DNA of 64,000 nucleotides, taken from positions 62,001 through 126,000 of the forward strand of contig CAMDDJ010000002.1 in assembly GCA_945891385.1 (NCBI GenBank), written 5' to 3'. Position numbers and translations under genes: made by a program. Under the pieces are notes generated by a model. It did no database searches, was not told the origin of the DNA, and saw only the letters and a list, made by a program, of their open reading frames with translations. Source of the stretch: Candidatus Kuenenia stuttgartensis. Lineage in GTDB: Bacteria > Planctomycetota > Planctomycetia > Pirellulales > UBA1268. Within the stretch, counting starts at the first letter, position 1. The number at the start of each line of letters is the position of its first letter. Below, piece by piece: positions 1 through 64,000 of this stretch.

Positions 1-550
1 ACGCCAAATAGCAGGAATCCAACGAGAAACAGGCGAGCCCGAGGATGAACCCAAAGGCGGTGGCCAAGTGACGGCGTGCATAGGTGTTTGCTTCGCTGGG
101 CGTCTTGTCGTGTGTCAGCTGGCCCGCTTGAACTCGCCTCGTCCAGCACAGACAGCACCCGGACACTGATGGGGACAGGCGGAAACGGCCTTGATCGCCG
201 GGTGTCTTGTGCACGTACCGCCGGCCCCGGATGCGAATACCTCATGGGCTGCATAACTTGGCTCCTGACATGACTCCGGGCTCTACAAGCGGGGTACTTG
301 GATGGGCTGGCTGCAGGGCTGGCTCTGGCACCAGTCCCAGAGAAAACACCATGAGTAAGCCGCTAGAAATAAATGGCGAGAATGCCCCCGAAAAAGCGCA
401 TCTGCTCGTAATTGCCCTGAAAAACAGCGGATTCAGTGGGCCCGCAGCTTGAGCAACACCACATCTCGGGGGGCTGCTCACGCTAGGCTGTGGACGACGG
501 CCGGCCCCCGATTTGCCCCACTATTCCAGCCCGTTGGCAGCACGCCCCAC
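1..550. other. No convincing gene at left edge
   Basis: Several short frames are open here on both strands, but none has a recognisable domain, a good ribosome binding site or codon use like the neighbouring genes. The reverse strand near positions 1-85 reads as a hydrophobic stretch in one frame. It could be the end of a membrane protein gene lying outside the window, but this is too short to call. Confidence 0.4.
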
Positions 551-1195
551 ATGCCCCACGAAGAACCACCAGAGTCCGAGGAGTCGTACGACGAGATAGC
601 CGCGTGCCTGAAAGATCTAGCCGCGGGAGACGATGGGGCCAGAACCCGGATCATTGAGATCTGCCACGGCCGGCTTCGTGAACTCTCCAGCAGGCTTTTG
701 GGAAAGTTTGCCCGGGTTCGTCGCTGGGACAACACAGATGACGTCGCCCAAAACGCGGCCCTCAGGCTCTACCGGGCGCTTGCTGAAGTCGTGCCTGATT
801 CACCGCGCGGCTTGATGGGCCTGATGGCAACGCAGATTCAGCGGGAACTACTCGATCTGGCCAGAAAGCACTCGGGCCCCATGAGCTACGCGGCTAACCA
901 TGACACGAACGTCCGAGAGGGCTCAGACGGCGACGTGTATGTGGTCGAAGAAACTCTCCACGAGCCCGAACAGGACGAAGAGCTACCCCTTGATCGCTGG
1001 GAGAGCTTTCATGCAGCTGTCGAGAAACTTCCCGAGGAGCACCGGGAGGTCTTCAAGCTCGCATGGTATCTCGGAATGACCCAGACAGCCGTCGCGGAAG
1101 CCTTGGGAATCTCGCGACGAACAGTCCAAAAGCGCTGGGAAGAAGCCCGGGAGAAAATCCGCCAGCAGATCGATGCGGACTCTGGCGGCGAATAA
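551..1195 (+). CDS. ECF-type RNA polymerase sigma factor
   Basis: Predicted extracytoplasmic-function sigma factor of about 214 aa that would direct RNA polymerase to a dedicated promoter set. A region 2-like helix with the pattern RRWDNTDDVAQNAALRLY lies near residues 57-75. A region 4 helix-turn-helix is present near the C-terminus (LPEEHREVFKLAWYLGMT followed by AEALGISRRTVQKRW). The frame is open from 449, but the extra 34 residues look non-coding, so the ATG at 551 is preferred. No anti-sigma factor or kinase gene is adjacent, so its signal is unknown. It lies just left of the replication genes of the integrated element and may or may not belong to it. Confidence 0.8.
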   Translation: MPHEEPPESEESYDEIAACLKDLAAGDDGARTRIIEICHGRLRELSSRLLGKFARVRRWDNTDDVAQNAALRLYRALAEVVPDSPRGLMGLMATQIQRELLDLARKHSGPMSYAANHDTNVREGSDGDVYVVEETLHEPEQDEELPLDRWESFHAAVEKLPEEHREVFKLAWYLGMTQTAVAEALGISRRTVQKRWEEAREKIRQQIDADSGGE

Positions 1196-2191
1196 CGGGC
1201 TATCGGTAGAAGCCCGAACAACGAGGCCACCACCCAGCACGCAGACAGGAACGAGCGAGAACTGGGTTTGCATAGTCAAGCCACGCCGCTCGAAGGCATG
1301 GCGTAGCGGGTTATTCCGGTGCTCATGGGTGAGCCCCCTTCTCAATCGCGCTCTGAGGGCTTGTCCGGGGCGTCTAGCTTCGGGAGATCTCTGGGCAGCC
1401 ATGCAGGTGAAGGCCCGCTATACGCCATTTCTGGGCTTCCGTTGGCTTTTTTGGCCGCCTTCGAGGTGCGTAGGCGAACCAGAGGGGGGAAGTGGGTTTT
1501 CTTAACAAAACCCGCTTGGGGCTGACCGGGAGCGGCTTTCTGGGGAGCCGTGTGCAGAGTCAAGAAGAGACTCAGCGAAGTTTTGAAGACTTTCCCAAGA
1601 TTCTGATGATTTGTAAGGGCGTAGAGCCAGCAAGACTCGGGGGCTCGCTCAACACGCTGGCAGACATGGGATTATTTGACGCAAAAAGGCTCGCACCGAA
1701 AGTAGGGAGTCGCATCGTGGGGCGGACTGGTTTGCCGACGGTTGCTGGTATGTACTGGAACATCGGGACGTGATTCAGCGACTGGCCCTTTTCGACAACG
1801 ACTTGCTCGGCCACTTGCTCGGGTAAAGAACACGGCCCGAGCTTTCCCTCCAATGTGCCCGGGAAGACTGGTTACGATCGGCGGGAATAATCCCCGTTGT
1901 GTCCGATGGATTGTTTTTCCTACTTCGGTCTTTCTGCTGGTGGTGCCGGTGAGCCGTCAGGCGATCCGGCCCACCCTGAATACCCTATGGGGTGTCAGAC
2001 ACAAGCTGGTCAGTATCAGACCGACAGGCATGACACATTACTCGGGCCCAATTGGAATTATTCCCGGGTGTCCGGATTGTCAGATCACTCAGCTCCGACC
2101 TCGAATAGCCGCGTCCCCGCAGGTCCGCCCGAGTCTCTGACGTGGCGAATCCAGTCGAAACTCGGCTGACTAGTGGCGACGATTTAAATAT
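1196..2191. other. Intergenic region without recognisable gene
   Basis: About 1 kb between the sigma factor and the convergent winged-helix gene. Open frames exist (for example around 1492-1773 and 1742-2140) but lack recognisable domains, consistent codon use or clear ribosome binding sites. The only structured feature seen is a hairpin at 1490-1517. The stretch could hold decayed genes or the end of the integrated element, but no copy of tRNA sequence was found that would mark an attachment site. Confidence 0.45.
1490..1517. terminator. Hairpin, possible bidirectional terminator
   Basis: An 11-bp stem (AAGTGGGTTTT pairing with AAAACCCGCTT, one G-T pair) surrounds a 6-base loop. The T-rich and A-rich arms resemble a bidirectional intrinsic terminator between the sigma factor and the convergent genes to the right. 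It lies about 300 bases beyond the sigma factor stop, so the link to that gene is weak. Confidence 0.4.
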
Positions 2192-2731
2192 TTAGGCAGG
2201 TTTTGGCTGCGGCGACTTGGTCTTCTTCGCGTTACCGCTCGCATTTGCCCGAGATGGCCGCGGGGGCTGGCGAAGCGGGTTGTCCTTCGGCAGCAATTTG
2301 ATTCCGAGCTGGTACTTATTGCAGCCGCGGCCGTAGCCCCCAGTTTTCAGCTTTCGGAGCAGCTTGTTCAGAATCAGCACCTCGATGTGCCGGCAAATCG
2401 TCCGGTCGCTGACGCCCATGATCTTTGCGAGCTGCCCATGCGAGATCTGCACGATGCCGTCTTTGGCCTCGCGGTAGAATACGACCCATAACAGGGCCGT
2501 GAAGGGCTCCAGACCAATCAGCGTCTCGTCGACGAACCGATTGAGCAGTTTGATCTTCTTCTCAAGCCTGCCGGGTTCCCTCGACTGGATTGGGGCGGCC
2601 TGAGCACACTGGCTGCCGCCGCTCTCATCGATTTCGGGCACGCACATTTGGGTGGCCTCAAGAATGACCCGGACGGTCTCTGGAGCATGGTTTGTAGGCT
2701 TGGACTCAGGTGACCCATTCGTGATCTGCAT
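2192..2731 (-). CDS. Winged helix-turn-helix protein of the element
   Basis: A 179-aa DNA-binding protein. A winged-helix region at about residues 85-150 includes a helix-turn-helix reading HGQLAKIMGVSDRTICRHIE, and is followed by a basic, proline-rich tail. It is the last gene of a minus-strand operon and overlaps the helicase gene by 26 bases. In plasmids and satellite elements, proteins of this type act as replication accessory factors or as repressors. The order primase, helicase, winged-helix protein suggests a role in replication or copy control, but that is inference. Confidence 0.6.
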   Translation of the reverse strand: MQITNGSPESKPTNHAPETVRVILEATQMCVPEIDESGGSQCAQAAPIQSREPGRLEKKIKLLNRFVDETLIGLEPFTALLWVVFYREAKDGIVQISHGQLAKIMGVSDRTICRHIEVLILNKLLRKLKTGGYGRGCNKYQLGIKLLPKDNPLRQPPRPSRANASGNAKKTKSPQPKPA

Positions 2732-3851
2732 CGCTTCCTCCGTGGGCTTGGCGTGTGGCGTTGAGGGTGTGGGGCTTCGGTCGGGCTGGCGGTCGTGGGG
2801 AAGCCGAAACTCCTGTAGCCGGCGAGATTGGCCCCTGCGACTCTCCGCCCGTTTTTCGCGGCTGCTTCGCGGCGGCCTTCTCGACGGACCGCACCGTGAA
2901 CTTTTGGTACCGGCCGTCGAACAGGAGCGGAATATTCGTCTTGAGCGTGTTTCGGGCCTTCACATGGTGCAGCCACATGGGCAGCGGCTGGTAATCGCCG
3001 TCCGAGGCTTGGTAGACGCGGGCTCCCCTTTCGTAGGCCAAAAGGAAGGCGTCATTGCAGGAGCTTTCGATTTCGGAGCTGTGCAGAAACACTGCCGTAT
3101 CCCGCTCGTCATACGTCGTTCGGCCGACGCGACCTTGGAGGTGCTTGACGCCTTCCCGGGAGATCTGGGCCGCGGCGACAACGCACGGCCCCCTACTGGC
3201 GAGATCCCGGAGCATCGGCATGATCCGCCCGACGCGATCGCCCACCTCGCCGTCGTAGCCCTCCAGCCGCAGCTTCTGGAGGGTATCGATGACCACGATG
3301 TCAGCCCGGAACGCCTCGGCCCGCTCGACAACCTGTTCGAGCGAAAACGGCATTTCCATGAACTCGATTCGGTCGGCGACGCTCTGCAGGGCAGCACGGG
3401 CCACCGCGAGTTTTTCCGGCGTGCAGCGGTCGCGGTCTCGGGCCTGCACATCCCTGAGGTTGATGCCCCCGAGCTTGGCGGTCAGCATCTCGACGAGTTC
3501 CGGCACCATGCTCTCGTTGTTGGCGACGAGCACCCGAAGAGACGGCGTGATCTGCATGGCCTGCCAAGTCAGGTTCATCATCAGCGGCGTCTTGCCTACG
3601 TTCGGCGGCCCGCCGAGCACCATGACGGAGTGTGGCCGGAACGCGAGCGTGCCCCAGCCTTCTCCGACCGGCCACTGCACGGGGGGCACGCCGGCCTCGA
3701 GGTCGATGAAGTACGTGTCCAGCATGTCGGCCAGCAGCGTCGTGCGGCCGGGCCCGATGTCGTCGCCGAAATCAGCGCCGTCTGATAGTGACGGTGATCG
3801 ATACGCTCCATCGGCGTCCTCATCATCGAAGTTCTCTGGGGGCATCATCAC
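2706..3851 (-). CDS. RecA-fold replicative helicase-like ATPase
   Basis: A 381-aa ATPase of the RepA/DnaB-like RecA fold (AAA_25 type). The Walker A motif GGPPNVGKT is at residues 80-88, and the Walker B strand DIVVID ends at about D189. A later motif, VVAAAQISRE, resembles the DnaB-family H3 region. The C-terminal 60 residues are basic and proline-rich and look disordered. There is no DnaB N-terminal domain. It overlaps the upstream primase gene by the 4 bases ATGA, so the two are probably translationally coupled and unwind and prime DNA for the same element. An alternative role is a regulatory ATPase. Confidence 0.75.
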   Translation of the reverse strand: MMMPPENFDDEDADGAYRSPSLSDGADFGDDIGPGRTTLLADMLDTYFIDLEAGVPPVQWPVGEGWGTLAFRPHSVMVLGGPPNVGKTPLMMNLTWQAMQITPSLRVLVANNESMVPELVEMLTAKLGGINLRDVQARDRDRCTPEKLAVARAALQSVADRIEFMEMPFSLEQVVERAEAFRADIVVIDTLQKLRLEGYDGEVGDRVGRIMPMLRDLASRGPCVVAAAQISREGVKHLQGRVGRTTYDERDTAVFLHSSEIESSCNDAFLLAYERGARVYQASDGDYQPLPMWLHHVKARNTLKTNIPLLFDGRYQKFTVRSVEKAAAKQPRKTGGESQGPISPATGVSASPRPPARPKPHTLNATRQAHGGSDADHEWVT

Positions 3852-5554
3852 GCTTCCTCTTCATTGGTGTTACTCGGATTGCTTTCACCTGTACCGGGCC
3901 ATGAAGCTGTTTCCGAAGTCCGCACCTGCCTTGGCCTCCGCATGTAGCTGACGGCTCCGTCGATCTGATGTGAGATTTCCGTCGGGCTCAGGCCGCACAT
4001 CAGGGCAGCGGGGGACAGCAGTTGGTAGGCCGCTCCCCGCGAGCACCCCACCTGCAGGAGATTCACAGCCGCCCGGAATAGCCTTTTGGCCCGCGTGAGT
4101 ACCGGTGCACCGTTGTGCATAAAATCGAACGTGTCGCCGTAGACCCAATCGCCTGAATCGATGCTCTGGGTCATCGCGAACGTGCGGCTGTCGGCGAAGG
4201 CGACTGCGTACGGCCACAGGTCGCTGAGCACGTACAACGGGGTGCTCTGCCATGCCGGCGGGTCGAACGGTCGCGGGGCTGCAGCAAGCTGCCGGATCGC
4301 ATCGACGTCGAGCACGTGCAACTCTTCAAAATTCAGCACTATTTTGTAAAGGCCGGTTTCCTCATGCCGCGTGTTCGGGGCCCGCAGCATGGCGTTGGGC
4401 TTGTACATGTTCCAGTCGATCGCTTCGTGCCACGTCGCGTCATCTCGTGGGTCCCAAGCGACTGCAGGTGCTTGGCTGCCCCGAGACGCATCAGCAGCAC
4501 ACCTTTCATCCAAAGCGGTGGCAGGCGAACAGAGCATGATCGTCGCCTGATCCGCGATGACTTGGCAGAACTGGCCAGTCGCAAACTCAAAGTTAGTCCG
4601 CGGTGCCATCCCCCCGACACCCGAAGGAAACATCACGTGCACGCCACGGTTTCCGGAAAAGAAAACGAGGATTTGCTCCTCAGGTATCCCGAGCCTCACA
4701 AGGGCAGTCACGAAGTACCGGGCTGGCTGCAACACATCTGCCAGACTGTTTGGGCCATCGAAATCCACCACACAACGACGGCACCATGCGACGCCCCGAT
4801 ACCCTGCCACTGAACCACCGTGAGCTTGCTGATAGACCCTGAGATCGTGCGTGTACTCGAAAACCGAGAGATGAGCAGGCATCTCAGGCTGAACAGTCGG
4901 CTCTACGCGGGCATACTGAGCAAACACCTCGTCGGTCGCCACAAGCGTTCGCCGGCCTTTTTTTCCACCGACCCTCAGCATCGACCGCGAACAATCCGCT
5001 GCAAACTTGTCGGCCTGAACGGAAAAGTGGCTGGCATCGTCATTTTTCCGAACGGCCTTCGGTCCCGTGACAATCAGGCCCTTGATCTGGGCGAGGACGG
5101 ACGAATGAAGAATGGGCAAGGGTGGAGGCTCAATACCTTGCTCTCGAAGTTCCCGTCTGTCGGCTTCGAGTTCCGCAAGGCTCAGCTCAGTGACTAACGC
5201 TGCGGGCCCGAACTCGTGTGCAATACCACCAGTCGGTTCCGTGCAGACGCCGTTCACGAAGGTGACGACAGTCGACTTTCCGGCAAGCCGGAAGTCTTTG
5301 ACGGTCGTGTAGGGTTTCCCGCGGGTGGAACGCCGTGTAACGACGTCAACGTCAACCAGCTGGCCTTGGTGAAGTGCTCTCGCCCGCTCGATCAGCACGT
5401 GCCCGAAAAACCGTCCCGACACAGGGCGACCTGCGAGCGGCTTCTCGGTACACGCAAACGACACGTCAACGGCATGTCGCCCGCGGTCACGGATTGTTCG
5501 GCGGCTTTTGACCCGGGCCCGATACGTGCCGGGCTGCATGTGGGCGTTTTTCAT
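3848..5554 (-). CDS. Archaeo-eukaryotic-type (AEP) DNA primase
   Basis: A protein of about 568 aa carrying the three AEP catalytic motifs. The metal-binding VVDFDGP is near residues 262-268. SGNRGVH, the SxH-type motif, is near 300-306. An aspartate near 380 is followed by LRAPNTRHEETGLYK near 390-404. The N-terminal 250 residues are unlike known primases and may be an OB-like or DNA-binding region. A C-terminal helical region resembles PriCT-type domains. The frame is open to 5647, but the extra N-terminus looks spurious, so ATG 5554 is chosen. An ATG 15 bases further in is also possible. It heads the primase-helicase-winged-helix operon of the integrated element. Confidence 0.8.
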   Translation of the reverse strand: MKNAHMQPGTYRARVKSRRTIRDRGRHAVDVSFACTEKPLAGRPVSGRFFGHVLIERARALHQGQLVDVDVVTRRSTRGKPYTTVKDFRLAGKSTVVTFVNGVCTEPTGGIAHEFGPAALVTELSLAELEADRRELREQGIEPPPLPILHSSVLAQIKGLIVTGPKAVRKNDDASHFSVQADKFAADCSRSMLRVGGKKGRRTLVATDEVFAQYARVEPTVQPEMPAHLSVFEYTHDLRVYQQAHGGSVAGYRGVAWCRRCVVDFDGPNSLADVLQPARYFVTALVRLGIPEEQILVFFSGNRGVHVMFPSGVGGMAPRTNFEFATGQFCQVIADQATIMLCSPATALDERCAADASRGSQAPAVAWDPRDDATWHEAIDWNMYKPNAMLRAPNTRHEETGLYKIVLNFEELHVLDVDAIRQLAAAPRPFDPPAWQSTPLYVLSDLWPYAVAFADSRTFAMTQSIDSGDWVYGDTFDFMHNGAPVLTRAKRLFRAAVNLLQVGCSRGAAYQLLSPAALMCGLSPTEISHQIDGAVSYMRRPRQVRTSETASWPGTGESNPSNTNEEEA

Positions 5555-5677
5555 CACGACGGCTCCATAGGAAGGCTCGTAGCTCGATCGCTTGGTGGAT
5601 CGCCTCGCCGCCAATGACGGACAGCTCGACGACCCCCAATCAGCCAAAGTAGAGAGCCTCTCCAGCCGAACTTTCGG

Positions 5678-5697
5678 TTTTCAGTTCGCTTTTCACC
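5678..5697 (-). repeat. 20-bp element repeat, copy 1
   Basis: On the minus strand this reads GGTGAAAAGCGAACTGAAAA. An exact copy lies on the plus strand at 7272-7291. Together with bases up to about 5725 it forms an imperfect palindrome, because TGAAAAGCCGAAAACC follows on the plus strand. It sits upstream of the primase gene and just below the stop of the next gene. Such a site could be an operator or part of a replication origin. Confidence 0.6.
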
Positions 5698-5755
5698 GGG
5701 ACAGGATGAAAAGCCGAAAACCACCTGCCGGCTGGCCCACAAGGCCGCCCTCGGC

Positions 5756-7174
5756 CTAGCGGAATGCCCGGGCAGCCGCGGCGTACTTCTTCAGAGCGGC
5801 GGCCGACAGGCCGAACGTGTGGGGCACGCGACGATTCCTGTCCGGTTCGGTCGGAATCACGATGCCCAAGCCCGCTGCCTTCTTCAGCCGCCGGTCCAAC
5901 CACGACGACCACCCCTCCCCGCGGGGCCGGAGCGTTTGGAGCGGCCCTTCGAGGCGAACCTTGGTGAACACGCCCTTCGGCTGCTCGTCCAGCAGTCGCA
6001 CGAACGCCACGACGAGCAGCTTCAGTTCGTCATGGCCGTCACGGTCCAGTGCAGTCCAATCTGGGAGCGGCTTCTTTGGCTGCTGCTTCAGGCGTAGGTG
6101 CCGCTCCGCCCGCTCCTGCTGGCGTGTTACCACGATCCCCGCTTCCATGAGCCGGGATTCCAGCTCCTTCAGCATGTACTGCAACCGCCCGGCTGACTCG
6201 AGGGCGTCGTCGTCGAGGGAGAGGGTTGCCTGCAGGGATCGGATCAGGCTCCTGAACAGTTGCTGGCCAAGGTTCCTCCGGGCCCGGACGCTCGCAACGA
6301 CCCGGAGAATCTCCTCGATGAGCCTCCTCGCCTCGGTGTTCCCAGCCTGCTCGGCCTTCTCAAGATGCTCGTCCGTGAACTTCCCGAGCACGGCTGCGAA
6401 GGCATCCGCAGCATCCATGAGTCGCTTTCGCTCTGCCTCGGCGGCACGCAGCCATGCCAGCGTGCTTTCCGTAGGATGCTTTTCAAAGTCGATCGAGCGG
6501 CTCGCCAGCTTCACGATGAACGCCCGAGCCGCGGACTCTGCTCCGAGCAGGGCATCCTCGACAGGCTGCGGCAGTGAACTCCGGCTCTGGTTCCCCTGCG
6601 ACTGGGCATTTCGGATCGCCTTTACCCGACGCTCGATCTCGTCGGCTATATCGTTCAGCCCGGCGAGCACTTGGGTGACTGCCCGGATTTCCGTGAGCAT
6701 GCTCTCGCGGTCCGACTTGCTGATGCCGCCACGGGCACGCACTGCCAGCTGATCGACCAATCTGGAGAGAACGCCGAGGTACTCCGTGAAGCCTTCCGTC
6801 TCAAGTTCGAACAGCACCCGCGAGCAGAGACTGTCGCCGTCAGTTCCGTGCTCATTGACCAGCCTGCTGAATGTGGCCTGTCGCTCTCGGAGCCCAGCCG
6901 CCAGTCCAGCCATGCGATTCCGAAAACGAGTTTCGAGGTTTCGGGTGGTGATGGCCTTCAGTCGCTCTTCAACAGCGTCGCCGTGGAGCTGCTCCGCCTC
7001 CGCCGCGAGTTCACGAAGCCCCTGAGCGAATGCCAGTAGCTCGGCGGCCCCCTTCGAACTAGCCGACGGGTCAGCCTGCCGCTTCGCACTGCCCGCCCCG
7101 CTCCGACTTCGCGATGTCGTCTGCGGGACTGCCAGCCGACGGGCTTTCCGCGTTTGTCCGCTGGCTCTTGGCAT
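5756..7174 (-). CDS. Large helical protein of unknown function
   Basis: A 472-aa protein not recognised as any known family. The first 45 residues are basic and probably disordered. Residues 45-360 are almost entirely alpha-helical and rich in Ala, Glu, Arg and Leu, with several heptad-like stretches that suggest coiled coils. The last 90 residues look like a compact winged-helix-like domain ending LSAAALKKYAAAARAF. It is transcribed in the same direction as the primase operon, about 200 bases upstream of it, and has its own control region carrying the 20-bp repeat. A role in element maintenance, partition or phage interference is possible but cannot be assigned. Confidence 0.6.
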   Translation of the reverse strand: MPRASGQTRKARRLAVPQTTSRSRSGAGSAKRQADPSASSKGAAELLAFAQGLRELAAEAEQLHGDAVEERLKAITTRNLETRFRNRMAGLAAGLRERQATFSRLVNEHGTDGDSLCSRVLFELETEGFTEYLGVLSRLVDQLAVRARGGISKSDRESMLTEIRAVTQVLAGLNDIADEIERRVKAIRNAQSQGNQSRSSLPQPVEDALLGAESAARAFIVKLASRSIDFEKHPTESTLAWLRAAEAERKRLMDAADAFAAVLGKFTDEHLEKAEQAGNTEARRLIEEILRVVASVRARRNLGQQLFRSLIRSLQATLSLDDDALESAGRLQYMLKELESRLMEAGIVVTRQQERAERHLRLKQQPKKPLPDWTALDRDGHDELKLLVVAFVRLLDEQPKGVFTKVRLEGPLQTLRPRGEGWSSWLDRRLKKAAGLGIVIPTEPDRNRRVPHTFGLSAAALKKYAAAARAFR

Positions 7175-7271
7175 GGTGACGCCTGACCGTCAGGGCTGAG
7201 CTGCTCGTGCCGAGCCGCCCGGGAATTACGGACGCCCAGTATGGCGGCCACAACGCCCCCACGAAACCACG

Positions 7272-7291
7272 GGTGAAAAGCGAACTGAAAA
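7272..7291 (+). repeat. 20-bp element repeat, copy 2
   Basis: Exact plus-strand copy of the 20-mer at 5678-5697. It lies in the 223-bp divergent region between the helical protein gene (starts 7174, minus) and the helix-turn-helix gene (starts 7398, plus). Its position in a second control region of the same element supports a shared regulator or replication protein. Confidence 0.6.
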
Positions 7292-7397
7292 GCAAATACG
7301 TCATGACGGGGGTGTTCTGCTCCTAGGAAGACGCCAAGCCGTTTGCGACCGGGGCGGTTACCTCGGCGACTCGGCAGGCATTCAAAGGAGACCCACG

Positions 7398-7658
7398 ATG
7401 ACCGATACCTCACCTTGGGACGACGACGAGATCGACGCCGCAGAAGAAGACCACACGGAATACGAGCCCATGGAGCCGCTCCTGCTCACAGCAGAGGCGG
7501 CAGCCGACTTGCTCTGCATCAGCACGAAGACCCTCTCACGGCTTGTCCGACGCGATCGTATTCGGTGCGTCGAGATCGTTGCTGCTGGTTTCCGCAGGCC
7601 GATCCGTCGATTCCGTCTCGCCGACCTGAAGGCATTCATCGACTCGTCGCTCAGCTAG
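7398..7658 (+). CDS. Excisionase-type helix-turn-helix protein
   Basis: An 86-aa protein. An acidic N-terminus is followed by a MerR-like HTH_17 domain at residues 30-85, containing LTAEAAADLLCISTKTLSRL, then a basic wing and a closing helix LADLKAFIDS. This domain is typical of excisionases and of small DNA-binding proteins on integrated elements. A strong ribosome binding site AAAGGAG lies 9 bases before the ATG. It is the first of three plus-strand genes that run toward the integrase. It probably binds recombination or promoter sites of the element. Confidence 0.7.
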   Translation: MTDTSPWDDDEIDAAEEDHTEYEPMEPLLLTAEAAADLLCISTKTLSRLVRRDRIRCVEIVAAGFRRPIRRFRLADLKAFIDSSLS

Positions 7659-7689
7659 TTCACGCCACCAGTTCACAGGAGCATCTCGC

Positions 7690-8184
7690 ATGAAACTCAC
7701 CTCACGCCCCGCACGCCACCGCAGCCATGCACGGCCGTGCCGCCGAGCCCGCCGAACCGCAGCCACTCCGCTGCGACGAAGCCACGGCCGAGAGTACTTC
7801 TTCCGAGTCGTCGAGCAGTTGAAGATTCACCTACCAGCCAGCCGCCCAGTGATCGTGCTGGCCGGCAGGCAGCTCTCCAAGAAGGATGGAGATTGCTGCG
7901 TCTTACGCGGGAAGTTCCAGATTCGTGTGTCACGGGAGCTGAATGAATCAGAGGCCGTCGATGTCCTGCTGCATGAATGGGCGCACGCTCTCTCGTGGGA
8001 GGCATGCGTCGGCAAGGTCGCGTATAGCAGAAGCATCTCGGACCACGAGTTTGACCGGCTGTCCCACGGGCCGAAGTGGGGGCTCGCCTTCAGCCGGGTC
8101 TACCTGTGCTTCACGTCTGAGATCGCGTTGACGCTTCAGGCCGAGGATCTCAACGCCGCGGTGGCCCGCGGCAGGAGAGGCTGA
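7690..8184 (+). CDS. SprT-like zinc metallopeptidase-fold protein
   Basis: A 164-aa protein with a basic N-terminus. The zinc-binding helix LLHEWAHALSW (HExxH) is near residue 98, and a downstream HGPKWG motif near residue 127 could supply the third ligand, as in SprT-like and related small peptidases. A good AGGAG sequence precedes the ATG at 7690. It lies 31 bases after the helix-turn-helix gene, so the two are probably cotranscribed. Proteins of this kind occur on planctomycete integrated elements, but their substrate is unknown. No signal peptide is seen, so it should act in the cytoplasm. Confidence 0.65.
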   Translation: MKLTSRPARHRSHARPCRRARRTAATPLRRSHGREYFFRVVEQLKIHLPASRPVIVLAGRQLSKKDGDCCVLRGKFQIRVSRELNESEAVDVLLHEWAHALSWEACVGKVAYSRSISDHEFDRLSHGPKWGLAFSRVYLCFTSEIALTLQAEDLNAAVARGRRG

Positions 8185-8286
8185 AGATGAGGCCGCACGC
8201 GGCGGAAGACTGAAGTACGTAAAAACCACCCCTCCGCTGCTTCCGAATCCTTTTTCCCGAATTCCCATTTTTTCCCACCAACGCAC

Positions 8287-8742
8287 ATGCAAACCCAACC
8301 CATGAAAACCGCTTCGGAACCCGCACAGGACGCCCGTCTGGCTGTCGCATGCTTCGACCTTCCGGATCTTGGCGTACCTGTGGGCATGCCGGTGTCTGCC
8401 GCCTCGGAGGCCAGACTGTCGGCCATCCAGCCGGCAGCAACGCCCACGTCCTCCAAGAAACGCCGCGGGACCGCCGACTACGTCCGACCACGCGACTTGG
8501 CCCTCCAGTGGGGCGTCTGCGTCGACAAGGTGCTGAACTTCATCCGCTCGGGTGAACTGCGGGCCTTCAACGTCGCCGCCAAGAACGCCAAGCGGCCCCG
8601 CTACCGAATCCCGCTCGAATCTGTCCGGCAGTTCGAGGAACTGACCCGGGCCGTGGCTGTCCCGGCAGCCCCCGCCCCGTCGGCCCCATCGCGGAGACGC
8701 AAGAGCGCCTCGGCTACACCGTCCCGTCGCACCTACTTCTGA
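8287..8742 (+). CDS. Helix-turn-helix, excisionase-like protein
   Basis: A 151-aa protein with a MerR/excisionase-like HTH near residues 66-115, in which RPRDLALQWGVCVDKVLNFI is followed by a basic wing and PRYRIPLESVRQFEEL. The tail is rich in Ala, Pro, Ser and Arg. Its last 10 bases overlap the convergent integrase gene. The position beside the integrase, with the same domain class as many recombination directionality factors, makes it the better excisionase candidate of the two HTH genes here. This is inferred from context. Confidence 0.65.
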   Translation: MQTQPMKTASEPAQDARLAVACFDLPDLGVPVGMPVSAASEARLSAIQPAATPTSSKKRRGTADYVRPRDLALQWGVCVDKVLNFIRSGELRAFNVAAKNAKRPRYRIPLESVRQFEELTRAVAVPAAPAPSAPSRRRKSASATPSRRTYF

Positions 8743-10100
8743 CGCCGGCCGCCGGTTCCCGTCTTGCCAAACAGCCACTCGCGGACATGGTCGGTCACCT
8801 GCCGCAGCGCACTTTCGGCGACGTGCTGCCTGTACACCGCCCCCATATCCGAGCTGGCGGGCACGTGGCCCATAATATGGTTGACCGCAACCTGATTGCC
8901 GGTCTCAGCGCCGATCGTCTCAAACGACCGCCGCAGGCCGTAGAAGCCGAGGCCCGGTATGGCGATGCCCTTGCGGTCCATGATTCTCTTGAGTTTCGTG
9001 GCGATCGCGTCGTGCTCCACAACGTACGGGTGTCCGGCGGCCGACACCTTGGGTTCACTTCGAACGAATGGGTGGCCTTGTCGGGTGACGAACAGCAAAC
9101 CCTGCGACTCTGGTCTCCGACCGGCCTGCTGCAGGCTCCCGTGACCCACGACAGCCCTGATCGCCTTGACGGTCTCCGGCCAGAGCGGACAGCGTCGCTC
9201 TACCCCCGTTTTGGGTCGCGGATAGTCGATCCAGCCGTGCTCAAGGTCGAGACAGTTCGCGGGCAGCTTGGCGATATCCTTGTTCCCCAAGCCGCAGTTG
9301 ATGCCAAGCAGGATCATGCCCTGCAACTGCGGCGGTGCCGCTTCGAGCAGCGTGCGTATCTCGCCGGCAAGAAAGTGCGTCCGCCCCGATTCAGCTTGGC
9401 TGCGCCGCAACACACGCTTGTCGGGCCGTTTCAAGTCCTTGCCGAATCGGATCGGCTTTTCAATCAACTCCTCGTCGTACGCGAACTTGAGAATGCTCCG
9501 CGTCACGCCGACCCGCCCATTGAGCGTCTGCGGTTTCACTCCGCGGGCGAGATAGGCCCGCAGCTTCTTCAAGTCGTCGCGGGTAATCGACTCCACGGCA
9601 CGGTTGCGGCCGAAGAACTTGATCAATCTCTCGCAATCCCGGAAGTAGTCCGCGAAGGTGCGGGCCGTCAATTCACCCGCCTCCTTCCGAGCCTCGGCGG
9701 CTTCCAAGAATCGATTGGCCAGATCCCGGACGGTGAATTCGTCGTCTCGCTTCACCTCCGAGATCTGGCCGGAGTGCAGGGCTTGGCAGTGTTTGTGGTA
9801 CGTCCGAAGCGCTGCGTCCGGGTCCTTGACGCTGCCGAAGTAGTAGATTTGCCCACGAATCTTCTTGCAAAACTGGCCGTTGCGGTGGGGCGTCAGCGGA
9901 AAGTTCGGGTGCGGCTTGCTCGCCACGGCGGGCCGCCTCGTCGCCTCGCCCTCGGATCGCTTGGGCCTTCCCCGGCGGCGGGCGGGGGTCGATACTGTTG
10001 GGCCGCTGGCGGAGGCCCGGGTCGCCAACGCGGGCCGCTCTCCGCCGGCGGTATCGCGTATCGTCTTGGGCGTCCGAGCGATCACGGAAAATGCCTCCAA
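8733..10100 (-). CDS. Tyrosine recombinase / integrase
   Basis: A 455-aa phage-type integrase that should catalyse site-specific insertion and excision of the element. A basic N-terminus is followed by a SAM-like core-binding domain at about residues 125-215 and a catalytic domain at about 235-440. Visible active-site parts are RPKTG (Lys), YGLRRSF (Arg II, with Tyr in the usual His position), GH before the last helix, and the nucleophile in AVYRQHV. At the usual Arg I position the sequence reads NCGLGNKDIAKL, so the canonical first arginine is not obvious. The start lies 84 bases from tRNA-Ile, the likely attachment site. Confidence 0.85.
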   Translation of the reverse strand: MEAFSVIARTPKTIRDTAGGERPALATRASASGPTVSTPARRRGRPKRSEGEATRRPAVASKPHPNFPLTPHRNGQFCKKIRGQIYYFGSVKDPDAALRTYHKHCQALHSGQISEVKRDDEFTVRDLANRFLEAAEARKEAGELTARTFADYFRDCERLIKFFGRNRAVESITRDDLKKLRAYLARGVKPQTLNGRVGVTRSILKFAYDEELIEKPIRFGKDLKRPDKRVLRRSQAESGRTHFLAGEIRTLLEAAPPQLQGMILLGINCGLGNKDIAKLPANCLDLEHGWIDYPRPKTGVERRCPLWPETVKAIRAVVGHGSLQQAGRRPESQGLLFVTRQGHPFVRSEPKVSAAGHPYVVEHDAIATKLKRIMDRKGIAIPGLGFYGLRRSFETIGAETGNQVAVNHIMGHVPASSDMGAVYRQHVAESALRQVTDHVREWLFGKTGTGGRRQK

Positions 10101-10184
10101 AAATGCCCAGCGGTTGTCGTACCGGTTGTCGTCTTAATTCCTTGCTGGACAGCATAGCAGAAAACCCCTATAAAACAAGCCTTC

Positions 10185-10257
<73 letters not shown>

Positions 10258-10302
10258 GTTGTTTTTGCTGATTTTGGGAGAGGACAAAGTCTCACGCCCA
10301 AA

Positions 10303-10336
10303 CCCACGCCCAAACTCAGGCGGGTTTGGGCGTGGG
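10303..10336. terminator. Strong hairpin downstream of the tRNA
   Basis: A perfect 13-bp stem (CCCACGCCCAAAC with GTTTGGGCGTGGG) around an 8-base loop, starting 46 bases after the tRNA. There is no T-run after it, so it is not a classic intrinsic terminator. It could stop or process the tRNA transcript, or be part of an attachment region. Confidence 0.5.
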
Positions 10337-10389
10337 ATGGGACGCCGGCAGCCCGCTGGCGATTTGGTGCCCGGCGAGCCCGAACCCCG

Positions 10390-10566
10390 ATGCACGACCG
10401 CACCAACTTCTTTGTGGGCTGGGGAACCCTCGCCCTCATCAATGCGGGCCTCGCCCAGGGCAAGGGACGGAGCGGGCTGATCTGGTGTCTGCTGTCGCTC
10501 TTGCTAGGGCCGATCGCGACCTTTCTGATCGTCGTGCTCGATAGGGTGCCGGCGCAACTCGACTGA
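10390..10566 (+). CDS. Small two-segment membrane protein
   Basis: A 58-aa open frame with ATG at 10390 and TGA at 10564. The product has a short hydrophobic N-terminal segment (residues 7-21), a polar turn AQGKGRSG and a strongly hydrophobic segment (about residues 29-51) reading LIWCLLSLLLGPIATFLIVV. The GRSGLIW...LLLGPIA pattern recurs in small bacterial inner-membrane proteins of unknown function. It lies just downstream of the tRNA and hairpin. Its function is unknown. Confidence 0.6.
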   Translation: MHDRTNFFVGWGTLALINAGLAQGKGRSGLIWCLLSLLLGPIATFLIVVLDRVPAQLD

Positions 10567-11228
10567 GGTTAGGCGACCCCCTGCCCCGTACCCTCGCGAC
10601 GCCTTGAGGGATCGCACGCGAAAAGCTGGAAATCGGAGCGAGACCGCGTTTCAAGAAGCTATGAACATGATCGCGGCCATGAATCTCGCGGGCTCTGGCA
10701 GCTATCTTTCCCGACCTCTCGCGTGCTGCCCTTACAGCGACTGGCCGACGGGGGCAGCAAACACATCGTGACCCCCTCCCAGTTTCTGTACCAGTGCTCA
10801 TGAAAGAGTTGGGGATTAGTCCGCGTGGTGTATCGGAGGGAGGGGCGCAGCCCCGACCGTAGACACACCACGCGACGCCGCCGGGACCACCCCGGAGGCT
10901 GTTGATGTCGATCGCGGGCAGTTCGTCGGGCGAGGCTTAAAAGACGTCGCGGTCGTCATGAGCCTGCACGAGCTCGCCCCAGTCGGTGGACGGGCCACGA
11001 GCGGGAGAGACGGGAGGCGGCTCCAGCGGTTCGCCCAGGTGTGTGAGGATCGTCTCGCTGCCGAGGACGAGACGGGCCGGCCGGACCGATGTCAGCGACC
11101 TCGCGGTCTCGGTGAACAGCCTGACGCCGGTCTCGGAGCCTCTCTACGCCGTGGCGTGACCGGGGGGCGGAAATCAGGCTGGGCAGTCCTCGGTTCCGGA
11201 GGGTTGTCCGCCAGCGTATGATGAAGGG
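10567..11228. other. Intergenic region with decayed mobile DNA
   Basis: There is no intact gene between the small membrane protein and the antitoxin. The part at about 10895-11110 carries a reverse-strand transposase remnant, described separately. The rest (10567-10890) shows nothing recognisable. Confidence 0.5.
10895..11110 (-). pseudogene. Decayed C-terminal tail of a transposase
   Basis: On the minus strand the frame ending near 10939 reads LTHLGEPLEPPPVSPARGP, then TDWGELVQAHDDRDVF and a stop. A shift of frame at that point continues with SPDELPAIDINSL. The 'ILxHLGEPxxPPxxxPARGP' pattern is typical of the C-termini of transposases in the IS91-like group. The upstream body of the transposase is missing and the frame is broken. 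It is read as a remnant only. Confidence 0.4.
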
Positions 11229-11468
11229 ATGGTCATTCAGGTGGGCGAACAGATTGAGCAGGAACTGCGGCGGCTCGCCGGTCATCAGGGGCGGGCCTTG
11301 GCTGACGTCGTCGAAGCAGCCCTGCGACGCTATATCGAGACGGAAGCGATTACCGACATCGAGTCCGCCGACATTGCCGCCACGCAGTTAGCCCTCTTGC
11401 CGGAGTTGCCCGAGATCGACGGAGCTGAGGGGGGCTGCCAGGCGCCCGGGGCCGATGCGCAGGGCTGA
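11229..11468 (+). CDS. Antitoxin, probable ribbon-helix-helix type
   Basis: A 79-aa protein beginning MVIQVGEQIEQELRRLAGHQ, followed by ADVVEAALRRYIE. This strand-helix-helix layout fits the ribbon-helix-helix (CopG/MazE-like) DNA-binding fold in the first 45 residues. The C-terminal half is acidic and would wrap the toxin. Its 3' end overlaps the MazF-like toxin gene by 14 bases, the usual antitoxin-first arrangement. It should neutralise the toxin and repress its own promoter. Confidence 0.75.
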   Translation: MVIQVGEQIEQELRRLAGHQGRALADVVEAALRRYIETEAITDIESADIAATQLALLPELPEIDGAEGGCQAPGADAQG

Positions 11469-11772
11469 AGTCTGGTGGGCGGAACTGCCGCCTCCGGTTG
11501 GGCCGCGTCCGGTCGTCGTGCTTACGAGAAATGCCGTCAGCGACACGATCGGGGCTGTTGTGGTGGCCCTGGTTACCCGTACTTCCCGCGGACTTCCTAC
11601 CGAGGTTTCAGTCGGCAAAGCCGAGGGGCTTCCCCGCCCGTCCGTGGTGAACGCTGATAACATCTTGACCGTGCCACGACAGCGACTGGTTCGGCTGATG
11701 GGGCAGTTCTCCTCGGCAAGAATCAATGAGCTTGATCGGGCTCTCAAAATCGCCTTGGGATTGGACTCGTGA
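11455..11772 (+). CDS. MazF/PemK-type endoribonuclease toxin
   Basis: A 105-aa protein. It opens with the MazF hallmark MRRAEVWWAELPPPVGPRPVV, where the R-x-GE-type strand and the GPRPVVVL segment form the RNA-binding SH3-like barrel. It continues with SVVNADNILTVPR and a C-terminal helix INELDRALKIALGL. MazF-family toxins cut single-stranded mRNA at short motifs. The overlap with the antitoxin frame implies translational coupling. The location beside a tRNA-linked element and transposase debris fits a horizontally acquired module. Confidence 0.85.
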   Translation: MRRAEVWWAELPPPVGPRPVVVLTRNAVSDTIGAVVVALVTRTSRGLPTEVSVGKAEGLPRPSVVNADNILTVPRQRLVRLMGQFSSARINELDRALKIALGLDS

Positions 11773-12174
11773 GATTCGTTTTTCGAGGCTAGCCCGTTCG
11801 GGGTTTCCTAGCGGCGGTTTGCCTGCTGCCCCGGCATCGGCACCTCAGGCTGGGGAAAACCAGCCGGACGAGTTTTCTCGCCCTCGCTGCCCGACAGGCG
11901 GGTCCTTCTCTTCAGATCGAAAACCTGCCGCCGCTCACCACCTGTCGTGCACCGGGAGGGGATCGCGAGGACGTTGATCTGATACCGAGATTTTCAACGC
12001 GGTTCACTCCTCCGGGGGCGGCGTCGGCACCCCAAAGTGGCACGGTGCGCAAAACCGCCGGCAAAAGGTCCGGAGCACACCCGCTGGCGAGTTCCAAGCG
12101 CCGCACATGTGAGGCCGCTGGGCGGTGACTCTCGCCGCCCGCCTGAGCCGGTACGCTCCTGATGGGGATCGGGC
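11773..12174. other. Intergenic region, nothing recognised
   Basis: About 400 bases between the toxin and the convergent PfpI-family gene. Short open frames are present on both strands but have no recognisable domain. No strong hairpin with a T-run was seen. Confidence 0.45.
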
Positions 12175-12729
12175 CTAACCGCGAGCCGCGAGCCATGCGA
12201 CTACTGCGGCCATGAACTCGGGTAAGTCGGCTGGCCGACGGCTGCTCACCGACTGCCGATCCACGACTACGGCAGCGTCCTCCCAGATCGCCCCGGCGTT
12301 GACGAGATCGTCCTTGATTCCGGGGCTGCCGGTCACTCGCACACCGCGATACACGCCGGCCGAAATCGGAATCCAGCCGCCGTGGCAGATCGCAGCGACG
12401 AGTTTGCCTGCCGACCAGAAGTCACGGACGATCGCGAGCACAGCGGGATCCCGTCGCAGCGCATCGGGCATCCAGCCGCCGGGCACCACGAGCCCGTGGA
12501 AGTCGGCAGCCTTCATCTCGGTAATCGCAGCGTCACTCTGGGCGGGGTAGCCGTACTTGCCCGAGTAGGCCGCGGCCGACCGCTGGCCTGCCACCGTCAC
12601 ATCGCATCCCGCCTCCTCCAGCCGCAGTTTCGGATACCAGAGTTCGAGATCCTCGTAATCCTCCCCGACGAAGATGAGCACGCGGCAGCCCGCGAGCAGA
12701 CGACGATTGTTCTCGGCACTGGCATGCAT
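12175..12729 (-). CDS. DJ-1/PfpI family protein
   Basis: A 184-aa cytoplasmic protein of the DJ-1/PfpI superfamily, whose members act as glyoxalase III, deglycases or chaperone-like stress proteins. Seen in the sequence are the N-terminal strand and acidic motif VLIFVGEDYEDLEL (catalytic-type Glu near residue 23), the VVPGGWMPDALR turn, and the nucleophile elbow AAICHGGW with Cys near residue 115. The open frame extends far upstream, but only the segment from ATG 12729 matches the family, whose usual length is 170-190 aa. Substrate is unknown. It is divergent from the nicotinamidase gene. Confidence 0.85.
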   Translation of the reverse strand: MHASAENNRRLLAGCRVLIFVGEDYEDLELWYPKLRLEEAGCDVTVAGQRSAAAYSGKYGYPAQSDAAITEMKAADFHGLVVPGGWMPDALRRDPAVLAIVRDFWSAGKLVAAICHGGWIPISAGVYRGVRVTGSPGIKDDLVNAGAIWEDAAVVVDRQSVSSRRPADLPEFMAAVVAWLAARG

Positions 12730-13072
12730 GAAATCCCGCCTCCTCTTCCAATCGTAACGCCCGACGAGGTCACCCGTTCCCGAGGCGACCGCAGAGATCA
12801 ACGGGAGCCTACGGATGGCCGAGGGAGCCCTGATCCTGCCCGCTTCGGCAGCGGTCGCCAAGGGGATCAGCGCGCGAGTGGGCGGAATGGCCTGCAGACC
12901 GGATCCAATCGCGACAGCCGACTCGATCAGTGACGCCGGCTCACAGCGGCCCAACTGCCGCAGGACCGCTCCGCGCCGGCGGCGAGCCGCACGTGGCAGA
13001 CGGCGAGCGTCTCTCGGCGTACGATACATGATGCGTATCCCGGTCGGCTGCCACCGAGTATTTCGCCACCCC
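12730..13072. other. Divergent intergenic region
   Basis: 343 bases between the PfpI gene and the nicotinamidase gene. It must hold both promoters. The frames open across it are extensions of the neighbouring genes and lack family similarity. No clear palindromic operator was identified. Confidence 0.4.
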
Positions 13073-13672
13073 ATGAGTAACGCCGTCCTGGTCGTCGTCG
13101 ACATCCAGAAGGACTTCTGTGCAGGTGGCCGTCTCGCCATCCCGGACGCCGAGGCAGTCATTCCCGTCGTCAACAGCCTGATGCGGACGTTCCAAAAGGT
13201 CGTTCTGACGCAGGACTGGCACCCTCCCGGCCATGTCTCCTTTGCCTCGAGCCATCCCGGTCGCCACGCTTTCGAACGCATCTCGCTTCCGTCCGGGGAC
13301 CAGGTGCTCTGGCCCGACCACTGCGTCGCGGGAAGCCTGGGCGCCGCGTTTCACCAGGCCCTCGTGATCCCGGCGAATGCCGTGGTGATTCGCAAGGGCA
13401 TTCATCCCGATCTCGACGCGTATTCGGCCTTCTACGAAGTCGATCGCACCACCCCCGTCGGCCTCGAAGCCGTCCTCCGGGCCTGCGACGCCGGTGAGAT
13501 CCTGCTGGCCGGCCTGGCGACGGATTACTGCGTTCTGCAGACCGCTCTCGACGGCCGGTCGCTGGGGTATGAGGTCACGGTGATCGACGCTGGCTGTCGT
13601 GGCATCGATCAGGGCGGAACGGTCGCCGTGGCCTGGGAGGCGATGGCGAACGCGGGTGTCCGCCGCGGGTAA
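13073..13672 (+). CDS. pncA: Nicotinamidase / isochorismatase-family amidase
   Basis: A 199-aa protein that should hydrolyse nicotinamide to nicotinic acid in NAD salvage. Visible features are the catalytic Asp in VVVDIQKDF (residues 7-15), metal-ligand residues in QDWHPPGHVSF, the catalytic Lys in VVIRKGIHP and the nucleophilic Cys in LATDYCVLQTA. The length matches bacterial PncA. The ATG at 13073 is the first start that leaves the family N-terminus intact; the longer frame upstream is unrelated. An alternative is a related isochorismatase-fold amidase, but the metal motif favours PncA. Confidence 0.88.
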   Translation: MSNAVLVVVDIQKDFCAGGRLAIPDAEAVIPVVNSLMRTFQKVVLTQDWHPPGHVSFASSHPGRHAFERISLPSGDQVLWPDHCVAGSLGAAFHQALVIPANAVVIRKGIHPDLDAYSAFYEVDRTTPVGLEAVLRACDAGEILLAGLATDYCVLQTALDGRSLGYEVTVIDAGCRGIDQGGTVAVAWEAMANAGVRRG

Positions 13673-13717
13673 GCAACGCAGCGTCATGGAACACCAGCGA
13701 CAGAACCGATCGTCGCA

Positions 13718-14872
13718 TCAGGCCGCGGCTCGACGCTCCGCAGTCTGGTGTGGCAGCGGAGCCACGGTCACATCCGCTTGCCCGGAAGCCACGCCACCGA
13801 AATCGGCTCGCCCTGCTCGCCAGCGATGAACCAGACGTCTGGCCTCGCGTGCGATCTTGTGACGCACCGGCAATCCGTTTCTCTCGAGTCGGCTGCGGAT
13901 CGCCTCGAGTTCCATCGCGATGGCGTCGCGTTCGGTCGCGATCGCGTCGCGCTCATGACGACGCACCTTCGCCTCGGCCAGAGCCGCCTCGCATTCCTGC
14001 CGGATTGCGTCGGCCACCGCGGTAGCCTCCCTGGCATGGGCCTCGACCTGGGCCACGCGAGCCTCAAGACTGGCTCCCCGGCTCCACTCCGCCAGCGCGA
14101 CCGCTGGAAGTGATGGCGGGGGAGGAACGGTTCCGCTCTCACCGTGGCCCGCCGCTGTTCGGAGGGCGGCAAAGAGTTCCCACGCGGCAGGCTGCATCGC
14201 AGCCACGATCGCCCGGCGGTCCTGGCTGACCGCATCGCAGAACAATCCCTCGGTGGCCACGTGCCCGGGCTCCGCAAGTGGGAGGCTCCACCGATTTCGG
14301 ACCGCCGCTACCAGCCGGTCGGGAGCAGCCACGGCCGTCGCCGCGTCGATCAGATGGCAGCGGTCGGGATGAGCCCGCTGAAATGCGAGCAGCCGCCGGT
14401 TGTAGGCCATCCAGACGTCGACCGCGAATCCGGGATTCACCGCGAACGCCTCGTCGCCCCGGCGAAACAACGAATCGATCGCCTCGGCCGGACTGCGAAA
14501 CAGGAACACGAACTTCGCATCCGGTACCGCCTCCGCCCACAAGTCGAGAAACAGCGTCGTTCGCGGATCTTTCCAGCCCCAAATGGGGCTGCTCGGCTGC
14601 CGTTGCGAAACGAGGTTCCTCGCCTCTGCGGCGAGCGCCGGGGGCACGGGAATCGCGTCCGCGGCCGTGAAGCCCTCGGAGGCAAAGCCGTTGGCCCGGA
14701 GCATCCGCTCGTGAAGCGTCACGAAATCAAGATCTTCGAAGTGGCCACGAAGATTGCCCCGCGCAGCCGGCATCAGCCGCGAGCCCACATCGACGCCCGC
14801 GGAAGCGAACGCCGCAGTGATCACCGACGTGCCCGAACGGTGCATCCCGGTGATGATGAGAACCGATCGCAC
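13718..14872 (-). CDS. Sulfotransferase-family protein with coiled-coil tail
   Basis: A protein of about 384 aa. The 5'-phosphosulfate-binding loop GMHRSGTS sits at the N-terminus. The 3'-phosphate-binding region follows as FVFLFRSPAEAIDSL, and WGWKDPRT lies between them. These are the signature parts of PAPS-dependent sulfotransferases. Residues from about 270 form a predicted coiled coil with repeats of RDAIATERDAIAMELEAI, followed by a basic end. The GTG at 14872, preceded by GAGG, is preferred; an ATG at 14989 would add 39 unrelated residues. The acceptor is unknown; glycans are typical. Confidence 0.75.
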   Translation of the reverse strand: MRSVLIITGMHRSGTSVITAAFASAGVDVGSRLMPAARGNLRGHFEDLDFVTLHERMLRANGFASEGFTAADAIPVPPALAAEARNLVSQRQPSSPIWGWKDPRTTLFLDLWAEAVPDAKFVFLFRSPAEAIDSLFRRGDEAFAVNPGFAVDVWMAYNRRLLAFQRAHPDRCHLIDAATAVAAPDRLVAAVRNRWSLPLAEPGHVATEGLFCDAVSQDRRAIVAAMQPAAWELFAALRTAAGHGESGTVPPPPSLPAVALAEWSRGASLEARVAQVEAHAREATAVADAIRQECEAALAEAKVRRHERDAIATERDAIAMELEAIRSRLERNGLPVRHKIAREARRLVHRWRAGRADFGGVASGQADVTVAPLPHQTAERRAAA

Positions 14873-15079
14873 GGGCTCAACCTCAGAGGGAACAACGGCC
14901 GACCCCCAGGCCCCCTCTGGACCATGAGAGTCCCGCCGCGGCAGTCCGGAAGCAGCGTCCCGCCCCCGTCCGCCGGCGGCTCTTATCATCGACCAAGAAC
15001 GCCCTCACGATGAGGGGAGGTCGCAACCTTTGCCTCGCTCGCCCAACTTGCCATCCTGAGAAGGCGGGGCTGGGCCGTC

Positions 15080-15889
15080 TCAGCCTGCTTCGGCACCAGC
15101 CGCGGATGGAACCCGGCCTGTGGGCCGGCCGAGTTTTGCCTCGAGCGCCCCGGCAATCAACTCCGCCCAGATTGCATAGCCGGCAGCACTCAAATGCAGG
15201 CGGTCGTCTCGAAACAGCGCCGGTATCGGTCGGCCTGTCGCAGGATCAAGAAAACGGCTAGCCGTGGCGATGAAGCCGGTCTCGGGCTCGGTGGCGGCCA
15301 GCTCGGCCAGGGCTTCATTGAGCTTCTCGATCTGCCGCCAGGCTGGCCACCGGGATTCGGTCGGTGTAACGGCGATGAAAAACACCGGCACGTCGGGATG
15401 ACAGCCCCGAATGGCCGCCAGCGTAGCCCGCACGTCGGCCATCACCTGATCCACGCTGGGCGACTCGGTCGGGCTCGTGATGTCGTTGGCCACGAACACG
15501 ACCACGGCCCGCGGTTCGTGGGCCGCCACAAGCCGCCGCGTGTAGTGGCAGAGGTCACGGTAGCGGGCCCCACCGTAGCCCCGACGGATCACCGGCCACG
15601 GCTCCAGGTCGGCGGCGATCGACTCCCAGAGCCTGATGCTCGATGAGCCGATGAACAGGATCGCGTCGTCAGGGTCGGGCTCCGCCCGGTCGATGGCTTC
15701 GAGCGCCGCCACCTCCTCTTCCCAGCGGGTCACCTCGGGGTCATCGGCCGGCAGGGTGGTCTCAGCCGCCGGCACGAGCCCCGACATGACGATGAACCCG
15801 ACGGCGACCCCCTGCAGAGCCCACTGCACGAGACCGGATCCACCACCCTCACCCGCGTCGAGCCTCATGCCACACCTCCCCTTCATCAT
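15080..15889 (-). CDS. SGNH/GDSL-family esterase, exported
   Basis: A 269-aa hydrolase. A hydrophobic segment at residues 20-42 (WALQGVAVGFIVMSGLV, then AAE) looks like a signal peptide. The SGNH blocks are GSSSIRLW (Ser nucleophile), GYGGARYRD, VFVANDI in place of GxND, and a C-terminal DRLHLSAAGY with the Asp-His pair. These enzymes deacylate glycans or lipids. The start overlaps the stop of the permease gene by 4 bases, so it is translated as the last gene of the sugar ABC transporter operon. This suggests it removes acyl groups from the imported sugar or its polymer. Confidence 0.8.
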   Translation of the reverse strand: MMKGRCGMRLDAGEGGGSGLVQWALQGVAVGFIVMSGLVPAAETTLPADDPEVTRWEEEVAALEAIDRAEPDPDDAILFIGSSSIRLWESIAADLEPWPVIRRGYGGARYRDLCHYTRRLVAAHEPRAVVVFVANDITSPTESPSVDQVMADVRATLAAIRGCHPDVPVFFIAVTPTESRWPAWRQIEKLNEALAELAATEPETGFIATASRFLDPATGRPIPALFRDDRLHLSAAGYAIWAELIAGALEAKLGRPTGRVPSAAGAEAG

Positions 15890-16914
15890 GCCGCCGCTCC
15901 CCGCGGCCGCCGGCGAGCCGCCCGCCGGACGAGTTCGTCGGCGATCACCCCGGCCAGGATCACGCCACCGATGATCGCGAACTCGATATTCTGATACCGC
16001 GGATGGACGAGGTTGATCATGTTCGAGAGCACCACCATCAGTGCCGACCCGACCGCCAACCCGAGGATCGAACCCTCGCCGCCCCGCAGCGAACAGCCGC
16101 CGAGCACCGCCGCGGCGATTGCGTAGAGCTCGTAGAAGTTACCGAAGTCGCTCGGCTGGGCGGCGTTGATGTCGAGCACGAACAGCATCCCGCCAAGAGC
16201 GGCCAGCGTGCTCGAGATCACGTAGGCCAGAATCTTCATCCGGTCCGTATCGATCCCAGAATACCGGGCGGCCTGCTCGTTGCGGCCCAGCGCCAGCAGA
16301 TACCGCCCCCAGACCGTGCGGTTGAGGAACACCGCCGCAGCGACCGCGATCGTCAGAAACACAACCGCCGTCGCTGGAATCGCAAACCCTCCTTCGCCGA
16401 ACACCGCGAACCGTTCCGTGGCGAGCGCCCGCAGCCCCTTGAACCCGGTGCCGAAGCCCTGCGACTGGTCCTGCGTCAGCCCCCGGGCCACGCCCCGGTA
16501 GATCAACAGTCCGCAGAGCGTCACCACGAAGGGTTGCAGCCCGAGCCGCGTCACGAGCAGGCCGTGGATCAGGCCGATCAGGCTGCCCAGGCCGATCACG
16601 AACGCCACCGCCGCCGCCACGCTCCAGCCATGCTCCGCGAGCAGCCACGGCAGGAGCACCCCCACCAGGCAGACGACCGATCCGACCGACAGGTCGATGC
16701 CACCGGTGATGATCACGAAGGCAACGCCGATCGAGAGGATGCCGAACAGCGCGGTCCGGTGAACCACGTTTTCCAGGTTGCCAAGCCTGAGGAAGTTGTC
16801 GCTCGCCAGTGCCGTATACAAGCAGACCGCCGCGAGCAGGCCGATGATGCCCAGGATCTTGGGTGAGATCGCCCCCCGCACCAGCCTGCCCAGACTCGCC
16901 CCGAAGCCGTTCAT
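15886..16914 (-). CDS. Sugar ABC transporter permease (RbsC-like)
   Basis: A 342-aa integral membrane protein of the ribose/xylose permease family (BPD_transp_2). It has 8-10 hydrophobic segments, a typical early motif GGIDLSVGSVVCLVG and the loop GRNEQAARYSGI, where the EAA-like region contacts the ATPase. It should form the inner-membrane channel with the ATPase encoded just upstream. Both ends overlap neighbours by 4 bases, with the ATPase before it and the esterase after it, consistent with one coupled operon. The imported sugar cannot be read from the sequence. Confidence 0.88.
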   Translation of the reverse strand: MNGFGASLGRLVRGAISPKILGIIGLLAAVCLYTALASDNFLRLGNLENVVHRTALFGILSIGVAFVIITGGIDLSVGSVVCLVGVLLPWLLAEHGWSVAAAVAFVIGLGSLIGLIHGLLVTRLGLQPFVVTLCGLLIYRGVARGLTQDQSQGFGTGFKGLRALATERFAVFGEGGFAIPATAVVFLTIAVAAAVFLNRTVWGRYLLALGRNEQAARYSGIDTDRMKILAYVISSTLAALGGMLFVLDINAAQPSDFGNFYELYAIAAAVLGGCSLRGGEGSILGLAVGSALMVVLSNMINLVHPRYQNIEFAIIGGVILAGVIADELVRRAARRRPRGAAA

Positions 16915-18428
16915 GCCGAAATCCTCCCTGCACCGCCGGCCGCCAGCCTCATCACCTGCTCCTCGGTGAGGCAGTCCCGCCCCAATTCACCGGCCAGCCG
17001 GCCCTCGTGCATCACGAGCACCCGATCCGCGAGCGAGAGAATCTCTTCCATCTCGCTCGACACGAACAGCACCGCGACCCCCGCGCCGGCGAGACAGTGG
17101 ACGAGGTCGTAGATCTCCGCCTTCGCCCCGACGTCGATCCCGCGGGTCGGCTCGTCGAGCAGGAGTACCTTCGGCCGCAGGGCTAGCCACTTGGCCAGCA
17201 CCACCTTTTGCTGGTTGCCGCCGGAGAGAAACCGGACCTCCTGGCGGTCGCTCGGAGTCTTGATCGCGAGTTGGGAAATCGCTTCGGCGGCCAGCCGACG
17301 CTCCGCGGTGAAATCGATGAAGCCCGCCCGGCTCGCCTGCCGCAGGGAAGCCAATGACATGTTTTCCCGGACCGCCATCTCCAGGACGAGCCCCTGCTGC
17401 TTGCGATCCTCGGGCACGAGCGCGAGGCCTGCGCGAATCGCATCCCGCGGCGTTCGCGGCGCGAACGCCCGCCCCGCCACCGTCACCGATCCGGCCACCG
17501 GCGGCGTCACCCCGAACAGCGTCGTCAGCAGCTCCGTGCGGCCCGCCCCGATGAGGCCGGCGATGCCCACGATCTCACCGGCGCGGATCGCGAACGACAT
17601 GCTGTGGGCTGGATGGGCCGGGGTGCGGAGCCCCGCGACGGTGAGCATTACCTCGCCCGGTCGGTGGCTGGGCCGCCGGGCCAGCCGGTCGATATCGCGG
17701 CCCACCATCATCCGGATCATGGTGTCGTGATCGATGCCGGCGCGGTCGGCGATCTCACCGGCGTTGCGGCCGTCGCGGAGCACGACCACGCGGTCGGCCA
17801 ACTCGGTGACCTCCCCGAGCCGATGGGAGATCCAGATCACGCTCACCCCCTGGGTCCGGAGCTGCTTCACGACCTCAAACAAGGTCGCGGCCTCGCGGGC
17901 GGAGAGCGAGCTGGTGGGCTCGTCCATGATCAGAAGGCGGGCCCGGGTGGACAGGGCCTTGGCGATTTCAACGAGCTGCTGCCGGCCGATTGGCAGGTCG
18001 GCCAATAGCGTGGCAGGGTCGAGATCGAGGCCCACCATCCTGAGCCAATGCCCTGCTTCCTGCCGCATCGCCTGCGGCCGGAGGAACCCGGCCCGGCGCG
18101 GCTCCCGACCCAAGAACACGTTGCCGGCCAGGTCGAGGTTGTCGGCCAGATTGAGTTCCTGATGGATGAGCGCGATCCCCTCGGCCAGAGCGTCTTCCAC
18201 GCCGCGGAACACGACGGGCTGACCGTCCACGAGCAGGGATCCGGTGTCGGACGGCTGAACGCCGGCCAGGATCTTGAGCAGGGTCGACTTGCCGGCCCCG
18301 TTCTCGCCGATCAGGGCCACGACCTCGCCCCGCCCCACGGCGAGCGAGACATCGTCGAGCGCCCGAACGCCCGGAAACCGCTTGCCGATCCCACGGGCCT
18401 CCAGGAGCACGGGCATGGGGCAGCTCAC
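16911..18428 (-). CDS. Sugar ABC transporter ATPase (RbsA-like, two ABC domains)
   Basis: A 505-aa protein with two fused nucleotide-binding domains, the normal layout and length for RbsA/MglA/XylG. The first half has Walker [10 protein letters not shown] and [11 protein letters not shown]. The second half has the degenerate loop [26 protein letters not shown] and [16 protein letters not shown], as usual for the family, so only one site is expected to be fully active. It powers uptake through the permease encoded next. The start ATGA overlaps the stop of the binding-protein gene, giving coupling. Confidence 0.9.
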
Positions 18429-19555
18429 TTCGCGACCGGCGGCAGCCGGCCGGCCCGCTCGAGCGCCTCCATGATCAGCGGCGGGTTGTAGACGAACAGC
18501 CCCACCATCGCGGCGATGTCGGGATGCCGCAGCAGGGCGTCTTCGGCGTTGGCCTTGGCCTTGGCCCGGTCGAACTGGTCGGTCATCGTGCCCAGGATCA
18601 CATACCGGCCATCGTCGCTCGTAAGCACCGCGCCCGGATCATCGCGTCGGGCGGGATCGGGCTGCCTGCCGAGGATCCCGTCGATGCAGCCCTGCCGCCG
18701 CCGCTGGGCGTTGTCTTGATCGAGGCGGCCGATGAAGAGCATCACCTTGCCCCCGTCCGGCAAGGCATCCCGCACGAGTTTGCCGCAGGCCGTGCCAGCC
18801 TCGTAGTTGTCCATCCCGACATAGACCCGGCGGGGCGAGTCCGGAGCGTCGCTGTCGTGGGTGATCAGGTTTGTGGTCGCAGCAGCCTGCGCCAGGATCT
18901 CGCCCTGGTTGGCGGGATCGATTGGGCTGATGGCGATGCCGTCGATGCCCCGCGTGAGCAGGTCTTCGATCTTCCGAGTCTGGTCGGTGGTCGAACTGGG
19001 CATGATCACGGCAACCCTCACGCCCAGGTCAGCCGCAGCCTTTTCGGCACCCGCCTTGGCGATCGTCCAGAAGTCGGCCACGCCATTGGTGATGAAGGCA
19101 TACTCCGGGCCTTCCGTCGCGGCCGACGCACCGGCGGCACCGGCCAACAGGGATGCCAATTCCTGGCGGAAGGCCGCGACTGGCACGACCTCCATGCCGG
19201 CGAACTCCGCGCGAGAGCCGTCTCGAAGCACGACCCGGGCGGGAATGTTCAGCATGCCCGACGGCGGCACGGCATCCGCCGCTTTCTCATGGAGAGCATG
19301 CAGCGTCTGGATACTCCGAGCGCCGTACTGAAACGGATTCTGCACCACCGTTCCGACCACGGTGCCGTCAGCGATACCCTGCAAGACCAGATCCGATTCG
19401 TCGAAGGCGATCACCTTCACCGGGGCACGTCGGCTCTGGCTGGTCGCCCCAGCCTCACCGGTCGGCCGCGGTCCGCAGCCGGCCCCCAGGAGGCCCGCCA
19501 TGAGCCCCAGGGTGCCGACCCAACTCGAGAGGGCGGGACGAACGACGGTTGGCAT
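18425..19555 (-). CDS. Sugar-binding lipoprotein, circularly permuted
   Basis: A 376-aa type I periplasmic binding protein and the first gene of the sugar ABC operon. A lipoprotein signal ends in LLGAGC (Cys27). The order of the mature protein is unusual. Residues 46-112 (VKVIAFDES ... [11 protein letters not shown] ... IPARVV) match the segment that in this family follows the second half. Residues 151-376 ([13 protein letters not shown] ... [18 protein letters not shown]) match the normal N-terminal and middle parts, and the protein stops just where VKVIAFDE would normally continue. All family blocks are present once. The start ATG 19555 has GGAG upstream; the open frame running beyond it is not coding. 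The ligand is probably a monosaccharide. Confidence 0.85.
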
Positions 19556-19684
19556 GCGAGACTCCAGTGATCTCCCCCGGGGGGTTCGGTCCGGCTGATT
19601 CCCCGTGAGAGGCCTCAGTCTATCGACGCCCTCACCCACCCTCAACGTGACGAACGATTGACCGCGTGGGAGTCCAGGGGGACG

Positions 19685-20269
19685 ATGACTCCTGCCATGA
19701 ACGATCCTCCCGTCAGTGACCCACCACGAATGGCCGCCTTTGCCCGCGGCGCCCTCCTCCGCTGCCCGGCCTGCGGTCGGGGGTCGCTGTTTCGCGGCTG
19801 GTTTCGCATGCACGACGCCTGCGGCAGGTGTGGCCTGCCTTTTACCCGGGAACAAGGCTTTTATCTCGGCAGTATCTACATCAATTACGGCGTCACGGTC
19901 ATCGTCACCGGCGGCCTCTACGCACTCCTGGTGGCGGGATTTGGCACCTCCCACGAGACGGCGCTTGCGGCCTGCCTCGTGGTAGCCGTCGCCTTGCCGG
20001 TCGTGTTCTTCCGGCACGCCCGGAGCTTCCTGCTCGCGCTCGATGGCTCGGTCAATCGCCACCAGCAGCCGGCCGGGGCCACGGGAGATTCTCAGGAGAA
20101 GCACTTGGCTTCCCTCACGGCCGATGACGGGCGAGCTGGATGCGCCATGGGTGTCTCGCTCGCGCTGATTCTCTTGTTCGGCCTCGGCATGGCCGTTGTC
20201 ACGATCCTGTTCACGACCGGCATGAACGACAAACCGCCGCGTCACCCGGACGAAATCGACCTCCGGTGA
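19685..20269 (+). CDS. DUF983 family membrane protein
   Basis: A protein of about 194 aa. The DUF983 zinc-ribbon-like pattern is [28 protein letters not shown], with four CxxC cysteines, near residues 25-50. It is followed by [13 protein letters not shown], two transmembrane segments, a short polar region and a third hydrophobic segment near the C-terminus. The function of DUF983 is not established. The ATG at 19685 is preceded by AGGGGG at a good distance; a TTG at 19658 is possible. It is transcribed divergently from the sugar transporter operon. Confidence 0.8.
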
Positions 20270-20307
20270 GCGGCGACGGCTGCTCGGTGAGCCGCGGGGA
20301 TTGACCG

Positions 20308-22245
20308 TCAGCCGAGGAGGCCCCGCGCTTCGAGCAGTTCGATGACCGCCTCGACGCTCCTGGTCACCGGCCACTCGTGGGTGGGCAGCACGAGATCCGG
20401 AGCCGTCGGCGGCTCGTAGGCCGCGCTCACGCCGGGAAACTCGGCGATCTCGCCGGCATCGGCTCGGGCATAGACGCCGCTCGTGTCCCGCTGACGGCAG
20501 ACCTCCACCGGCGCCGAGAGGTGCACCACCAGGAACCGCTCGGCACCGATCCGCTCGGCCACCCGCTCCCGCACCGCGGCATCCGGAGCCACGAAGGCCG
20601 CCAGGCAGATCAGACCTGCCTCGTTGAACAGCCGCGCCACCTCGGCCGAGCGGCGGAGATTCTCGCTCCGCTCGTCGGCGGAAAAGCCGAGATCGCGAGA
20701 GATCCCCTGCCGCATCCCCTGCCCGTCGAGCACCGTCACGGCGTGGCCCGCGTCGAACAGTCGCCGCTCGACCCCGCGGGCCAGCGACGTCTTTCCGGCG
20801 CCCGGGAGCCCCGTGAACAACACCGTGACCGGCGTCTGCCCGAATCGCGCGGCCCGCTCCTCGGCCGTCACCTCGCCGGCGGCCGCCAGCTGTTCGGCGA
20901 CTGCCGGCTCGTCTTCCCAGTGGTCCCTGCGGCCATCGGCCGGCTCGCGGTCGAGGATCATTCCGGCCGCCACCGTCGCATTGGTGAGCCGGTCGATCAT
21001 GATGAACCCGCCGGTGGCCCGATTGCGGCGGTAGGCATCGAAGGCGACCGGGGCCGAAAGCGTGATTCCGCACCGGCCGATTTCATTGAGCGCGAGGGTG
21101 GGCGACGGTTCCCGGTGAAGCGAGTTGATGTCCACGCGGTAGCGCAGGGCGGCGACCCGGCCCGGCACGACCTTCGTGGTCTGCTTGAAGAGATACTCCT
21201 TGCCCGGCACGAGCGGTTCCTCGGCCATCCACACGACCATCGCATCGAACTTGTGATCGACCTTGGGCACGTTGCCGGGCCGTACGAGCATGTCGCCCCG
21301 GCTCGAGTCGATCTCGTCCTCGAGCGTCAGCGTGACCGACAGCGGGGCGAAAGCCTCCTCGAGTTCACCATCGAAGGTCACGATGCTCTTGACGCGGCTC
21401 TTCTTCCGCGACGGCAGCGACATGATCTCGTCGCCCCGCCGGATGATGCCGCTGGCGACGGTGCCGGCGAAGCCCCGGAAGTCAAGGTTGGGCCGGAGCA
21501 CGAGCTGCACCGGAAACCGGAAGTCTTCCATGTTCCGGTCGGAGCCGATGTAGACCGTCTCCAACAGCGGCATCAGGGGCGACCCCGTGTACCAGGGCAT
21601 GTTGGGGCTGGGAACGACGACGTTGTCCCCCTTGAGGGCCGAGATCGGCATGAAGTGGACATCGGGCAATTCCAGTCGGGCGGCGAAATCGACGTAGTCC
21701 TGCTTGATCTTCGTAAACACAGCCTCGTCGTAGCCGACGATGTCCATCTTGTTGACGGCCACGACGATGTGCTTGATCCCGAGGAGCGACACGATGAACG
21801 AATGCCGCTTCGTCTGCGGCAACACGCCATGCCGGGCGTCGATCAGGATGATCGCCAGGTCGGCCGTCGAGGCACCCGTCGCCATGTTGCGGGTGTATTG
21901 CTCGTGGCCGGGGGTGTCGGCGATGATGAACTTCCGCTTGTCGGTCGAGAAGTAGCGGTAGGCCACGTCGATCGTGATCCCCTGCTGCCGCTCGTCCTCG
22001 AGCCCATCGGTGAACAGCGCGAGATCGACCTCCTCGCCGGTGGTGCCGTACCGGGTGGAATCCTTCTTGATCGCGGCGAGCTGATCCTCGTAGATCATCT
22101 TCGACTCGTAGAACAGCCGGCCGATGAGTGTGCTCTTGCCGTCGTCCACGCTGCCGCAGGTGATGAATCGCAGCAACTCCTTCCGCTCGTGCTGGGAGAG
22201 GTATTCGTCGATGTCGGTGGCGATCAGGGCCGATTGGTGGGACAT
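20308..22245 (-). CDS. cysN: Bifunctional ATP sulfurylase large subunit / APS kinase
   Basis: A 645-aa fusion. The N-terminal GTPase subunit of ATP sulfurylase (CysN) carries the G1 loop GSVDDGKST (residues 31-39), [12 protein letters not shown] and [12 protein letters not shown]-Tu-like beta-barrel domains follow. The C-terminal APS kinase (CysC) is at about residues 465-645, with P-loop GLPGAGKTS. The fusion is of the NodQ/CysNC type. It activates sulfate to APS with CysD and then to PAPS, the donor for the sulfotransferases encoded in this window. ATG 22245 gives the standard N-terminus; the upstream extension is spurious. CysD is encoded upstream on the same strand, with a structured repeat in the gap. 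Confidence 0.93.
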
Positions 22246-22301
22246 GGTTCTTGTCTCAGGGAGTCGATCGGGGGAGGCCTGAACTTGTTGGTGACGCCGG
22301 C

Positions 22302-22435
22302 TCGGACTTGCCCATGCCATCTCGTCGGACGCTCCCTTCGGGCATCCTGCCCTCCGGTCGCTCGGAGGAAACCTTGCTTCGCCTTCCTGGCTACGCTCGG
22401 TTTCCTACGGCGCTCGATTGGCACGGCCAACCCCT
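22302..22435 (-). repeat. Structured intergenic repeat, copy C (minus strand)
   Basis: Read on the minus strand, this is a third copy of the repeat seen at 49221-49358 and 58204-58339. It has a GGGGTTGGCCGTGCC start and a matching ATGGCATGGGCAA end. A central stem pairs AGGAAACC with GGTTTCCT (22366-22373 with 22399-22406). A short hairpin GGGCA-GGA-TGCCC lies at 22340-22352. It occupies the gap between cysD and cysN. Function is unknown. Confidence 0.7.
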
Positions 22436-22566
22436 CGCTGAGTTCTCGGTAGACGGGAGAGATCATGGGCATTGCGGTCACCGTGGACGGAGGAATCGCC
22501 CTCAGCCGCAGGTGCCGTTCAGCGGCCGCGAAGCGGTCCGCTGCAACGGCAGGAGTACGCGCCGCC

Positions 22567-23478
22567 TCAGAAATAACCCTCTTTCTTCTTCTTCTCCATG
22601 CTGCCTGCCTCGTCGGAGTCGATCAGCCGGCCCTGCCGCTCGGAGAAGGTGGTGAGCAGCATTTCCTGAATGATCTCGGGCAGCGTGGTGGCGGTCGAGT
22701 CGACGGCGCCCGAAAGAGGGTAGCAGCCCAGCGTGCGAAACCGCACCCGCCGCAGCTCGGGTTGTTCGCCCGGCTTCATCGGCAGTCGGTCGTCGTCCAC
22801 CATGATCATCACGCCATCCCGCCAGACGATCGGCCGCTCGGCGGCGAAGTAGAGGGGCACGATCGGAATCTGCTCGAGGTGGATGTATTGCCAGACGTCG
22901 AGTTCGGTCCAGTTCGAGAGCGGGAAGACCCGGATGCTCTCGTTCTTTCGCACCTTCGTGTTGTAGAGGTTCCAGAGCTCGGGCCGCTGGTTCTTGGGAT
23001 CCCAGCGGTGAAACTCGTCGCGGAAGGAAAACACCCGCTCCTTGGCCCGGCTCTTCTCCTCGTCGCGGCGGGCCCCGCCGAAGGCGGCATCAAACCGGTG
23101 TTTGTCGAGCGCCTGGCGGAGGGCCTGGGTCTTCATCACGTCGGTGTGGACCTTGCTCCCGTGGGTGATCGGGTTGATCCCCTGGGCCCGTCCCTCCTCG
23201 TTGACGTGTACGATCAGCTTGAAGCCCAGCTCCTTGGCGACGTATTCGTCGCGGAGCTTGTACATCTCCTGGAACTTCCAGGTGGTGTCGATGTGCATCA
23301 GCGGAAACGGGGGCTTGGCCGGATAGAACGCCTTCTCGGCCAGGCGGACCATCACGGCCGAATCCTTGCCGATGGAGTAGAGCATCACCGGGTTCTCGAA
23401 CTCGGCGGCCACTTCCCGGATGATGTGGATGCTCTCGGCCTCGAGTTGGCGGAGGTGGGTCAGGGTGTAGGAGGTCAT
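22567..23478 (-). CDS. cysD: Sulfate adenylyltransferase subunit 2
   Basis: A 303-aa protein of the PP-loop ATP pyrophosphatase family. The nucleotide loop is [10 protein letters not shown] near residue 36. Family motifs include [27 protein letters not shown] and [10 protein letters not shown]. Length and sequence match bacterial CysD. With CysN it makes adenylylsulfate from ATP and sulfate. The gene is transcribed toward cysN across a 321-bp gap that carries the structured repeat. No cysH reductase gene is nearby, so the products may serve sulfation as much as reduction. Confidence 0.94.
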
Positions 23479-23618
23479 CGACGGCCCGGGTGAAGAGTTG
23501 CGATTTCCCGTTCACTGTAGGCACAATGCAGTGTGAGCGGCAATCGCGGTTGTCCGCCCTCCCACCCCCCGCCACAGCGGCCCTGCCGCCCGGCCGGAAG
23601 AATCCTGGAGCCCCTGTC

Positions 23619-24239
23619 ATGGTGCCCGTTTCCCGACGGTTTTCGCGTGTCGTACGCAATTCGGCCTGGCTCCGATTGATGGCGGTGATTTTTTCAGCAG
23701 CGGGAATCGGCGTTGATTCGGCCCAGGCGATCCCCCCCCGATCTGAGCGCGTGATCAATCGGGCTGCGGAGCGGGCGTATGCCCGGGCGTCGATCGCCGA
23801 GGCGCGAGCAGCGCGGGCGGAGGCTCGCGTGGCCGAGATCGCGCCGATCATGCCGGTGCCGCCTCCGCCCCGGCCGGCGACCGTGCGGCGGATGCGACGC
23901 GCCGGCGTGCCGCTCGGGAGCCCGCCGCCGTTCGTCTCTGGCCCCGCGCCCGTGATCGTGCGGTCGACCACGTCGGCCGTGAGCGCACCGCCCGTCTCTC
24001 CTGCCCCGCCGCCCGCGATCGTCACCGCCGCCCCGCCGGCAGCCTCCTTGGAGAAAGCCCTGCCGGCACAGCCTGCCGCGCGGCAACCGTCGCCGGCCAG
24101 CGATCACGCGGCCGACGGCACCCGGAGCGTGCTGGCGACCGCCGTGGAACCAGCCACCGAGGCCGAATCGCGAGGGCCTTCCCCGATCGTCGACACAGGG
24201 CCTCCGATCGAACTCTTGCCGACCCCTCAGCCCGAGTGA
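23619..24239 (+). CDS. Exported proline/alanine-rich protein, unknown
   Basis: A 206-aa protein not recognised as a known family. A signal-like segment WLRLMAVIFSAAGIGVDSAQA is followed by an Ala/Arg-rich helical stretch (residues 35-65), then Pro-rich low-complexity sequence (VPPPPRP, PAPPPAIV) to the end. It has no catalytic motifs and looks like a periplasmic or wall-associated spacer protein. The ATG at 23619 has GGAG 11 bases upstream. It is divergent from cysD and convergent with the photolyase gene. Confidence 0.6.
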   Translation: MVPVSRRFSRVVRNSAWLRLMAVIFSAAGIGVDSAQAIPPRSERVINRAAERAYARASIAEARAARAEARVAEIAPIMPVPPPPRPATVRRMRRAGVPLGSPPPFVSGPAPVIVRSTTSAVSAPPVSPAPPPAIVTAAPPAASLEKALPAQPAARQPSPASDHAADGTRSVLATAVEPATEAESRGPSPIVDTGPPIELLPTPQPE

Positions 24240-24250
24240 CTCCCGGCGAG

Positions 24251-25804
24251 TCAGCCGAATGTTCCCCGCAGGTCGTCGGCCTGACGGCGGATCGTGCGGA
24301 GTTCGGCGGCATCCTTCCGGCTCAGATTCTTGAGCTGCATCGCCATCCGCTGATTCTTTGCCAAGAGCTTTTCGTGGCGGGCGAGGAAGTCCCAATAGAG
24401 CGTGGTGAACGGGCAGGCGTCGGGTCCCGAGGCCCGCTTGGGGTCGAAGCGGCAACCCTTGCAGGCGTTGCTCATCCGATCGATGTAGGCTCCAGTGGCG
24501 CAGTAGGGCTTCGACGCCATCACGCCCCCGTCGGCAAACTGACTCATGCCGAGCGTGTTGGGAAGTTCGACCCACTCGACGGCATCGACGTAGACCGCCA
24601 GATACCAGCGGTGGACTTCCTCGGGCCTGACACCGAAGAGCATCGCAAACAGGCCGGTCACCATCAGCCGCTGGATGTGGTGCGCGTAGCCAAACTCGAG
24701 CGTTTGTTGCACCGCGTCGCGGAGACAGTTCATCTCCGTCTCGGCCGTCCAGTAGAAGGCCGGCAGTGCCGCCTCGGCCCCGAGGGCGTTGCGGTCGAGA
24801 TACTCGGGCATGAACCGCCAGTAGATGCCGCGCACATACTCCCGCCAGCCGAGCACCTGCCGGATGAAACCCTCCGCCGCCTCGAGCGGCACCTGCCCCG
24901 CGCGCCAGGCGCGTTCGGCGCCGGCCACGACATCCCGCGGATCGAGGAGTTTGAGATTCATCGCCTGCGAGAGCCGGGAATGCCAGAGCCATGGCTCGCC
25001 GGTCCAGATCGCGTCCTGATACTGGCCGAAGTTCGCGAGCCGGTGTTGGAGAAAGTCGTCGAGTGCTGCCTGTGCGTCGGCCGGGGTGACGGGCCAGTCG
25101 AAGGCTTCGAGCCGGCCCGGATGCTTCGCGAACCGCTGCGCCACGAGATCGAGCACGTCGCGGGTCACCTGATCGGGTTCGAATCGCCGCGGCGCGGGCA
25201 GTCGACCCGGCCCGGCCTTGGGAAAGGCGCCGCGGTTGTCGGTGTCGTAATTCCACTGGCCGCCGGCCGGCTCGCCGTTGTCCATGAGCACGCGGAACTT
25301 CTCCCGCAGCGGGCGGTAGAAGTATTCGAGCCGCAGCTGCTTGCGACCGCTGGCGTGGGTGGCAAACTCGTCGACCGTCGTGAAAAAATGCCGGTCGGTA
25401 CGGATCTCGAGCGGGATGTCCGCATCCCGGGACGCGGCGAGGAGTGACTCCCGCACCCGCCATTCACCCGGCTCGACCATGACCAGCCGTTCCGGCCCTC
25501 GGCCTGCTTTGTGTGCTCGGGCGAGGAAGCCGTTCAGGGCCTCCGCCAGCGACTGCGGCTCCCGGGCCCGGAGCTTCACGGCCAGTTCGGCGTACTCGAC
25601 CTCGATCCGCTCCGCCCGCAGCGCATCGCGGAAGTGCCGCATCCCGGCGAGAAAGACGGCAATCCGGGCCTTGTGGGTCCAGACGTGGGTCGATTCCTCG
25701 GCGACCTCCGCCATCCAGACGGCATCGCGTTCGGGATCGAAGCCGTCGAAGGCCGCGCTGCCGCGGTCGAGCTGATCACCGAGCACGAGCACGAGGTTGC
25801 GCAC
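24251..25804 (-). CDS. FeS-containing photolyase/cryptochrome (PhrB/CryPro type)
   Basis: A protein of about 517 aa related to deoxyribodipyrimidine photolyases, in the branch with a C-terminal 4Fe-4S cluster (bacterial (6-4) photolyase type). The N-terminal Rossmann-like part begins NLVLVLGDQL. The FAD-binding helical part contains WREYVRGIYW and the HHIQRLMV segment. Four cysteines suit the cluster: MNCLRD, PYCATGAY and CKGCRFDP together with DACPF supply enough. It repairs UV photoproducts or senses light. Translation probably starts at GTG 25804, 8 bases after the stop of the saccharopine-dehydrogenase-like gene, so the two are cotranscribed. Confidence 0.85.
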   Translation of the reverse strand: MRNLVLVLGDQLDRGSAAFDGFDPERDAVWMAEVAEESTHVWTHKARIAVFLAGMRHFRDALRAERIEVEYAELAVKLRAREPQSLAEALNGFLARAHKAGRGPERLVMVEPGEWRVRESLLAASRDADIPLEIRTDRHFFTTVDEFATHASGRKQLRLEYFYRPLREKFRVLMDNGEPAGGQWNYDTDNRGAFPKAGPGRLPAPRRFEPDQVTRDVLDLVAQRFAKHPGRLEAFDWPVTPADAQAALDDFLQHRLANFGQYQDAIWTGEPWLWHSRLSQAMNLKLLDPRDVVAGAERAWRAGQVPLEAAEGFIRQVLGWREYVRGIYWRFMPEYLDRNALGAEAALPAFYWTAETEMNCLRDAVQQTLEFGYAHHIQRLMVTGLFAMLFGVRPEEVHRWYLAVYVDAVEWVELPNTLGMSQFADGGVMASKPYCATGAYIDRMSNACKGCRFDPKRASGPDACPFTTLYWDFLARHEKLLAKNQRMAMQLKNLSRKDAAELRTIRRQADDLRGTFG

Positions 25805-25812
25805 GGGCAGAC

Positions 25813-27141
25813 TCAGACGCCGGGAACGATGGCACGGCGAACGGGCCGATCCCAGCCCCGCTGTCCGGTCGGCCGCGGGCTCGGCCAGAGCCCGGGGCCC
25901 ATCTCGACCATGCCGTGGTGGGTGTTGTAGTCGCCGAGCAGATTGAGGAAGGGCACGGCGTCGAAAGCGTCGGGGCCACGGACCCCTGCCCCCTGCCAGG
26001 CACCGGTGGCCAAGAGTTCGAGCGCCACCACCGGACAGACGGCCGTCTGCCAGAGCACCGCCTGGGAGCCCCACTGCCGCATCGTCGTCTCGTTGTCGGC
26101 GACGTGGTAGAGATACACCTCCCGCGGCTCGCCGCCGTGCGTGCCCTTCACCCACGTGCCTGCGCAGGTGCGGCCATGCATCAGATGGCCGAGCTTCGCC
26201 GGGTTGGGAAGCACCGCCGCCAGCACGTCCCGCGGCGCCACCGAGACGTCGCCGACGCGGATCTTGTGCTTGCTGTCGAGGCCGAGGTAGGCGAAGGTCT
26301 TCAGCCAATCGACGAATTCGGCCCCCAGGCCATATTTGAAGGTCACCCGGCCGCAGTCGATCTCCCGCGGGATCAGCACCACCTCCTCGTGCTCGACGTT
26401 GACGCACTCGTGGGCACCGATCCCGGCCGGGAAGTGGAAGATCTCCGGCTCGCTGAAGCATTCCGTGGTGAACAGGCCCCGACCCCGCTCCCAGACCAGC
26501 GGCGGATTGAGCGTCTCCTCGATCGTGGTCCAGATCGAAAACGTGGGGGCGAAGTCGAAGCCGTCGATCGAGAGGTTCGAGCCGTCGCGAACCCCGATCT
26601 CGTCGATCGTGTCGAACAGATGGTCGGCCGCGTACCGGGCGAAGATATTGCTCAGGCCCGGCTCGACCCCCATGCCGACCAGCGCCAACAGGTCCGCCTC
26701 CCGCCAGGCTTCGTCGGCGGCCAGCTGACCGGCCCCGAGCGGCTCGCCCACCTCGGCGTAGGGATTCGTCGGATGAGGTTGGCTCAGGTTCATCGCGAGA
26801 TCGAGGTAATGGCAGCCGGCCTCGAAGGCGGCCGCGAAGATCGATTCGTTGATCCGCGGATCGCAGGCATTGACGATCACGTCGGCCTTCACGCTCCGGG
26901 CGAGTTCGACCACTTTCCCGCGGTCGGTGGCATCGACCACGGCCGACGAGAATCGCCCGGGATCGTCGAGCGAAGCGAGAACGGCCTCCAGCCTCGACTG
27001 GCTGACATCCGCGAGCACGAAGGATTCAAAGAACGAACGGGTCTCGGCGATCGACGCCATCGAGGCCCCCACGCCTCCAGCGCCAATGACCAGAATGTTC
27101 TTGAACTGAGACCGATCCTTGTTCGAACGTGCTGCTACCAT
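25813..27141 (-). CDS. Saccharopine dehydrogenase-like oxidoreductase
   Basis: A 442-aa protein. The N-terminal Rossmann motif VIGAGGVGASMA binds NAD(P). NACDPRINESIFAAAFEAGCHYLDLA and LVGMGVEPGLSNIFARYA are typical of the saccharopine dehydrogenase / carboxynorspermidine synthase family. These enzymes make or split secondary-amine linkages in lysine degradation or polyamine synthesis. ATG 27141 gives a compact start; a longer frame to 27207 is less likely. It lies 89 bases from the divergent aldehyde dehydrogenase gene and directly before the photolyase gene. Lysine catabolism and polyamine formation both remain possible. Confidence 0.82.
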   Translation of the reverse strand: MVAARSNKDRSQFKNILVIGAGGVGASMASIAETRSFFESFVLADVSQSRLEAVLASLDDPGRFSSAVVDATDRGKVVELARSVKADVIVNACDPRINESIFAAAFEAGCHYLDLAMNLSQPHPTNPYAEVGEPLGAGQLAADEAWREADLLALVGMGVEPGLSNIFARYAADHLFDTIDEIGVRDGSNLSIDGFDFAPTFSIWTTIEETLNPPLVWERGRGLFTTECFSEPEIFHFPAGIGAHECVNVEHEEVVLIPREIDCGRVTFKYGLGAEFVDWLKTFAYLGLDSKHKIRVGDVSVAPRDVLAAVLPNPAKLGHLMHGRTCAGTWVKGTHGGEPREVYLYHVADNETTMRQWGSQAVLWQTAVCPVVALELLATGAWQGAGVRGPDAFDAVPFLNLLGDYNTHHGMVEMGPGLWPSPRPTGQRGWDRPVRRAIVPGV

Positions 27142-27230
27142 AGTGATGTAAGTGTAGCCTCGTGGCCCGACAAGATTCCCGGCACGCGGTGAATCGGCGG
27201 GATTCACAGCCTTTCCTGAGGACGCACACG

Positions 27231-28685
27231 ATGGAACTCCGCAATTTCATCGCCAACGAATGGGTCGCCGCGACGGCGACCCGACCGGTGATCGACCCGG
27301 CTACCGGCACCGTGCTCGCCACCGTGGCAGAGTCGTCGGCCGACGATGTCGCGACCGCCGTCCGGGCAGCCCGGGAGGCGTTCGATTCGGGCCCTTGGCG
27401 AACCACGACCGCCCAGGCCCGCGGCCGGATCCTGTTCGAGATGGCCCGGGTCGTTCGCCAGCATGCCGCGGCACTCGCCGAACTCGAGACCCGCAACTGC
27501 GGCAAGCCGATCGTCGAGAGCGAGTTCGATGTCCAGGATGCCGCGACCTGCCTGGAGTATTACGGCGGCCTGGCCACGAAGATCCACGGAGAAACCTTCT
27601 CCGTGCCCGACAACGCGATCAACCTCACGCTCAAGGAGCCTATCGGCGTCGTGGGGCTGATCGTGCCCTGGAACTACCCGCTGCTGCTCGCGATGTGGAA
27701 GCTCGGGCCGGCGCTCTCGGCGGGCTGCACCGTGGTGCTCAAGCCGGCCGAACAGACGCCGCTGACGATCCTCGAGTTCGCCCGGCTGGTGCGGGAGCAT
27801 GTGCCCGAACTGCCTCCCGGGGTGCTCAACGTGGTCAGCGGCGACGGGCCCGTGGCCGGTCGGGCGCTGGTGGAGTCGATGGAGGTCGACAAGATCGCCT
27901 TCACGGGCGGCACCGACACCGGCCGCGAGGTGCTGCACGGAGTCGCCCGGTCCAACCTCAAGAAGGTGTCGCTGGAACTCGGCGGCAAGTCGCCCAACAT
28001 CTTCTTCGCCGACTGTGACCTCGACGCCGCCACCGACGGAGCCCTGTTCGGCGTCTTCATCAACCAGGGTGAGGTCTGCTCGGCCGGGTCGCGGGTGCTC
28101 GTGCAGCGGGAGATCGCTGCGGAATTCATGGCTCGGATGCAGGAAAAGACGGCCCGGATCCGGCTCGGCAATCCGCTCGACCGGGCCACGAAGATGGGGC
28201 CTGTGGTGAGCCAGGAGCACATGGAGCGGGTCTTGGCGGCGATCGCGCGGGGCCGGCAGGAGGCCCGGCTCGTGGCGGGCGGCGGGCGGGCCGAGTCGCT
28301 ACCGCAGGGCTGCTTCGTCGAGCCGACGATCTTCGAGAGCGACAACGCCGCCTCGATCGCCCGCGAGGAGATCTTCGGCCCGGTGGTCACCGTGATCCCG
28401 TTCGGCGACGAGGACGACGCGATCCGGATCGCCAACGACACACCCTACGGTCTGGCCGCCGCGGTCTGGTCGCGAGACATCTTCCGCTGCCTGCGGGTCG
28501 TGAAGGCGGTGCGGGCCGGCATCGTCTGGGTCAACACGATGCAGCCCTGCTACGTCGAAGCACCCTGGGGCGGCTACAAGCAGAGCGGCCATGGCCGGGA
28601 GATGAGCCTTCACGGCCAGGAGGAATTCCTGGAGACGAAGCAGGTCCACATCAACCTCAGCGAAACCCCACTGGGCTGGTATTAG
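27231..28685 (+). CDS. Aldehyde dehydrogenase (betaine-aldehyde type)
   Basis: A 484-aa NAD(P)-dependent aldehyde dehydrogenase of normal family length. The motifs are VPWNYPLLLAMWK, the general-base Glu in SLELGGKSPNI and the nucleophilic Cys in NQGEVCSAGSR. The end EAPWGGYKQSGHGREM then LETKQVHINL matches betaine-aldehyde and amino-aldehyde dehydrogenases. ATG 27231 has GAGG upstream. The next gene is a class III aminotransferase and the divergent one a saccharopine-dehydrogenase-like enzyme. The substrate is therefore plausibly an amino-aldehyde from lysine, polyamine or GABA metabolism. Confidence 0.9.
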   Translation: MELRNFIANEWVAATATRPVIDPATGTVLATVAESSADDVATAVRAAREAFDSGPWRTTTAQARGRILFEMARVVRQHAAALAELETRNCGKPIVESEFDVQDAATCLEYYGGLATKIHGETFSVPDNAINLTLKEPIGVVGLIVPWNYPLLLAMWKLGPALSAGCTVVLKPAEQTPLTILEFARLVREHVPELPPGVLNVVSGDGPVAGRALVESMEVDKIAFTGGTDTGREVLHGVARSNLKKVSLELGGKSPNIFFADCDLDAATDGALFGVFINQGEVCSAGSRVLVQREIAAEFMARMQEKTARIRLGNPLDRATKMGPVVSQEHMERVLAAIARGRQEARLVAGGGRAESLPQGCFVEPTIFESDNAASIAREEIFGPVVTVIPFGDEDDAIRIANDTPYGLAAAVWSRDIFRCLRVVKAVRAGIVWVNTMQPCYVEAPWGGYKQSGHGREMSLHGQEEFLETKQVHINLSETPLGWY

Positions 28686-28846
28686 CGATCGAGCGATGAA
28701 CGCGAGAGACGGAAGGCGAGGGGATCGGCGAACGCTCGCGGAGCAACCGGGGCGTATCCTCGCCCGCGACCCGACTTTTGCCGTCCCCGAGCCGGCGCGT
28801 GCTACACAACTTCGGAGACCTGCTCAGAACAGCGGGAGAATCCTTG

Positions 28847-30178
28847 ATGGCAACGATCGATATTCGCACCGCAGTGCCTGGGCCGCGGTCCGTGGCTTTG
28901 CTCGAACGGCGGCGGGCGGCCGTCTCGTCGAGCCCGTTCATGGTCACGCCGCTGTTCGTGGACCGGGCGGAGGGGGCCACGCTCACCGACGTCGATGGCA
29001 ACACCTACCTCGACTTCGCCGGCGGAATCGGCACGGTCAACGTCGGCCACGCCCACCCGGAGGTGGTCGCAGCCGTTCGCGACCAGGCGGGCCGCTTCCT
29101 CCACACCTGCTTCAACGTCGCGATGTATGAGCCCTACGTGGCCCTCGCCGAGCGGCTCAACACGATCGTGCCGACGGCCGGCCCGCGGAAGACGGTGCTC
29201 TTCAACACCGGGGCCGAGGCGGTGGAAAACGCGGTCAAGATCGCCCGTCGCGTCACCGGACGGGCCGGCGTGCTCACCTTCGAGCACGGCTTCGCGGGGC
29301 GGACCTACCTGGCGATGACGCTCACGAGCAAGCCCGTGCCCTACAAGACCGGCTTCGGCCCGTTCGTGCCGGAGGTCTACCGGCTGCCCTACCCCTACCT
29401 CTACCGCAGTACCTTCACCGACGAGGAGCAGTACGTCGATCATCTCCTGGAGGGTGTCCACGACTTCTTCCGCACCCACGTCGACCCGGCAAGCGTGGCC
29501 TGCCTGTGGATGGAACTCGTGACCGGCGAGGGAGGCTTCCTGGCGGCTCCTAAGCGGTATGTGCAGGGCCTGCGGGCGATCTGCGCCGAGCACGGCATCC
29601 TGTTCATCGCCGATGAGATCCAGACCGGCTTCTGCCGCACCGGCACGATGTTCGCCACGGAGCAGTACGGCATCGAGCCCGACCTCATCACGCTGGCCAA
29701 GTCGCTCGCCGGCGGGCTTCCGCTCTCGGCCGTCGTCGGCCGGGCCGACCTGCTCGATGGCGTGCACGTCGGAGGTCTGGGAGGCACCTACTGCGGCAAT
29801 CCCGTCGCCTGCGCCGCGGCGCTGGCCACGATCGACGTCTACCAGCGGGAGCGGGTCGCCGACCATGCGGCGAGACTGGGAGTGCGGCTCCGCCAGCGGC
29901 TGCATGGCTGGCAGGAGCGGTTTCCCCAGGTGGGAGACGTCCGCGGGCTCGGGCCGATGGCGGCGATCGAATTCGTCACAGATCGCGAGAGTCGCCGACC
30001 CGCGCGGGACGTGCTTCAGACCGTCGCCGGCCGCTGCCTGGAGCGGGGCGTGATCCTGATCGGCGCCGGCACCCACGGCAACGTGATGCGATTCCTGTTC
30101 CCGCTGGTGATCACCGAGGCCCAACTCGACGAGGGGCTCGACGTCATCGAGGGCGTGCTTGGCGAACTGGCCAGCTGA
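28847..30178 (+). CDS. Class III aminotransferase (GABA/omega-amino acid type)
   Basis: A 443-aa PLP-dependent aminotransferase of the GabT-like group. It has the substrate-entrance motif YLDFAGGIGTVNVGHAHPEV, FNTGAEAVENAVKIAR for cofactor binding, IADEIQTGFCRTG with the PLP-contacting Asp, and the Schiff-base Lys in LITLAKSLAGG. The length is typical. ATG 28847 follows GGGAG. It lies 161 bases downstream of the aldehyde dehydrogenase, in the same direction. Together they would convert an omega-amino acid or diamine to an aldehyde and then to an acid. Confidence 0.88.
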   Translation: MATIDIRTAVPGPRSVALLERRRAAVSSSPFMVTPLFVDRAEGATLTDVDGNTYLDFAGGIGTVNVGHAHPEVVAAVRDQAGRFLHTCFNVAMYEPYVALAERLNTIVPTAGPRKTVLFNTGAEAVENAVKIARRVTGRAGVLTFEHGFAGRTYLAMTLTSKPVPYKTGFGPFVPEVYRLPYPYLYRSTFTDEEQYVDHLLEGVHDFFRTHVDPASVACLWMELVTGEGGFLAAPKRYVQGLRAICAEHGILFIADEIQTGFCRTGTMFATEQYGIEPDLITLAKSLAGGLPLSAVVGRADLLDGVHVGGLGGTYCGNPVACAAALATIDVYQRERVADHAARLGVRLRQRLHGWQERFPQVGDVRGLGPMAAIEFVTDRESRRPARDVLQTVAGRCLERGVILIGAGTHGNVMRFLFPLVITEAQLDEGLDVIEGVLGELAS

Positions 30179-30186
30179 GCGACACG

Positions 30187-31929
30187 TTACGGCTGGGCGG
30201 CGAGTTCACTGGTCGTGGCATCGAAGAACTCGATGCACCTGGCGAGTTTGGGCATGGACTCGAACCAGTCGTACGAATATTCGAGGCCAATCATCGTGGG
30301 CTTGATGCCGTGGCGGTGGAGTTCCTGGAGCAACTCGCGGGATCTCCCGGAGCCCGTGCCCCAGGGAACGTCGTGGCCGTTGCCTCCGGGCTCGTGCAGG
30401 TCGTGCATCTGAACCGTGAGAATGCGATCTTTCAGCAGGCGGACAGCCTCGATGGGATCGATGCCGTGCCGCAGCCAGTAGCCGATGTCCGGCGCAGCTC
30501 CGATGCGGCGGCCGCGGCCTTCACACAGCGCGAGAACCTGTTCAGGCTGCCACGAGTGGGGAGAGATGTTCGGTCCGTGGTTGTGGATCCCGACGTTGAT
30601 GGCATATTCGTCGGCGAGCCGCTCGAGGAGGTCGAGCTGCTCGGGCGTGGGTTCGCAGATGAAGGTTTCGATGCCCATCTTGTTGCCAAACTCGAAAAGC
30701 TGCCGGCAGGCGGCTTCGTCCGAGGGGATCGTCTGGGCGTAGTACACGGGCATCTGCACTCCGGCGGACTCCAGTTTCATGCGGATGCGGAGCAACTCGT
30801 CGTCGCTGAGGTTTTGGTCGAAGTTTTTCGCGATGTCCTTGCTGACCGGCTGCATGAAACTGAGCCCGCCGATCGCAGGCAGACCGAGTTCGGCGGTCTT
30901 CTCGATCGCTTCGAAGAAGGTGTACTTGTGGAAGGTGTAGGCCTCGATGCCAATGCGCCAGCCGAGTTTTTCACGGGCACGGACGGCGGGCGAGAGGAAG
31001 GCACTGGGTGTGGTCGGGGCCGGAAGGTCGCCGAGCACGAATTGGGCGCCGTCCAGATAGAAGCGGAGCATCGCCGCGTCTTCGAAGACGTGCGGACTGT
31101 GGGCGAGGGCGGAATAGAAGACGCGGCCCTTTCCGTAGGTGCGGATCCAGGCGAGTGCGTAGTCATTGTCGGCGCGGAGACAGGAGTCGCCGGGGGGATA
31201 GGTCGAGAGATCGGTTTGCTCGGTATCGATCCTGAGCAGAACGCGGACGTTTCGCCGGGAGTAGGGATCGTGAAACCGGAAGATCTCATCGGCCCACGGA
31301 TGGGCCTTGCCACCGAAGGCCTCGAGCAACGGGTGATCGGCATCGTCGAGAGCCAAGACGACGGGTTCCTGCACGTATCCACCGCGATGGTTTGCGCCGC
31401 GGGCTCCGATCATGTGACCGAATTCCGGCCAGTCCTCCAGCGGCGGCCATTGCCATTTCGTGAAGGCGATGGACGTCCCGTGGACGCCCATCAGGCCACC
31501 GCCTCCGGTGACGAATTCGAGGAGGTTCTTCCGTCGTTCCGGCTCCGCCACGCAACTGCCGATGGTGTTGTTGAGGAACACGGCATCGAACCGACGCAGA
31601 GACTCGCGGTCGAAGAGAGCGGGGTCTTCGCTGATCGTGACCTCGAAGGCCCCGGTTTTCTGCCCGAATCGCTTGAAGGCCTCGCTGCAAGCAAGGATGG
31701 AAGCGCGGTGGCCGTCGTATTCCAGATTGCGGTTGAACACCAGGAGACGGCGGGACTTCAACGGCTTCACGCTGGCCTGGGCGGGCATCGCCTTTTCGAT
31801 GCGTGCCCACTGTGCCGCATCCGGAACGAGTGACTCCTCGGCTGGTGACGGCGCGGCCAGCCTCAGGAAGACGATGGCGACCAGGACGGTTCGGAGGGCG
31901 GTCAGGGAGGCAGGGTTGGGCATGCGCAT
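30187..31929 (-). CDS. Exported ThuA-like / sugar isomerase TIM-barrel fusion
   Basis: A 580-aa protein with an N-terminal signal peptide (VLVAIVFLRLAAPSPAEE). Residues 55-290 form a ThuA-like glutamine-amidotransferase-fold domain (RRLLVFNRNLEYDGHRAS, FVTGGGGLMGVHGTS). Residues 315-575 are a xylose-isomerase-like TIM barrel with metal-type residues in VGIHNHGPN, AAPDIGYWLRHG and VQMHDLHEPG. Both domains are common in planctomycetes, usually as separate proteins. The pair points to processing of a sugar outside the cytoplasm. Start is at MRMP (31929) or two codons in. It is convergent with the aminotransferase gene. Confidence 0.8.
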   Translation of the reverse strand: MRMPNPASLTALRTVLVAIVFLRLAAPSPAEESLVPDAAQWARIEKAMPAQASVKPLKSRRLLVFNRNLEYDGHRASILACSEAFKRFGQKTGAFEVTISEDPALFDRESLRRFDAVFLNNTIGSCVAEPERRKNLLEFVTGGGGLMGVHGTSIAFTKWQWPPLEDWPEFGHMIGARGANHRGGYVQEPVVLALDDADHPLLEAFGGKAHPWADEIFRFHDPYSRRNVRVLLRIDTEQTDLSTYPPGDSCLRADNDYALAWIRTYGKGRVFYSALAHSPHVFEDAAMLRFYLDGAQFVLGDLPAPTTPSAFLSPAVRAREKLGWRIGIEAYTFHKYTFFEAIEKTAELGLPAIGGLSFMQPVSKDIAKNFDQNLSDDELLRIRMKLESAGVQMPVYYAQTIPSDEAACRQLFEFGNKMGIETFICEPTPEQLDLLERLADEYAINVGIHNHGPNISPHSWQPEQVLALCEGRGRRIGAAPDIGYWLRHGIDPIEAVRLLKDRILTVQMHDLHEPGGNGHDVPWGTGSGRSRELLQELHRHGIKPTMIGLEYSYDWFESMPKLARCIEFFDATTSELAAQP

Positions 31930-32323
31930 AAAACGTCAACGGGTGTGGATGGGCCGGGTACGAGCCCGCCACACCTGGGCGAGCCGCTCCAGCCAGCAGG
32001 AGTATCGCCCGATCGTGACCATCGGTCCATCGACTGGCATCCAGGTGGGCGGCCGATAACGGCTAGTGAGCCGAGCCGAGAGGCACGCACGTTCCGGAGA
32101 CCGAGGAATATGGCATCTCAAGTATCGTCGTGGGCTCCCGGCGGCCGCTCCATCCGCAGCGGTTCCGGGACCTGTTCACGGGGCCAGCATCCAAGGGTGT
32201 AATCCGTTCCAAGGGCTTTCTCTGGCTGGCCACCGCGCTCGTTCCCGGGCTGTCCTTCATCAAGCGGCCCCTCTCCAGTACGCTCCGTTCCAGCCACAAC
32301 GCCCGGGAGCTCGGGGTCAGTCC
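31930..32323. other. Divergent intergenic region
   Basis: 394 bases between two divergent genes. One frame is open across it in phase with the downstream sulfotransferase but looks non-coding. No repeat or strong hairpin was seen. It should contain both promoters. Confidence 0.4.
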
Positions 32324-33238
32324 ATGAGGAACTTCATCGTCTTCTTCAGTGGCAAGGAAGGCACGAGCCCGCTCGTGCGGCTGCTGGATCGGTTCGAGAA
32401 CGTCGATGTCGTCCATCAGGTGGGGAATCACGGTTGGGAACCCTTCGACTTTCATACCTGCGGAGCGATGTCCCTCGCGAGCCTGGAGGCCTGCCTGGAT
32501 CACGTCTATGGAACGGGCCCCATCGCGATGGACGCACTCAACGCGATCTACCAGCGGACGGCGACGCGGGCCTTGCATCCCTTTCGCAGGGAGAAAGCGG
32601 TCGGGTTCAAAATGCGGTTTCAGCCGCCGTCACCTGGCCCCAGCAGGCAACGCGAGTCAACGGCGAGCCCGCGGCTCGCGGCTTCGAGCGGCGATCACGG
32701 TCGCTTCCCCAAGCTCATGGTCGACGTGCTGCAGAGGCACGACGTCACCGTGTTTCTGGCCGTGCGCCAGGATCTGCTCCGCTGGGCGCTCTCGCACTAC
32801 CACGGGGACGGAACCGGAAAGCCGGGTCATCTCCAGTTCCAACTCGCGAAGGGGGAGGTCCGGCGTGACGACCTCCGGCCGATCGAAGTGGATTGCGAAC
32901 GCCTCGGCCGTCTCATTCAGAAGTGCCGGGTGATTCATGCCGCTTACCGCGCGTTGAGGCGCACCCTTGAGCAGGCTGGCCTCAGAGTACACGCCCTGTA
33001 CTACGAGCGGTTTCTCGAGGATCGCCACGCCTACTTTCGTGAGATCGGCGAGGTCCTCGAACTCGGGTGGACCAAGGCGGAGATCGAGATGGCATTTACA
33101 GCCGGTACGTACCTCGAGAAGGTGCATTCGGACGATCTCTCCTCCTGGATCATCAATCACGACGAGGTGAGGGCACGCTTCGGAGCCGCCTATAAAGATT
33201 GGTGCGGACCCGAGGACGTGCCCGGCGCTACCTCATGA
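32324..33238 (+). CDS. Sulfotransferase-like protein
   Basis: A 304-aa protein. The N-terminal loop [18 protein letters not shown] resembles the 5'-phosphosulfate-binding loop of bacterial sulfotransferases. The segment [20 protein letters not shown] resembles the 3'-phosphate-binding region, and [20 protein letters not shown] resembles the later conserved Tyr-Glu helix. The loop is not canonical (GKEGTS in place of GxxRSGTT), so the assignment is at family level only. ATG 32324 is the first start inside the conserved region. Its PAPS supply could come from the cysD/cysNC genes at 20-23 kb. Confidence 0.65.
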
Positions 33239-33411
33239 GCCGCAGAGCAGATCGGCCATCTGGGGCGATCGACGGCGTTGCCGCAAGCCCGAGGAACAGA
33301 CCAGCCTTCAAGGCCTCCGTCGCTGGCGAAAAGCCCAGCAAATCCCGTTCCACGCATGCCCGCTGCCCGCTAGGCTCATGGTCGACGGGACTCTTCCGAC
33401 AAACCCAAGAC

Positions 33412-33440
33412 TTGACGCCGGAGTTGGGAAGGCCTACTTT
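33412..33440 (+). promoter_or_regulatory. Sigma70-type promoter of the prepilin-like gene
   Basis: TTGACG at 33412-33417 and TACTTT at 33435-33440 are separated by exactly 17 bases, close to the housekeeping consensus. They lie 55 bases before the ATG at 33495. Just downstream is an inverted pair AGTTGCA/TGCAACC (33449-33473) around the likely transcription start, possibly an operator. Confidence 0.6.
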
Positions 33441-33494
33441 TACAATCCAGTTGCATCTACATGGGGTGCAACCTATGGACCGGTGGTGCCTCGT

Positions 33495-34295
33495 ATGCTG
33501 CCTGCTGCCGCCCCACGCTCCGCTCGCGGGTTTACGCTCGTCGAACTCTTGGTCGTGGTCGCGATCATCGCCACCCTGACCGGGCTGCTGCTGCCGGCCG
33601 TCCAGGCGGCCCGCGCAGCCGGCCGCCGCAGTCAGTGCGCCAACAACATCCGCCAGGTCTCGCTCGGCATCATCACCTACGCCGATGCCCATCGCGGCCG
33701 GTTCCCTTCCCGCACCCACACGGCCTCGGAAGCGGAACACCTGCACTGGATCGAACAACTCGCGCCCTTCGTCGAAAGCGTCGATTCGATCCGCCGGTGC
33801 CCCGACGATCTCCTCGGCGACCTGCGGATGCGGGGTCTGCCCGGAAGCGGCGAGGACTACGCCGATCCGCTCCATCCGGATCCGGCCAAGCGATTCACGC
33901 CGCAGACCAGCTACATCGCCAACGGATACCTCTCCTTCGCCGACAACCTGTCGGGGTCGAAGGGCATCAACAATCTCAACAAGGTCCCCGCCCGCTCGAA
34001 GACCGTGATGCTGTTCGAAAAGTTCTCGAACCCAGCCGGGCTCTCGAGCCAGGCGCTCCAGCTGGCCGAACTTCGCAGCAGCCACTTCGACCATACCCAC
34101 TCGCCCGAATGGTTTCGCTGGTATCCGTCCCGTAAAGACCGGGTGCTCCGGGACATCTCGGCCGAGATCGAGCTTGTCCGGCACGGCCAGGGCAGTCATT
34201 TCGCCTATGCCGACGGCCATGTGCGGATCGTCACCGAATCAGAGATCGGCCAGTGGGTGGAAGAGGGTTTCGATTTCGCCGCCCCGGCCCAGTGA
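33495..34295 (+). CDS. DUF1559 prepilin-like protein
   Basis: A 266-aa protein. The type IV prepilin leader reads [23 protein letters not shown], with cleavage expected after Gly and an N-methylated Phe. It is followed by [20 protein letters not shown], the hallmark of the large DUF1559 family of planctomycetes. The C-terminal part ends with [12 protein letters not shown], the usual DUF1559 closing motif. These proteins are pseudopilin-like and cell-surface or secretion-associated; the exact role is unknown. ATG 33495 gives a 12-residue basic leader. A promoter is visible at 33412-33440. Confidence 0.88.
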
Positions 34296-34358
34296 CAGTC
34301 CCGACCGACGGGGCGATCTGATCAGCCCTTCCACTGGCAGCCTCGCAACGGACACATC

Positions 34359-35831
34359 ATGAGAGTCCTCCTCGGGGCCGCGGCGTGTCTCGCCTGTGTC
34401 GGTCTGGCCACCCAGGCCGTGGCCCAACTCCACTCCGGTGACATCACTCTGAGCGTGCCCGTGGCCGGAGGACCAATCGTCACGACCGGCGGCGAGTGGG
34501 TGGGCGAGTATGCCGGCCGGGTTTTCGACGAGGGGATCATGCCGACGGCGCCGCCGTTCGTGACGAGCTCGCCGGGGTTTGACAGTTCCACCGGGACGTT
34601 CCCTGCAGGATCGCTGATCCGCTTTGACTTGGTGAAGGAACTGCTGTTCTGGGATGGCGCGATGCTCGCGCCGACCACCGCGACGATGACCGTCGACTAC
34701 CAGGACGTGCGGTTTGCGACCATCTCCGGCAGCGACACCGCCGGGGCGCCGGGCTTCATCATCACGTCGGTGCCGAGCAACGGGTCGTTCCACGAGCATC
34801 TCGACTACGCCCTGCCGAGCGATGCCGCCGCAGGGCTGTACGGTCTCGTGCTCACGCTCGGGCCCGGCAGCGCCACGCCGGCCTTCACCACGTCGGATTC
34901 GTTTCTCGTGACCTTCGCCCGGGGGTCGTTCTCGGGGTATGTGGCCGGCCTCGAGGCGATGGTCGACGCGGCCTTCGGGGCGGCCGGCATCGTGATCGAC
35001 GTCCCGTCGGGCATCCAAACCCAGGCGGAGGCAGGGTATCCGGCGATCGCATCCGCACCCTCGGTGACGAAGACCGGCGGCGGCACGCTCGTCTTCGACG
35101 CCGTCAACAGCTACACGGGGCCGACGACGATCGCGGCCGGCACGCTCCTGATCACGAACCCCGACGCCCTGGCGAACACGACCGTGACGGTCGCCGCGGG
35201 CGGAGCGCTCGCGCTGCCGCCCGACGCCCGCGTGGTCGCGGGAATAGACGGGCTCGCGATCACTCAGGGGCCGAGCGGCGGGCTGGTGAATCTGGGCACG
35301 GGAGAATTCACGATTGCTGCGGGTGGCATCTCGGCCATCGATCTCCGTGCCAGCATCATCGCCGGCCGAAATGGCGGGGGCTGGAACGGGGCGACGGGCA
35401 TCACGTCGAGCAGGGCGGCAGCGGCAGGAGGAACGCGGGCCGTCGGCTACACCGTCGCCGGAGACGGCTCGAGCCGCGTGTCGTTCGCGGCCGCGGGCGA
35501 CGTGGATCTCAGCGGGGCGGTCAATGTCTTCGACCTGGTGAGCGTCAATGCATCGGGCACCTACGGAACCGGGACGGCGAGCGTCTGGAACCAGGGGGAT
35601 TTCAATTACGACGGGGCCACGAACGTCTTCGACCTCGTGGCTGTGAATACCGCGGGGGCCTACGGGCAGGGGAATTATTTCCCGACCTCCACCAGTCTCG
35701 TCGGCAGTGGCACGGCAGTGCCGGAACCAGGCACGGCGATCCTGGCGGTCACCGCCCTGGCGGCGGCATTCGGCTGCCGTCACCAGCGGCGGAGGCCACG
35801 ATTCGTGCACCCGGAAAATTCCTGCAACTGA
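34359..35831 (+). CDS. PEP-CTERM-like surface protein with dockerin-type repeats
   Basis: A 490-aa exported protein with an N-terminal signal peptide (ending VGLATQAVAQ). An unassigned beta-rich region covers residues 25-225. An autotransporter-type strand repeat (TKTGGGTLVFDAVNSYTG then TTIAAGTLLI) lies near 229-262. Two dockerin-like calcium repeats follow at about 384-432 (GDVDLSGAVNVFDLVSVN and GDFNYDGATNVFDLVAVN). A C-terminal VPEPGTAILAVTALAAAFG is followed by a basic cluster that resembles PEP-CTERM sorting tails. It probably sits on the cell surface or is secreted. It lies between two other surface-protein genes. Confidence 0.8.
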   Translation: MRVLLGAAACLACVGLATQAVAQLHSGDITLSVPVAGGPIVTTGGEWVGEYAGRVFDEGIMPTAPPFVTSSPGFDSSTGTFPAGSLIRFDLVKELLFWDGAMLAPTTATMTVDYQDVRFATISGSDTAGAPGFIITSVPSNGSFHEHLDYALPSDAAAGLYGLVLTLGPGSATPAFTTSDSFLVTFARGSFSGYVAGLEAMVDAAFGAAGIVIDVPSGIQTQAEAGYPAIASAPSVTKTGGGTLVFDAVNSYTGPTTIAAGTLLITNPDALANTTVTVAAGGALALPPDARVVAGIDGLAITQGPSGGLVNLGTGEFTIAAGGISAIDLRASIIAGRNGGGWNGATGITSSRAAAAGGTRAVGYTVAGDGSSRVSFAAAGDVDLSGAVNVFDLVSVNASGTYGTGTASVWNQGDFNYDGATNVFDLVAVNTAGAYGQGNYFPTSTSLVGSGTAVPEPGTAILAVTALAAAFGCRHQRRRPRFVHPENSCN

Positions 35832-35878
35832 GTTGCAAATCTTCCCGGCCCCCGGTACGATCTTGCAAATGAGTTGCA
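35823..35878. promoter_or_regulatory. Pair of TGCAACTGAGTTGCA-type operators
   Basis: Two 15-bp near-palindromes of 7-1-7 form: TGCAACTGAGTTGCA at 35823-35837 and TGCAAATGAGTTGCA at 35864-35878, 41 bases apart centre to centre. They lie 60-115 bases before the start of the second PEP-CTERM gene, and the first overlaps the end of the preceding gene. The 7-1-7 layout is that of Fur/Zur-family operators, so metal control of 35938-36777 is plausible. The outer arms also form an inverted repeat. Confidence 0.55.
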
Positions 35879-35937
35879 GGAGTGCCGCAGGGGCGGCTCG
35901 TTCCCGCAGCCTGCCCTCTCCTGGAGCCTCCATCGCC

Positions 35938-36777
35938 ATGAACGCGTTTGCTTCCCTGATGCCCTCGGCTTCTTCGATCATCCGGCTTGCCCTCGCAATC
36001 GGCCTCGTGCCCACAGCGGCCCTGGCCGTCGACACCTGGTCCGCCGACCACGGCGACATCGGGGTCGCCTACGACCCGGCCGATCCGACGGCATTCGAGA
36101 TGGAAGTGCACATTGAGCAAGGTGGCGTGGTGAATGGGGTGCCAATCACGAATCCCGCCGGCCAGGCCTTCGAGCCAGGCGACATCGTGATCGAGGTGCC
36201 GGCCACCGCCAATCTCCAGCGAATCGACAATCCGAACGGGTTCTGGACCGGCCTGGCCGCTGGCTACAACTTCACCGGCCCCCAATACAACGCCCTGGGC
36301 GTGCCGGTGGGTGCCAACCTCTGGGTGCTCTCCCCGACCGGGGCCGACGCCGACCACTACGGCACGCCGTTTCTGGGCTGGGCCACGGAAGAGGGATTCG
36401 ACGGCGAAAGCTTCGGCACCGTCACCTTCACCCCGACCTCGTTCGCCGCCCCGGCGGGCGCCACGATGGCGATCTACAACGGCAATACCCAGGAGTGGGT
36501 TCTCCAGGCCGGCGACACGACCTTCGTGGGCGACTCGTTCTCCGTGCCAGCCGAGGGCCACGTCCACCGAACGATCTTCTTTACCGAACCCGGTCTCTAC
36601 CAGGTGGGGATCCAGGCGGCCGGACTCAACGGGGCTACCTCGGTCAGCGGTTCGGCCGTGTATTCGTTCCAGGTTGTTCCCGAACCGGCCAGTTCGGCGC
36701 TGCTCGCCACCTCGGCCGCTGGACTTTTGGCCGGCTGGTGGCGGCTGCGGCGGCCCCGCCGGCGGCCTGCCGACTGA
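35938..36777 (+). CDS. PEP-CTERM surface protein, choice-of-anchor M type
   Basis: A 279-aa exported protein. The signal peptide ends TAALAVD. The mature part resembles the 'choice-of-anchor M' surface domain family, with DHGDIGVAYDP near the start and the closing block HVHRTIFFTEPGLYQVGIQAAG. A C-terminal VVPEPASSALLATSAAGLLAGWWRL with a basic RRPRRR tail is a clear PEP-CTERM signal. Family relatives in other phyla often accompany metal transporters, which agrees with the Fur/Zur-like operators just upstream. ATG 35938 follows GGAG; an upstream in-frame ATG would disrupt the signal peptide. Confidence 0.8.
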   Translation: MNAFASLMPSASSIIRLALAIGLVPTAALAVDTWSADHGDIGVAYDPADPTAFEMEVHIEQGGVVNGVPITNPAGQAFEPGDIVIEVPATANLQRIDNPNGFWTGLAAGYNFTGPQYNALGVPVGANLWVLSPTGADADHYGTPFLGWATEEGFDGESFGTVTFTPTSFAAPAGATMAIYNGNTQEWVLQAGDTTFVGDSFSVPAEGHVHRTIFFTEPGLYQVGIQAAGLNGATSVSGSAVYSFQVVPEPASSALLATSAAGLLAGWWRLRRPRRRPAD

Positions 36778-36871
36778 TTCGGCGATCCTGGGAGTTCGGC
36801 CTGTTAGGGCTGGGGAGATCGTGCGGTTCTTTTAGAGTCGAACCCGCCCGCCCCTCTCCCGAGGTTGCCGC

Positions 36872-37870
36872 ATGATTGCCGCCGCCCCAGCACGCCCCGC
36901 CCGGACCCGCAGGGCCAAAAGCAAGAAGGCCTTGCCCGCTGTTGGTTCCTCGCTCGACCGCTCCGCCCGGCTGATTGAGCTTCGTAGCCGGCGACAGGCA
37001 TTGTTTGCCCGGGAGATTGATTACATCCCCTGCCGAGAGTTCCTCAAGGCGGATGCCGAACGACTCGCAACCGATCCCCCGGAGGCAGCGCGCGAACCGC
37101 TGACCCGAGCCGAGCCTCCGCCGACCGCCGACCGCGGCACGCCCTACATCGCCAGCCTGTATCAAAACCGGCTGCTGACACGGGACGAAGAGCAATTTTA
37201 CTTCCGCCGGATGAACTGGCTGAAGTTCAAGGCAGCGACCACCCGCGGTCGGCTCGACCCCCGCCGAGCTTCGCTTCGCCAGATCGAACAGGTGGAGGGA
37301 TTGATCGCTGAGGCCGAGACCGTGAAGGCGATCTTGATCACCTCCAACCTCCGGCTGGTCGTCTCGATCGCGAAGAAGTTCGTCGATCCTAGTTGGTCAT
37401 TCGATGAACTCGTCAGCGAGGGCAACCTCGCCCTCATGCGGGCGGTCGAAAAATTTAACTTCGCGCTTGGTAACCGGTTCAGCACCTATGCCACGTATGC
37501 GATTCAGCGGCATTTCTTCCGGCTGTCGCATCGAGGTCGGCAGTTTCGCAAGCGGTTTACCAACGGTGACGAGTCGTTCCGAGATCGGGCCGAGGAGCCG
37601 TCCCAGGCCGAATATTGCTCCTCCGAACAGATCGCCTGGTTGAAGGATCTTTTCGACGGCTTCCTTTCGGAACTCGAGCCCCGCGAGCGACGGATCCTCG
37701 TCGCCCGATTCGGTTTCGACGGCAAACCGCCGCGGACCTTCCGCGAACTGGGTACGCAGATGGGGGTCTGCAAGGAGCGGATCCGTCAGATCCAGGGTCG
37801 GGCGATGGACAAACTTCGGGAACTCGCGGCCGAGGCCCGGCTTGAGCGAACGGTTGGCGATTGGCTCTGA
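36872..37870 (+). CDS. Sigma70-family sigma factor (RpoD-like)
   Basis: A 332-aa sigma factor. Region 2 contains NLRLVVSIAKKFVDPSWSFDELVSEG and RFSTYATYAIQRHFFRLSHR, close to primary sigma factors. Region 4 contains LEPRERRILVARFGFDG and MGVCKERIRQIQGRAMDKLRELA, with a clear helix-turn-helix. The N-terminal 100 residues are poorly conserved, basic and proline-rich. At 332 aa it is shorter than RpoD and is best seen as a planctomycete alternative sigma factor of group 2/3 type. The next gene, for a membrane protein, follows after 43 bases. Confidence 0.88.
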   Translation: MIAAAPARPARTRRAKSKKALPAVGSSLDRSARLIELRSRRQALFAREIDYIPCREFLKADAERLATDPPEAAREPLTRAEPPPTADRGTPYIASLYQNRLLTRDEEQFYFRRMNWLKFKAATTRGRLDPRRASLRQIEQVEGLIAEAETVKAILITSNLRLVVSIAKKFVDPSWSFDELVSEGNLALMRAVEKFNFALGNRFSTYATYAIQRHFFRLSHRGRQFRKRFTNGDESFRDRAEEPSQAEYCSSEQIAWLKDLFDGFLSELEPRERRILVARFGFDGKPPRTFRELGTQMGVCKERIRQIQGRAMDKLRELAAEARLERTVGDWL

Positions 37871-37913
37871 GCAGGCCGCAACGAGACGGCCCCGGGGCCG
37901 TTACACTGGAGCC

Positions 37914-38516
37914 ATGGCTGCTCCCCGTCGTCCATCCCGCCCCGAGCCGACCGCCGGCGATCGCCGTTGGCTCGTGATCGCAGCCGTCGTCGGATTGGTG
38001 GGCATCGCCGCCCTGACCTGGGCCCTCTGGCCGCGGGAAAACAAGCTTGCCGACCTCACGGTCATGCAGGGGCAATTTCTTTCCGCCGGTGGCAAACCGA
38101 CGTCTGCCGATATCCAGCGGGTGATCGCCACGGCCGACCGGATGAGTCGCGAGGAGCTCCGCGCCGCCTACCGGGCGGCCTTCGAGCAATGGCAAGAGAT
38201 TCGGGAGCAGTCGATCGACGCCGCGCTCGCCGCGACCGGCCCGGAGCGACAGCGGCTGGTCGACGAGTATCTCGATCGGATGCTGGCCTTCGGGGAATTG
38301 CTGCAGGCGATGAACCCCCGGGCAGGCCCGGACGGTGGAGGCTTTTTTCCCGGTCGGCGGCGCGGGCCGGACCAACAGCGGCCCGACGCCCCCGCCCCCG
38401 ACTCTCCCGAGGCGAAGGCCGAACAGGCCCGACGGGAACTCGCTGCCCGATTCGACGAGCTCGTGGCGGCCCGGGCCAAGGATCGCGGGATCGAACTGCC
38501 CCGGCCCCGGCGGTGA
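37914..38516 (+). CDS. Single-pass membrane protein, unknown
   Basis: A 200-aa protein. One transmembrane segment WLVIAAVVGLVGIAALTWALW (residues 20-40) is followed by a mostly helical, Arg/Glu/Ala-rich domain facing outward or into the cytoplasm, and a Pro-rich linker (DQQRPDAPAPDSPEAK) before a last helix. No known family was recognised. ATG 37914 has TGGA upstream. It follows the sigma factor closely and could be its membrane-bound regulator, but nothing in the sequence proves that. Confidence 0.6.
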   Translation: MAAPRRPSRPEPTAGDRRWLVIAAVVGLVGIAALTWALWPRENKLADLTVMQGQFLSAGGKPTSADIQRVIATADRMSREELRAAYRAAFEQWQEIREQSIDAALAATGPERQRLVDEYLDRMLAFGELLQAMNPRAGPDGGGFFPGRRRGPDQQRPDAPAPDSPEAKAEQARRELAARFDELVAARAKDRGIELPRPRR

Positions 38517-38633
38517 AGACTAGTCCGACGGCCGCGAACGCCTGGTCGATTCGGCCTTGCGACCACCGCGGGGCGTTTCCTAACCTCCCCACCCCATCGG
38601 GTTCCACCGATGGACCCGAGGGAGGCCAGGGCT

Positions 38634-39686
38634 ATGTCGATCGCGCTTGGAGAACTCGCAGCCGCCGTCGGCGGGCGGCTGGTCAGCGGTGACCCTGCCC
38701 TTCCCATCGTCGGTGCAGCCACCCTCGAGACGGTCACCGCCGGTGGCATCACGCTCGTCGATTCCCCAGACAAACTGCCGATGCTGGACAGGTCGCCGGC
38801 GGCCGCGGTCATCGTGCCGAGCGACTCCGGGAAGCTCTCGCTGCCGTCGATCGAGGTGGCCGATGTCCACGCCGCATTTGCCACGGTGATCCAGAGATTC
38901 CGTCCTCCCCGGACGATCCCGTGGTGCGGCATCAGCTCCCAGGCCGTGATCGATTCCTCGGCGCGGCTGGCCGCTGACGTCGCGGTCCATCCGCTGGCCT
39001 CGATCGGCCCCGACTGCGAACTCGCCGCCGGCGTGACGATCCACGCCGGCGTCTGCCTGATGGCCGGCTGTCGGATCGGTGCCGGAACCACGATCTTCCC
39101 CAATGCCGTGCTCTACGAGAATACGGTCGTGGGCGAGCGGTGCATCATCCACGCCGGAGCCGTGCTCGGTGCCTACGGCTTCGGCTATAAGGTGAGTGAG
39201 GGCCGCTATGCACTCTCGGCCCAGCTCGGCTGGGTCGAACTCGGTGACGAGGTCGAGGTGGGAGCAGGCACCACGATCGATCGCGGAACCTACGGTGGAA
39301 CCACGATCGGCCACGGCACGAAGCTCGACAATCTCGTGATGATCGCCCACAACTGCCGGCTCGGCCGCCACAACATGATCTGCTCACAGGTCGGTGTCGC
39401 CGGCAGCACCTCCACCGGCGACTGGGTCGTGATGGCGGGACAGGTAGGCGTGCGGGATCACGTGCACATCGGCGACCGAGCCGTGCTCGGCGCGAGGTCC
39501 GGGGTCTCCAACGACGTCGAGCCGGGCAAGACCGTGCTCGGCGAACCGGCCATCGATCTTCGCGACCGGAAGCTCCAGCTGGCCACCATCTCGAAGCTCC
39601 CAGAGATGCGGAAGGATCTCAAGTACCTGGCCGGACGGGTCGAAGCTCTGGAGCGGGCCTCATCCCCGGCCGCTGACGCCGCCTGA
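38634..39686 (+). CDS. lpxD: UDP-3-O-acylglucosamine N-acyltransferase
   Basis: A 350-aa enzyme of lipid A synthesis that adds the second hydroxyacyl chain to UDP-GlcN. The N-terminal uridine-binding domain (residues 1-100) is followed by a left-handed beta-helix of hexapeptide repeats (IGPDCELAAGVTIHAGVCL and following). The conserved block YGFGYKVSEG and the His in IAHNCRLGRHNMI are visible. The C-terminal helices end in KYLAGRVEALER. ATG 38634 with GGAGG upstream is preferred over 38610. The next gene is lpxI, 5 bases downstream, so this is a lipid A operon and implies an outer membrane with lipid A-like lipids. Confidence 0.92.
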   Translation: MSIALGELAAAVGGRLVSGDPALPIVGAATLETVTAGGITLVDSPDKLPMLDRSPAAAVIVPSDSGKLSLPSIEVADVHAAFATVIQRFRPPRTIPWCGISSQAVIDSSARLAADVAVHPLASIGPDCELAAGVTIHAGVCLMAGCRIGAGTTIFPNAVLYENTVVGERCIIHAGAVLGAYGFGYKVSEGRYALSAQLGWVELGDEVEVGAGTTIDRGTYGGTTIGHGTKLDNLVMIAHNCRLGRHNMICSQVGVAGSTSTGDWVVMAGQVGVRDHVHIGDRAVLGARSGVSNDVEPGKTVLGEPAIDLRDRKLQLATISKLPEMRKDLKYLAGRVEALERASSPAADAA

Positions 39687-39691
39687 TCGCG

Positions 39692-40621
39692 ATGCCCATG
39701 ACCGCGTCCTGCCCCACTGCCAGTTTTCCCGACCTCGGCGGCGAACGGATCGGCATCCTCGCCGGCTGGGGCCGTTTTCCCGTCGTCGTGGCCGAGGCGA
39801 TCCGCCGCCGCGGCGGCCGTCCGGCCATCCTGGCGATCCGCGGCCACGCCGATGCGGAACTCGCCCCCCTGGCCGATGTGGCCGGCGACGTCGGCGTGGC
39901 GGAGATCGGGGGGGCGATCGAGTTTTTTCGCCGCAACGGCGTCCGTCGGGCCACCATGGCTGGCAAGATCCACAAGGCCAAGCTCTTCACCCACCATGGA
40001 TGGCGGGAATATCTGCCCGACTGGACCGGAATCCGCACCTTCTGGCCCCACCTCGTCAGCCGCCGCCGCGACAACCGCGACGACTCGCTGCTCGGCGCGA
40101 TCGCAGCGGCGTTCGACAGGCGGGGCGTGACCATCTGCCCGGCGACCGACTTCGCGCCGGAACTCCTTGCTGAAGAAGGGCTGCTGGCCGGCCGGCCGCT
40201 CTCCGTCCGCCAAGCCGCCGATGTGGCGTTTGGCTGGCGACTGGCCAAAGAACTCGGCCGCCTCGACATTGGCCAGACGGTGGTCGTGAAAAATCGCGCC
40301 CCTCTTGCCCTCGAGGCGATCGAGGGCACCGACGCATGTATCCGGCGGGCTGGCCAGGTCTGCCCGGCTGGCGGCATGACGGTGGTCAAGGTGGCCAAGC
40401 CGCAGCAAGATCTGCGGTTCGACATGCCGACGATCGGAATCGGCACGCTTGAATCCCTCCGGGAGGCAGGCGCCCGGGTGCTGGCCATCGAGGCGGGCCG
40501 CACGATCCTCGTCGATCGCGGTCAGCTCGCCAGCTTCGCCAGCCAGCATGGCATTACCATCGCCAGTGTCTGCGATGCCGAAGGCGAGGCGGCGCTCGAC
40601 CTGGCCGCCGCGGCAGCCTGA
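39692..40621 (+). CDS. lpxI: UDP-2,3-diacylglucosamine pyrophosphatase LpxI
   Basis: A 309-aa enzyme of the LpxI (DUF1009) family that hydrolyses UDP-2,3-diacylglucosamine to lipid X, replacing LpxH. Family blocks are GILAGWGRFPVVVAEA at the N-terminus, GKIHKAKLF, RRRDNRDDSLLGAIA and VVKNRAPLALEAIEGTD. The C-terminal catalytic part contains VKVAKPQQDLRFDMPTIG with an acidic cluster typical of the family. It begins 5 bases after lpxD and is surely cotranscribed. The stop codon lies inside the first of three tandem 16-bp repeats. Confidence 0.93.
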   Translation: MPMTASCPTASFPDLGGERIGILAGWGRFPVVVAEAIRRRGGRPAILAIRGHADAELAPLADVAGDVGVAEIGGAIEFFRRNGVRRATMAGKIHKAKLFTHHGWREYLPDWTGIRTFWPHLVSRRRDNRDDSLLGAIAAAFDRRGVTICPATDFAPELLAEEGLLAGRPLSVRQAADVAFGWRLAKELGRLDIGQTVVVKNRAPLALEAIEGTDACIRRAGQVCPAGGMTVVKVAKPQQDLRFDMPTIGIGTLESLREAGARVLAIEAGRTILVDRGQLASFASQHGITIASVCDAEGEAALDLAAAAA

Positions 40622-40664
40622 TCACCCCGCGGCCTGATCACGCCGTATCCTGATCACCCCGTAT
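40617..40664. repeat. Three tandem 16-bp repeats with TGATCA core
   Basis: CCTGATCACCCCGCGG, CCTGATCACGCCGTAT and CCTGATCACCCCGTAT follow one another without gaps. They start at the lpxI stop and end 26 bases before the next gene. Each holds the palindrome TGATCA. The position suggests an operator array or a slipped-strand expansion in the promoter of the methyltransferase gene. Confidence 0.75.
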
Positions 40665-40690
40665 GCGGGCCCCGACGTATACTGCCGGGC

Positions 40691-41389
40691 ATGCGGGAAC
40701 TCGTCTGCATCGCCGTGCTCGGAGCCGCTGCCGCGGCGAATGCGCAGCCAGTTGCCATTCCACCGGCTCCAACCCACTACATGGGCCGCGAGATCGCCCA
40801 GACGATGCACTATACAGGCGCTCCGTGGCTCGTTCGTGAGAGCCGGCAGCGTGAGGAGGACTGCCGGCTGCTGATCGAAGCGCTCGCGATCAAGCCCGGC
40901 CAGTCCGTCTGCGACATCGGCTGCGGCAACGGTTTCTACACGCTCGAACTCGCGCGGCTCGTCGGCCCGAAAGGCACCGTCTATGCGGTTGACATCCAGC
41001 CGGAGATGCTGCGGATGCTGTCCCACCGCGCCTCGGAGACGGGACTCACCAACATCCGTCCGATTCTCGGCTCACCCGTCGATCCGCGGCTCCCGGCCGG
41101 TGAGCTCGACCTGATTCTCTGCGTCGACGTGTATCACGAATTCTCTCACCCGGCCGAGATGCTCGCCCGGCTTCGAGAAAGCCTCGCGGCCGATGGACGG
41201 CTCGTGTTGGCCGAGTTTCGCGGCGAGGATCCGGCCGTGCCCATCAAGCCGCTTCACAAGATGACCAAGGCTCAGGTGTGCAAGGAACTGGAGCCGGCCG
41301 GGTTCCGCCTGGAACGCGCCTTCGACCGCCTCCCCTGGCAGCATCTTTTGTTTTTTGCAAGTGTCCCGGTGGCTGAAGATCCGGAATAA
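40691..41389 (+). CDS. Exported SAM-dependent methyltransferase-fold protein
   Basis: A 232-aa protein. The N-terminus MRELVCIAVLGAAAAANAQP looks like a cleavable signal peptide. It is followed by a class I methyltransferase fold: motif I VCDIGCGNGFYTLELA near residue 76, motif post I VYAVDIQPEMLRM, and DLILCVDVYHEFSHP. Methyltransferases of this 'class I plus signal' type occur in planctomycetes and proteobacteria, but the substrate is unknown and export of SAM is puzzling. A terminator follows at its stop codon. Confidence 0.78.
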   Translation: MRELVCIAVLGAAAAANAQPVAIPPAPTHYMGREIAQTMHYTGAPWLVRESRQREEDCRLLIEALAIKPGQSVCDIGCGNGFYTLELARLVGPKGTVYAVDIQPEMLRMLSHRASETGLTNIRPILGSPVDPRLPAGELDLILCVDVYHEFSHPAEMLARLRESLAADGRLVLAEFRGEDPAVPIKPLHKMTKAQVCKELEPAGFRLERAFDRLPWQHLLFFASVPVAEDPE

Positions 41390-41424
41390 CCCGACTCAGC
41401 CGTGCCGGAGATCGGGTTTTTTCC
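41388..41424 (+). terminator. Intrinsic terminator
   Basis: The stem AACCCGA (41388-41394) pairs with TCGGGTT (41412-41418), followed by TTTT. It begins inside the methyltransferase stop codon and would end the lpxD-lpxI-methyltransferase transcript. Confidence 0.6.
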
Positions 41425-41590
41425 GGCAAAAGCAGGCTCTGCGGGCCCCAAAAAAACCGCTCAATTCGCTGGTCAGGCTGTTGCATCCAGCCCCCGACCG
41501 GGAGATACTTACGAGCGTCTCGGGCAAGCAGGTTCGAGGTTGTTCTGGCACGCGTTCGGAACCGCTTCGAGCACGAAAAGGACCTGCTCC

Positions 41591-42661
41591 ATGTCGATGC
41601 GACCACTGAGCTTTCGAGCCGCCGACTCGGCGGGCCGCGACCCGCGGGGCGGGTCGCTCGATCCGACCATTGTCGAAGACAGCGGCCCGTCGACCGCCGT
41701 CGCAGAGCCGAAATCGCCCTTCGGCTCAAATTGGGTGCTCGGATCCAATGCCGCCATGCGGCGGATTGCCAAGTCGATCGAACGAGCCGCCGAGGTCGAA
41801 TGCACTGTTCTGGTGGTGGGCGAAACGGGCACCGGCAAGGAGCTCTGGGCTCGCCTCCTGCATCGGAGCGGACCCCGGAAAAACAAGGCATTCATTCCGG
41901 TCAACTGCGCCGCGCTCACACCGACCCTCGCCGAGAGCCAACTCTTTGGCCATGAGAAGGGAGCCTTCACCGGTGCCGCGGGTCGTTCGCTGGGTATCTT
42001 CCGCGCAGCGGAAGGTGGCGTGGTGTTCCTTGACGAGATCGGCGAGATGCCCCCGGAGCTGCAGCCGAAATTGCTCCGTGTTCTGCAGCAGCGGGAGGTG
42101 ACCCCCGTCGGAGCCTCCGACCCGGTGCCGATCGACGTGCAGATCGTGGCCGCCACCAATCGAGACCTGGAAAACGAGGTCGAGAAGGGAAATTTCCGGG
42201 AAGATCTCTATTACCGGCTGAACATGATCGAGTTGCGGGTGCCCCCGCTGCGTGAGCGGACGGAAGACATCCCGTCGTTCATCGAATTTTTCTCCCAACG
42301 GTTCGCCGACCGGTATCACCTCGATCCCTGGGAATTCACGCCTGAAATGCTGGCTGAGTTCTGCGGCTACGAGTGGCCGGGCAACATCCGTCAACTCGAG
42401 CACGTGCTCGAGCAGTCGTATGTGCTTCAGACGACCCCCAAGGTGCCGGTCAAGACGTCCGCGGCAGCCCGGCAGAGCGACTCCGGTCGGCTGCCCTGCC
42501 TCGATCTGGCCAAGCTCCGCGAGCGGGCGATCCGTGAGGCGCTCGAGGTGACGCGTGGTCACAAGGCCAATGCCGCGAAACTGCTCGGCGTCCATGCCAA
42601 CACGATGACGCGGCTTCTCAAGGAACTCGAGGGGAGCACCGGCGGCGACACCGAAGTCTGA
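41591..42661 (+). CDS. Sigma54-dependent transcription activator
   Basis: A 356-aa bacterial enhancer-binding protein. The AAA+ domain is at about residues 45-280, with Walker A GETGTGKE, the sigma54-contact loop GAFTGA, Walker B VVFLDEIGEM and a sensor region AATNRDLE. The end is a Fis-like helix-turn-helix (ALEVTRGHKANAAKLLGVHANTMTRLLKEL). The N-terminus is only about 45 residues and has no receiver or GAF domain, so activity would be set by a partner or by expression, as in PspF. ATG 41591 follows AAGGA. No partner gene is adjacent and its targets are unknown. Confidence 0.9.
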   Translation: MSMRPLSFRAADSAGRDPRGGSLDPTIVEDSGPSTAVAEPKSPFGSNWVLGSNAAMRRIAKSIERAAEVECTVLVVGETGTGKELWARLLHRSGPRKNKAFIPVNCAALTPTLAESQLFGHEKGAFTGAAGRSLGIFRAAEGGVVFLDEIGEMPPELQPKLLRVLQQREVTPVGASDPVPIDVQIVAATNRDLENEVEKGNFREDLYYRLNMIELRVPPLRERTEDIPSFIEFFSQRFADRYHLDPWEFTPEMLAEFCGYEWPGNIRQLEHVLEQSYVLQTTPKVPVKTSAAARQSDSGRLPCLDLAKLRERAIREALEVTRGHKANAAKLLGVHANTMTRLLKELEGSTGGDTEV

Positions 42662-42705
42662 GTGGATGGTCGGCTGACGTCACTCGTTTCTGCCGCTGAC
42701 CGGGA

Positions 42706-43119
42706 TCATTTGATTCGACAGGTGCCCTCGTCGCAGCTGCCGGCAAACCGGTAGCGGTTTCGGGCGATTAGCCGATAGAGCCAGTCCCAGAGCGGCAGGC
42801 TGCCTGGAACGTGCAGCGGCACGGCCAGCGGCCAGAGGAGCGGCAGACGCCGGGTGAGATGCCTCCAGGCAATCGCCCCCGCCCGTGGTCGGCCGCCACG
42901 ATCGACCACCACCATCTCTTCGAGCAGCACGTCCCGCGGCAGTTCCGGGAAGTCGCGGGCCACGGCTGGGTCGTGCAGCGAGACGAGGGCGAGCCGACCG
43001 GTCGGGTCGAGCCGCCTCAGGATCGCCATCTGTCCCCTGCAGAAGCGGCACGTGCCGTCGTAGAGCACCGTGTCGCGGGCCGGGTGCGTTGCGGTAGTGG
43101 CGGGGAGAGGCACTGACAT
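42706..43119 (-). CDS. DCC-family thiol-disulfide oxidoreductase (DUF393)
   Basis: A 137-aa thioredoxin-fold-like protein. The family signature DGTCRFC (DxxCxxC) is near residues 21-27, the central block is LVSLHDP, and the later segment LPLLWPLAVPLHVPGSLPLWDWLYRLIARNRY is characteristic of DUF393. A redox or chaperone role is assumed for the family. The C-terminus holds two extra cysteines (SCDEGTC), possible metal or redox ligands. It is convergent with the sigma54 activator gene. Confidence 0.85.
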   Translation of the reverse strand: MSVPLPATTATHPARDTVLYDGTCRFCRGQMAILRRLDPTGRLALVSLHDPAVARDFPELPRDVLLEEMVVVDRGGRPRAGAIAWRHLTRRLPLLWPLAVPLHVPGSLPLWDWLYRLIARNRYRFAGSCDEGTCRIK

Positions 43120-43167
43120 GACCCTACGTCAACCGTCCGCCATGCCACCAGCTAACGGGCGGCAACC

Positions 43168-43401
43168 CTAGCGAAAATGCGATGGCGGAGCCGCGCCACC
43201 CAGCCTTGGTAATTGGCAGAAGTGGAGGATCGTCGCAGCCCCGACCGAGAGCAGCGTCCACGGCGCCCAATCGGGCGCCTGAAAGGTCGTCGCGTCTCCG
43301 CCCCCGCTCAATGGCACGATCTCAGCCGAGTCGATCAGGAGCATCTCCGCCCCGAGGACGCAGGCGAAAATGCCTCCCGCCAACAGAAAGCTCTTCCACA
43401 T
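43168..43401 (-). CDS. Small two-helix membrane protein
   Basis: A 77-aa protein. A first hydrophobic segment (SFLLAGGIFACVLGAEMLLI, residues 4-23) is followed by a polar loop of about 25 residues containing PDWAPW, and a second segment (TLLSVGAATILHFCQL). The layout and several positions match the 88-aa protein at 63115-63381, so they appear to be members of one small family. Function is unknown. It lies 48 bases from the DUF393 gene, in the same direction. Confidence 0.65.
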   Translation of the reverse strand: MWKSFLLAGGIFACVLGAEMLLIDSAEIVPLSGGGDATTFQAPDWAPWTLLSVGAATILHFCQLPRLGGAAPPSHFR

Positions 43402-43551
43402 CGCCCGAACCTCCGGCCTCCCGTTCGACCTGAACGCCGACTCCCACGGTCGTTGTCGAAGACATCGACGCTCACGACAGAGGACTCCAGTTGCCCGTCA
43501 GAGCTGCCGGTCATGCCGGTCGCACCGAGCAACGAGGTCAGCCTCCGCGAA

Positions 43552-45633
43552 TTAGGCCTCCGCCGAGCCGGTCGCAGCCGGAGGATCCACGGCCGCCGGG
43601 CGGACAGGTCGCCGCTCCGGGAGCGTGCCCGGCACGAGCTGCGGGGCACCTGTCGAGGCCTCGACGAGCGACTTGAGTTCCTCGCCGTCGATCACCTCGC
43701 TCTCCATCAGCCGGGCGGTAACCGCCTCGAGCGCAGCACGCCGGCTCTCCAGGATCCGTCGCACAGCCTCCATGGCCGCGTCGATGATCCGCCGAACCTC
43801 CTGGTCGATCTCCCGCGCGGTCTGCTCGCTGTGACTGCGGGCCGTCGGCAGATCGCCCCCGCCGGCGGCCAGAAACGGCGACCGCGGGCTCTCCCGGTAG
43901 GTCACCCGGCCAAGCCGGCTCATTCCGTAGTCCATCACCATCGCTCGGGCGATTTCACTCGATCGTTCCAGGTCGTTCTGCGCGCCGGTCGAGACGTCGG
44001 CATAGACCATCTCCTCGGCGATCGTGCCGGCCAGAAGCACCTGAATCCGGCTCTCGAGTTCGGACTGGGTGAGCAGATAACGATCGTCTTCAGGCCGCTG
44101 CATCGTGTAGCCGAGAGCCGCCAGGCCGCGGGGAATGATCGAGACTTTGTGAACCGGATCGGTGTTCGGGAGCGAGAAGGCGACCAGGGCGTGGGCCGCC
44201 TCGTGGTAGGCCACCCGCTTCTTTTCGTCCTCGTGGATCACCCGTTTCTTCTTCTCGAGACCCGCGGTCACCCGTTCGACACCCTCGTTGAACTCGTTCA
44301 TGCCGACGGCGGGCCGGTCGTTGCGGGCCGCAAGCAGGGCCGCCTCGTTGACGAGGTTCGCCAGGTCGGCCCCGACGAAGCCCGAGGTGATCCTCGCGAT
44401 CTGGGAGATATCCACCGCCGGGTCGAGCTTCACGTTGGCTATATGCACCCGCAGGATCGCCTCGCGGCCCCTGACATCAGGCCGATCGACGAGCACGTGA
44501 CGGTCGAATCGTCCCGGGCGGAGCAGCGCCGGATCGAGTGTTTCGGGCCGATTGGTGGCCGCAAGCACGATCACCCCGGAGTTGCTGCCGAAGCCGTCCA
44601 TCTCGACAAGCAGGGCGTTGAGGGTCTGCTCCCGCTCGTCGTGACCTCCGACGACGCTCGTGCCGCGGGTCTTGCCCAACGCGTCGAGCTCGTCGATGAA
44701 GATGATGCAGGGCGCCTTGGCCGCTGCCTGCTGGAACATGTCACGAACCCGTGCAGCCCCGACGCCGACGAACATCTCGACGAAATCGCTGCCCGAGAGC
44801 CCGAAAAACGGCACGCCAGCCTCGCCGGCGATCGCCTTGGCCAGGAGCGTCTTGCCGGTACCCGGCGGCCCGACGAGCAACACGCCCTTGGGGATGTGGC
44901 CGCCAAGCACCTGGTACTTCTCGGGGCTCCGGAGAAATTCCACCACTTCGCGGAGCTCCTCGACGGCCTCGTCGATGCCCGCCACGTCTTCGAAGGTGAT
45001 GCCGAGGTCTTCCTGGGCGTACATCTTCCCCCGGCTTCGCCCGAAGGCCATCGGGCTGCCTGCGCCGCCGAGCCGTCGCAGCATCAGGAAAAAGAGCAGC
45101 CCGAACAGGCCCGTCAGCACGAGCATCGGCAGCCAGTTCCGCCAAGGACTCGGCGGATCCTCGTAGCGAAACGCCACGGAATGGTCGTGCAGCATCGCCT
45201 TGAGTTCCGACTCGGATGTCTCACTGGGCAGTTTCGCGGTGCGAAACCGGCGGTCGACACTGGTGGATGCCGCGGTCGGAGAGCCACCGATCGGCTCCTC
45301 CTCTCCCTCGGCCCGGCTGGCGGGTACCTGCCGCACCCGGCCGGTCACCTCGAAAGCCCCGAGGACGACGTCGTGGAGGTCGGTAAACCAGGCCGACCGG
45401 GTGTCGTCGTCGCCGAGCGAGATTGCGACAGTCCGCTCCGACCCCTCGGCCGTCGACGCTCGAATCAGCCGCTGGAGATCGCTGTAGGAGATCTCCAGTT
45501 CGGGAGTGGCACTGATCAGGCTCAGGGCGAACAGGCAGGCCACGCCCGCGGCCAGCAGAGACCAGACCAGGTTGCCCCCGAAGGAGGGCTTGCGGTCGGT
45601 GGGCCGCTTTGAGGAGTCTCGCTTCTTGCTCAT
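43552..45633 (-). CDS. ftsH: ATP-dependent zinc metalloprotease FtsH
   Basis: A 693-aa membrane-bound AAA+ protease. Transmembrane segments lie near residues 22-42 and 168-186, with a periplasmic domain of about 120 residues between them. Walker A GPPGTGKT is at 255-262, Walker B IIFIDE at 310-315, and the arginine-finger region PGRFDRHV near 373-380. The zinc site HEAAH is at 477-481. It degrades misfolded membrane proteins and regulators. The length is slightly above E. coli FtsH because of the periplasmic insert, which includes a Glu-rich linker. It is divergent from dxr. Confidence 0.95.
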
Positions 45634-45826
45634 GCCTCATCCCGTGGGGTCCGCGCCCGGCCTCGCGCGGCACCTAGGGGGCGTCAGGAGCCATGGTATG
45701 CCGAGGAAAACCCGGGGACAAACGGGCCACCCCCGTTCCCCGGCGGGTCCACTTCGGCGTTGGAAGTTACCGCCCCATGGTCCTAAACTAGGACTTCCCT
45801 CTGGTCACTGCCTCCGGCCCTCCCTC

Positions 45827-47047
45827 ATGCCTGCAACTTGCCCCGATCACCCGGACGGTCTGCCTCGACCGCAGCCGGCCGACCGGGAGCCAGCGGGACT
45901 CCGAGTCGCGCTACTCGGCTCGACCGGGAGCATCGGTCGCAGCACGATCGAGGTGATCGAAGCGGCGACCGGCCGGCTCGAGCCCTATCTTTTGGCGGCC
46001 CATTCGAGCGTGCGACCGCTCTTGGAACAGGCCCATCGGCTCCGGCCGCGTTGGCTCGTGGTGACCGACCCCGAGGCGGCGGCGGGCATCGGTGCCGGTG
46101 CCCTGCCGGCCGGCACGGACCTGGCGGTCGGCCCGGAGCGGCTCGACGAATTGGTCGCAGCCGACGAGGTCGATCGCGTGGTCTCCGCGATCGTTGGTGC
46201 GGCCGGTCTGCGGAGCACCTGGGCGGCGATCGAGGCGGGCAAGACGATCGCCCTGGCCAACAAAGAGACGCTCGTGATGGCCGGGCCGCTCGTCATCCGC
46301 CGAGCGAGCGAAACCGGCGCCCGCATCATCCCGGTCGACAGCGAGCATTCGGCGATCTACCAGGCGCTGGCCTGCGGCCGGTCGGCCGAGGTTCACCGCC
46401 TCGTGCTCACCGCCAGCGGCGGACCGTTTCGTACGCGGTCGCGGGAGTCGCTGGCGCAGGTCACGCCGGCCGAGGCGCTCCAGCATCCCACCTGGTCGAT
46501 GGGCCCCAAGATCACGATCGATTCCGCCACGATGATGAACAAGGCCCTGGAGCTCATCGAGGCTCGCTGGCTGTTCGGCCTGCCAGCTGGCAAGCTCGCC
46601 GTGGTGGTCCATCCGCAATCGATCGTCCACTCGCTCGTCGAATTCGTGGACGGTGCCGTGATCGCCCAACTCAGCCCGCCGGACATGCGGCTCCCGATCC
46701 ACTACGCCCTGCACTACCCAGACCGGATCGCAGGCCCGGCTCGACGGCTCGACTACAGCGAGTCGCTGCGGCTCGACTTCGAGCCGCCCGATCCCGAGCG
46801 GTTTCCGGCCCTGCGACTCGGCCACGAGGCCGCCGCCCGCGGGGGCACCGCCGGTGCAGTGCTCAATGCCGCCAACGAGGAGGCGGTTCGTGGATTCCTC
46901 GAAGGATCGCTGCGGTTCACTGACATTGCGGACGTATGCGAACGGGTGCTCGCCGAGCACCCGTTTCAGGACTATCCCTCGCTCGAAGACGTCCGTCGTC
47001 TCGATGCCTGGGCCAGGCAGGAGGTCGCCAAGTGGGTTTGTGTCTGA
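45827..47047 (+). CDS. dxr: 1-deoxy-D-xylulose 5-phosphate reductoisomerase
   Basis: A 406-aa enzyme of the non-mevalonate isoprenoid pathway that converts DXP to MEP with NADPH. The NADPH loop GSTGSIGRST lies near residue 28. Substrate and metal motifs are ALANKETLVMAG, IIPVDSEHSAIYQAL, TASGGPFR and HPTWSMGPKITIDSATMMNK. ATG 45827 leaves a short 24-residue leader of Pro-rich sequence; the larger upstream frame is spurious. The rseP gene follows after about 11 bases, the common dxr-rseP pairing. Confidence 0.94.
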   Translation: MPATCPDHPDGLPRPQPADREPAGLRVALLGSTGSIGRSTIEVIEAATGRLEPYLLAAHSSVRPLLEQAHRLRPRWLVVTDPEAAAGIGAGALPAGTDLAVGPERLDELVAADEVDRVVSAIVGAAGLRSTWAAIEAGKTIALANKETLVMAGPLVIRRASETGARIIPVDSEHSAIYQALACGRSAEVHRLVLTASGGPFRTRSRESLAQVTPAEALQHPTWSMGPKITIDSATMMNKALELIEARWLFGLPAGKLAVVVHPQSIVHSLVEFVDGAVIAQLSPPDMRLPIHYALHYPDRIAGPARRLDYSESLRLDFEPPDPERFPALRLGHEAAARGGTAGAVLNAANEEAVRGFLEGSLRFTDIADVCERVLAEHPFQDYPSLEDVRRLDAWARQEVAKWVCV

Positions 47048-47058
47048 ACGACGGCTGT

Positions 47059-49146
47059 GTGCTCGCGATCCTGACGGGGCCCGTGGCGGCCGCGACATGG
47101 ATGGAATGGATCCTGCAGCCGTCGAGCTGGAGCGTGATCCTGCAGGTTGCAGGCGGGCTCGGGTTCGTGATCTTCGTGCACGAACTCGGGCATTTTCTCG
47201 TCGCCAAGGCCTGCGGTGTGAAGTGCGAAAAGTTCTTCCTCGGCTTCGATGTGGGCGGTCTCAAGCTGGCCAGCTTCAAGTGGGGTGAGACCGAGTATGG
47301 GATCGGCGCGATCCCACTGGGTGGCTACGTGAAAATGCTCGGCCAGGACGACAACCCGGCGGCGGCAGCAGCGGAGGCACAGCGGGCCCGGGCCGCAGGG
47401 GCCCACGCAGCTGGCAGGATGGGCTCCGGCGACCTGCCGCCGGAGCCGACCTCCGATCCCCATCCGGCCTGGGATCCGCGGAGCTACCCCGCCCAGAGCG
47501 TGCCCAAGCGGATGGCGATCATCTCGGCGGGCGTGATCATGAACGTGATCTTCGCCGTGCTGATGGCTTCGCTTGCCTACGGGCTGGGCGTGAAGGAACT
47601 CACCTGCGCGATCTCGAGCGTCCGCACCGGCGGCGCCGCCTGGCGGGCGGGCATGCGGACCGGCGACGAGATCACCGCCATCGGCGACCGCCAGGATCCG
47701 ATCTTCAGCGACCTGCGACACGGCGTGACGGTGGGCGACGTGGCGAAGGGCATCGACTTCACGATCTATCGCCCGGCAGACCAGAGCACCCGCACGCTCA
47801 GCCTCAAGCCCGACACCGACCTGGGCGCGCCGACGATCGGAGTGACCAGCCCCTTTTCGCTCACGCTGCCACCGGACATCTCGGCCGGCCTGCCCGGAGC
47901 GGCAGGCTTGGCTGAACCGCCCCTGGCCGCCGGTGACACCATCCGATCAGTCGATGGAACAGCCGTAGCCACCTATGCCGAACTGATAGCGGTGCTCGCC
48001 GGTCGGCGAGGCGAGCCGGTTCGATTGGGTGTCGATCGGCAACCCGCTGCTGGGAAGCAGCCGGCTGGCCCGGTTGAGTCGCTGGAAATCGTCCTGCCGC
48101 CGCAGCCCAGAAGAGTCACCGGGCTCGAGATGACCGCCGGGCCGATCAAGGCGATCCAGGCTGACTCGCCGGCCGCCGCAGCCGGCCTGGAGCCGGGTGA
48201 CCGGATCGTGGCGGTCGCCGGCGAGCCGCTCGGCGATCCACTCACGCTCGACGAGCGACTCGAAGGGCGGACGGGAACTGAAGTCAGCCTCACGATCAGC
48301 CGCGCTGGTGCCGATCGCGAGGTCACAGTCGTGCCTCGGGTCGTGACCTGGCGGGACGACGAGACGACCGGCCTCGCCTGTCCGCAGTCGATCGCCTCGC
48401 TGGGCCTGGCGCTCGAGGTCGATGCGGTCGTGACCGCCGTGGCTCCCGGCTCGCCCGCCGCCGAGGCAGGCCTCGTCGCCGGCGACCGGATCCTCGAGGC
48501 AAACTTTCTCGCGGAGGGCGAGGAGGCCCCCACGGACCAAGGCATCCCGCTCGCCGACGAGGCCAATTGGCCGGCCGTGGCGGCGATGCTCCAGCGGTTG
48601 CCGGCCGACACCCGGCTGCGGCTCCAGGTCGCCTCGGCCGGCGGCGAGAAGCGGGCCGTCACCCTTCTCCCAGCCGACGCGGCCGATCGGTTCGTCGTGG
48701 ATCGGGGCCTCGTGTTCGAGCCCGTCTACCGGATGATGAAGGCCGGGTCGATCGCCGGCGCCTTTCGCCGCGGCTTCCGCAAGGCCGGCGAGGATCTGTC
48801 GCTCGTCTACAGCTTCCTCGGCAAGCTCACGAGCAACTCGATCAGCCCCCGACTGCTCGGCGGTCCGATCGAAATCGCGAAGCAGGCGGGGAAGTCAGCC
48901 GAGGAGGGGTTTGGCCGCCTGCTCCTGTTCCTGACGATGCTCTCGGCAAACCTCGCCGTCGTGAACTTCCTCCCGATCCCCGTGCTCGACGGCGGCCACA
49001 TGGTATTCCTGCTGTACGAACTCGTCCGCGGCAAGCCGCCGAGCGAGAACGTGGTGGCCGCCCTCTCCTACCTCGGCCTGGCCCTGATCCTCACAATGAT
49101 GATGTTCGTGTTCGGCCTCGACCTGGGCTTCATCCCCCGGCGGTAG
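47059..49146 (+). CDS. rseP: Site-2 protease RseP, enlarged
   Basis: A protein of about 695 aa, an intramembrane zinc protease that cuts anti-sigma factors and signal remnants. The first transmembrane segment contains the zinc site HELGH. The C-terminal part has VVNFLPIPVLDGGHM, the NxxPxPxLDG motif that supplies the third ligand. Between them lie three PDZ-like repeats (RAGMRTGDEI, AGLEPGDRIVAVAG and AGLVAGDRIL) and long inserts, so it is much longer than the usual 420-450 aa. The start is uncertain: GTG 47059 or ATG 47101. It is the second gene of the dxr-rseP operon. A structured repeat follows its stop. Confidence 0.9.
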   Translation: MLAILTGPVAAATWMEWILQPSSWSVILQVAGGLGFVIFVHELGHFLVAKACGVKCEKFFLGFDVGGLKLASFKWGETEYGIGAIPLGGYVKMLGQDDNPAAAAAEAQRARAAGAHAAGRMGSGDLPPEPTSDPHPAWDPRSYPAQSVPKRMAIISAGVIMNVIFAVLMASLAYGLGVKELTCAISSVRTGGAAWRAGMRTGDEITAIGDRQDPIFSDLRHGVTVGDVAKGIDFTIYRPADQSTRTLSLKPDTDLGAPTIGVTSPFSLTLPPDISAGLPGAAGLAEPPLAAGDTIRSVDGTAVATYAELIAVLAGRRGEPVRLGVDRQPAAGKQPAGPVESLEIVLPPQPRRVTGLEMTAGPIKAIQADSPAAAAGLEPGDRIVAVAGEPLGDPLTLDERLEGRTGTEVSLTISRAGADREVTVVPRVVTWRDDETTGLACPQSIASLGLALEVDAVVTAVAPGSPAAEAGLVAGDRILEANFLAEGEEAPTDQGIPLADEANWPAVAAMLQRLPADTRLRLQVASAGGEKRAVTLLPADAADRFVVDRGLVFEPVYRMMKAGSIAGAFRRGFRKAGEDLSLVYSFLGKLTSNSISPRLLGGPIEIAKQAGKSAEEGFGRLLLFLTMLSANLAVVNFLPIPVLDGGHMVFLLYELVRGKPPSENVVAALSYLGLALILTMMMFVFGLDLGFIPRR

Positions 49147-49390
49147 TGAGGCCGCAAGCCCGCGGCCACAGGCCAACTGGTACACGGGCCCTGCGAGCAC
49201 TTCGAAAACGGTCCTCAGCGTCGGGGTTGCCCGTGCCCCGAGAGCCGGCGTATGCAGACAAGCGCAGCAAGGATTGCGCAGCGCTGTCTGCATCCGAGTG
49301 AGCGGAGGGCACGGATGCCCGGAGCGAACGTCCGGCGACGGGGCATGGGCAATCCCGACCCACCAACTGACGTCGCCTCCGCCCCTTCAT
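49147..49390 (+). repeat. Structured intergenic repeat, copy A
   Basis: The core is 49221-49358. Outer arms TCGGGGTTGCCCGTGCCCCG and CGGGGCATGGGCAATCCCGA pair at 18 of 20 positions. The central stem ATGCAGACA/TGTCTGCAT is at 49252-49260 with 49285-49293. A hairpin GGGCA-CGGA-TGCCC is at 49307-49320. Before the core, at 49149-49190, GGCCGC-AAGCCC-GCGGCC and ACTGGTACACGGG match the lead-in of copy B at 58 kb. It fills the gap between rseP and the convergent lepA. No open frame here is convincing. Confidence 0.75.
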
Positions 49391-49426
49391 CCGGCCGCCC
49401 AGTGAACGCTGCTTCCGCGCGCCGCG

Positions 49427-51238
49427 CTACTGCCGCTCGACGCCGGTGTCGAGCACCGCCATGAAGGCCTTCTGCGGGATGTCGACCGAGCCGATGCTCT
49501 TCATCCGCTTCTTGCCTTCCTTCTGCTTGGCCCAGAGCTTCTTCTTGCGGGAGATGTCGCCGCCGTAGCACTTGGCCGTCACGTTCTTCCGCATCGCGGA
49601 AATCGTCTCGCGGGCGATCACCTTCGTGCCGATGGCGGCCTGGAGGGCGATCTCGAACATGTGCCGGTCGATCTCGCCCCGGAGCTTCTTGACGATCGCC
49701 CGGCCCCGGCGGTCGGCGTCGCGGCGATCGCAGATGATCGAGAGTGCATCGACCTTCTTGCCCCCCACGAGGATGTCGAGCCGCACGAGATCGGCGGGGA
49801 AGTAGCCGACCAGCTCGTAATCCATGGTGCCGTAGCCCCGCGTCACGCTCTTGAGCTTGTCGTGGAGGTCGTAGATCACCTCGGCGAGAGGCAGGTCGAA
49901 GCTGAGCATGGCCCGGGTGGGAGACAGATACTCGGTCTTGAGAAACGTGCCCCGCCGATCGGTGCAGAGCTGCATCACGGGGCCAATGAACTCGACCGGC
50001 ACCAGGAAGTTCGTCCGCACGATCGGCTGGCGAAACTCCTCGATCTGCCCGGTCTCGGGCACATCCTGAGGATTCGTGATCTCGATCGTCTCACCGTCGC
50101 ACTTCAGAATCTGGTAGGTGACGTTGGGCGCCGTCTGAACGAGGTCGAGGTCGGCCTCCTGCTCGAGCCGCTGCTGGATGATCTCCATATGCAGAAGCCC
50201 GAGGAAACCGCAGCGGAAGCCGAAGCCCAGCGCCTCGCTGCTCTCGGGCTGGTATTCGAAGGAGGGATCGTTGATCGCCAGCTTCTCCAGCGCGTCCCGG
50301 AGTTCCTCGAAGTTCTCGCCATCGCTGGGGTAGAGGCCGCAGTAGACCATCCGCTGGGGTGGCTTGTAGCCGGGCAGCGGCGACGCCCCGTCCTCGCCCG
50401 GAATCGTCACCGTGTCGCCGACGTGGACATCCTTGACGTCTTTGATGTTGCAGACGAGGTAGCCCACCTGGCCCGCCGCGAGTTCGTCGCAGGCGCGGCG
50501 TTGGGGTACGAACTGTCCCAGTTCCAGCACCTCGTGGGTGGTGCCCGTTCGCAGGAAACGGATCTTCTGCCCCTTCGTGATCCTGCCGTCGAGCAACCGC
50601 ACGTAGGTGATCGCGCCGCGGTACGAATCGTAGTGGCTGTCGAAGATCATCGCCCGGAGCGTCGCGTCGGGGTTGCCCTGCGGAGGCGGGATGCGATCCA
50701 CGATCGCCGCCAGCAGGTCGCCGATGCCGATGCCGGTCTTGGCGCTCACACGGAGCACTTCGTCGGGATCGATCGCCAGGCTCTGCTCCATCTCTTGGAG
50801 CACCTCGTCGACGCGGGCGTGGACAAGATCGACCTTGTTGATGACCGGCACGATCGTGAGATCCTGGCCGATGGCGGCGTAGGCGTTTGCCACCGTCTGG
50901 GCCTCGACTCCCTGAAAGGCATCGACGAGCAGGAGCGCGCCTTCGCAGCAGGCCAGGCTGCGGGAGACCTCGTAGTGAAAATCGACATGCCCGGGCGTGT
51001 CGATCAAATTCAGCTCGTACCGTTCGCCATTGTGGCGGTGTTCCATCCGCACGGCCCGGGCCTTGATCGTGATGCCCCGCTGCCGCTCGAGTTCCATGTC
51101 GTCGAGCATCTGCTCCTTGAGCTGCCGCTTCTCGACCGTGCCGGTGGCCTCGAGCAGCCGATCGGCAAGGGTGCTCTTGCCGTGGTCGATGTGGGCGATG
51201 ATCGAGAAATTACGGATGTGCTTGCAGTCGATGCTCAT
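49427..51238 (-). CDS. lepA: Elongation factor 4 (LepA)
   Basis: A 603-aa translational GTPase. G1 AHIDHGKST is at residues 15-23, DTPGHVDF follows as G3, and NKVDL as G4. The EF-G-like domains II, III and V are followed by the LepA-specific C-terminal domain ending GGDISRKKKLWAKQKEGKKR and a short tail. The length is standard. LepA back-translocates or remodels stalled ribosomes. The start overlaps the ROK kinase stop by 4 bases, so it is the last gene of the minus-strand run. It converges with rseP across repeat copy A. Confidence 0.96.
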   Translation of the reverse strand: MSIDCKHIRNFSIIAHIDHGKSTLADRLLEATGTVEKRQLKEQMLDDMELERQRGITIKARAVRMEHRHNGERYELNLIDTPGHVDFHYEVSRSLACCEGALLLVDAFQGVEAQTVANAYAAIGQDLTIVPVINKVDLVHARVDEVLQEMEQSLAIDPDEVLRVSAKTGIGIGDLLAAIVDRIPPPQGNPDATLRAMIFDSHYDSYRGAITYVRLLDGRITKGQKIRFLRTGTTHEVLELGQFVPQRRACDELAAGQVGYLVCNIKDVKDVHVGDTVTIPGEDGASPLPGYKPPQRMVYCGLYPSDGENFEELRDALEKLAINDPSFEYQPESSEALGFGFRCGFLGLLHMEIIQQRLEQEADLDLVQTAPNVTYQILKCDGETIEITNPQDVPETGQIEEFRQPIVRTNFLVPVEFIGPVMQLCTDRRGTFLKTEYLSPTRAMLSFDLPLAEVIYDLHDKLKSVTRGYGTMDYELVGYFPADLVRLDILVGGKKVDALSIICDRRDADRRGRAIVKKLRGEIDRHMFEIALQAAIGTKVIARETISAMRKNVTAKCYGGDISRKKKLWAKQKEGKKRMKSIGSVDIPQKAFMAVLDTGVERQ

Positions 51239-52281
51239 GGACGGGATTCTACCCGCCGCCGAGCTTCCAGGCGGGCCAAACCCGCCGCCCCGATCGCCCC
51301 GGCGTCTCCCCCGAGGCTGGCAAACCCGATCGCAGTCCGGGCTGCCAGCGTGGGAAACGTGCGGCGGTGCACCTCACTGCGAATCCGCCCCAGGAAGGTC
51401 CGCCCCACCGGTGAAGCCTCACCCCCGAACGTCATCGCCCCACCGATCATCACGGCCTCGGGGTCGATGGCGTGCATGATCGAGACGATGCCGATGCCGA
51501 GCCAGCGGGCGGCCTCCTCGATCAGGGAGGCGGCCAAGACATCGCCGGCCCCCGCCTCCCGGCCGATCAGGATCGGCGTGAGCGGCTCTCCGGCCGCCAC
51601 CGCACTCGCGAGCGAGCCAGTCGCCCCGCGGGCCAGCGCCTCCTCGGCCTGGAGCACGAGCGACTTCGCGCTGCAGTAGGCCTCCAGGTGCCCCAGCTGG
51701 CCGCACGGGCAGGGCCGGCCGGCCGGCGTGGGATCGACGATCATGTGGCCGCATTCGGAGCCATGGCTGTGGGCCCCCTCGACGTTGACGTCGCCGATGA
51801 TGATGCCGCCTCCGACACCGGTGCCGAGCGTGATCAGCACGAGCGAGCCGGCGTCTCGGCCGGAGCCCACCCAGAACTCACCGTAGGCAGCCGCGTTGGC
51901 ATCGTTGGCGAACGTCACCGGCCGGCCGCAGTGGGCGGCCACGCGATCCCGGAGCGGAAAGTCGTCCCAGCCCACGAGGTTGCCTGCGCGGACGATCGTG
52001 CCGGCCGGAATGTCGAGCGGGCCCGGCGATCCGAGGCCTACCCCGGCGATGTCGGCCGTGGCGATCCCCGCCAGGCGGGCCACGGCATGGACGGCCTGGC
52101 CCATGCGGGCCGCGGCATCCTCGGGCCCCCGTTCCGCGTGGGTTCTCTCGGTGTGAAACGCGACCATTCGGCCGGCGTCGTCGACGAGCGCGGCCTTGAT
52201 GTTCGTGCCGCCCAAATCGACGCCCGCGAACAGCGGCCGGCTGGCCTGCGACAACGGCAGCAAAACCCTGTCGGTGCTCAC
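51235..52281 (-). CDS. ROK-family sugar kinase (glucokinase-like)
   Basis: A 348-aa cytoplasmic kinase. The ATP-binding loop is FAGVDLGGTNIKAAL near residue 18, the sugar-binding region has ANDANAAAYGE, and TLGTGVGGGIIIGD is the second phosphate loop. The ROK zinc motif reads CPCGQLGHLEAYCSA, where the usual GCxE cysteine is replaced by His, a change also found in other ROK proteins. Glucose is the likely substrate; other sugars are possible. Both ends overlap neighbours by 4 bases, between the small lipoprotein and lepA. Confidence 0.88.
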   Translation of the reverse strand: MSTDRVLLPLSQASRPLFAGVDLGGTNIKAALVDDAGRMVAFHTERTHAERGPEDAAARMGQAVHAVARLAGIATADIAGVGLGSPGPLDIPAGTIVRAGNLVGWDDFPLRDRVAAHCGRPVTFANDANAAAYGEFWVGSGRDAGSLVLITLGTGVGGGIIIGDVNVEGAHSHGSECGHMIVDPTPAGRPCPCGQLGHLEAYCSAKSLVLQAEEALARGATGSLASAVAAGEPLTPILIGREAGAGDVLAASLIEEAARWLGIGIVSIMHAIDPEAVMIGGAMTFGGEASPVGRTFLGRIRSEVHRRTFPTLAARTAIGFASLGGDAGAIGAAGLARLEARRRVESRP

Positions 52282-52601
52282 TGGTCGGCCGTCGATTCGG
52301 GCTGGGTGGTACTGCCGTTCGCCGCCGGCTCCGGCTCCGGCGTGACACCGCCGGAAGGCGGCTGAATCGAGCGGGCGGCCTCATCAATTGCCTTGTCCGC
52401 GGCGGCTTTCTCCGCATCGACTTCCCGCCGAGCGTTGGCACCGCTCTCGGGAGCAGGTTCACTCGGGCGAGGCGCCATCTCGATCTCTTCGATCTCGATC
52501 ACGTCCTCGGGAATCCCGGCGCCTGGCTGGGGTGAGCAGCCCACGAACCCTGTCGCGACCAGGACGACGGCAGAGGACAACCTGAGGAGACGATGAAGCA
52601 T
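52278..52601 (-). CDS. Small lipoprotein, unknown
   Basis: A 107-aa protein. A lipoprotein signal LLRLSSAVVLVATGFVGCS has its lipobox Cys near residue 22. The mature part is acidic and low-complexity (PEDVIEIEEIEMAPRPSEPA), rich in Ala, Glu and Pro. No domain was recognised. ATG 52601 gives the correct signal; the frame open to 52748 is an unlikely extension. Its stop overlaps the ROK kinase start by 4 bases. Confidence 0.65.
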   Translation of the reverse strand: MLHRLLRLSSAVVLVATGFVGCSPQPGAGIPEDVIEIEEIEMAPRPSEPAPESGANARREVDAEKAAADKAIDEAARSIQPPSGGVTPEPEPAANGSTTQPESTADQ

Positions 52602-52708
52602 GGGCGTCAGGAGGATGGTCACCGAAGACAACGTGGGAGGCTCAATCGCGAGATCGCCGGGGGTATCATAGGCAGCCAGCGACCGTCGGAAAACCGTTAC
52701 CCGCAGGC

Positions 52709-53209
52709 TCACCGTCGCCGACCGAGCATGTCCGGCACAGCCAGCCAATCGAGTTCACCGGGCTGCCCGGGGCCGTCATCGAGCGTGATCGACGCGATGG
52801 CCCCCTTCTGCATCCGAATGGCCGCAGAGCCGTCTCCGACCGAGAGGGCCACGAGTCGGCCGACGCAGGGAGCGTGGCCGACCCAGGCGACCCTGGCCGC
52901 TTCCTGCTCCACGGTCCACTCCACGATCGCCTGCCAGTCGGAGGAGGGTGCGAGGGCGTCGACGACCTCGATCCGCGGCTGGCCTACGAGTTCCGCCGCG
53001 AGGATCTCGGCCGTCTCGCGGCATCGCACGAGCGGACTGGTGGCAATCACGTCCACCTCCAGGCCCATGCGGGCAAGCCGCCGCACCATCCGGCCAAACC
53101 GCCGCCGCCCCTTCCCCGTCAGCCGCCGGGCATGGTCGTCGATGCCGGTTCCGGGGTCTTCGGCGACCGCGTGACGAACGACGTAGAGGCGGGTGGCGAG
53201 CAACGGCAT
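52709..53209 (-). CDS. sixA: SixA-type phosphohistidine phosphatase
   Basis: A 166-aa protein of the histidine phosphatase (phosphoglycerate mutase-like) superfamily. The catalytic RHA motif is at residues 12-14 (LYVVRHAVAED), followed by LTGKGRRRF and SPLVRCRETAEI. The second His is in WVGHAPCVGRLV. The small size and RHAxxE motif match SixA, which dephosphorylates histidine phosphotransfer domains. It lies 42 bases after the RNase H-like gene in the same run. Another small phosphatase activity cannot be excluded. Confidence 0.85.
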   Translation of the reverse strand: MPLLATRLYVVRHAVAEDPGTGIDDHARRLTGKGRRRFGRMVRRLARMGLEVDVIATSPLVRCRETAEILAAELVGQPRIEVVDALAPSSDWQAIVEWTVEQEAARVAWVGHAPCVGRLVALSVGDGSAAIRMQKGAIASITLDDGPGQPGELDWLAVPDMLGRRR

Positions 53210-53250
53210 AGAACGATTCTGCTTCCGCGTGGCAACGGCCGCAAGGTCGG

Positions 53251-54192
53251 CTAGGCCCGCCTCCAGACAGCGTCCCAGCCGACCTCTGCTCGCTCGACCG
53301 CCGGAGTCGCTTCCACCCGCCAGCGGCCAGCGTCCACCGGGTACCCGGCGGTGGTGACAAGGCCCGGCTGCCGAGCCCCCCAGAAATCGTTGAAGGCCTC
53401 CATGGCCCGTTCCCGCACATACTTCGCCGTCATGCTGGCGACCGCCACCGGGATCCGCGACTCCCCGCCGACCGAGAACTCGATCCGACCACCGGTGCCG
53501 ATCCGATAGCTGCTGCGGGCCGGCGTCTCTTCGAGTGGAGAGACCAACCCCGTGTCAAAGGCCTGGGTCACCTGAGCCGCGTAGCGACGGCGGCCCCCAT
53601 GGCGATCGCACCAGATGACGAGGGGCTCTGCCGACGCGTCCGCGAGCCCGACGACCGCGAGCGACGCTGCCAGGTCGAGCGTGACCTTCGACAGGATGTC
53701 GCTCTTGTTGAGCCCGCGATCGAGCAGGCCATTGAACTCACCCGGTTGGACAACCCGACAGCGGACGGCCGCCAGCCGCACGCCCCGCCCGCCGAGACGC
53801 TGCCGGATCTCCGCTGCCGCGTCATGCCAGGCGGAAGCCTCCTGGTGCCGAGGCACTCTCAGTCGATCGATGGCATCCTGTTCGGGAGGTGGATCACCGA
53901 CCGTGAGTTCCAGAGCGACGGCCAGGCCTGGCCAATCGGTTGGCAACGACGCACCTGTCAAACCGAGAGCGACCAGAACGCCGCCTTCGAGCTGCTCAAA
54001 GCCGGCCCCGGCCCGATAGATGGTTTTCGAGTCGCCCCAGAGCCGGGCGGGCACCGCGGCGTCCACGGCCGCTGCCAGGATCGCCTCGACAGCATCAGGC
54101 GGAGCGGCCACCTGCCAGGCCGTGGCTGCCACCGTGAGCGGGCCGAGGTTCGGCCCGTAACCCGCTTCGTCCGTGCCGATCAGGAGCGTCAT
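53251..54192 (-). CDS. RNase HII-like nuclease, divergent
   Basis: A 313-aa protein. Its N-terminus LLIGTDEAGYGPNLGPLTVAA matches the RNase HII/HIII active-site strand (Asp8, Glu9). LWGDSKTIYRAG gives the DSK motif, VIWCDRHGGRRRY a later Asp, and SMTAKYVRERAMEAFNDFW the conserved Lys/Arg helix. It is about 110 residues longer than RNase HII and lacks the N-terminal domain of RNase HIII, so it forms a divergent group. It probably cuts RNA in RNA-DNA hybrids. The start overlaps the SPOUT methyltransferase stop by 4 bases. Confidence 0.75.
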   Translation of the reverse strand: MTLLIGTDEAGYGPNLGPLTVAATAWQVAAPPDAVEAILAAAVDAAVPARLWGDSKTIYRAGAGFEQLEGGVLVALGLTGASLPTDWPGLAVALELTVGDPPPEQDAIDRLRVPRHQEASAWHDAAAEIRQRLGGRGVRLAAVRCRVVQPGEFNGLLDRGLNKSDILSKVTLDLAASLAVVGLADASAEPLVIWCDRHGGRRRYAAQVTQAFDTGLVSPLEETPARSSYRIGTGGRIEFSVGGESRIPVAVASMTAKYVRERAMEAFNDFWGARQPGLVTTAGYPVDAGRWRVEATPAVERAEVGWDAVWRRA

Positions 54193-54704
54193 GGGCGAGT
54201 CTCAGACCCAGCCGGCCACTGGCGACAGTATTCGTACACGGCGATGGCGGTCGCTGTGGCGGCGTTGAGGCTGTGGGGGAGCCCCGCCATCGGGATCTCG
54301 GCCACACGGTGCAGCCGGGCGAGTTCCTCCGGCGTGAGCCCGGTCCGTTCATTACCGATCACCAACGCCGTCCGGGCGACGAAGCGAAAACTGAAGAGCG
54401 ACTCCGAATGGGTTGCCTGCTCGAGCCCCACGAGTTCCCAGCCATCGGCTCGCAGCCGGTCGAGCACCGGCGGAAGGCTACGGTGCACTTCGATCTCCAC
54501 CGCCTCGGCACCGTCGCGGGCGATTCGTCCGTGAATGCCGGCGGCCCCGCAGGCGATCACCCGCTGGATGCCGAAACAGCCGCAGGTTCGTACGATGTGC
54601 GAGAGATTCACGTGGCTCCGCATCGGCGGGCAGGCCACGATGAGTTCGCGGGCGGCCGCGGGCGACTCAGGAGGCTTGTGGCGGATGTGCTCGAACCGGG
54701 ACAT
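54189..54704 (-). CDS. SPOUT (TrmH-type) RNA methyltransferase
   Basis: A 171-aa SPOUT-fold methyltransferase. N-terminal SHVNLSHIVRTCGCFGIQRV is motif 1, VIGNERTGLTPEEL motif 2 and IPMAGLPHSLNAATATAIAVYEY motif 3, which together form the SAM-binding knot. It should add a methyl group to tRNA or rRNA, probably a ribose 2'-O. ATG 54704 gives the family's usual short form; the frame open to 54929 adds low-complexity sequence. Its start codon shares bases with the divergent TlpA-like start. Confidence 0.85.
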   Translation of the reverse strand: MSRFEHIRHKPPESPAAARELIVACPPMRSHVNLSHIVRTCGCFGIQRVIACGAAGIHGRIARDGAEAVEIEVHRSLPPVLDRLRADGWELVGLEQATHSESLFSFRFVARTALVIGNERTGLTPEELARLHRVAEIPMAGLPHSLNAATATAIAVYEYCRQWPAGSETRP

Positions 54705-55386
54705 GGTGGAACGCAGCGTGGTGAGGAAGCCAGTCCCCATAGTGTGTGGCTCGAGCCGCGGGCGAGGAATCCCAGCGGGCTGGTCGGCGGCAATTGTCGG
54801 CCTCGCTGCCTGCCTGACCGCGGGCTGCGGCAGCCAGCTCACTGAGGCGACGCCCGAGGCCGAGGCTCCTGTCGCCGCGGCCCCTGTGCCGCCGACGGCC
54901 GAGACCCCCGCCGATCCGGCTTTGCCCATCGCGGTCCGGCTCGTCGATCATGCGGGGGCGATGAAGGAAGTGGCTTCGCATCTCGGAAAGGTCGTGGTGC
55001 TCGATTGCTGGAGTACCTCCTGCCCCCCGTGTGTCAAGGAGTTTCCCGGACTCGTCGCCCTGGCCGGGCGACATGGCGACCGGGTGGTCTGCATCTCGCT
55101 GGCCTTCGACTACGACGGCAGCGGTGACCCCGAAGAACTGGTGCCGCCGATCACGAAGTTCCTCGAACGTGTCGGCGCCGGCCGGGTGACGAATCTGATT
55201 TCGAGCGAACCGGCCGACGACCTCTACCGCAAACTCGACCTCGCGAGCGTGCCGGCGGTGTATATCTGGAAGCCAAACGGCGAGCGGTCGATCCGCTACG
55301 ACGACGAACGAGCGGCCCGCGATCTCGGCCGGCCATTCAACTACGACGACATCGAGAAGAAGGTGGCGGCGATCCTGGCCGAGTGA
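54703..55386 (+). CDS. TlpA-like thioredoxin lipoprotein
   Basis: A protein of about 227 aa. A lipoprotein signal (AAIVGLAACLTAGCG, Cys near residue 42) precedes an Ala/Pro-rich linker and a thioredoxin-fold domain with active site CWSTSCPPCVKEFP and cis-Pro segment ASVPAVYIW. It acts outside the cytoplasm as a disulfide reductase or in cytochrome maturation. The start is uncertain: ATG 54703 gives a long N-region, while GTG 54742 (GAGGAAG upstream) would give a more normal signal peptide. It is divergent from the SPOUT methyltransferase. Confidence 0.8.
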   Translation: MVERSVVRKPVPIVCGSSRGRGIPAGWSAAIVGLAACLTAGCGSQLTEATPEAEAPVAAAPVPPTAETPADPALPIAVRLVDHAGAMKEVASHLGKVVVLDCWSTSCPPCVKEFPGLVALAGRHGDRVVCISLAFDYDGSGDPEELVPPITKFLERVGAGRVTNLISSEPADDLYRKLDLASVPAVYIWKPNGERSIRYDDERAARDLGRPFNYDDIEKKVAAILAE

Positions 55387-55510
55387 ACGGGCTGCCGCGC
55401 GGGCCCGGCGGGCATTGAGCCGTTTTCCCCGGCAGCGGCCCGACACCGGTTCACCCAGAATGGCCCCGGGGATAGACTCCCGGCTCTCTTTCCGTAGCGC
55501 GAGAAGACCG

Positions 55511-57184
55511 ATGGCGAGTCGAGAACACCCTGCCCAATCGGTCGCGCCGCGGCCTGGCGATCAGATCCGCAATCCGCTCGCTGGCGGCCGCGAAACGGTC
55601 GAGTCGATCGTGGTGGCCTTTGTGCTCGCCCTGCTCTTCCGCTCGTTCGAGGCCGAAGCCTTCGTGATTCCAACCGGCTCGATGGCCCCCACGCTGATGG
55701 GGCGGCATCGCGACCTGGTCTGCGAGACCTGCGGCGAGGACTTCAGGGTGGGCTGCAGCAAGGAACTCAACGAAGCGACCTGCCGGCTCGAGCCGCGGGC
55801 CTTCGTCCGCCGAGCCCGCTGCCCAAACTGCGGCGCCGAGACCCAACTGACCGACGCCTCGGGCCGCTATCTCCACGAGTTCCCCCCCTACACCGGCGAC
55901 CGGATCATCGTGGAGAAGTTTGCCTACGATTTCGTGGAGCCCTCCCGCTGGGACGTGGTGGTCTTCAAGTATCCGGAAGATGCCCGGGTCAACTACATCA
56001 AGCGGCTGATCGGCCTACCGGGCGAGACGGTGAGCATCGCCGGCGGCGACATCTGGACCGACCGCGGCACCGGCGAGCCGGTCATCGCCCGCAAACCACC
56101 GCATCGTCTCCTCGCGATGCTCCAGTGCGTCCACGACAGCCGCCATCGTCCGCCCTCGGACCTCGCACGGGATTGGCCGGCTGCCTGGATCGATTGGGCC
56201 GACGACCCGACCGGCGGCGACCGGTGGACGACCACGGATGACGGCCAATCGTTCAGCACGAACGCGGCGGCTCCGGCGACGCTCCGCTGGCGGCACTGCA
56301 TCCCGCGGGATTGGAACCCTGCCGGGCCACCGCCCCAGGTGGAACCCGCCCTCGTCGGCGACTTTCAGCCCTACAACCAAGACCCCGAGTACGTCGCGCT
56401 GCACCGGTCTCAGGTCCTCGGGGCCCTGCTCGATGGCGCGCACTGGGTGGGCGACCTTGCAGTCGAGTGCGACCTCCGAAACCAGGGGGATGGCGGCACG
56501 GTCGTCTTCGATCTCGTCGAGGCCGGAATTCGGCATGAGTGTGCCATCGACTTGGCAACCGGTGTCGCCACGCTCTCCCGCGATGGCAACCAGCTTGCTC
56601 TGGGCAACAGCGGGATTCTCGGCACAGGCCGCTGGCAGGTGATGTTCGCCAACGTCGACGACGAGCTCTCGCTGTTCGTGAACGGCCGGCGGGTGACAAC
56701 CGACCAGGCGGCCACCTGGACCCGGTCGATCGACGAGGCGTCGGCAGCGCGGCCGGTCGTCCGCGGCGGAGTCCTCGGCGGGGCGGCCGACGATCTGGCG
56801 CCTGCCGGCATCACCTCCCGCGGGGCCAACGTGACCGTCGCCGACCTACGGGTGCTCCGCGACGTCTACTATGTGGCCAGCGGCTCCCAGGCGGCGCTGA
56901 TCGGCCGCGAGCCAGAGGAGCCGGTGATCCGTTTCCCGCTGGATGAGGACCAGTTCTTCATGCTGGGCGACAACTCGTCGGCCAGCAAGGACGGTCGAGC
57001 CTGGGGCACCCCTGAGGAGCCGATCCACCACGTGGACCGCCGGCTCCTGATTGGCAGGGCACTGGTGGTCTTCTGGCCCCACGCCGTTCCCACCTCCTGG
57101 AATGTAAAAGCTGCCGAGCGGTGCGGCTGGGAATTGCGATTGCCCTGCCTGCCCAACTTCGCGAGGATGCGGTTTGTGAGGTGA
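55511..57184 (+). CDS. lepB: Signal peptidase I with zinc ribbon and large insert
   Basis: A 557-aa protein, about twice the usual length. A transmembrane segment (residues 30-45) is followed by the catalytic Ser57 in PTGSMAPTL and Lys164 in YIKRLIGLPGE. Between them lies a Cys-rich insertion (C71, C74, C82, C91, C104, C107), probably a zinc ribbon. A second insert of roughly 250 residues separates the Lys region from the C-terminal box E (MLGDNSSASKDGRAWG). Within it, residues about 310-450 look like a LamG-type beta-sandwich. It removes signal peptides from exported proteins. ATG 55511 follows GAGAAG. Confidence 0.88.
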   Translation: MASREHPAQSVAPRPGDQIRNPLAGGRETVESIVVAFVLALLFRSFEAEAFVIPTGSMAPTLMGRHRDLVCETCGEDFRVGCSKELNEATCRLEPRAFVRRARCPNCGAETQLTDASGRYLHEFPPYTGDRIIVEKFAYDFVEPSRWDVVVFKYPEDARVNYIKRLIGLPGETVSIAGGDIWTDRGTGEPVIARKPPHRLLAMLQCVHDSRHRPPSDLARDWPAAWIDWADDPTGGDRWTTTDDGQSFSTNAAAPATLRWRHCIPRDWNPAGPPPQVEPALVGDFQPYNQDPEYVALHRSQVLGALLDGAHWVGDLAVECDLRNQGDGGTVVFDLVEAGIRHECAIDLATGVATLSRDGNQLALGNSGILGTGRWQVMFANVDDELSLFVNGRRVTTDQAATWTRSIDEASAARPVVRGGVLGGAADDLAPAGITSRGANVTVADLRVLRDVYYVASGSQAALIGREPEEPVIRFPLDEDQFFMLGDNSSASKDGRAWGTPEEPIHHVDRRLLIGRALVVFWPHAVPTSWNVKAAERCGWELRLPCLPNFARMRFVR

Positions 57185-57225
57185 TGGCCGCCGGACGGGC
57201 GGCCCAAACCCGGTGAGGCGCAGGG

Positions 57226-57960
<735 letters not shown>

Positions 57961-57985
57961 GCGAATCAGTGCCTCTGCTTCAGCG

Positions 57986-58012
57986 GTGCAGGGGCATCCA
58001 TGCCCCCTGCAC
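57986..58012 (+). terminator. GC-rich hairpin after lptB
   Basis: GTGCAGGGGCA pairs with TGCCCCCTGCAC around the loop TCCA, with one bulged base, 25 bases after the lptB stop. It has no T-run. It is followed by further GC-rich palindromes to about 58070. It probably ends the signal peptidase-lptB transcript. Confidence 0.5.
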
Positions 58013-58104
58013 CTCGGCGGCCCTCCGGCCGCCGGCCGCACCTCCGGGCGGCCGTGGGCGTGCGCGGATGGGTGGATCTACGGGCTGAAGACGAATCAGC
58101 ACCG

Positions 58105-58420
58105 TATTAGGCAGGCTGCAAGCCTGCCCCCACAGGTCAACTGGTACACGGGCTTCCCCGGAAGGGCTTCCCAAGAAGGGCCTCAAGGAAAAGGGTTGCC
58201 AGGTCGGGGTTGCCCGTACCCCGAGAGCCGGCGTAGAGAACCAGCGAAGCCATGGATGGCGAAGCGCAGTTCTCTCCGAGGGAGCGGAGCCCAGGATGGG
58301 CGAAGCGAACGTCCGGCGACGGGGTATGGGCAACCCCGACCCACCAGGCGGCGTCGTCTCCGCCCCTCTATACGCCACGCCGGCGAACGTCCGGCGAACG
58401 GCCACGGGCAACCCGAAGGC
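58105..58420 (+). repeat. Structured intergenic repeat, copy B, with extra 3' part
   Basis: The core is 58204-58339. Outer arms TCGGGGTTGCCCGTACCCCG and CGGGGTATGGGCAACCCCGA pair at 19 of 20 positions. The central stem AGAGAAC/GTTCTCT is at 58235-58241 with 58269-58275, and a hairpin GCCCA-GGA-TGGGC is at 58289-58301. The lead-in at 58110-58155 holds hairpin GGCAGGCT-GCA-AGCCTGCC and AACTGGTACACGGG, as in copy A. At 58383-58415 part of the 3' segment is repeated (CGAACGTCCGGCGAACGG). It lies between lptB and the PSD1 gene. Confidence 0.75.
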
Positions 58421-58475
58421 TTCTCCCGTAGACTGGACTCCCGGGTGAGATCCAAGTCTTCGGTTGGTGCCGCCG

Positions 58476-61400
58476 ATGCTCTTTGTTCCGCAGAGACTCG
58501 CGCTGGTCGGCGTGGTGGCCGGCCTCGTGGCCTGGCAGACCGCCGCAGCCCGCGGAGCCGACCTACCAGCGGCCGACCACGAGTTCTTCGAGTCGAGGGT
58601 GCGGCCCTTACTCGTGGCCCACTGTGTCGAGTGCCATTCGGCGGAGGCAGGCGACCCAGAAGGCGGCCTCTCGTTCGACTCGCGGGCCGACTTTCTCACC
58701 ACCGAGGGCCTGGCGGTGGCGGGCGATCCCGATCGGAGCCTGATCGTCCAGGCCGTCCGCTACGACGGCAGCCTGCAGATGCCGCCGGAGGGAAAGCTAC
58801 CGGCCGAGGCCATCGCGACCATCGAAGAGTGGGTCCGCCGCGGGCTGCCCTGGCCTGACGATGGCAAGGCTGCCAGCGTCAGCGGTTTCGACATGGCGGC
58901 CCGCAAAGCCGCACACTGGTGCTGGCAGCCGCCTCGCCAGTCAGTCCCGCCAGACGTGCGGGATCCAGCCTGGTGTCGCGGCGAGATCGACCGGTTTGTG
59001 CTCGCGCGACTGGAGTCGGCGGGGATGGCGCCGGCGGCCGAAGCCGAGCCGGCGGTGCTCGTCCGCCGGGCCGCCGAGGTCCTCACCGGCCTACCGGCCG
59101 ATCCGGCCGAGGTCGAGACCGTGGCGGCCGATCCCGATCCCACCGCCTTCGAGCGGTATGTCGACCGACTGCTCGCCTCGCCCCACTACGGAGAGCGGTT
59201 CGGCCGCCACTGGCTCGATGTGGTGCGGTATGCCGAGTCCCGCGGCCATGAGTTCGACTTCGACATCCCCGATGCCTGGCGGTACCGCGACTGGGTCGTG
59301 GCCGCTTTCAACGCCGACCTTCCCTACGACCGGTTCATCCGTGAACAGCTTGCCGGCGACCTCGTCGCCGATCCGCGGCTCGACGCGAATGGTGCCAACG
59401 AATCGATCGTGGGAACCGGCTTCTGGTTTCTCGGGGAAGAGGTGCACTCGCCCGTCGACATCCTCCAGGACGAGGCCGATCGGGTCGACAATCGGATTGA
59501 CACCTTCGGCAAGGCATTTCTCGGCCTCACGCTCGGCTGTGCCCGCTGCCATGACCACAAGTTCGACGCGATCTCCACCGCGGATTACTACGCGATCGCC
59601 GGGATGCTGATGTCGAGCAGCTATCGGCAGGTGCCATTTGAATCGCTCGAGTCCAACCGGGCGGTGGCTGCCGAGGCAGAGGACGTGCGGGCCGCCTCAC
59701 AGGACCGCCTTCTGCCGCTGGTCGGCGAACTGCTGGTGACCGTGCCGGATGCTGCGGCCGCCCTGCCGACTTCAGCCGAACTGGCGACATCGGCCGCCGA
59801 GTGCCAGATCTCGGACGCGCGGCGCGAGGTCGAGACCCAGATCGCCGACTACACCCGGGGCGATGCCGCAACGCCTCTCATTCTCGACGCGGCCGCCTGG
59901 AGCCTGGCGCCGATCGGCCAGGTTCGCAGCGTATCAGCGGAGGGTGGACCGCGCGTGGAACTCGCCGGCACGAGCGTCGCCCGGAGCGACGCCGTCTGGT
60001 CGCAGACCTCGTCGCAGGGCGGCCGCGAACCTGGCGCGATCGGTCAGGTGGATCGAGCCGGCCGCATCCTGCGGACGCCCAAGGTCCGCCTCTCTCAGGG
60101 CGTGCTCTGGCATCGCGTTCGCGGCCACCTGCAGATCGTCTCCGTCGTCGATAGCCATCGACTGATCCACGGACCTCTCTACGGGACGAACGTGATGCAG
60201 GTGGACACGCAGGGAGAGTGGCGGTGGGTGCGCCAGGATCTCAAGCGCGACCTCCGCTGGATCGACACGTCCCACGTCGTCCATGTGGAGTATGCGGCGA
60301 TCGCCGGGGCCGCCGAGGTGGCGGAGGTCGTGGCCGCCAGTGAGGAGCCCGTTCGCCCTGACCCCTTCGTCGCGGCGTTCCGCGAACGCTCCACACCGCC
60401 GCTCGACACGCTTCGCGAACTGCAGGCAGGGTTGGTCAACGCCTGCCGTGAAGGACGCAGCCTCCCGCCGGAGCAGGCCATTCTTGCCAGCCGGCTCCTG
60501 GCATCACCGCAGATCGATTGGTCGGCAGGCGTCGCCAGACAGCTCGCCGACGAGTCTGCCCAGACGGCAGCCGCCGAGGAGGCCGTTTTCAGCCGTGCAC
60601 GAAGAGCCTCGGCCACGGTGGCCGCGATCCTCGATGGCAACGGCATCGATCAGTTCGTGCTTGTGAAAGGTTCGGCGGCTCGGCCCGGTTCCAGCGCGCC
60701 GCGACGGTTTCTGGAAGCGATCGACGGAGGCGACCAGCCACCCTGGCCGACCGATTCCTCCGGCCGGCGGGAGCTCGCCGACCGAGTGCTCGCCGCCGAC
60801 AACCCACTCACGGCGCGGGTGGCGGTCAACCGAATCTGGCATCACCTCTTCGGCCGCGGCCTCGTGGCGACCCCCGACAACTTCGGCCTGCTCGGTGAAC
60901 CGCCGGCCGATCCCCTCGCCCAGGCGTTGCTCGACACCCTGGCCGTGCGGTTCGTCCAGGAGGGCTGGAGCGTCAAGCGGTTGGTGCGGGAGATCGTGAC
61001 GAGCAGCACGTGGCGGATGAGTTCCATCAGGTCAGCGACGGCGGCGAAACACGATCCGCTCAATATCCTGCTCCATTGTGCACCGATCCGCCGCCTCGAG
61101 GGGGAGGCGATCCGCGACAAGATTCTGGCGGTCTCAGGGCGGCTCGATCCTCAGGTGGGGGGCCCGAGCGTGCCGGTACACCTGACCGAGTTCCACGCGG
61201 GCCGCGGCCGGCCCACCCCGGGGCCCATGGACGGCGCCGGCCGGCGGAGCATCTACACGGCCGTCCGCCGGAATTTCCTGCCTGGGTTTCTGGTGGCGTT
61301 CGACTACCCGGTGCCATTTCAGACGATGGGCCGGCGGACGGTCACCAACGTGCCTGCCCAGCCGCTGACGCTGATGAACGACCCGTTCGTGGTCGAGCAG

Positions 61401-61649
61401 GCACACCGCTGGTCCGCCCGAGTTCTTGCCTATCCAGGTCTCTCACCCAGCGACCGCATCGACCGGATGTATCGTGAGGCCTTCGCCCGGCCCCCGGAGC
61501 CTGAAGAGACAGAGGACGTGCTCGAGTTCTTGACCGCCCAGACCACCAGCCACAGCGGCGACGTCACCACCGACCAGGCGGTTCCGGCCGCCTGGGCCGC
61601 CCTCGCCCACGCGCTCATCAACGCCAAGGAATTCAGCTTCGTGCCATGA
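58476..61649 (+). CDS. PSD1-type planctomycete cytochrome c protein
   Basis: A protein of about 1057 aa. A signal peptide (LALVGVVAGLVAWQTAAARGAD) precedes a planctomycete cytochrome-c-like domain (PSCyt1) with haem motif CVECH near residue 51, followed by LQMPPEGKL. A DUF1549 domain (PSCyt2) lies near residues 170-360 (RHWLDVVRYAESRGHEFDF, CARCHDHKFD, a second haem-like CxxCH). A long variable middle follows, and a DUF1553 (PSD1) domain at about 750-1050. Such proteins are abundant in planctomycetes; their role is probably extracytoplasmic redox or polysaccharide degradation. ATG 58476 is preferred to an earlier TTG. It overlaps the DUF1501 gene by 4 bases. Confidence 0.9.
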   Translation: MLFVPQRLALVGVVAGLVAWQTAAARGADLPAADHEFFESRVRPLLVAHCVECHSAEAGDPEGGLSFDSRADFLTTEGLAVAGDPDRSLIVQAVRYDGSLQMPPEGKLPAEAIATIEEWVRRGLPWPDDGKAASVSGFDMAARKAAHWCWQPPRQSVPPDVRDPAWCRGEIDRFVLARLESAGMAPAAEAEPAVLVRRAAEVLTGLPADPAEVETVAADPDPTAFERYVDRLLASPHYGERFGRHWLDVVRYAESRGHEFDFDIPDAWRYRDWVVAAFNADLPYDRFIREQLAGDLVADPRLDANGANESIVGTGFWFLGEEVHSPVDILQDEADRVDNRIDTFGKAFLGLTLGCARCHDHKFDAISTADYYAIAGMLMSSSYRQVPFESLESNRAVAAEAEDVRAASQDRLLPLVGELLVTVPDAAAALPTSAELATSAAECQISDARREVETQIADYTRGDAATPLILDAAAWSLAPIGQVRSVSAEGGPRVELAGTSVARSDAVWSQTSSQGGREPGAIGQVDRAGRILRTPKVRLSQGVLWHRVRGHLQIVSVVDSHRLIHGPLYGTNVMQVDTQGEWRWVRQDLKRDLRWIDTSHVVHVEYAAIAGAAEVAEVVAASEEPVRPDPFVAAFRERSTPPLDTLRELQAGLVNACREGRSLPPEQAILASRLLASPQIDWSAGVARQLADESAQTAAAEEAVFSRARRASATVAAILDGNGIDQFVLVKGSAARPGSSAPRRFLEAIDGGDQPPWPTDSSGRRELADRVLAADNPLTARVAVNRIWHHLFGRGLVATPDNFGLLGEPPADPLAQALLDTLAVRFVQEGWSVKRLVREIVTSSTWRMSSIRSATAAKHDPLNILLHCAPIRRLEGEAIRDKILAVSGRLDPQVGGPSVPVHLTEFHAGRGRPTPGPMDGAGRRSIYTAVRRNFLPGFLVAFDYPVPFQTMGRRTVTNVPAQPLTLMNDPFVVEQAHRWSARVLAYPGLSPSDRIDRMYREAFARPPEPEETEDVLEFLTAQTTSHSGDVTTDQAVPAAWAALAHALINAKEFSFVP

Positions 61650-63103
61650 CCCAATCCGATTCCCACAGCCGACATGTGCGGCATGCCCCGCTCTCCCGTC
61701 GCGACCTGCTCCGCCAGGCGGGCTGTGGCTTCGGTGCCGTGGCAGCGTCGGCCCTCCTCCACGGCGAGACGGCTCGCGGCAGTTCCGGCATCCTGCCGGC
61801 GGTCCATCATCCGGCCCGGGCGACGAGCGTCGTCTTTCTCTACATGGACGGCGGGGTCTCACAGGTCGATTCCTTCGATCCCAAGCCGAGGCTCGACCAG
61901 GACGCCGGCAAGGATCCCCGCTCGCTCTTCAAGGTGGATGCCACGCAGTTCAACAACGTCGGGGCGGTCCTGCCGAGTCCGTGGGCATTTCACCCGCGGG
62001 GCCAGAGCGGCATTCCGGTGAGCGACCTGTTTCCCGAGATCGGGAGCCTGGTCGATGAACTTGCCGTGATCCGCTCGATGACGAGCGAGTTTCCCGAACA
62101 CACCAGTGCCAACTATTTCCTCCACTCGGGGTCCGGGCTCCAAGGCCGACCGAGCATGGGGGCGTGGACGGGCTACGGCCTCGGCAGCCGAAACGATGAC
62201 TTGCCGGGATACGTCGTGATCAATGGCGGCCTGATTCCGCCGGGCGGCCTCGACACGTTCACCAACGGATTCCTGCCGGCGACCTGCCAGGGTTCGGTCA
62301 TCCGGCCCACCGGCACCGGATTGGCCAACGTCATCCCCCAGGATCCATCGGCCGCTAGGCAGCGAGCCACGCTCGATCTGACCCGTCGGCTCGACGAGGG
62401 CTTCACGAATCGCATGGCCGGAGCCGCCGGTCCACCCGACGCCCTGGAGAGCGCGATCGCCAACCAGGAACTGGCTTGGCGGATGCAGGCGGAGGTGCCC
62501 GCGCTGCTCGATCTCTCCGGGGAGACGGCGGCGACCAAGCGGGCCTACGGGATGGAGAGCGAGTTCGAGCCGACTCGAATCTTCGCCGCCGAGTGCCTGT
62601 TGGCTCGCCGGATGGTGGAGCGGGGCGTGCGGTTCGTGGAACTCACCTGCCCGCAGACGAGTGGCAACGACCGCTGGGATCAGCATCACGGCCTCCGCAA
62701 GGGCCATGGTGAGAATGCCCGAGCCGTGGACCAGCCCATCGCGGCCCTGCTCCGCGACCTGCGGGCGCGAGGACTGTTCGAGTCCACGCTCGTCGTCTGG
62801 AGCGGGGAGTTCGGCCGCACGCCCTTCGCCCAAGGCAGCGACGGTCGCGACCACAATCCGCAGGCTTTCTCTCTCTGGCTCGCCGGTGCCGGCATCCGCG
62901 GCGGAACGACGATCGGTGTGACCGACGACTACGGCTATCGGGTGATCGACAAACCCTTCACGATCCACGACCTCCACGCCACGATGCTCCATCTGCTAGG
63001 CATGGATCACACCCAGCTGACCTACCGCTTCAGCGGCCGAGACGTCCGGCTGACCGACGTCTCGGGAGTCGTGATCCGCGACGCCCTCGCCGAACCGGGC
63101 TGA
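61646..63103 (+). CDS. DUF1501 protein, Tat-exported
   Basis: A 485-aa protein of the DUF1501 family (alkaline-phosphatase/sulfatase-like fold). A twin-arginine leader (SRRDLLRQAGCGFGAVAASALL) sends it across the membrane folded. Typical blocks are YMDGGVSQVDSFDPK, HTSANYFLHSG, FVELTCPQTSGNDRWDQH and LVVWSGEFGRTPFAQG followed by GRDHNP. It starts within the stop of the PSD1 gene (ATGA overlap), the normal pairing in planctomycetes. The two are expected to work together outside the cytoplasm; the substrate is not known. Confidence 0.93.
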   Translation: MTQSDSHSRHVRHAPLSRRDLLRQAGCGFGAVAASALLHGETARGSSGILPAVHHPARATSVVFLYMDGGVSQVDSFDPKPRLDQDAGKDPRSLFKVDATQFNNVGAVLPSPWAFHPRGQSGIPVSDLFPEIGSLVDELAVIRSMTSEFPEHTSANYFLHSGSGLQGRPSMGAWTGYGLGSRNDDLPGYVVINGGLIPPGGLDTFTNGFLPATCQGSVIRPTGTGLANVIPQDPSAARQRATLDLTRRLDEGFTNRMAGAAGPPDALESAIANQELAWRMQAEVPALLDLSGETAATKRAYGMESEFEPTRIFAAECLLARRMVERGVRFVELTCPQTSGNDRWDQHHGLRKGHGENARAVDQPIAALLRDLRARGLFESTLVVWSGEFGRTPFAQGSDGRDHNPQAFSLWLAGAGIRGGTTIGVTDDYGYRVIDKPFTIHDLHATMLHLLGMDHTQLTYRFSGRDVRLTDVSGVVIRDALAEPG

Positions 63104-63114
63104 CTGATCCGGGC

Positions 63115-63381
63115 TCAGCCGCCCTGCCTGAGCGAAAGACTCTTGACCGTCAGCACGGCGCCGACGCTCATCAGGGCGAGACCCAACCAGCGGGGCGGTG
63201 ATACGACCTTCCGCAGCGGTGGCGCCTGCCATGCCATTGGTGACTCTCCCCCACCCATACGAGCCGCCACGAAGTGGGTCGACCGTTCATTCAGCGTGAA
63301 GGAATCGACCACTCGGAACTGGACGCCCAGGAAGAAGGCCAAGAGCCCAGCCAGAAGCAGTTTGTGACGCACCGAATCCAT
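63115..63381 (-). CDS. Small two-helix membrane protein
   Basis: An 88-aa protein. A first hydrophobic segment (LLLAGLLAFFLGVQFRVV, residues 8-25) carries the FxLGxxxRxVDSF pattern. A polar loop holds SPMAWQAPP, and a second segment reads PPRWLGLALMSVGAVLTV. The overall layout matches the 77-aa protein at 43168-43401. No functional motif was seen. It is convergent with the DUF1501 gene and ends 11 bases after it. Confidence 0.65.
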   Translation of the reverse strand: MDSVRHKLLLAGLLAFFLGVQFRVVDSFTLNERSTHFVAARMGGGESPMAWQAPPLRKVVSPPRWLGLALMSVGAVLTVKSLSLRQGG

Positions 63382-63647
63382 GCGGCTCTCCTCGGCAGCC
63401 GAACGACTGCCCGACGTTCAACAGCAATCGAACCGTTGCAGCCTGCGGCTGGAGGCTCCGTCGTTTTCGACGGGTTGTCGCGGGTATGCCGCTCGTAAAG
63501 GCCGTTGGCCCGGCGGCAGGTGGCCCCGGCAAGCTGGGCAAGCGGGGGCGGGAATGGGCGACATTTCGGAAAATTCCTGCGGAAGCGGTGGTGACGATGA
63601 CGATGATCCTGCCGGTGTCGTGGGTTTTCCCGACGCATCACCCCAGG

Positions 63648-64000
63648 ATGAGCCCGACCGTGACTGCTTCGCTAAACACCTGGATCGCGCGAACCCTCGC
63701 CGTCGTGGTGGCCTCGGCCGCCGCGTCCGCCTGGCTTCCCGCCCGGGCCGCCGAGCCGGCCTCGGCCTCCGCCCTCGATCATTCCCAGATCGTTGCCCCG
63801 GAACCCGAGGAATCGACCGCCGAACCGGTGGCTTTCGAAGAAGGGCTCATCCTCGATGCCGACAGCGTCATCCCCGAGATGGACATGCCGGTCGTCGACG
63901 ACGCGGTGTCCGCTCCTCGCCTCGGTGGCGGCATGACCGATTCTGTGATGCCGGAATCGGTGATGCCAGGATCGGTCGTCCCGGAATCACTCGTGGCCGA
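63648..64000 (+). CDS. Exported protein, start only (runs off window)
   Basis: An open frame continues to the window end. ATG 63648 starts a basic N-terminus and a hydrophobic segment (ARTLAVVVASAAASAWLPARAAE), a good cleavable signal peptide. The mature part is acidic and low in complexity, with short repeats of the type SVMPESVMPGSVVPES at the end of the window. In-frame ATGs at 63597 and 63603 are alternatives. The C-terminal part is not visible, so no function is assigned. Confidence 0.55.
   Translation, partial: MSPTVTASLNTWIARTLAVVVASAAASAWLPARAAEPASASALDHSQIVAPEPEESTAEPVAFEEGLILDADSVIPEMDMPVVDDAVSAPRLGGGMTDSVMPESVMPGSVVPESLVA

Follow-up and report, generated by a model that had tools for sequence, protein, structure and literature searches.

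Dispersed palindromes situated downstream of genes are a known kind of bacterial sequence, as exemplified by REP, ERIC and BIME (PMC3733652, PMC2229807). REPs, BIMEs and REPINs that are accompanied by a RAYT are high-copy extragenic palindromes, found mostly in convergent and tandem gaps, with mosaic arrangements and the logic of a single-stranded substrate (PMC3733652, PMC8266576). The ERIC/IRU/RU-1 sequences of enterobacteria are intergenic imperfect palindromes of 127 bp, non-autonomous and with structured transcripts, and Correia/NEMIS, RUP and other bacterial MITEs are non-coding, high-copy sequences of 100-200 bp with inverted terminal repeats (PMC2229807). The ends of IS200/IS605 elements such as IS608 and ISDra2 are recognised as hairpins of one strand in a process coupled to replication, and for IS608-type elements the target of the folding strand is the lagging-strand template (PMC6006769). 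In integron attC sites it is likewise one folded strand that matters, and this strand is placed on the leading-strand template, which in chromosomal integrons limits its folding and recombination (PMC11023631). How high-copy palindromes such as ERIC, and REPs without RAYTs, are spread is an unsettled question.

Here we describe a fold-back element that occurs in three copies in the window, that is, in the whole stretch of 64,000 nucleotides that was analysed. It shares with RAYT-associated REPs a high copy number, a location in convergent and tandem gaps, mosaic arrangements and the logic of a single-stranded substrate, and it has no target-site duplication. However, REPs are 20-50 nt long, whereas the element has about 140 nt, a four-way branch and ends without the GTAG/CGTC foot; no RAYT was found in its own genome and none is flanked by its copies. 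Membership of the RAYT-mobilised REPs was rejected on length, on the foot and on the lack of a repeat-flanked RAYT. ERIC sequences resemble the element in several of the traits given above, but they are classed with MITEs that target TA, whereas the element shows no duplication. No ERIC counterpart to the strand-specific fold and replication orientation of the element was found in the open-licence literature, and because its distribution is restricted to one family, in planctomycete genomes, the element is unlikely to be a member of ERIC. Size, high copy number, non-coding nature and terminal inverted repeats, the latter in the form of an outer helix of about 20 pairs, are shared with the MITEs. 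A MITE of a DDE transposon is nevertheless ruled against by the lack of a target-site duplication and of an autonomous parent transposon in about 1.8 Mb of sequence, which covers parts of the own and related genomes. One-strand hairpin recognition and coupling to replication recall IS200/IS605, but the Y1 gene is missing in most of the genus, and the element appears to favour the leading-strand template, the opposite of IS608. This placement is that of attC sites; unlike these, the element lies outside cassette arrays and has no attC core boxes, the consensus RYYYAAC ... GTTRRRY not being matched by its end sequences GTTGCCC/GGGCAAC, and attC membership was rejected.

The window copies and their flanks

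The sequence-only reading had proposed three intergenic copies, and all three were located. Copy A lies at 49219..49360 on the + strand (covariance-model match 49220-49360, 144.4 bits, E 2e-27), flanked by the 3' ends of convergent rseP-like (+) and lepA-like (-) genes. The 58.2 kb copy, at 58202..58342 on the + strand (match 58203-58341, 162.5 bits), occupies a tandem gap with + strand genes on either side, with which it is co-oriented. The 22.3 kb copy, at 22299..22438 on the - strand (match 22300-22437, 109.2 bits), is a diverged member; it is also co-oriented, and lies in the gap of an apparent cysD-cysN operon on the - strand, these names having been given by eye from the coding sequence rather than by a family search. 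All three copies fold far better than dinucleotide shuffles (z = -9.0 for copy A, -10.1 for the 58.2 kb copy and -6.2 for the 22.3 kb copy).

The paired differences described among these copies were likewise recovered. The central stems are exact partners (ATGCAGACA/TGTCTGCAT, AGAGAAC/GTTCTCT and AGGAAACC/GGTTTCCT), the small hairpin reads GGGCA/TGCCC, GCCCA/TGGGC and GGGCA/TGCCC around GGA (CGGA in copy A), and the outer arm shows the double change from G-C to A-T between the 49.2 and 58.2 kb copies. The interval 49147-49390 consists of the element of about 140 nt together with flanks common only to some own-genome copies. The left flank (49147..49218, +) contains a GGCCGCAAGCCCGCGGCC hairpin followed by AACTGGTACACGGGC and GAGCACTTCGAAAACGG modules, which the flank listing shows to be common to many own-genome copies and absent from other genera, and the right flank (49361..49390, +) contains a CCACCAACTGACGTCGCCTCCGCCCC tail module, also common to many own-genome copies. 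Downstream of the 58.2 kb copy, at 58384..58415 (+), lies a partial extra right end, GCGAACGTCCGGCGAACGGCCACGGGCAACCC; tails of this kind recur in tandem behind many copies, with query positions 110-161 repeated downstream.

A covarying fold with sharp ends

The fold comprises an outer helix of about 20 pairs around a branch point that carries three inner hairpins, for a total of about 140 nt (138-141 nt). Pairing was counted on three sets of copies: the genus set has 77 distinct rows, the genome set 79, and a third set, drawn mostly from other genera, 24. Paired cells amounted to 98.1, 95.2 and 97.5%, respectively, versus 34-48% when the structures were slid by 1-3 columns, and two-sided changes were observed in 28, 33 and 26 of the 40 pairs. 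In all three sets, and on every measure, 0/500 shuffles reached the observed values. The alignments of these sets were fitted to the model and thus lean towards the structure; the first, BLAST-collected set gives the same covariation picture. The family is real and its base pairing is under selection, as had been suggested from the three window copies alone: the covariation is found in three separate copy sets against both shuffled and slid controls.

The outer helix extends past the model, the next two positions being tandem GA/GA mismatches in 73 copies or TC/GA in 44. The pair closing this step covaries and is Watson-Crick in 82% of cases, against 39% expected from the column make-up, and is followed by a G-C pair; one base beyond this terminal pair, pairing is at chance. 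The end consensus reads G-N-GA/TC-GGGG ... CCCC-GA-N-C. Similarity stops where pairing stops, and the ends are sharp. In other genera the core is kept and the flanks are unrelated, and the element is therefore the stretch of about 140 nt. Many own-genome copies additionally have flank modules in common on both sides, and extra right ends arranged in tandem.

Copy number and distribution

The own assembly comprises 3.77 Mb in 150 contigs and is 94% complete. BLAST of this assembly gave 40 near full-length places in addition to many partial right ends, and a covariance model built from 30 copies gave 103 matches, about 80 of which are full length. The true number is probably higher, because several copies sit at contig ends. 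The same kind of search, which had been proposed as a check, was extended to relatives and found the element in all 22 genomes of the genus that were searched, with 4 to >80 copies each, some of these genomes being incomplete. The three window copies are thus not the only ones, and the stems hold on the 77, 79 and 24 distinct rows rather than at chance. In an order sample searched with stricter filters, 44 of the 50 genomes of the own family, from 11 genera, were positive and six members had no match, while 0/197 genomes from other families of the same order were positive. Phage and plasmid collections and viral contigs gave no match, the viral contigs having been covered by one exact-pattern scan. 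A known structured RNA of Rfam 15 was rejected as a candidate, as nothing matched at gathering score and a relaxed search also gave nothing on the element.

The strand that folds

A G·U pair on one strand corresponds to an A·C mismatch on the complement, and the two kinds of change can therefore tell the strands apart. By parsimony on a tree of 143 copies, 107 events led from Watson-Crick to G·U pairs and 26 from Watson-Crick to A·C; among the BLAST-collected copies, the outer helix gave a ratio of G·U to A·C of 40 to 1. Since G·U changes exceed A·C changes, one strand, the top strand, is under selection to fold. Mutation bias would not explain the excess, because the replication-linked, C- and A-rich composition of the strand concerned would favour A·C. 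The top strand also out-folds its complement in 141/149 copies, by 10 kcal/mol as RNA and by 4 kcal/mol as DNA.

Parsimony counts 141 two-sided changes in the inner stems against 90 one-sided ones, and exchange or correction of whole hairpins therefore probably acts too. Paired changes had been attributed beforehand to either selection or gene conversion. The asymmetry between G·U and A·C supports selection; conversion may contribute, given the 141 two-sided changes against 90, yet selection on one strand also acts.

Position relative to genes

Gene calls were obtained with a purpose-written simple codon-score finder, with no annotation. The copies are intergenic, with few ORF overlaps, and lie in 45 convergent versus 11 divergent gaps; they shun promoters and sit downstream of genes, which is the extragenic, downstream and promoter-avoiding position of REPs. 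The strand of the copies relative to their flanking genes, another check that had been proposed, was determined in tandem gaps. Co-oriented and opposed copies numbered 24:8 in the own genome and 17:17 in relatives, giving 41 co-oriented to 25 opposed in the pooled set (p = 0.064), and the orientation relative to neighbouring genes is close to random. An intrinsic terminator was rejected: no T-run follows the hairpin, and the 3' flank resembles CCCACC in the own genome and is unrelated elsewhere.

Orientation relative to replication

Local strand composition was determined from fourfold-degenerate gene sites and corrected for gene strand. The estimates from + and - genes of one stretch agree (rho 0.48), as do GC and TA skew, as expected of a replication signal. 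The top, folding strand was found on the C-rich strand in 110/142 copies (110 vs 32, p = 3e-11). This bias is present in every type of gap (tandem co-oriented 33:8, tandem opposed 19:6, convergent 33:12, divergent 10:1), and the fraction of copies on the C-rich side, examined at several skew thresholds, increases as the skew becomes stronger, up to 12/12. The non-independence of copies that share a stretch is handled by permutation tests. In a test that makes no use of skew, same-contig pairs shared their orientation 47:14 in the own genome (permutation p <= 2e-4) and, for pairs >=3 kb apart, 38:14 in relatives (p = 0.003).

Individual stretches show the same pattern. On two long stretches of one relative (G018), 8/9 copies agree in orientation. 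The largest own contig has four full copies, all of them on the - strand; its ribosomal L2 gene is encoded on +, and 3/4 sampled stretches are G-rich on +, which fits + being the leading strand of this contig. The + strand of the window comes out as C-rich (z -0.04); the 49.2 and 58.2 kb copies obey the rule and the 22.3 kb copy breaks it.

The G-rich strand is the leading strand in most bacteria. If it marks the leading strand here as well, the top strand lies preferentially on the leading-strand template, which suggests that the element either spreads at replication forks or is subject to filtering by them. The bias is the same in younger (32:6) and older (30:8) copies, which makes biased insertion or rapid loss somewhat more likely than slow purging. 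This replication-linked orientation is new and goes beyond what the sequence-only reading expected.

Turnover of sites

Two close relatives, G008 and G011, show about 84-92% identity where they were compared. The state of the copies at the six comparable sites varied: they could be present in both genomes, partly deleted, broken, or missing with other repeats in their place; no clean pair of filled and empty insertion sites was found between these two genomes, and orthologs of the rseP site offered only unoccupied or rearranged neighbours. The site downstream of lepA carries a copy in one orientation in the own genome, G008, G011 (partial), G014 and G020, and in the opposite orientation in G015 and G016, and is without a copy in at least eight species, some of whose contigs end nearby. 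Judged by the G008/G011 sites and the lepA site, the copies are long-lived but are gained and lost between species. No target-site duplication was found: apart from end pairing, there is no excess of equal flanks of 2-9 nt at any boundary within 4 nt.

Search for a mobilising enzyme and an autonomous parent

No mobilising enzyme was found. A Y1/RAYT transposase (PF01797) is absent from the own genome and from 13/22 genomes of the genus; the other 9/22 contain single-copy Y1 proteins of 230-336 aa. The presence of Y1 is not linked to the copy number of the element among the genus genomes, and at four Y1 loci (L142-L145) no copy lies within 1.5 kb where contigs allow. These Y1 proteins may serve other repeats. 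A reverse transcriptase is present in 5/22 genus genomes and absent from 17/22. In about 1.8 Mb from the own and related genomes, no gene bracketed by the ends of the element, as expected of an autonomous version, was found.

An integron integrase scores above the curated cut-off in 14/22 genus genomes, including the own genome, where it reaches 424 bits (cut-off 265) near the end of the largest contig (L083:18108-19052, which is G000:C1:229079-230023, +). Beside this integrase (L283-L285), palindromes that look like the attC type occur at L284 209-295 and 643-729 and at L285 2800-2859. A scan of the arrays beside integrase genes gave no consensus site, and the palindromes there are unrelated to the element.

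Discussion

The best reading of these results is a REP- or ERIC-like repeat of larger size, whose insertion or survival is coupled to the replication fork. We hold with moderate confidence that it is a family-restricted, non-autonomous dispersed repeat of about 140 nt that propagates as a mobile element, with one folded single strand as its substrate; we infer both the enzyme and the movement. A single-stranded process at the fork is preferred to a role in mRNA because selection acts on the fold of one strand, the copies are nearly indifferent to genes, and their orientation depends on fork direction. A trans-acting enzyme for folded single strands, be it HUH/Y1-like, a tyrosine recombinase or other, would copy or move the element at replication forks; alternatively, copies with the folding strand on the lagging-strand template would be quickly removed. 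The intermediate could be ssDNA or RNA. Among the options that the sequence-only reading had listed, a REP-like or non-autonomous mobile element fits best, as there is no gene inside, copies are present or absent between species and the ends are sharp, and the terminator is disfavoured by the missing T-run and the near-random gene orientation. Counterpoints to this reading are the missing autonomous version in the roughly 1.8 Mb covered, the absence of Y1/HUH transposase and of reverse transcriptase from the majority of the genus genomes, a strand preference opposite to that of IS608, the lack of a clean pair of filled and empty sites, and the fact that some sites are common to related species, so that turnover is not fast. 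With a rather low probability, the family may represent a new class of mobile repeats that insert via a folded single strand with fixed fork polarity, the folding strand ending in the leading-strand template, by means of an enzyme unlike those of RAYT, IS200/IS605 and integron systems.

Several other accounts have to be weighed against a mobile element. The copies could be inert palindromes, passively spread, in which template switching or gene conversion within the hairpin restores perfection and the orientation bias stems only from the better-folding strand being less stable when it is on the lagging-strand template. The 141 two-sided against 90 one-sided changes of the inner stems and the advantage of about 4 kcal/mol of the top strand as DNA would both suit such palindromes. 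Hairpin repair alone is strand-symmetric, however, and predicts neither the 107:26 excess of G·U over A·C nor the GA/GA end motif; the folding difference is equal in both orientations; and slow purging, though not fast purging, predicts something other than an equal bias in younger and older copies. Cleavage has, in addition, been detected only with palindromes longer than natural ones (PMC3315005), and we consider a passive origin fairly unlikely. Distinctly unlikely is a cis-acting RNA element at mRNA 3' ends (a terminator, attenuator or stabiliser) spread by mobile dispersal. A role as 3' RNA elements is reported for REPs and ERIC (PMC3733652, PMC2229807), the fold is RNA-like with G·U pairs, convergent gaps are enriched (45 vs 11 divergent) and co-orientation with the upstream gene reaches 24:8 in the own genome only; but the ratio is 17:17 in relatives and 41:25 in the pooled set (p = 0.064), the replication orientation prevails even in antisense settings (19:6), many sites are not retained between species and the T-run needed for intrinsic termination is missing. 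These observations weaken the terminator and 3'-UTR readings.

Strong replichore orientation, high copy number and persistence across the whole family would also be consistent with a host signal of chromosome polarity, with KOPS- or Chi-like logic, kept in orientation by a protein of replication, repair or segregation that reads it. Known polarity motifs are far smaller than 140 nt with a branched covarying fold, and such a signal is very unlikely here: the element is much larger than these motifs, its copies vary from 4 to >80 within one genus (some genomes being incomplete), and six family members had no match under the stricter filters. We regard as most improbable that the copies are attC-like sites dispersed by the resident integron integrase acting on one folded strand. 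Such an integrase is above cut-off in 14/22 genus genomes including the own one, and attC sites follow the same strand logic (PMC11023631); the ends, however, carry no RYYYAAC/GTTRRRY core boxes, the integrase-adjacent arrays carry unrelated palindromes, the copies are single and dispersed rather than in cassette arrays, and eight genomes without a full integrase match, several of them incomplete, still carry the element.

Relative to the open-licence literature, the new points are a large branched fold proven by covariation, an active strand, a replication polarity and no known partner found, an earlier description elsewhere being possible. The family supplies hundreds of comparable copies per genus, for which the fold is proven, the active strand known and the replication polarity measured, and the spread of such repeats and the effects of the fork on them become testable questions. 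The element can also be used as an orientation marker for planctomycete draft genomes.

Variants and companion repeats

In some copies, loops are replaced or filled by a hairpin of about 30 nt, GGGCACCGATCCGC...GCGGATTGGTCG, in which one G·U pair is constant; the resulting variants are 165-194 nt long. This hairpin was found almost only within or beside the element, at L167:10980-11080, L177:19675-19840, L195:6730-6800, L180:6552, L094:16993 and L123:19834-20000. The whole element is also found duplicated in tandem, the units being separated by a short spacer, with a period of 163 nt in G239 and of 191 nt in G016 (L239-L258, especially L257:512-814 and L191:13919-14246). The same gaps are crowded by other families of palindromic repeats, GGCAGGCTGCAAGCCTGCC, GGCACGCAGCGCGGGCT...GCCCGCTGCGTGCC and CGACGCGACTTTTGCCGCCCCCGAGCCGGTG, which are seen at 58100-58140 in the window and in the flanks of many copies. 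Several own-genome copies (for example G000:C71:9534) are bracketed by a second inverted repeat, GTCAACTGGTA...TACCAGTTGAC, with about 40-75 nt on one side only, which looks as if the core had entered another palindrome.
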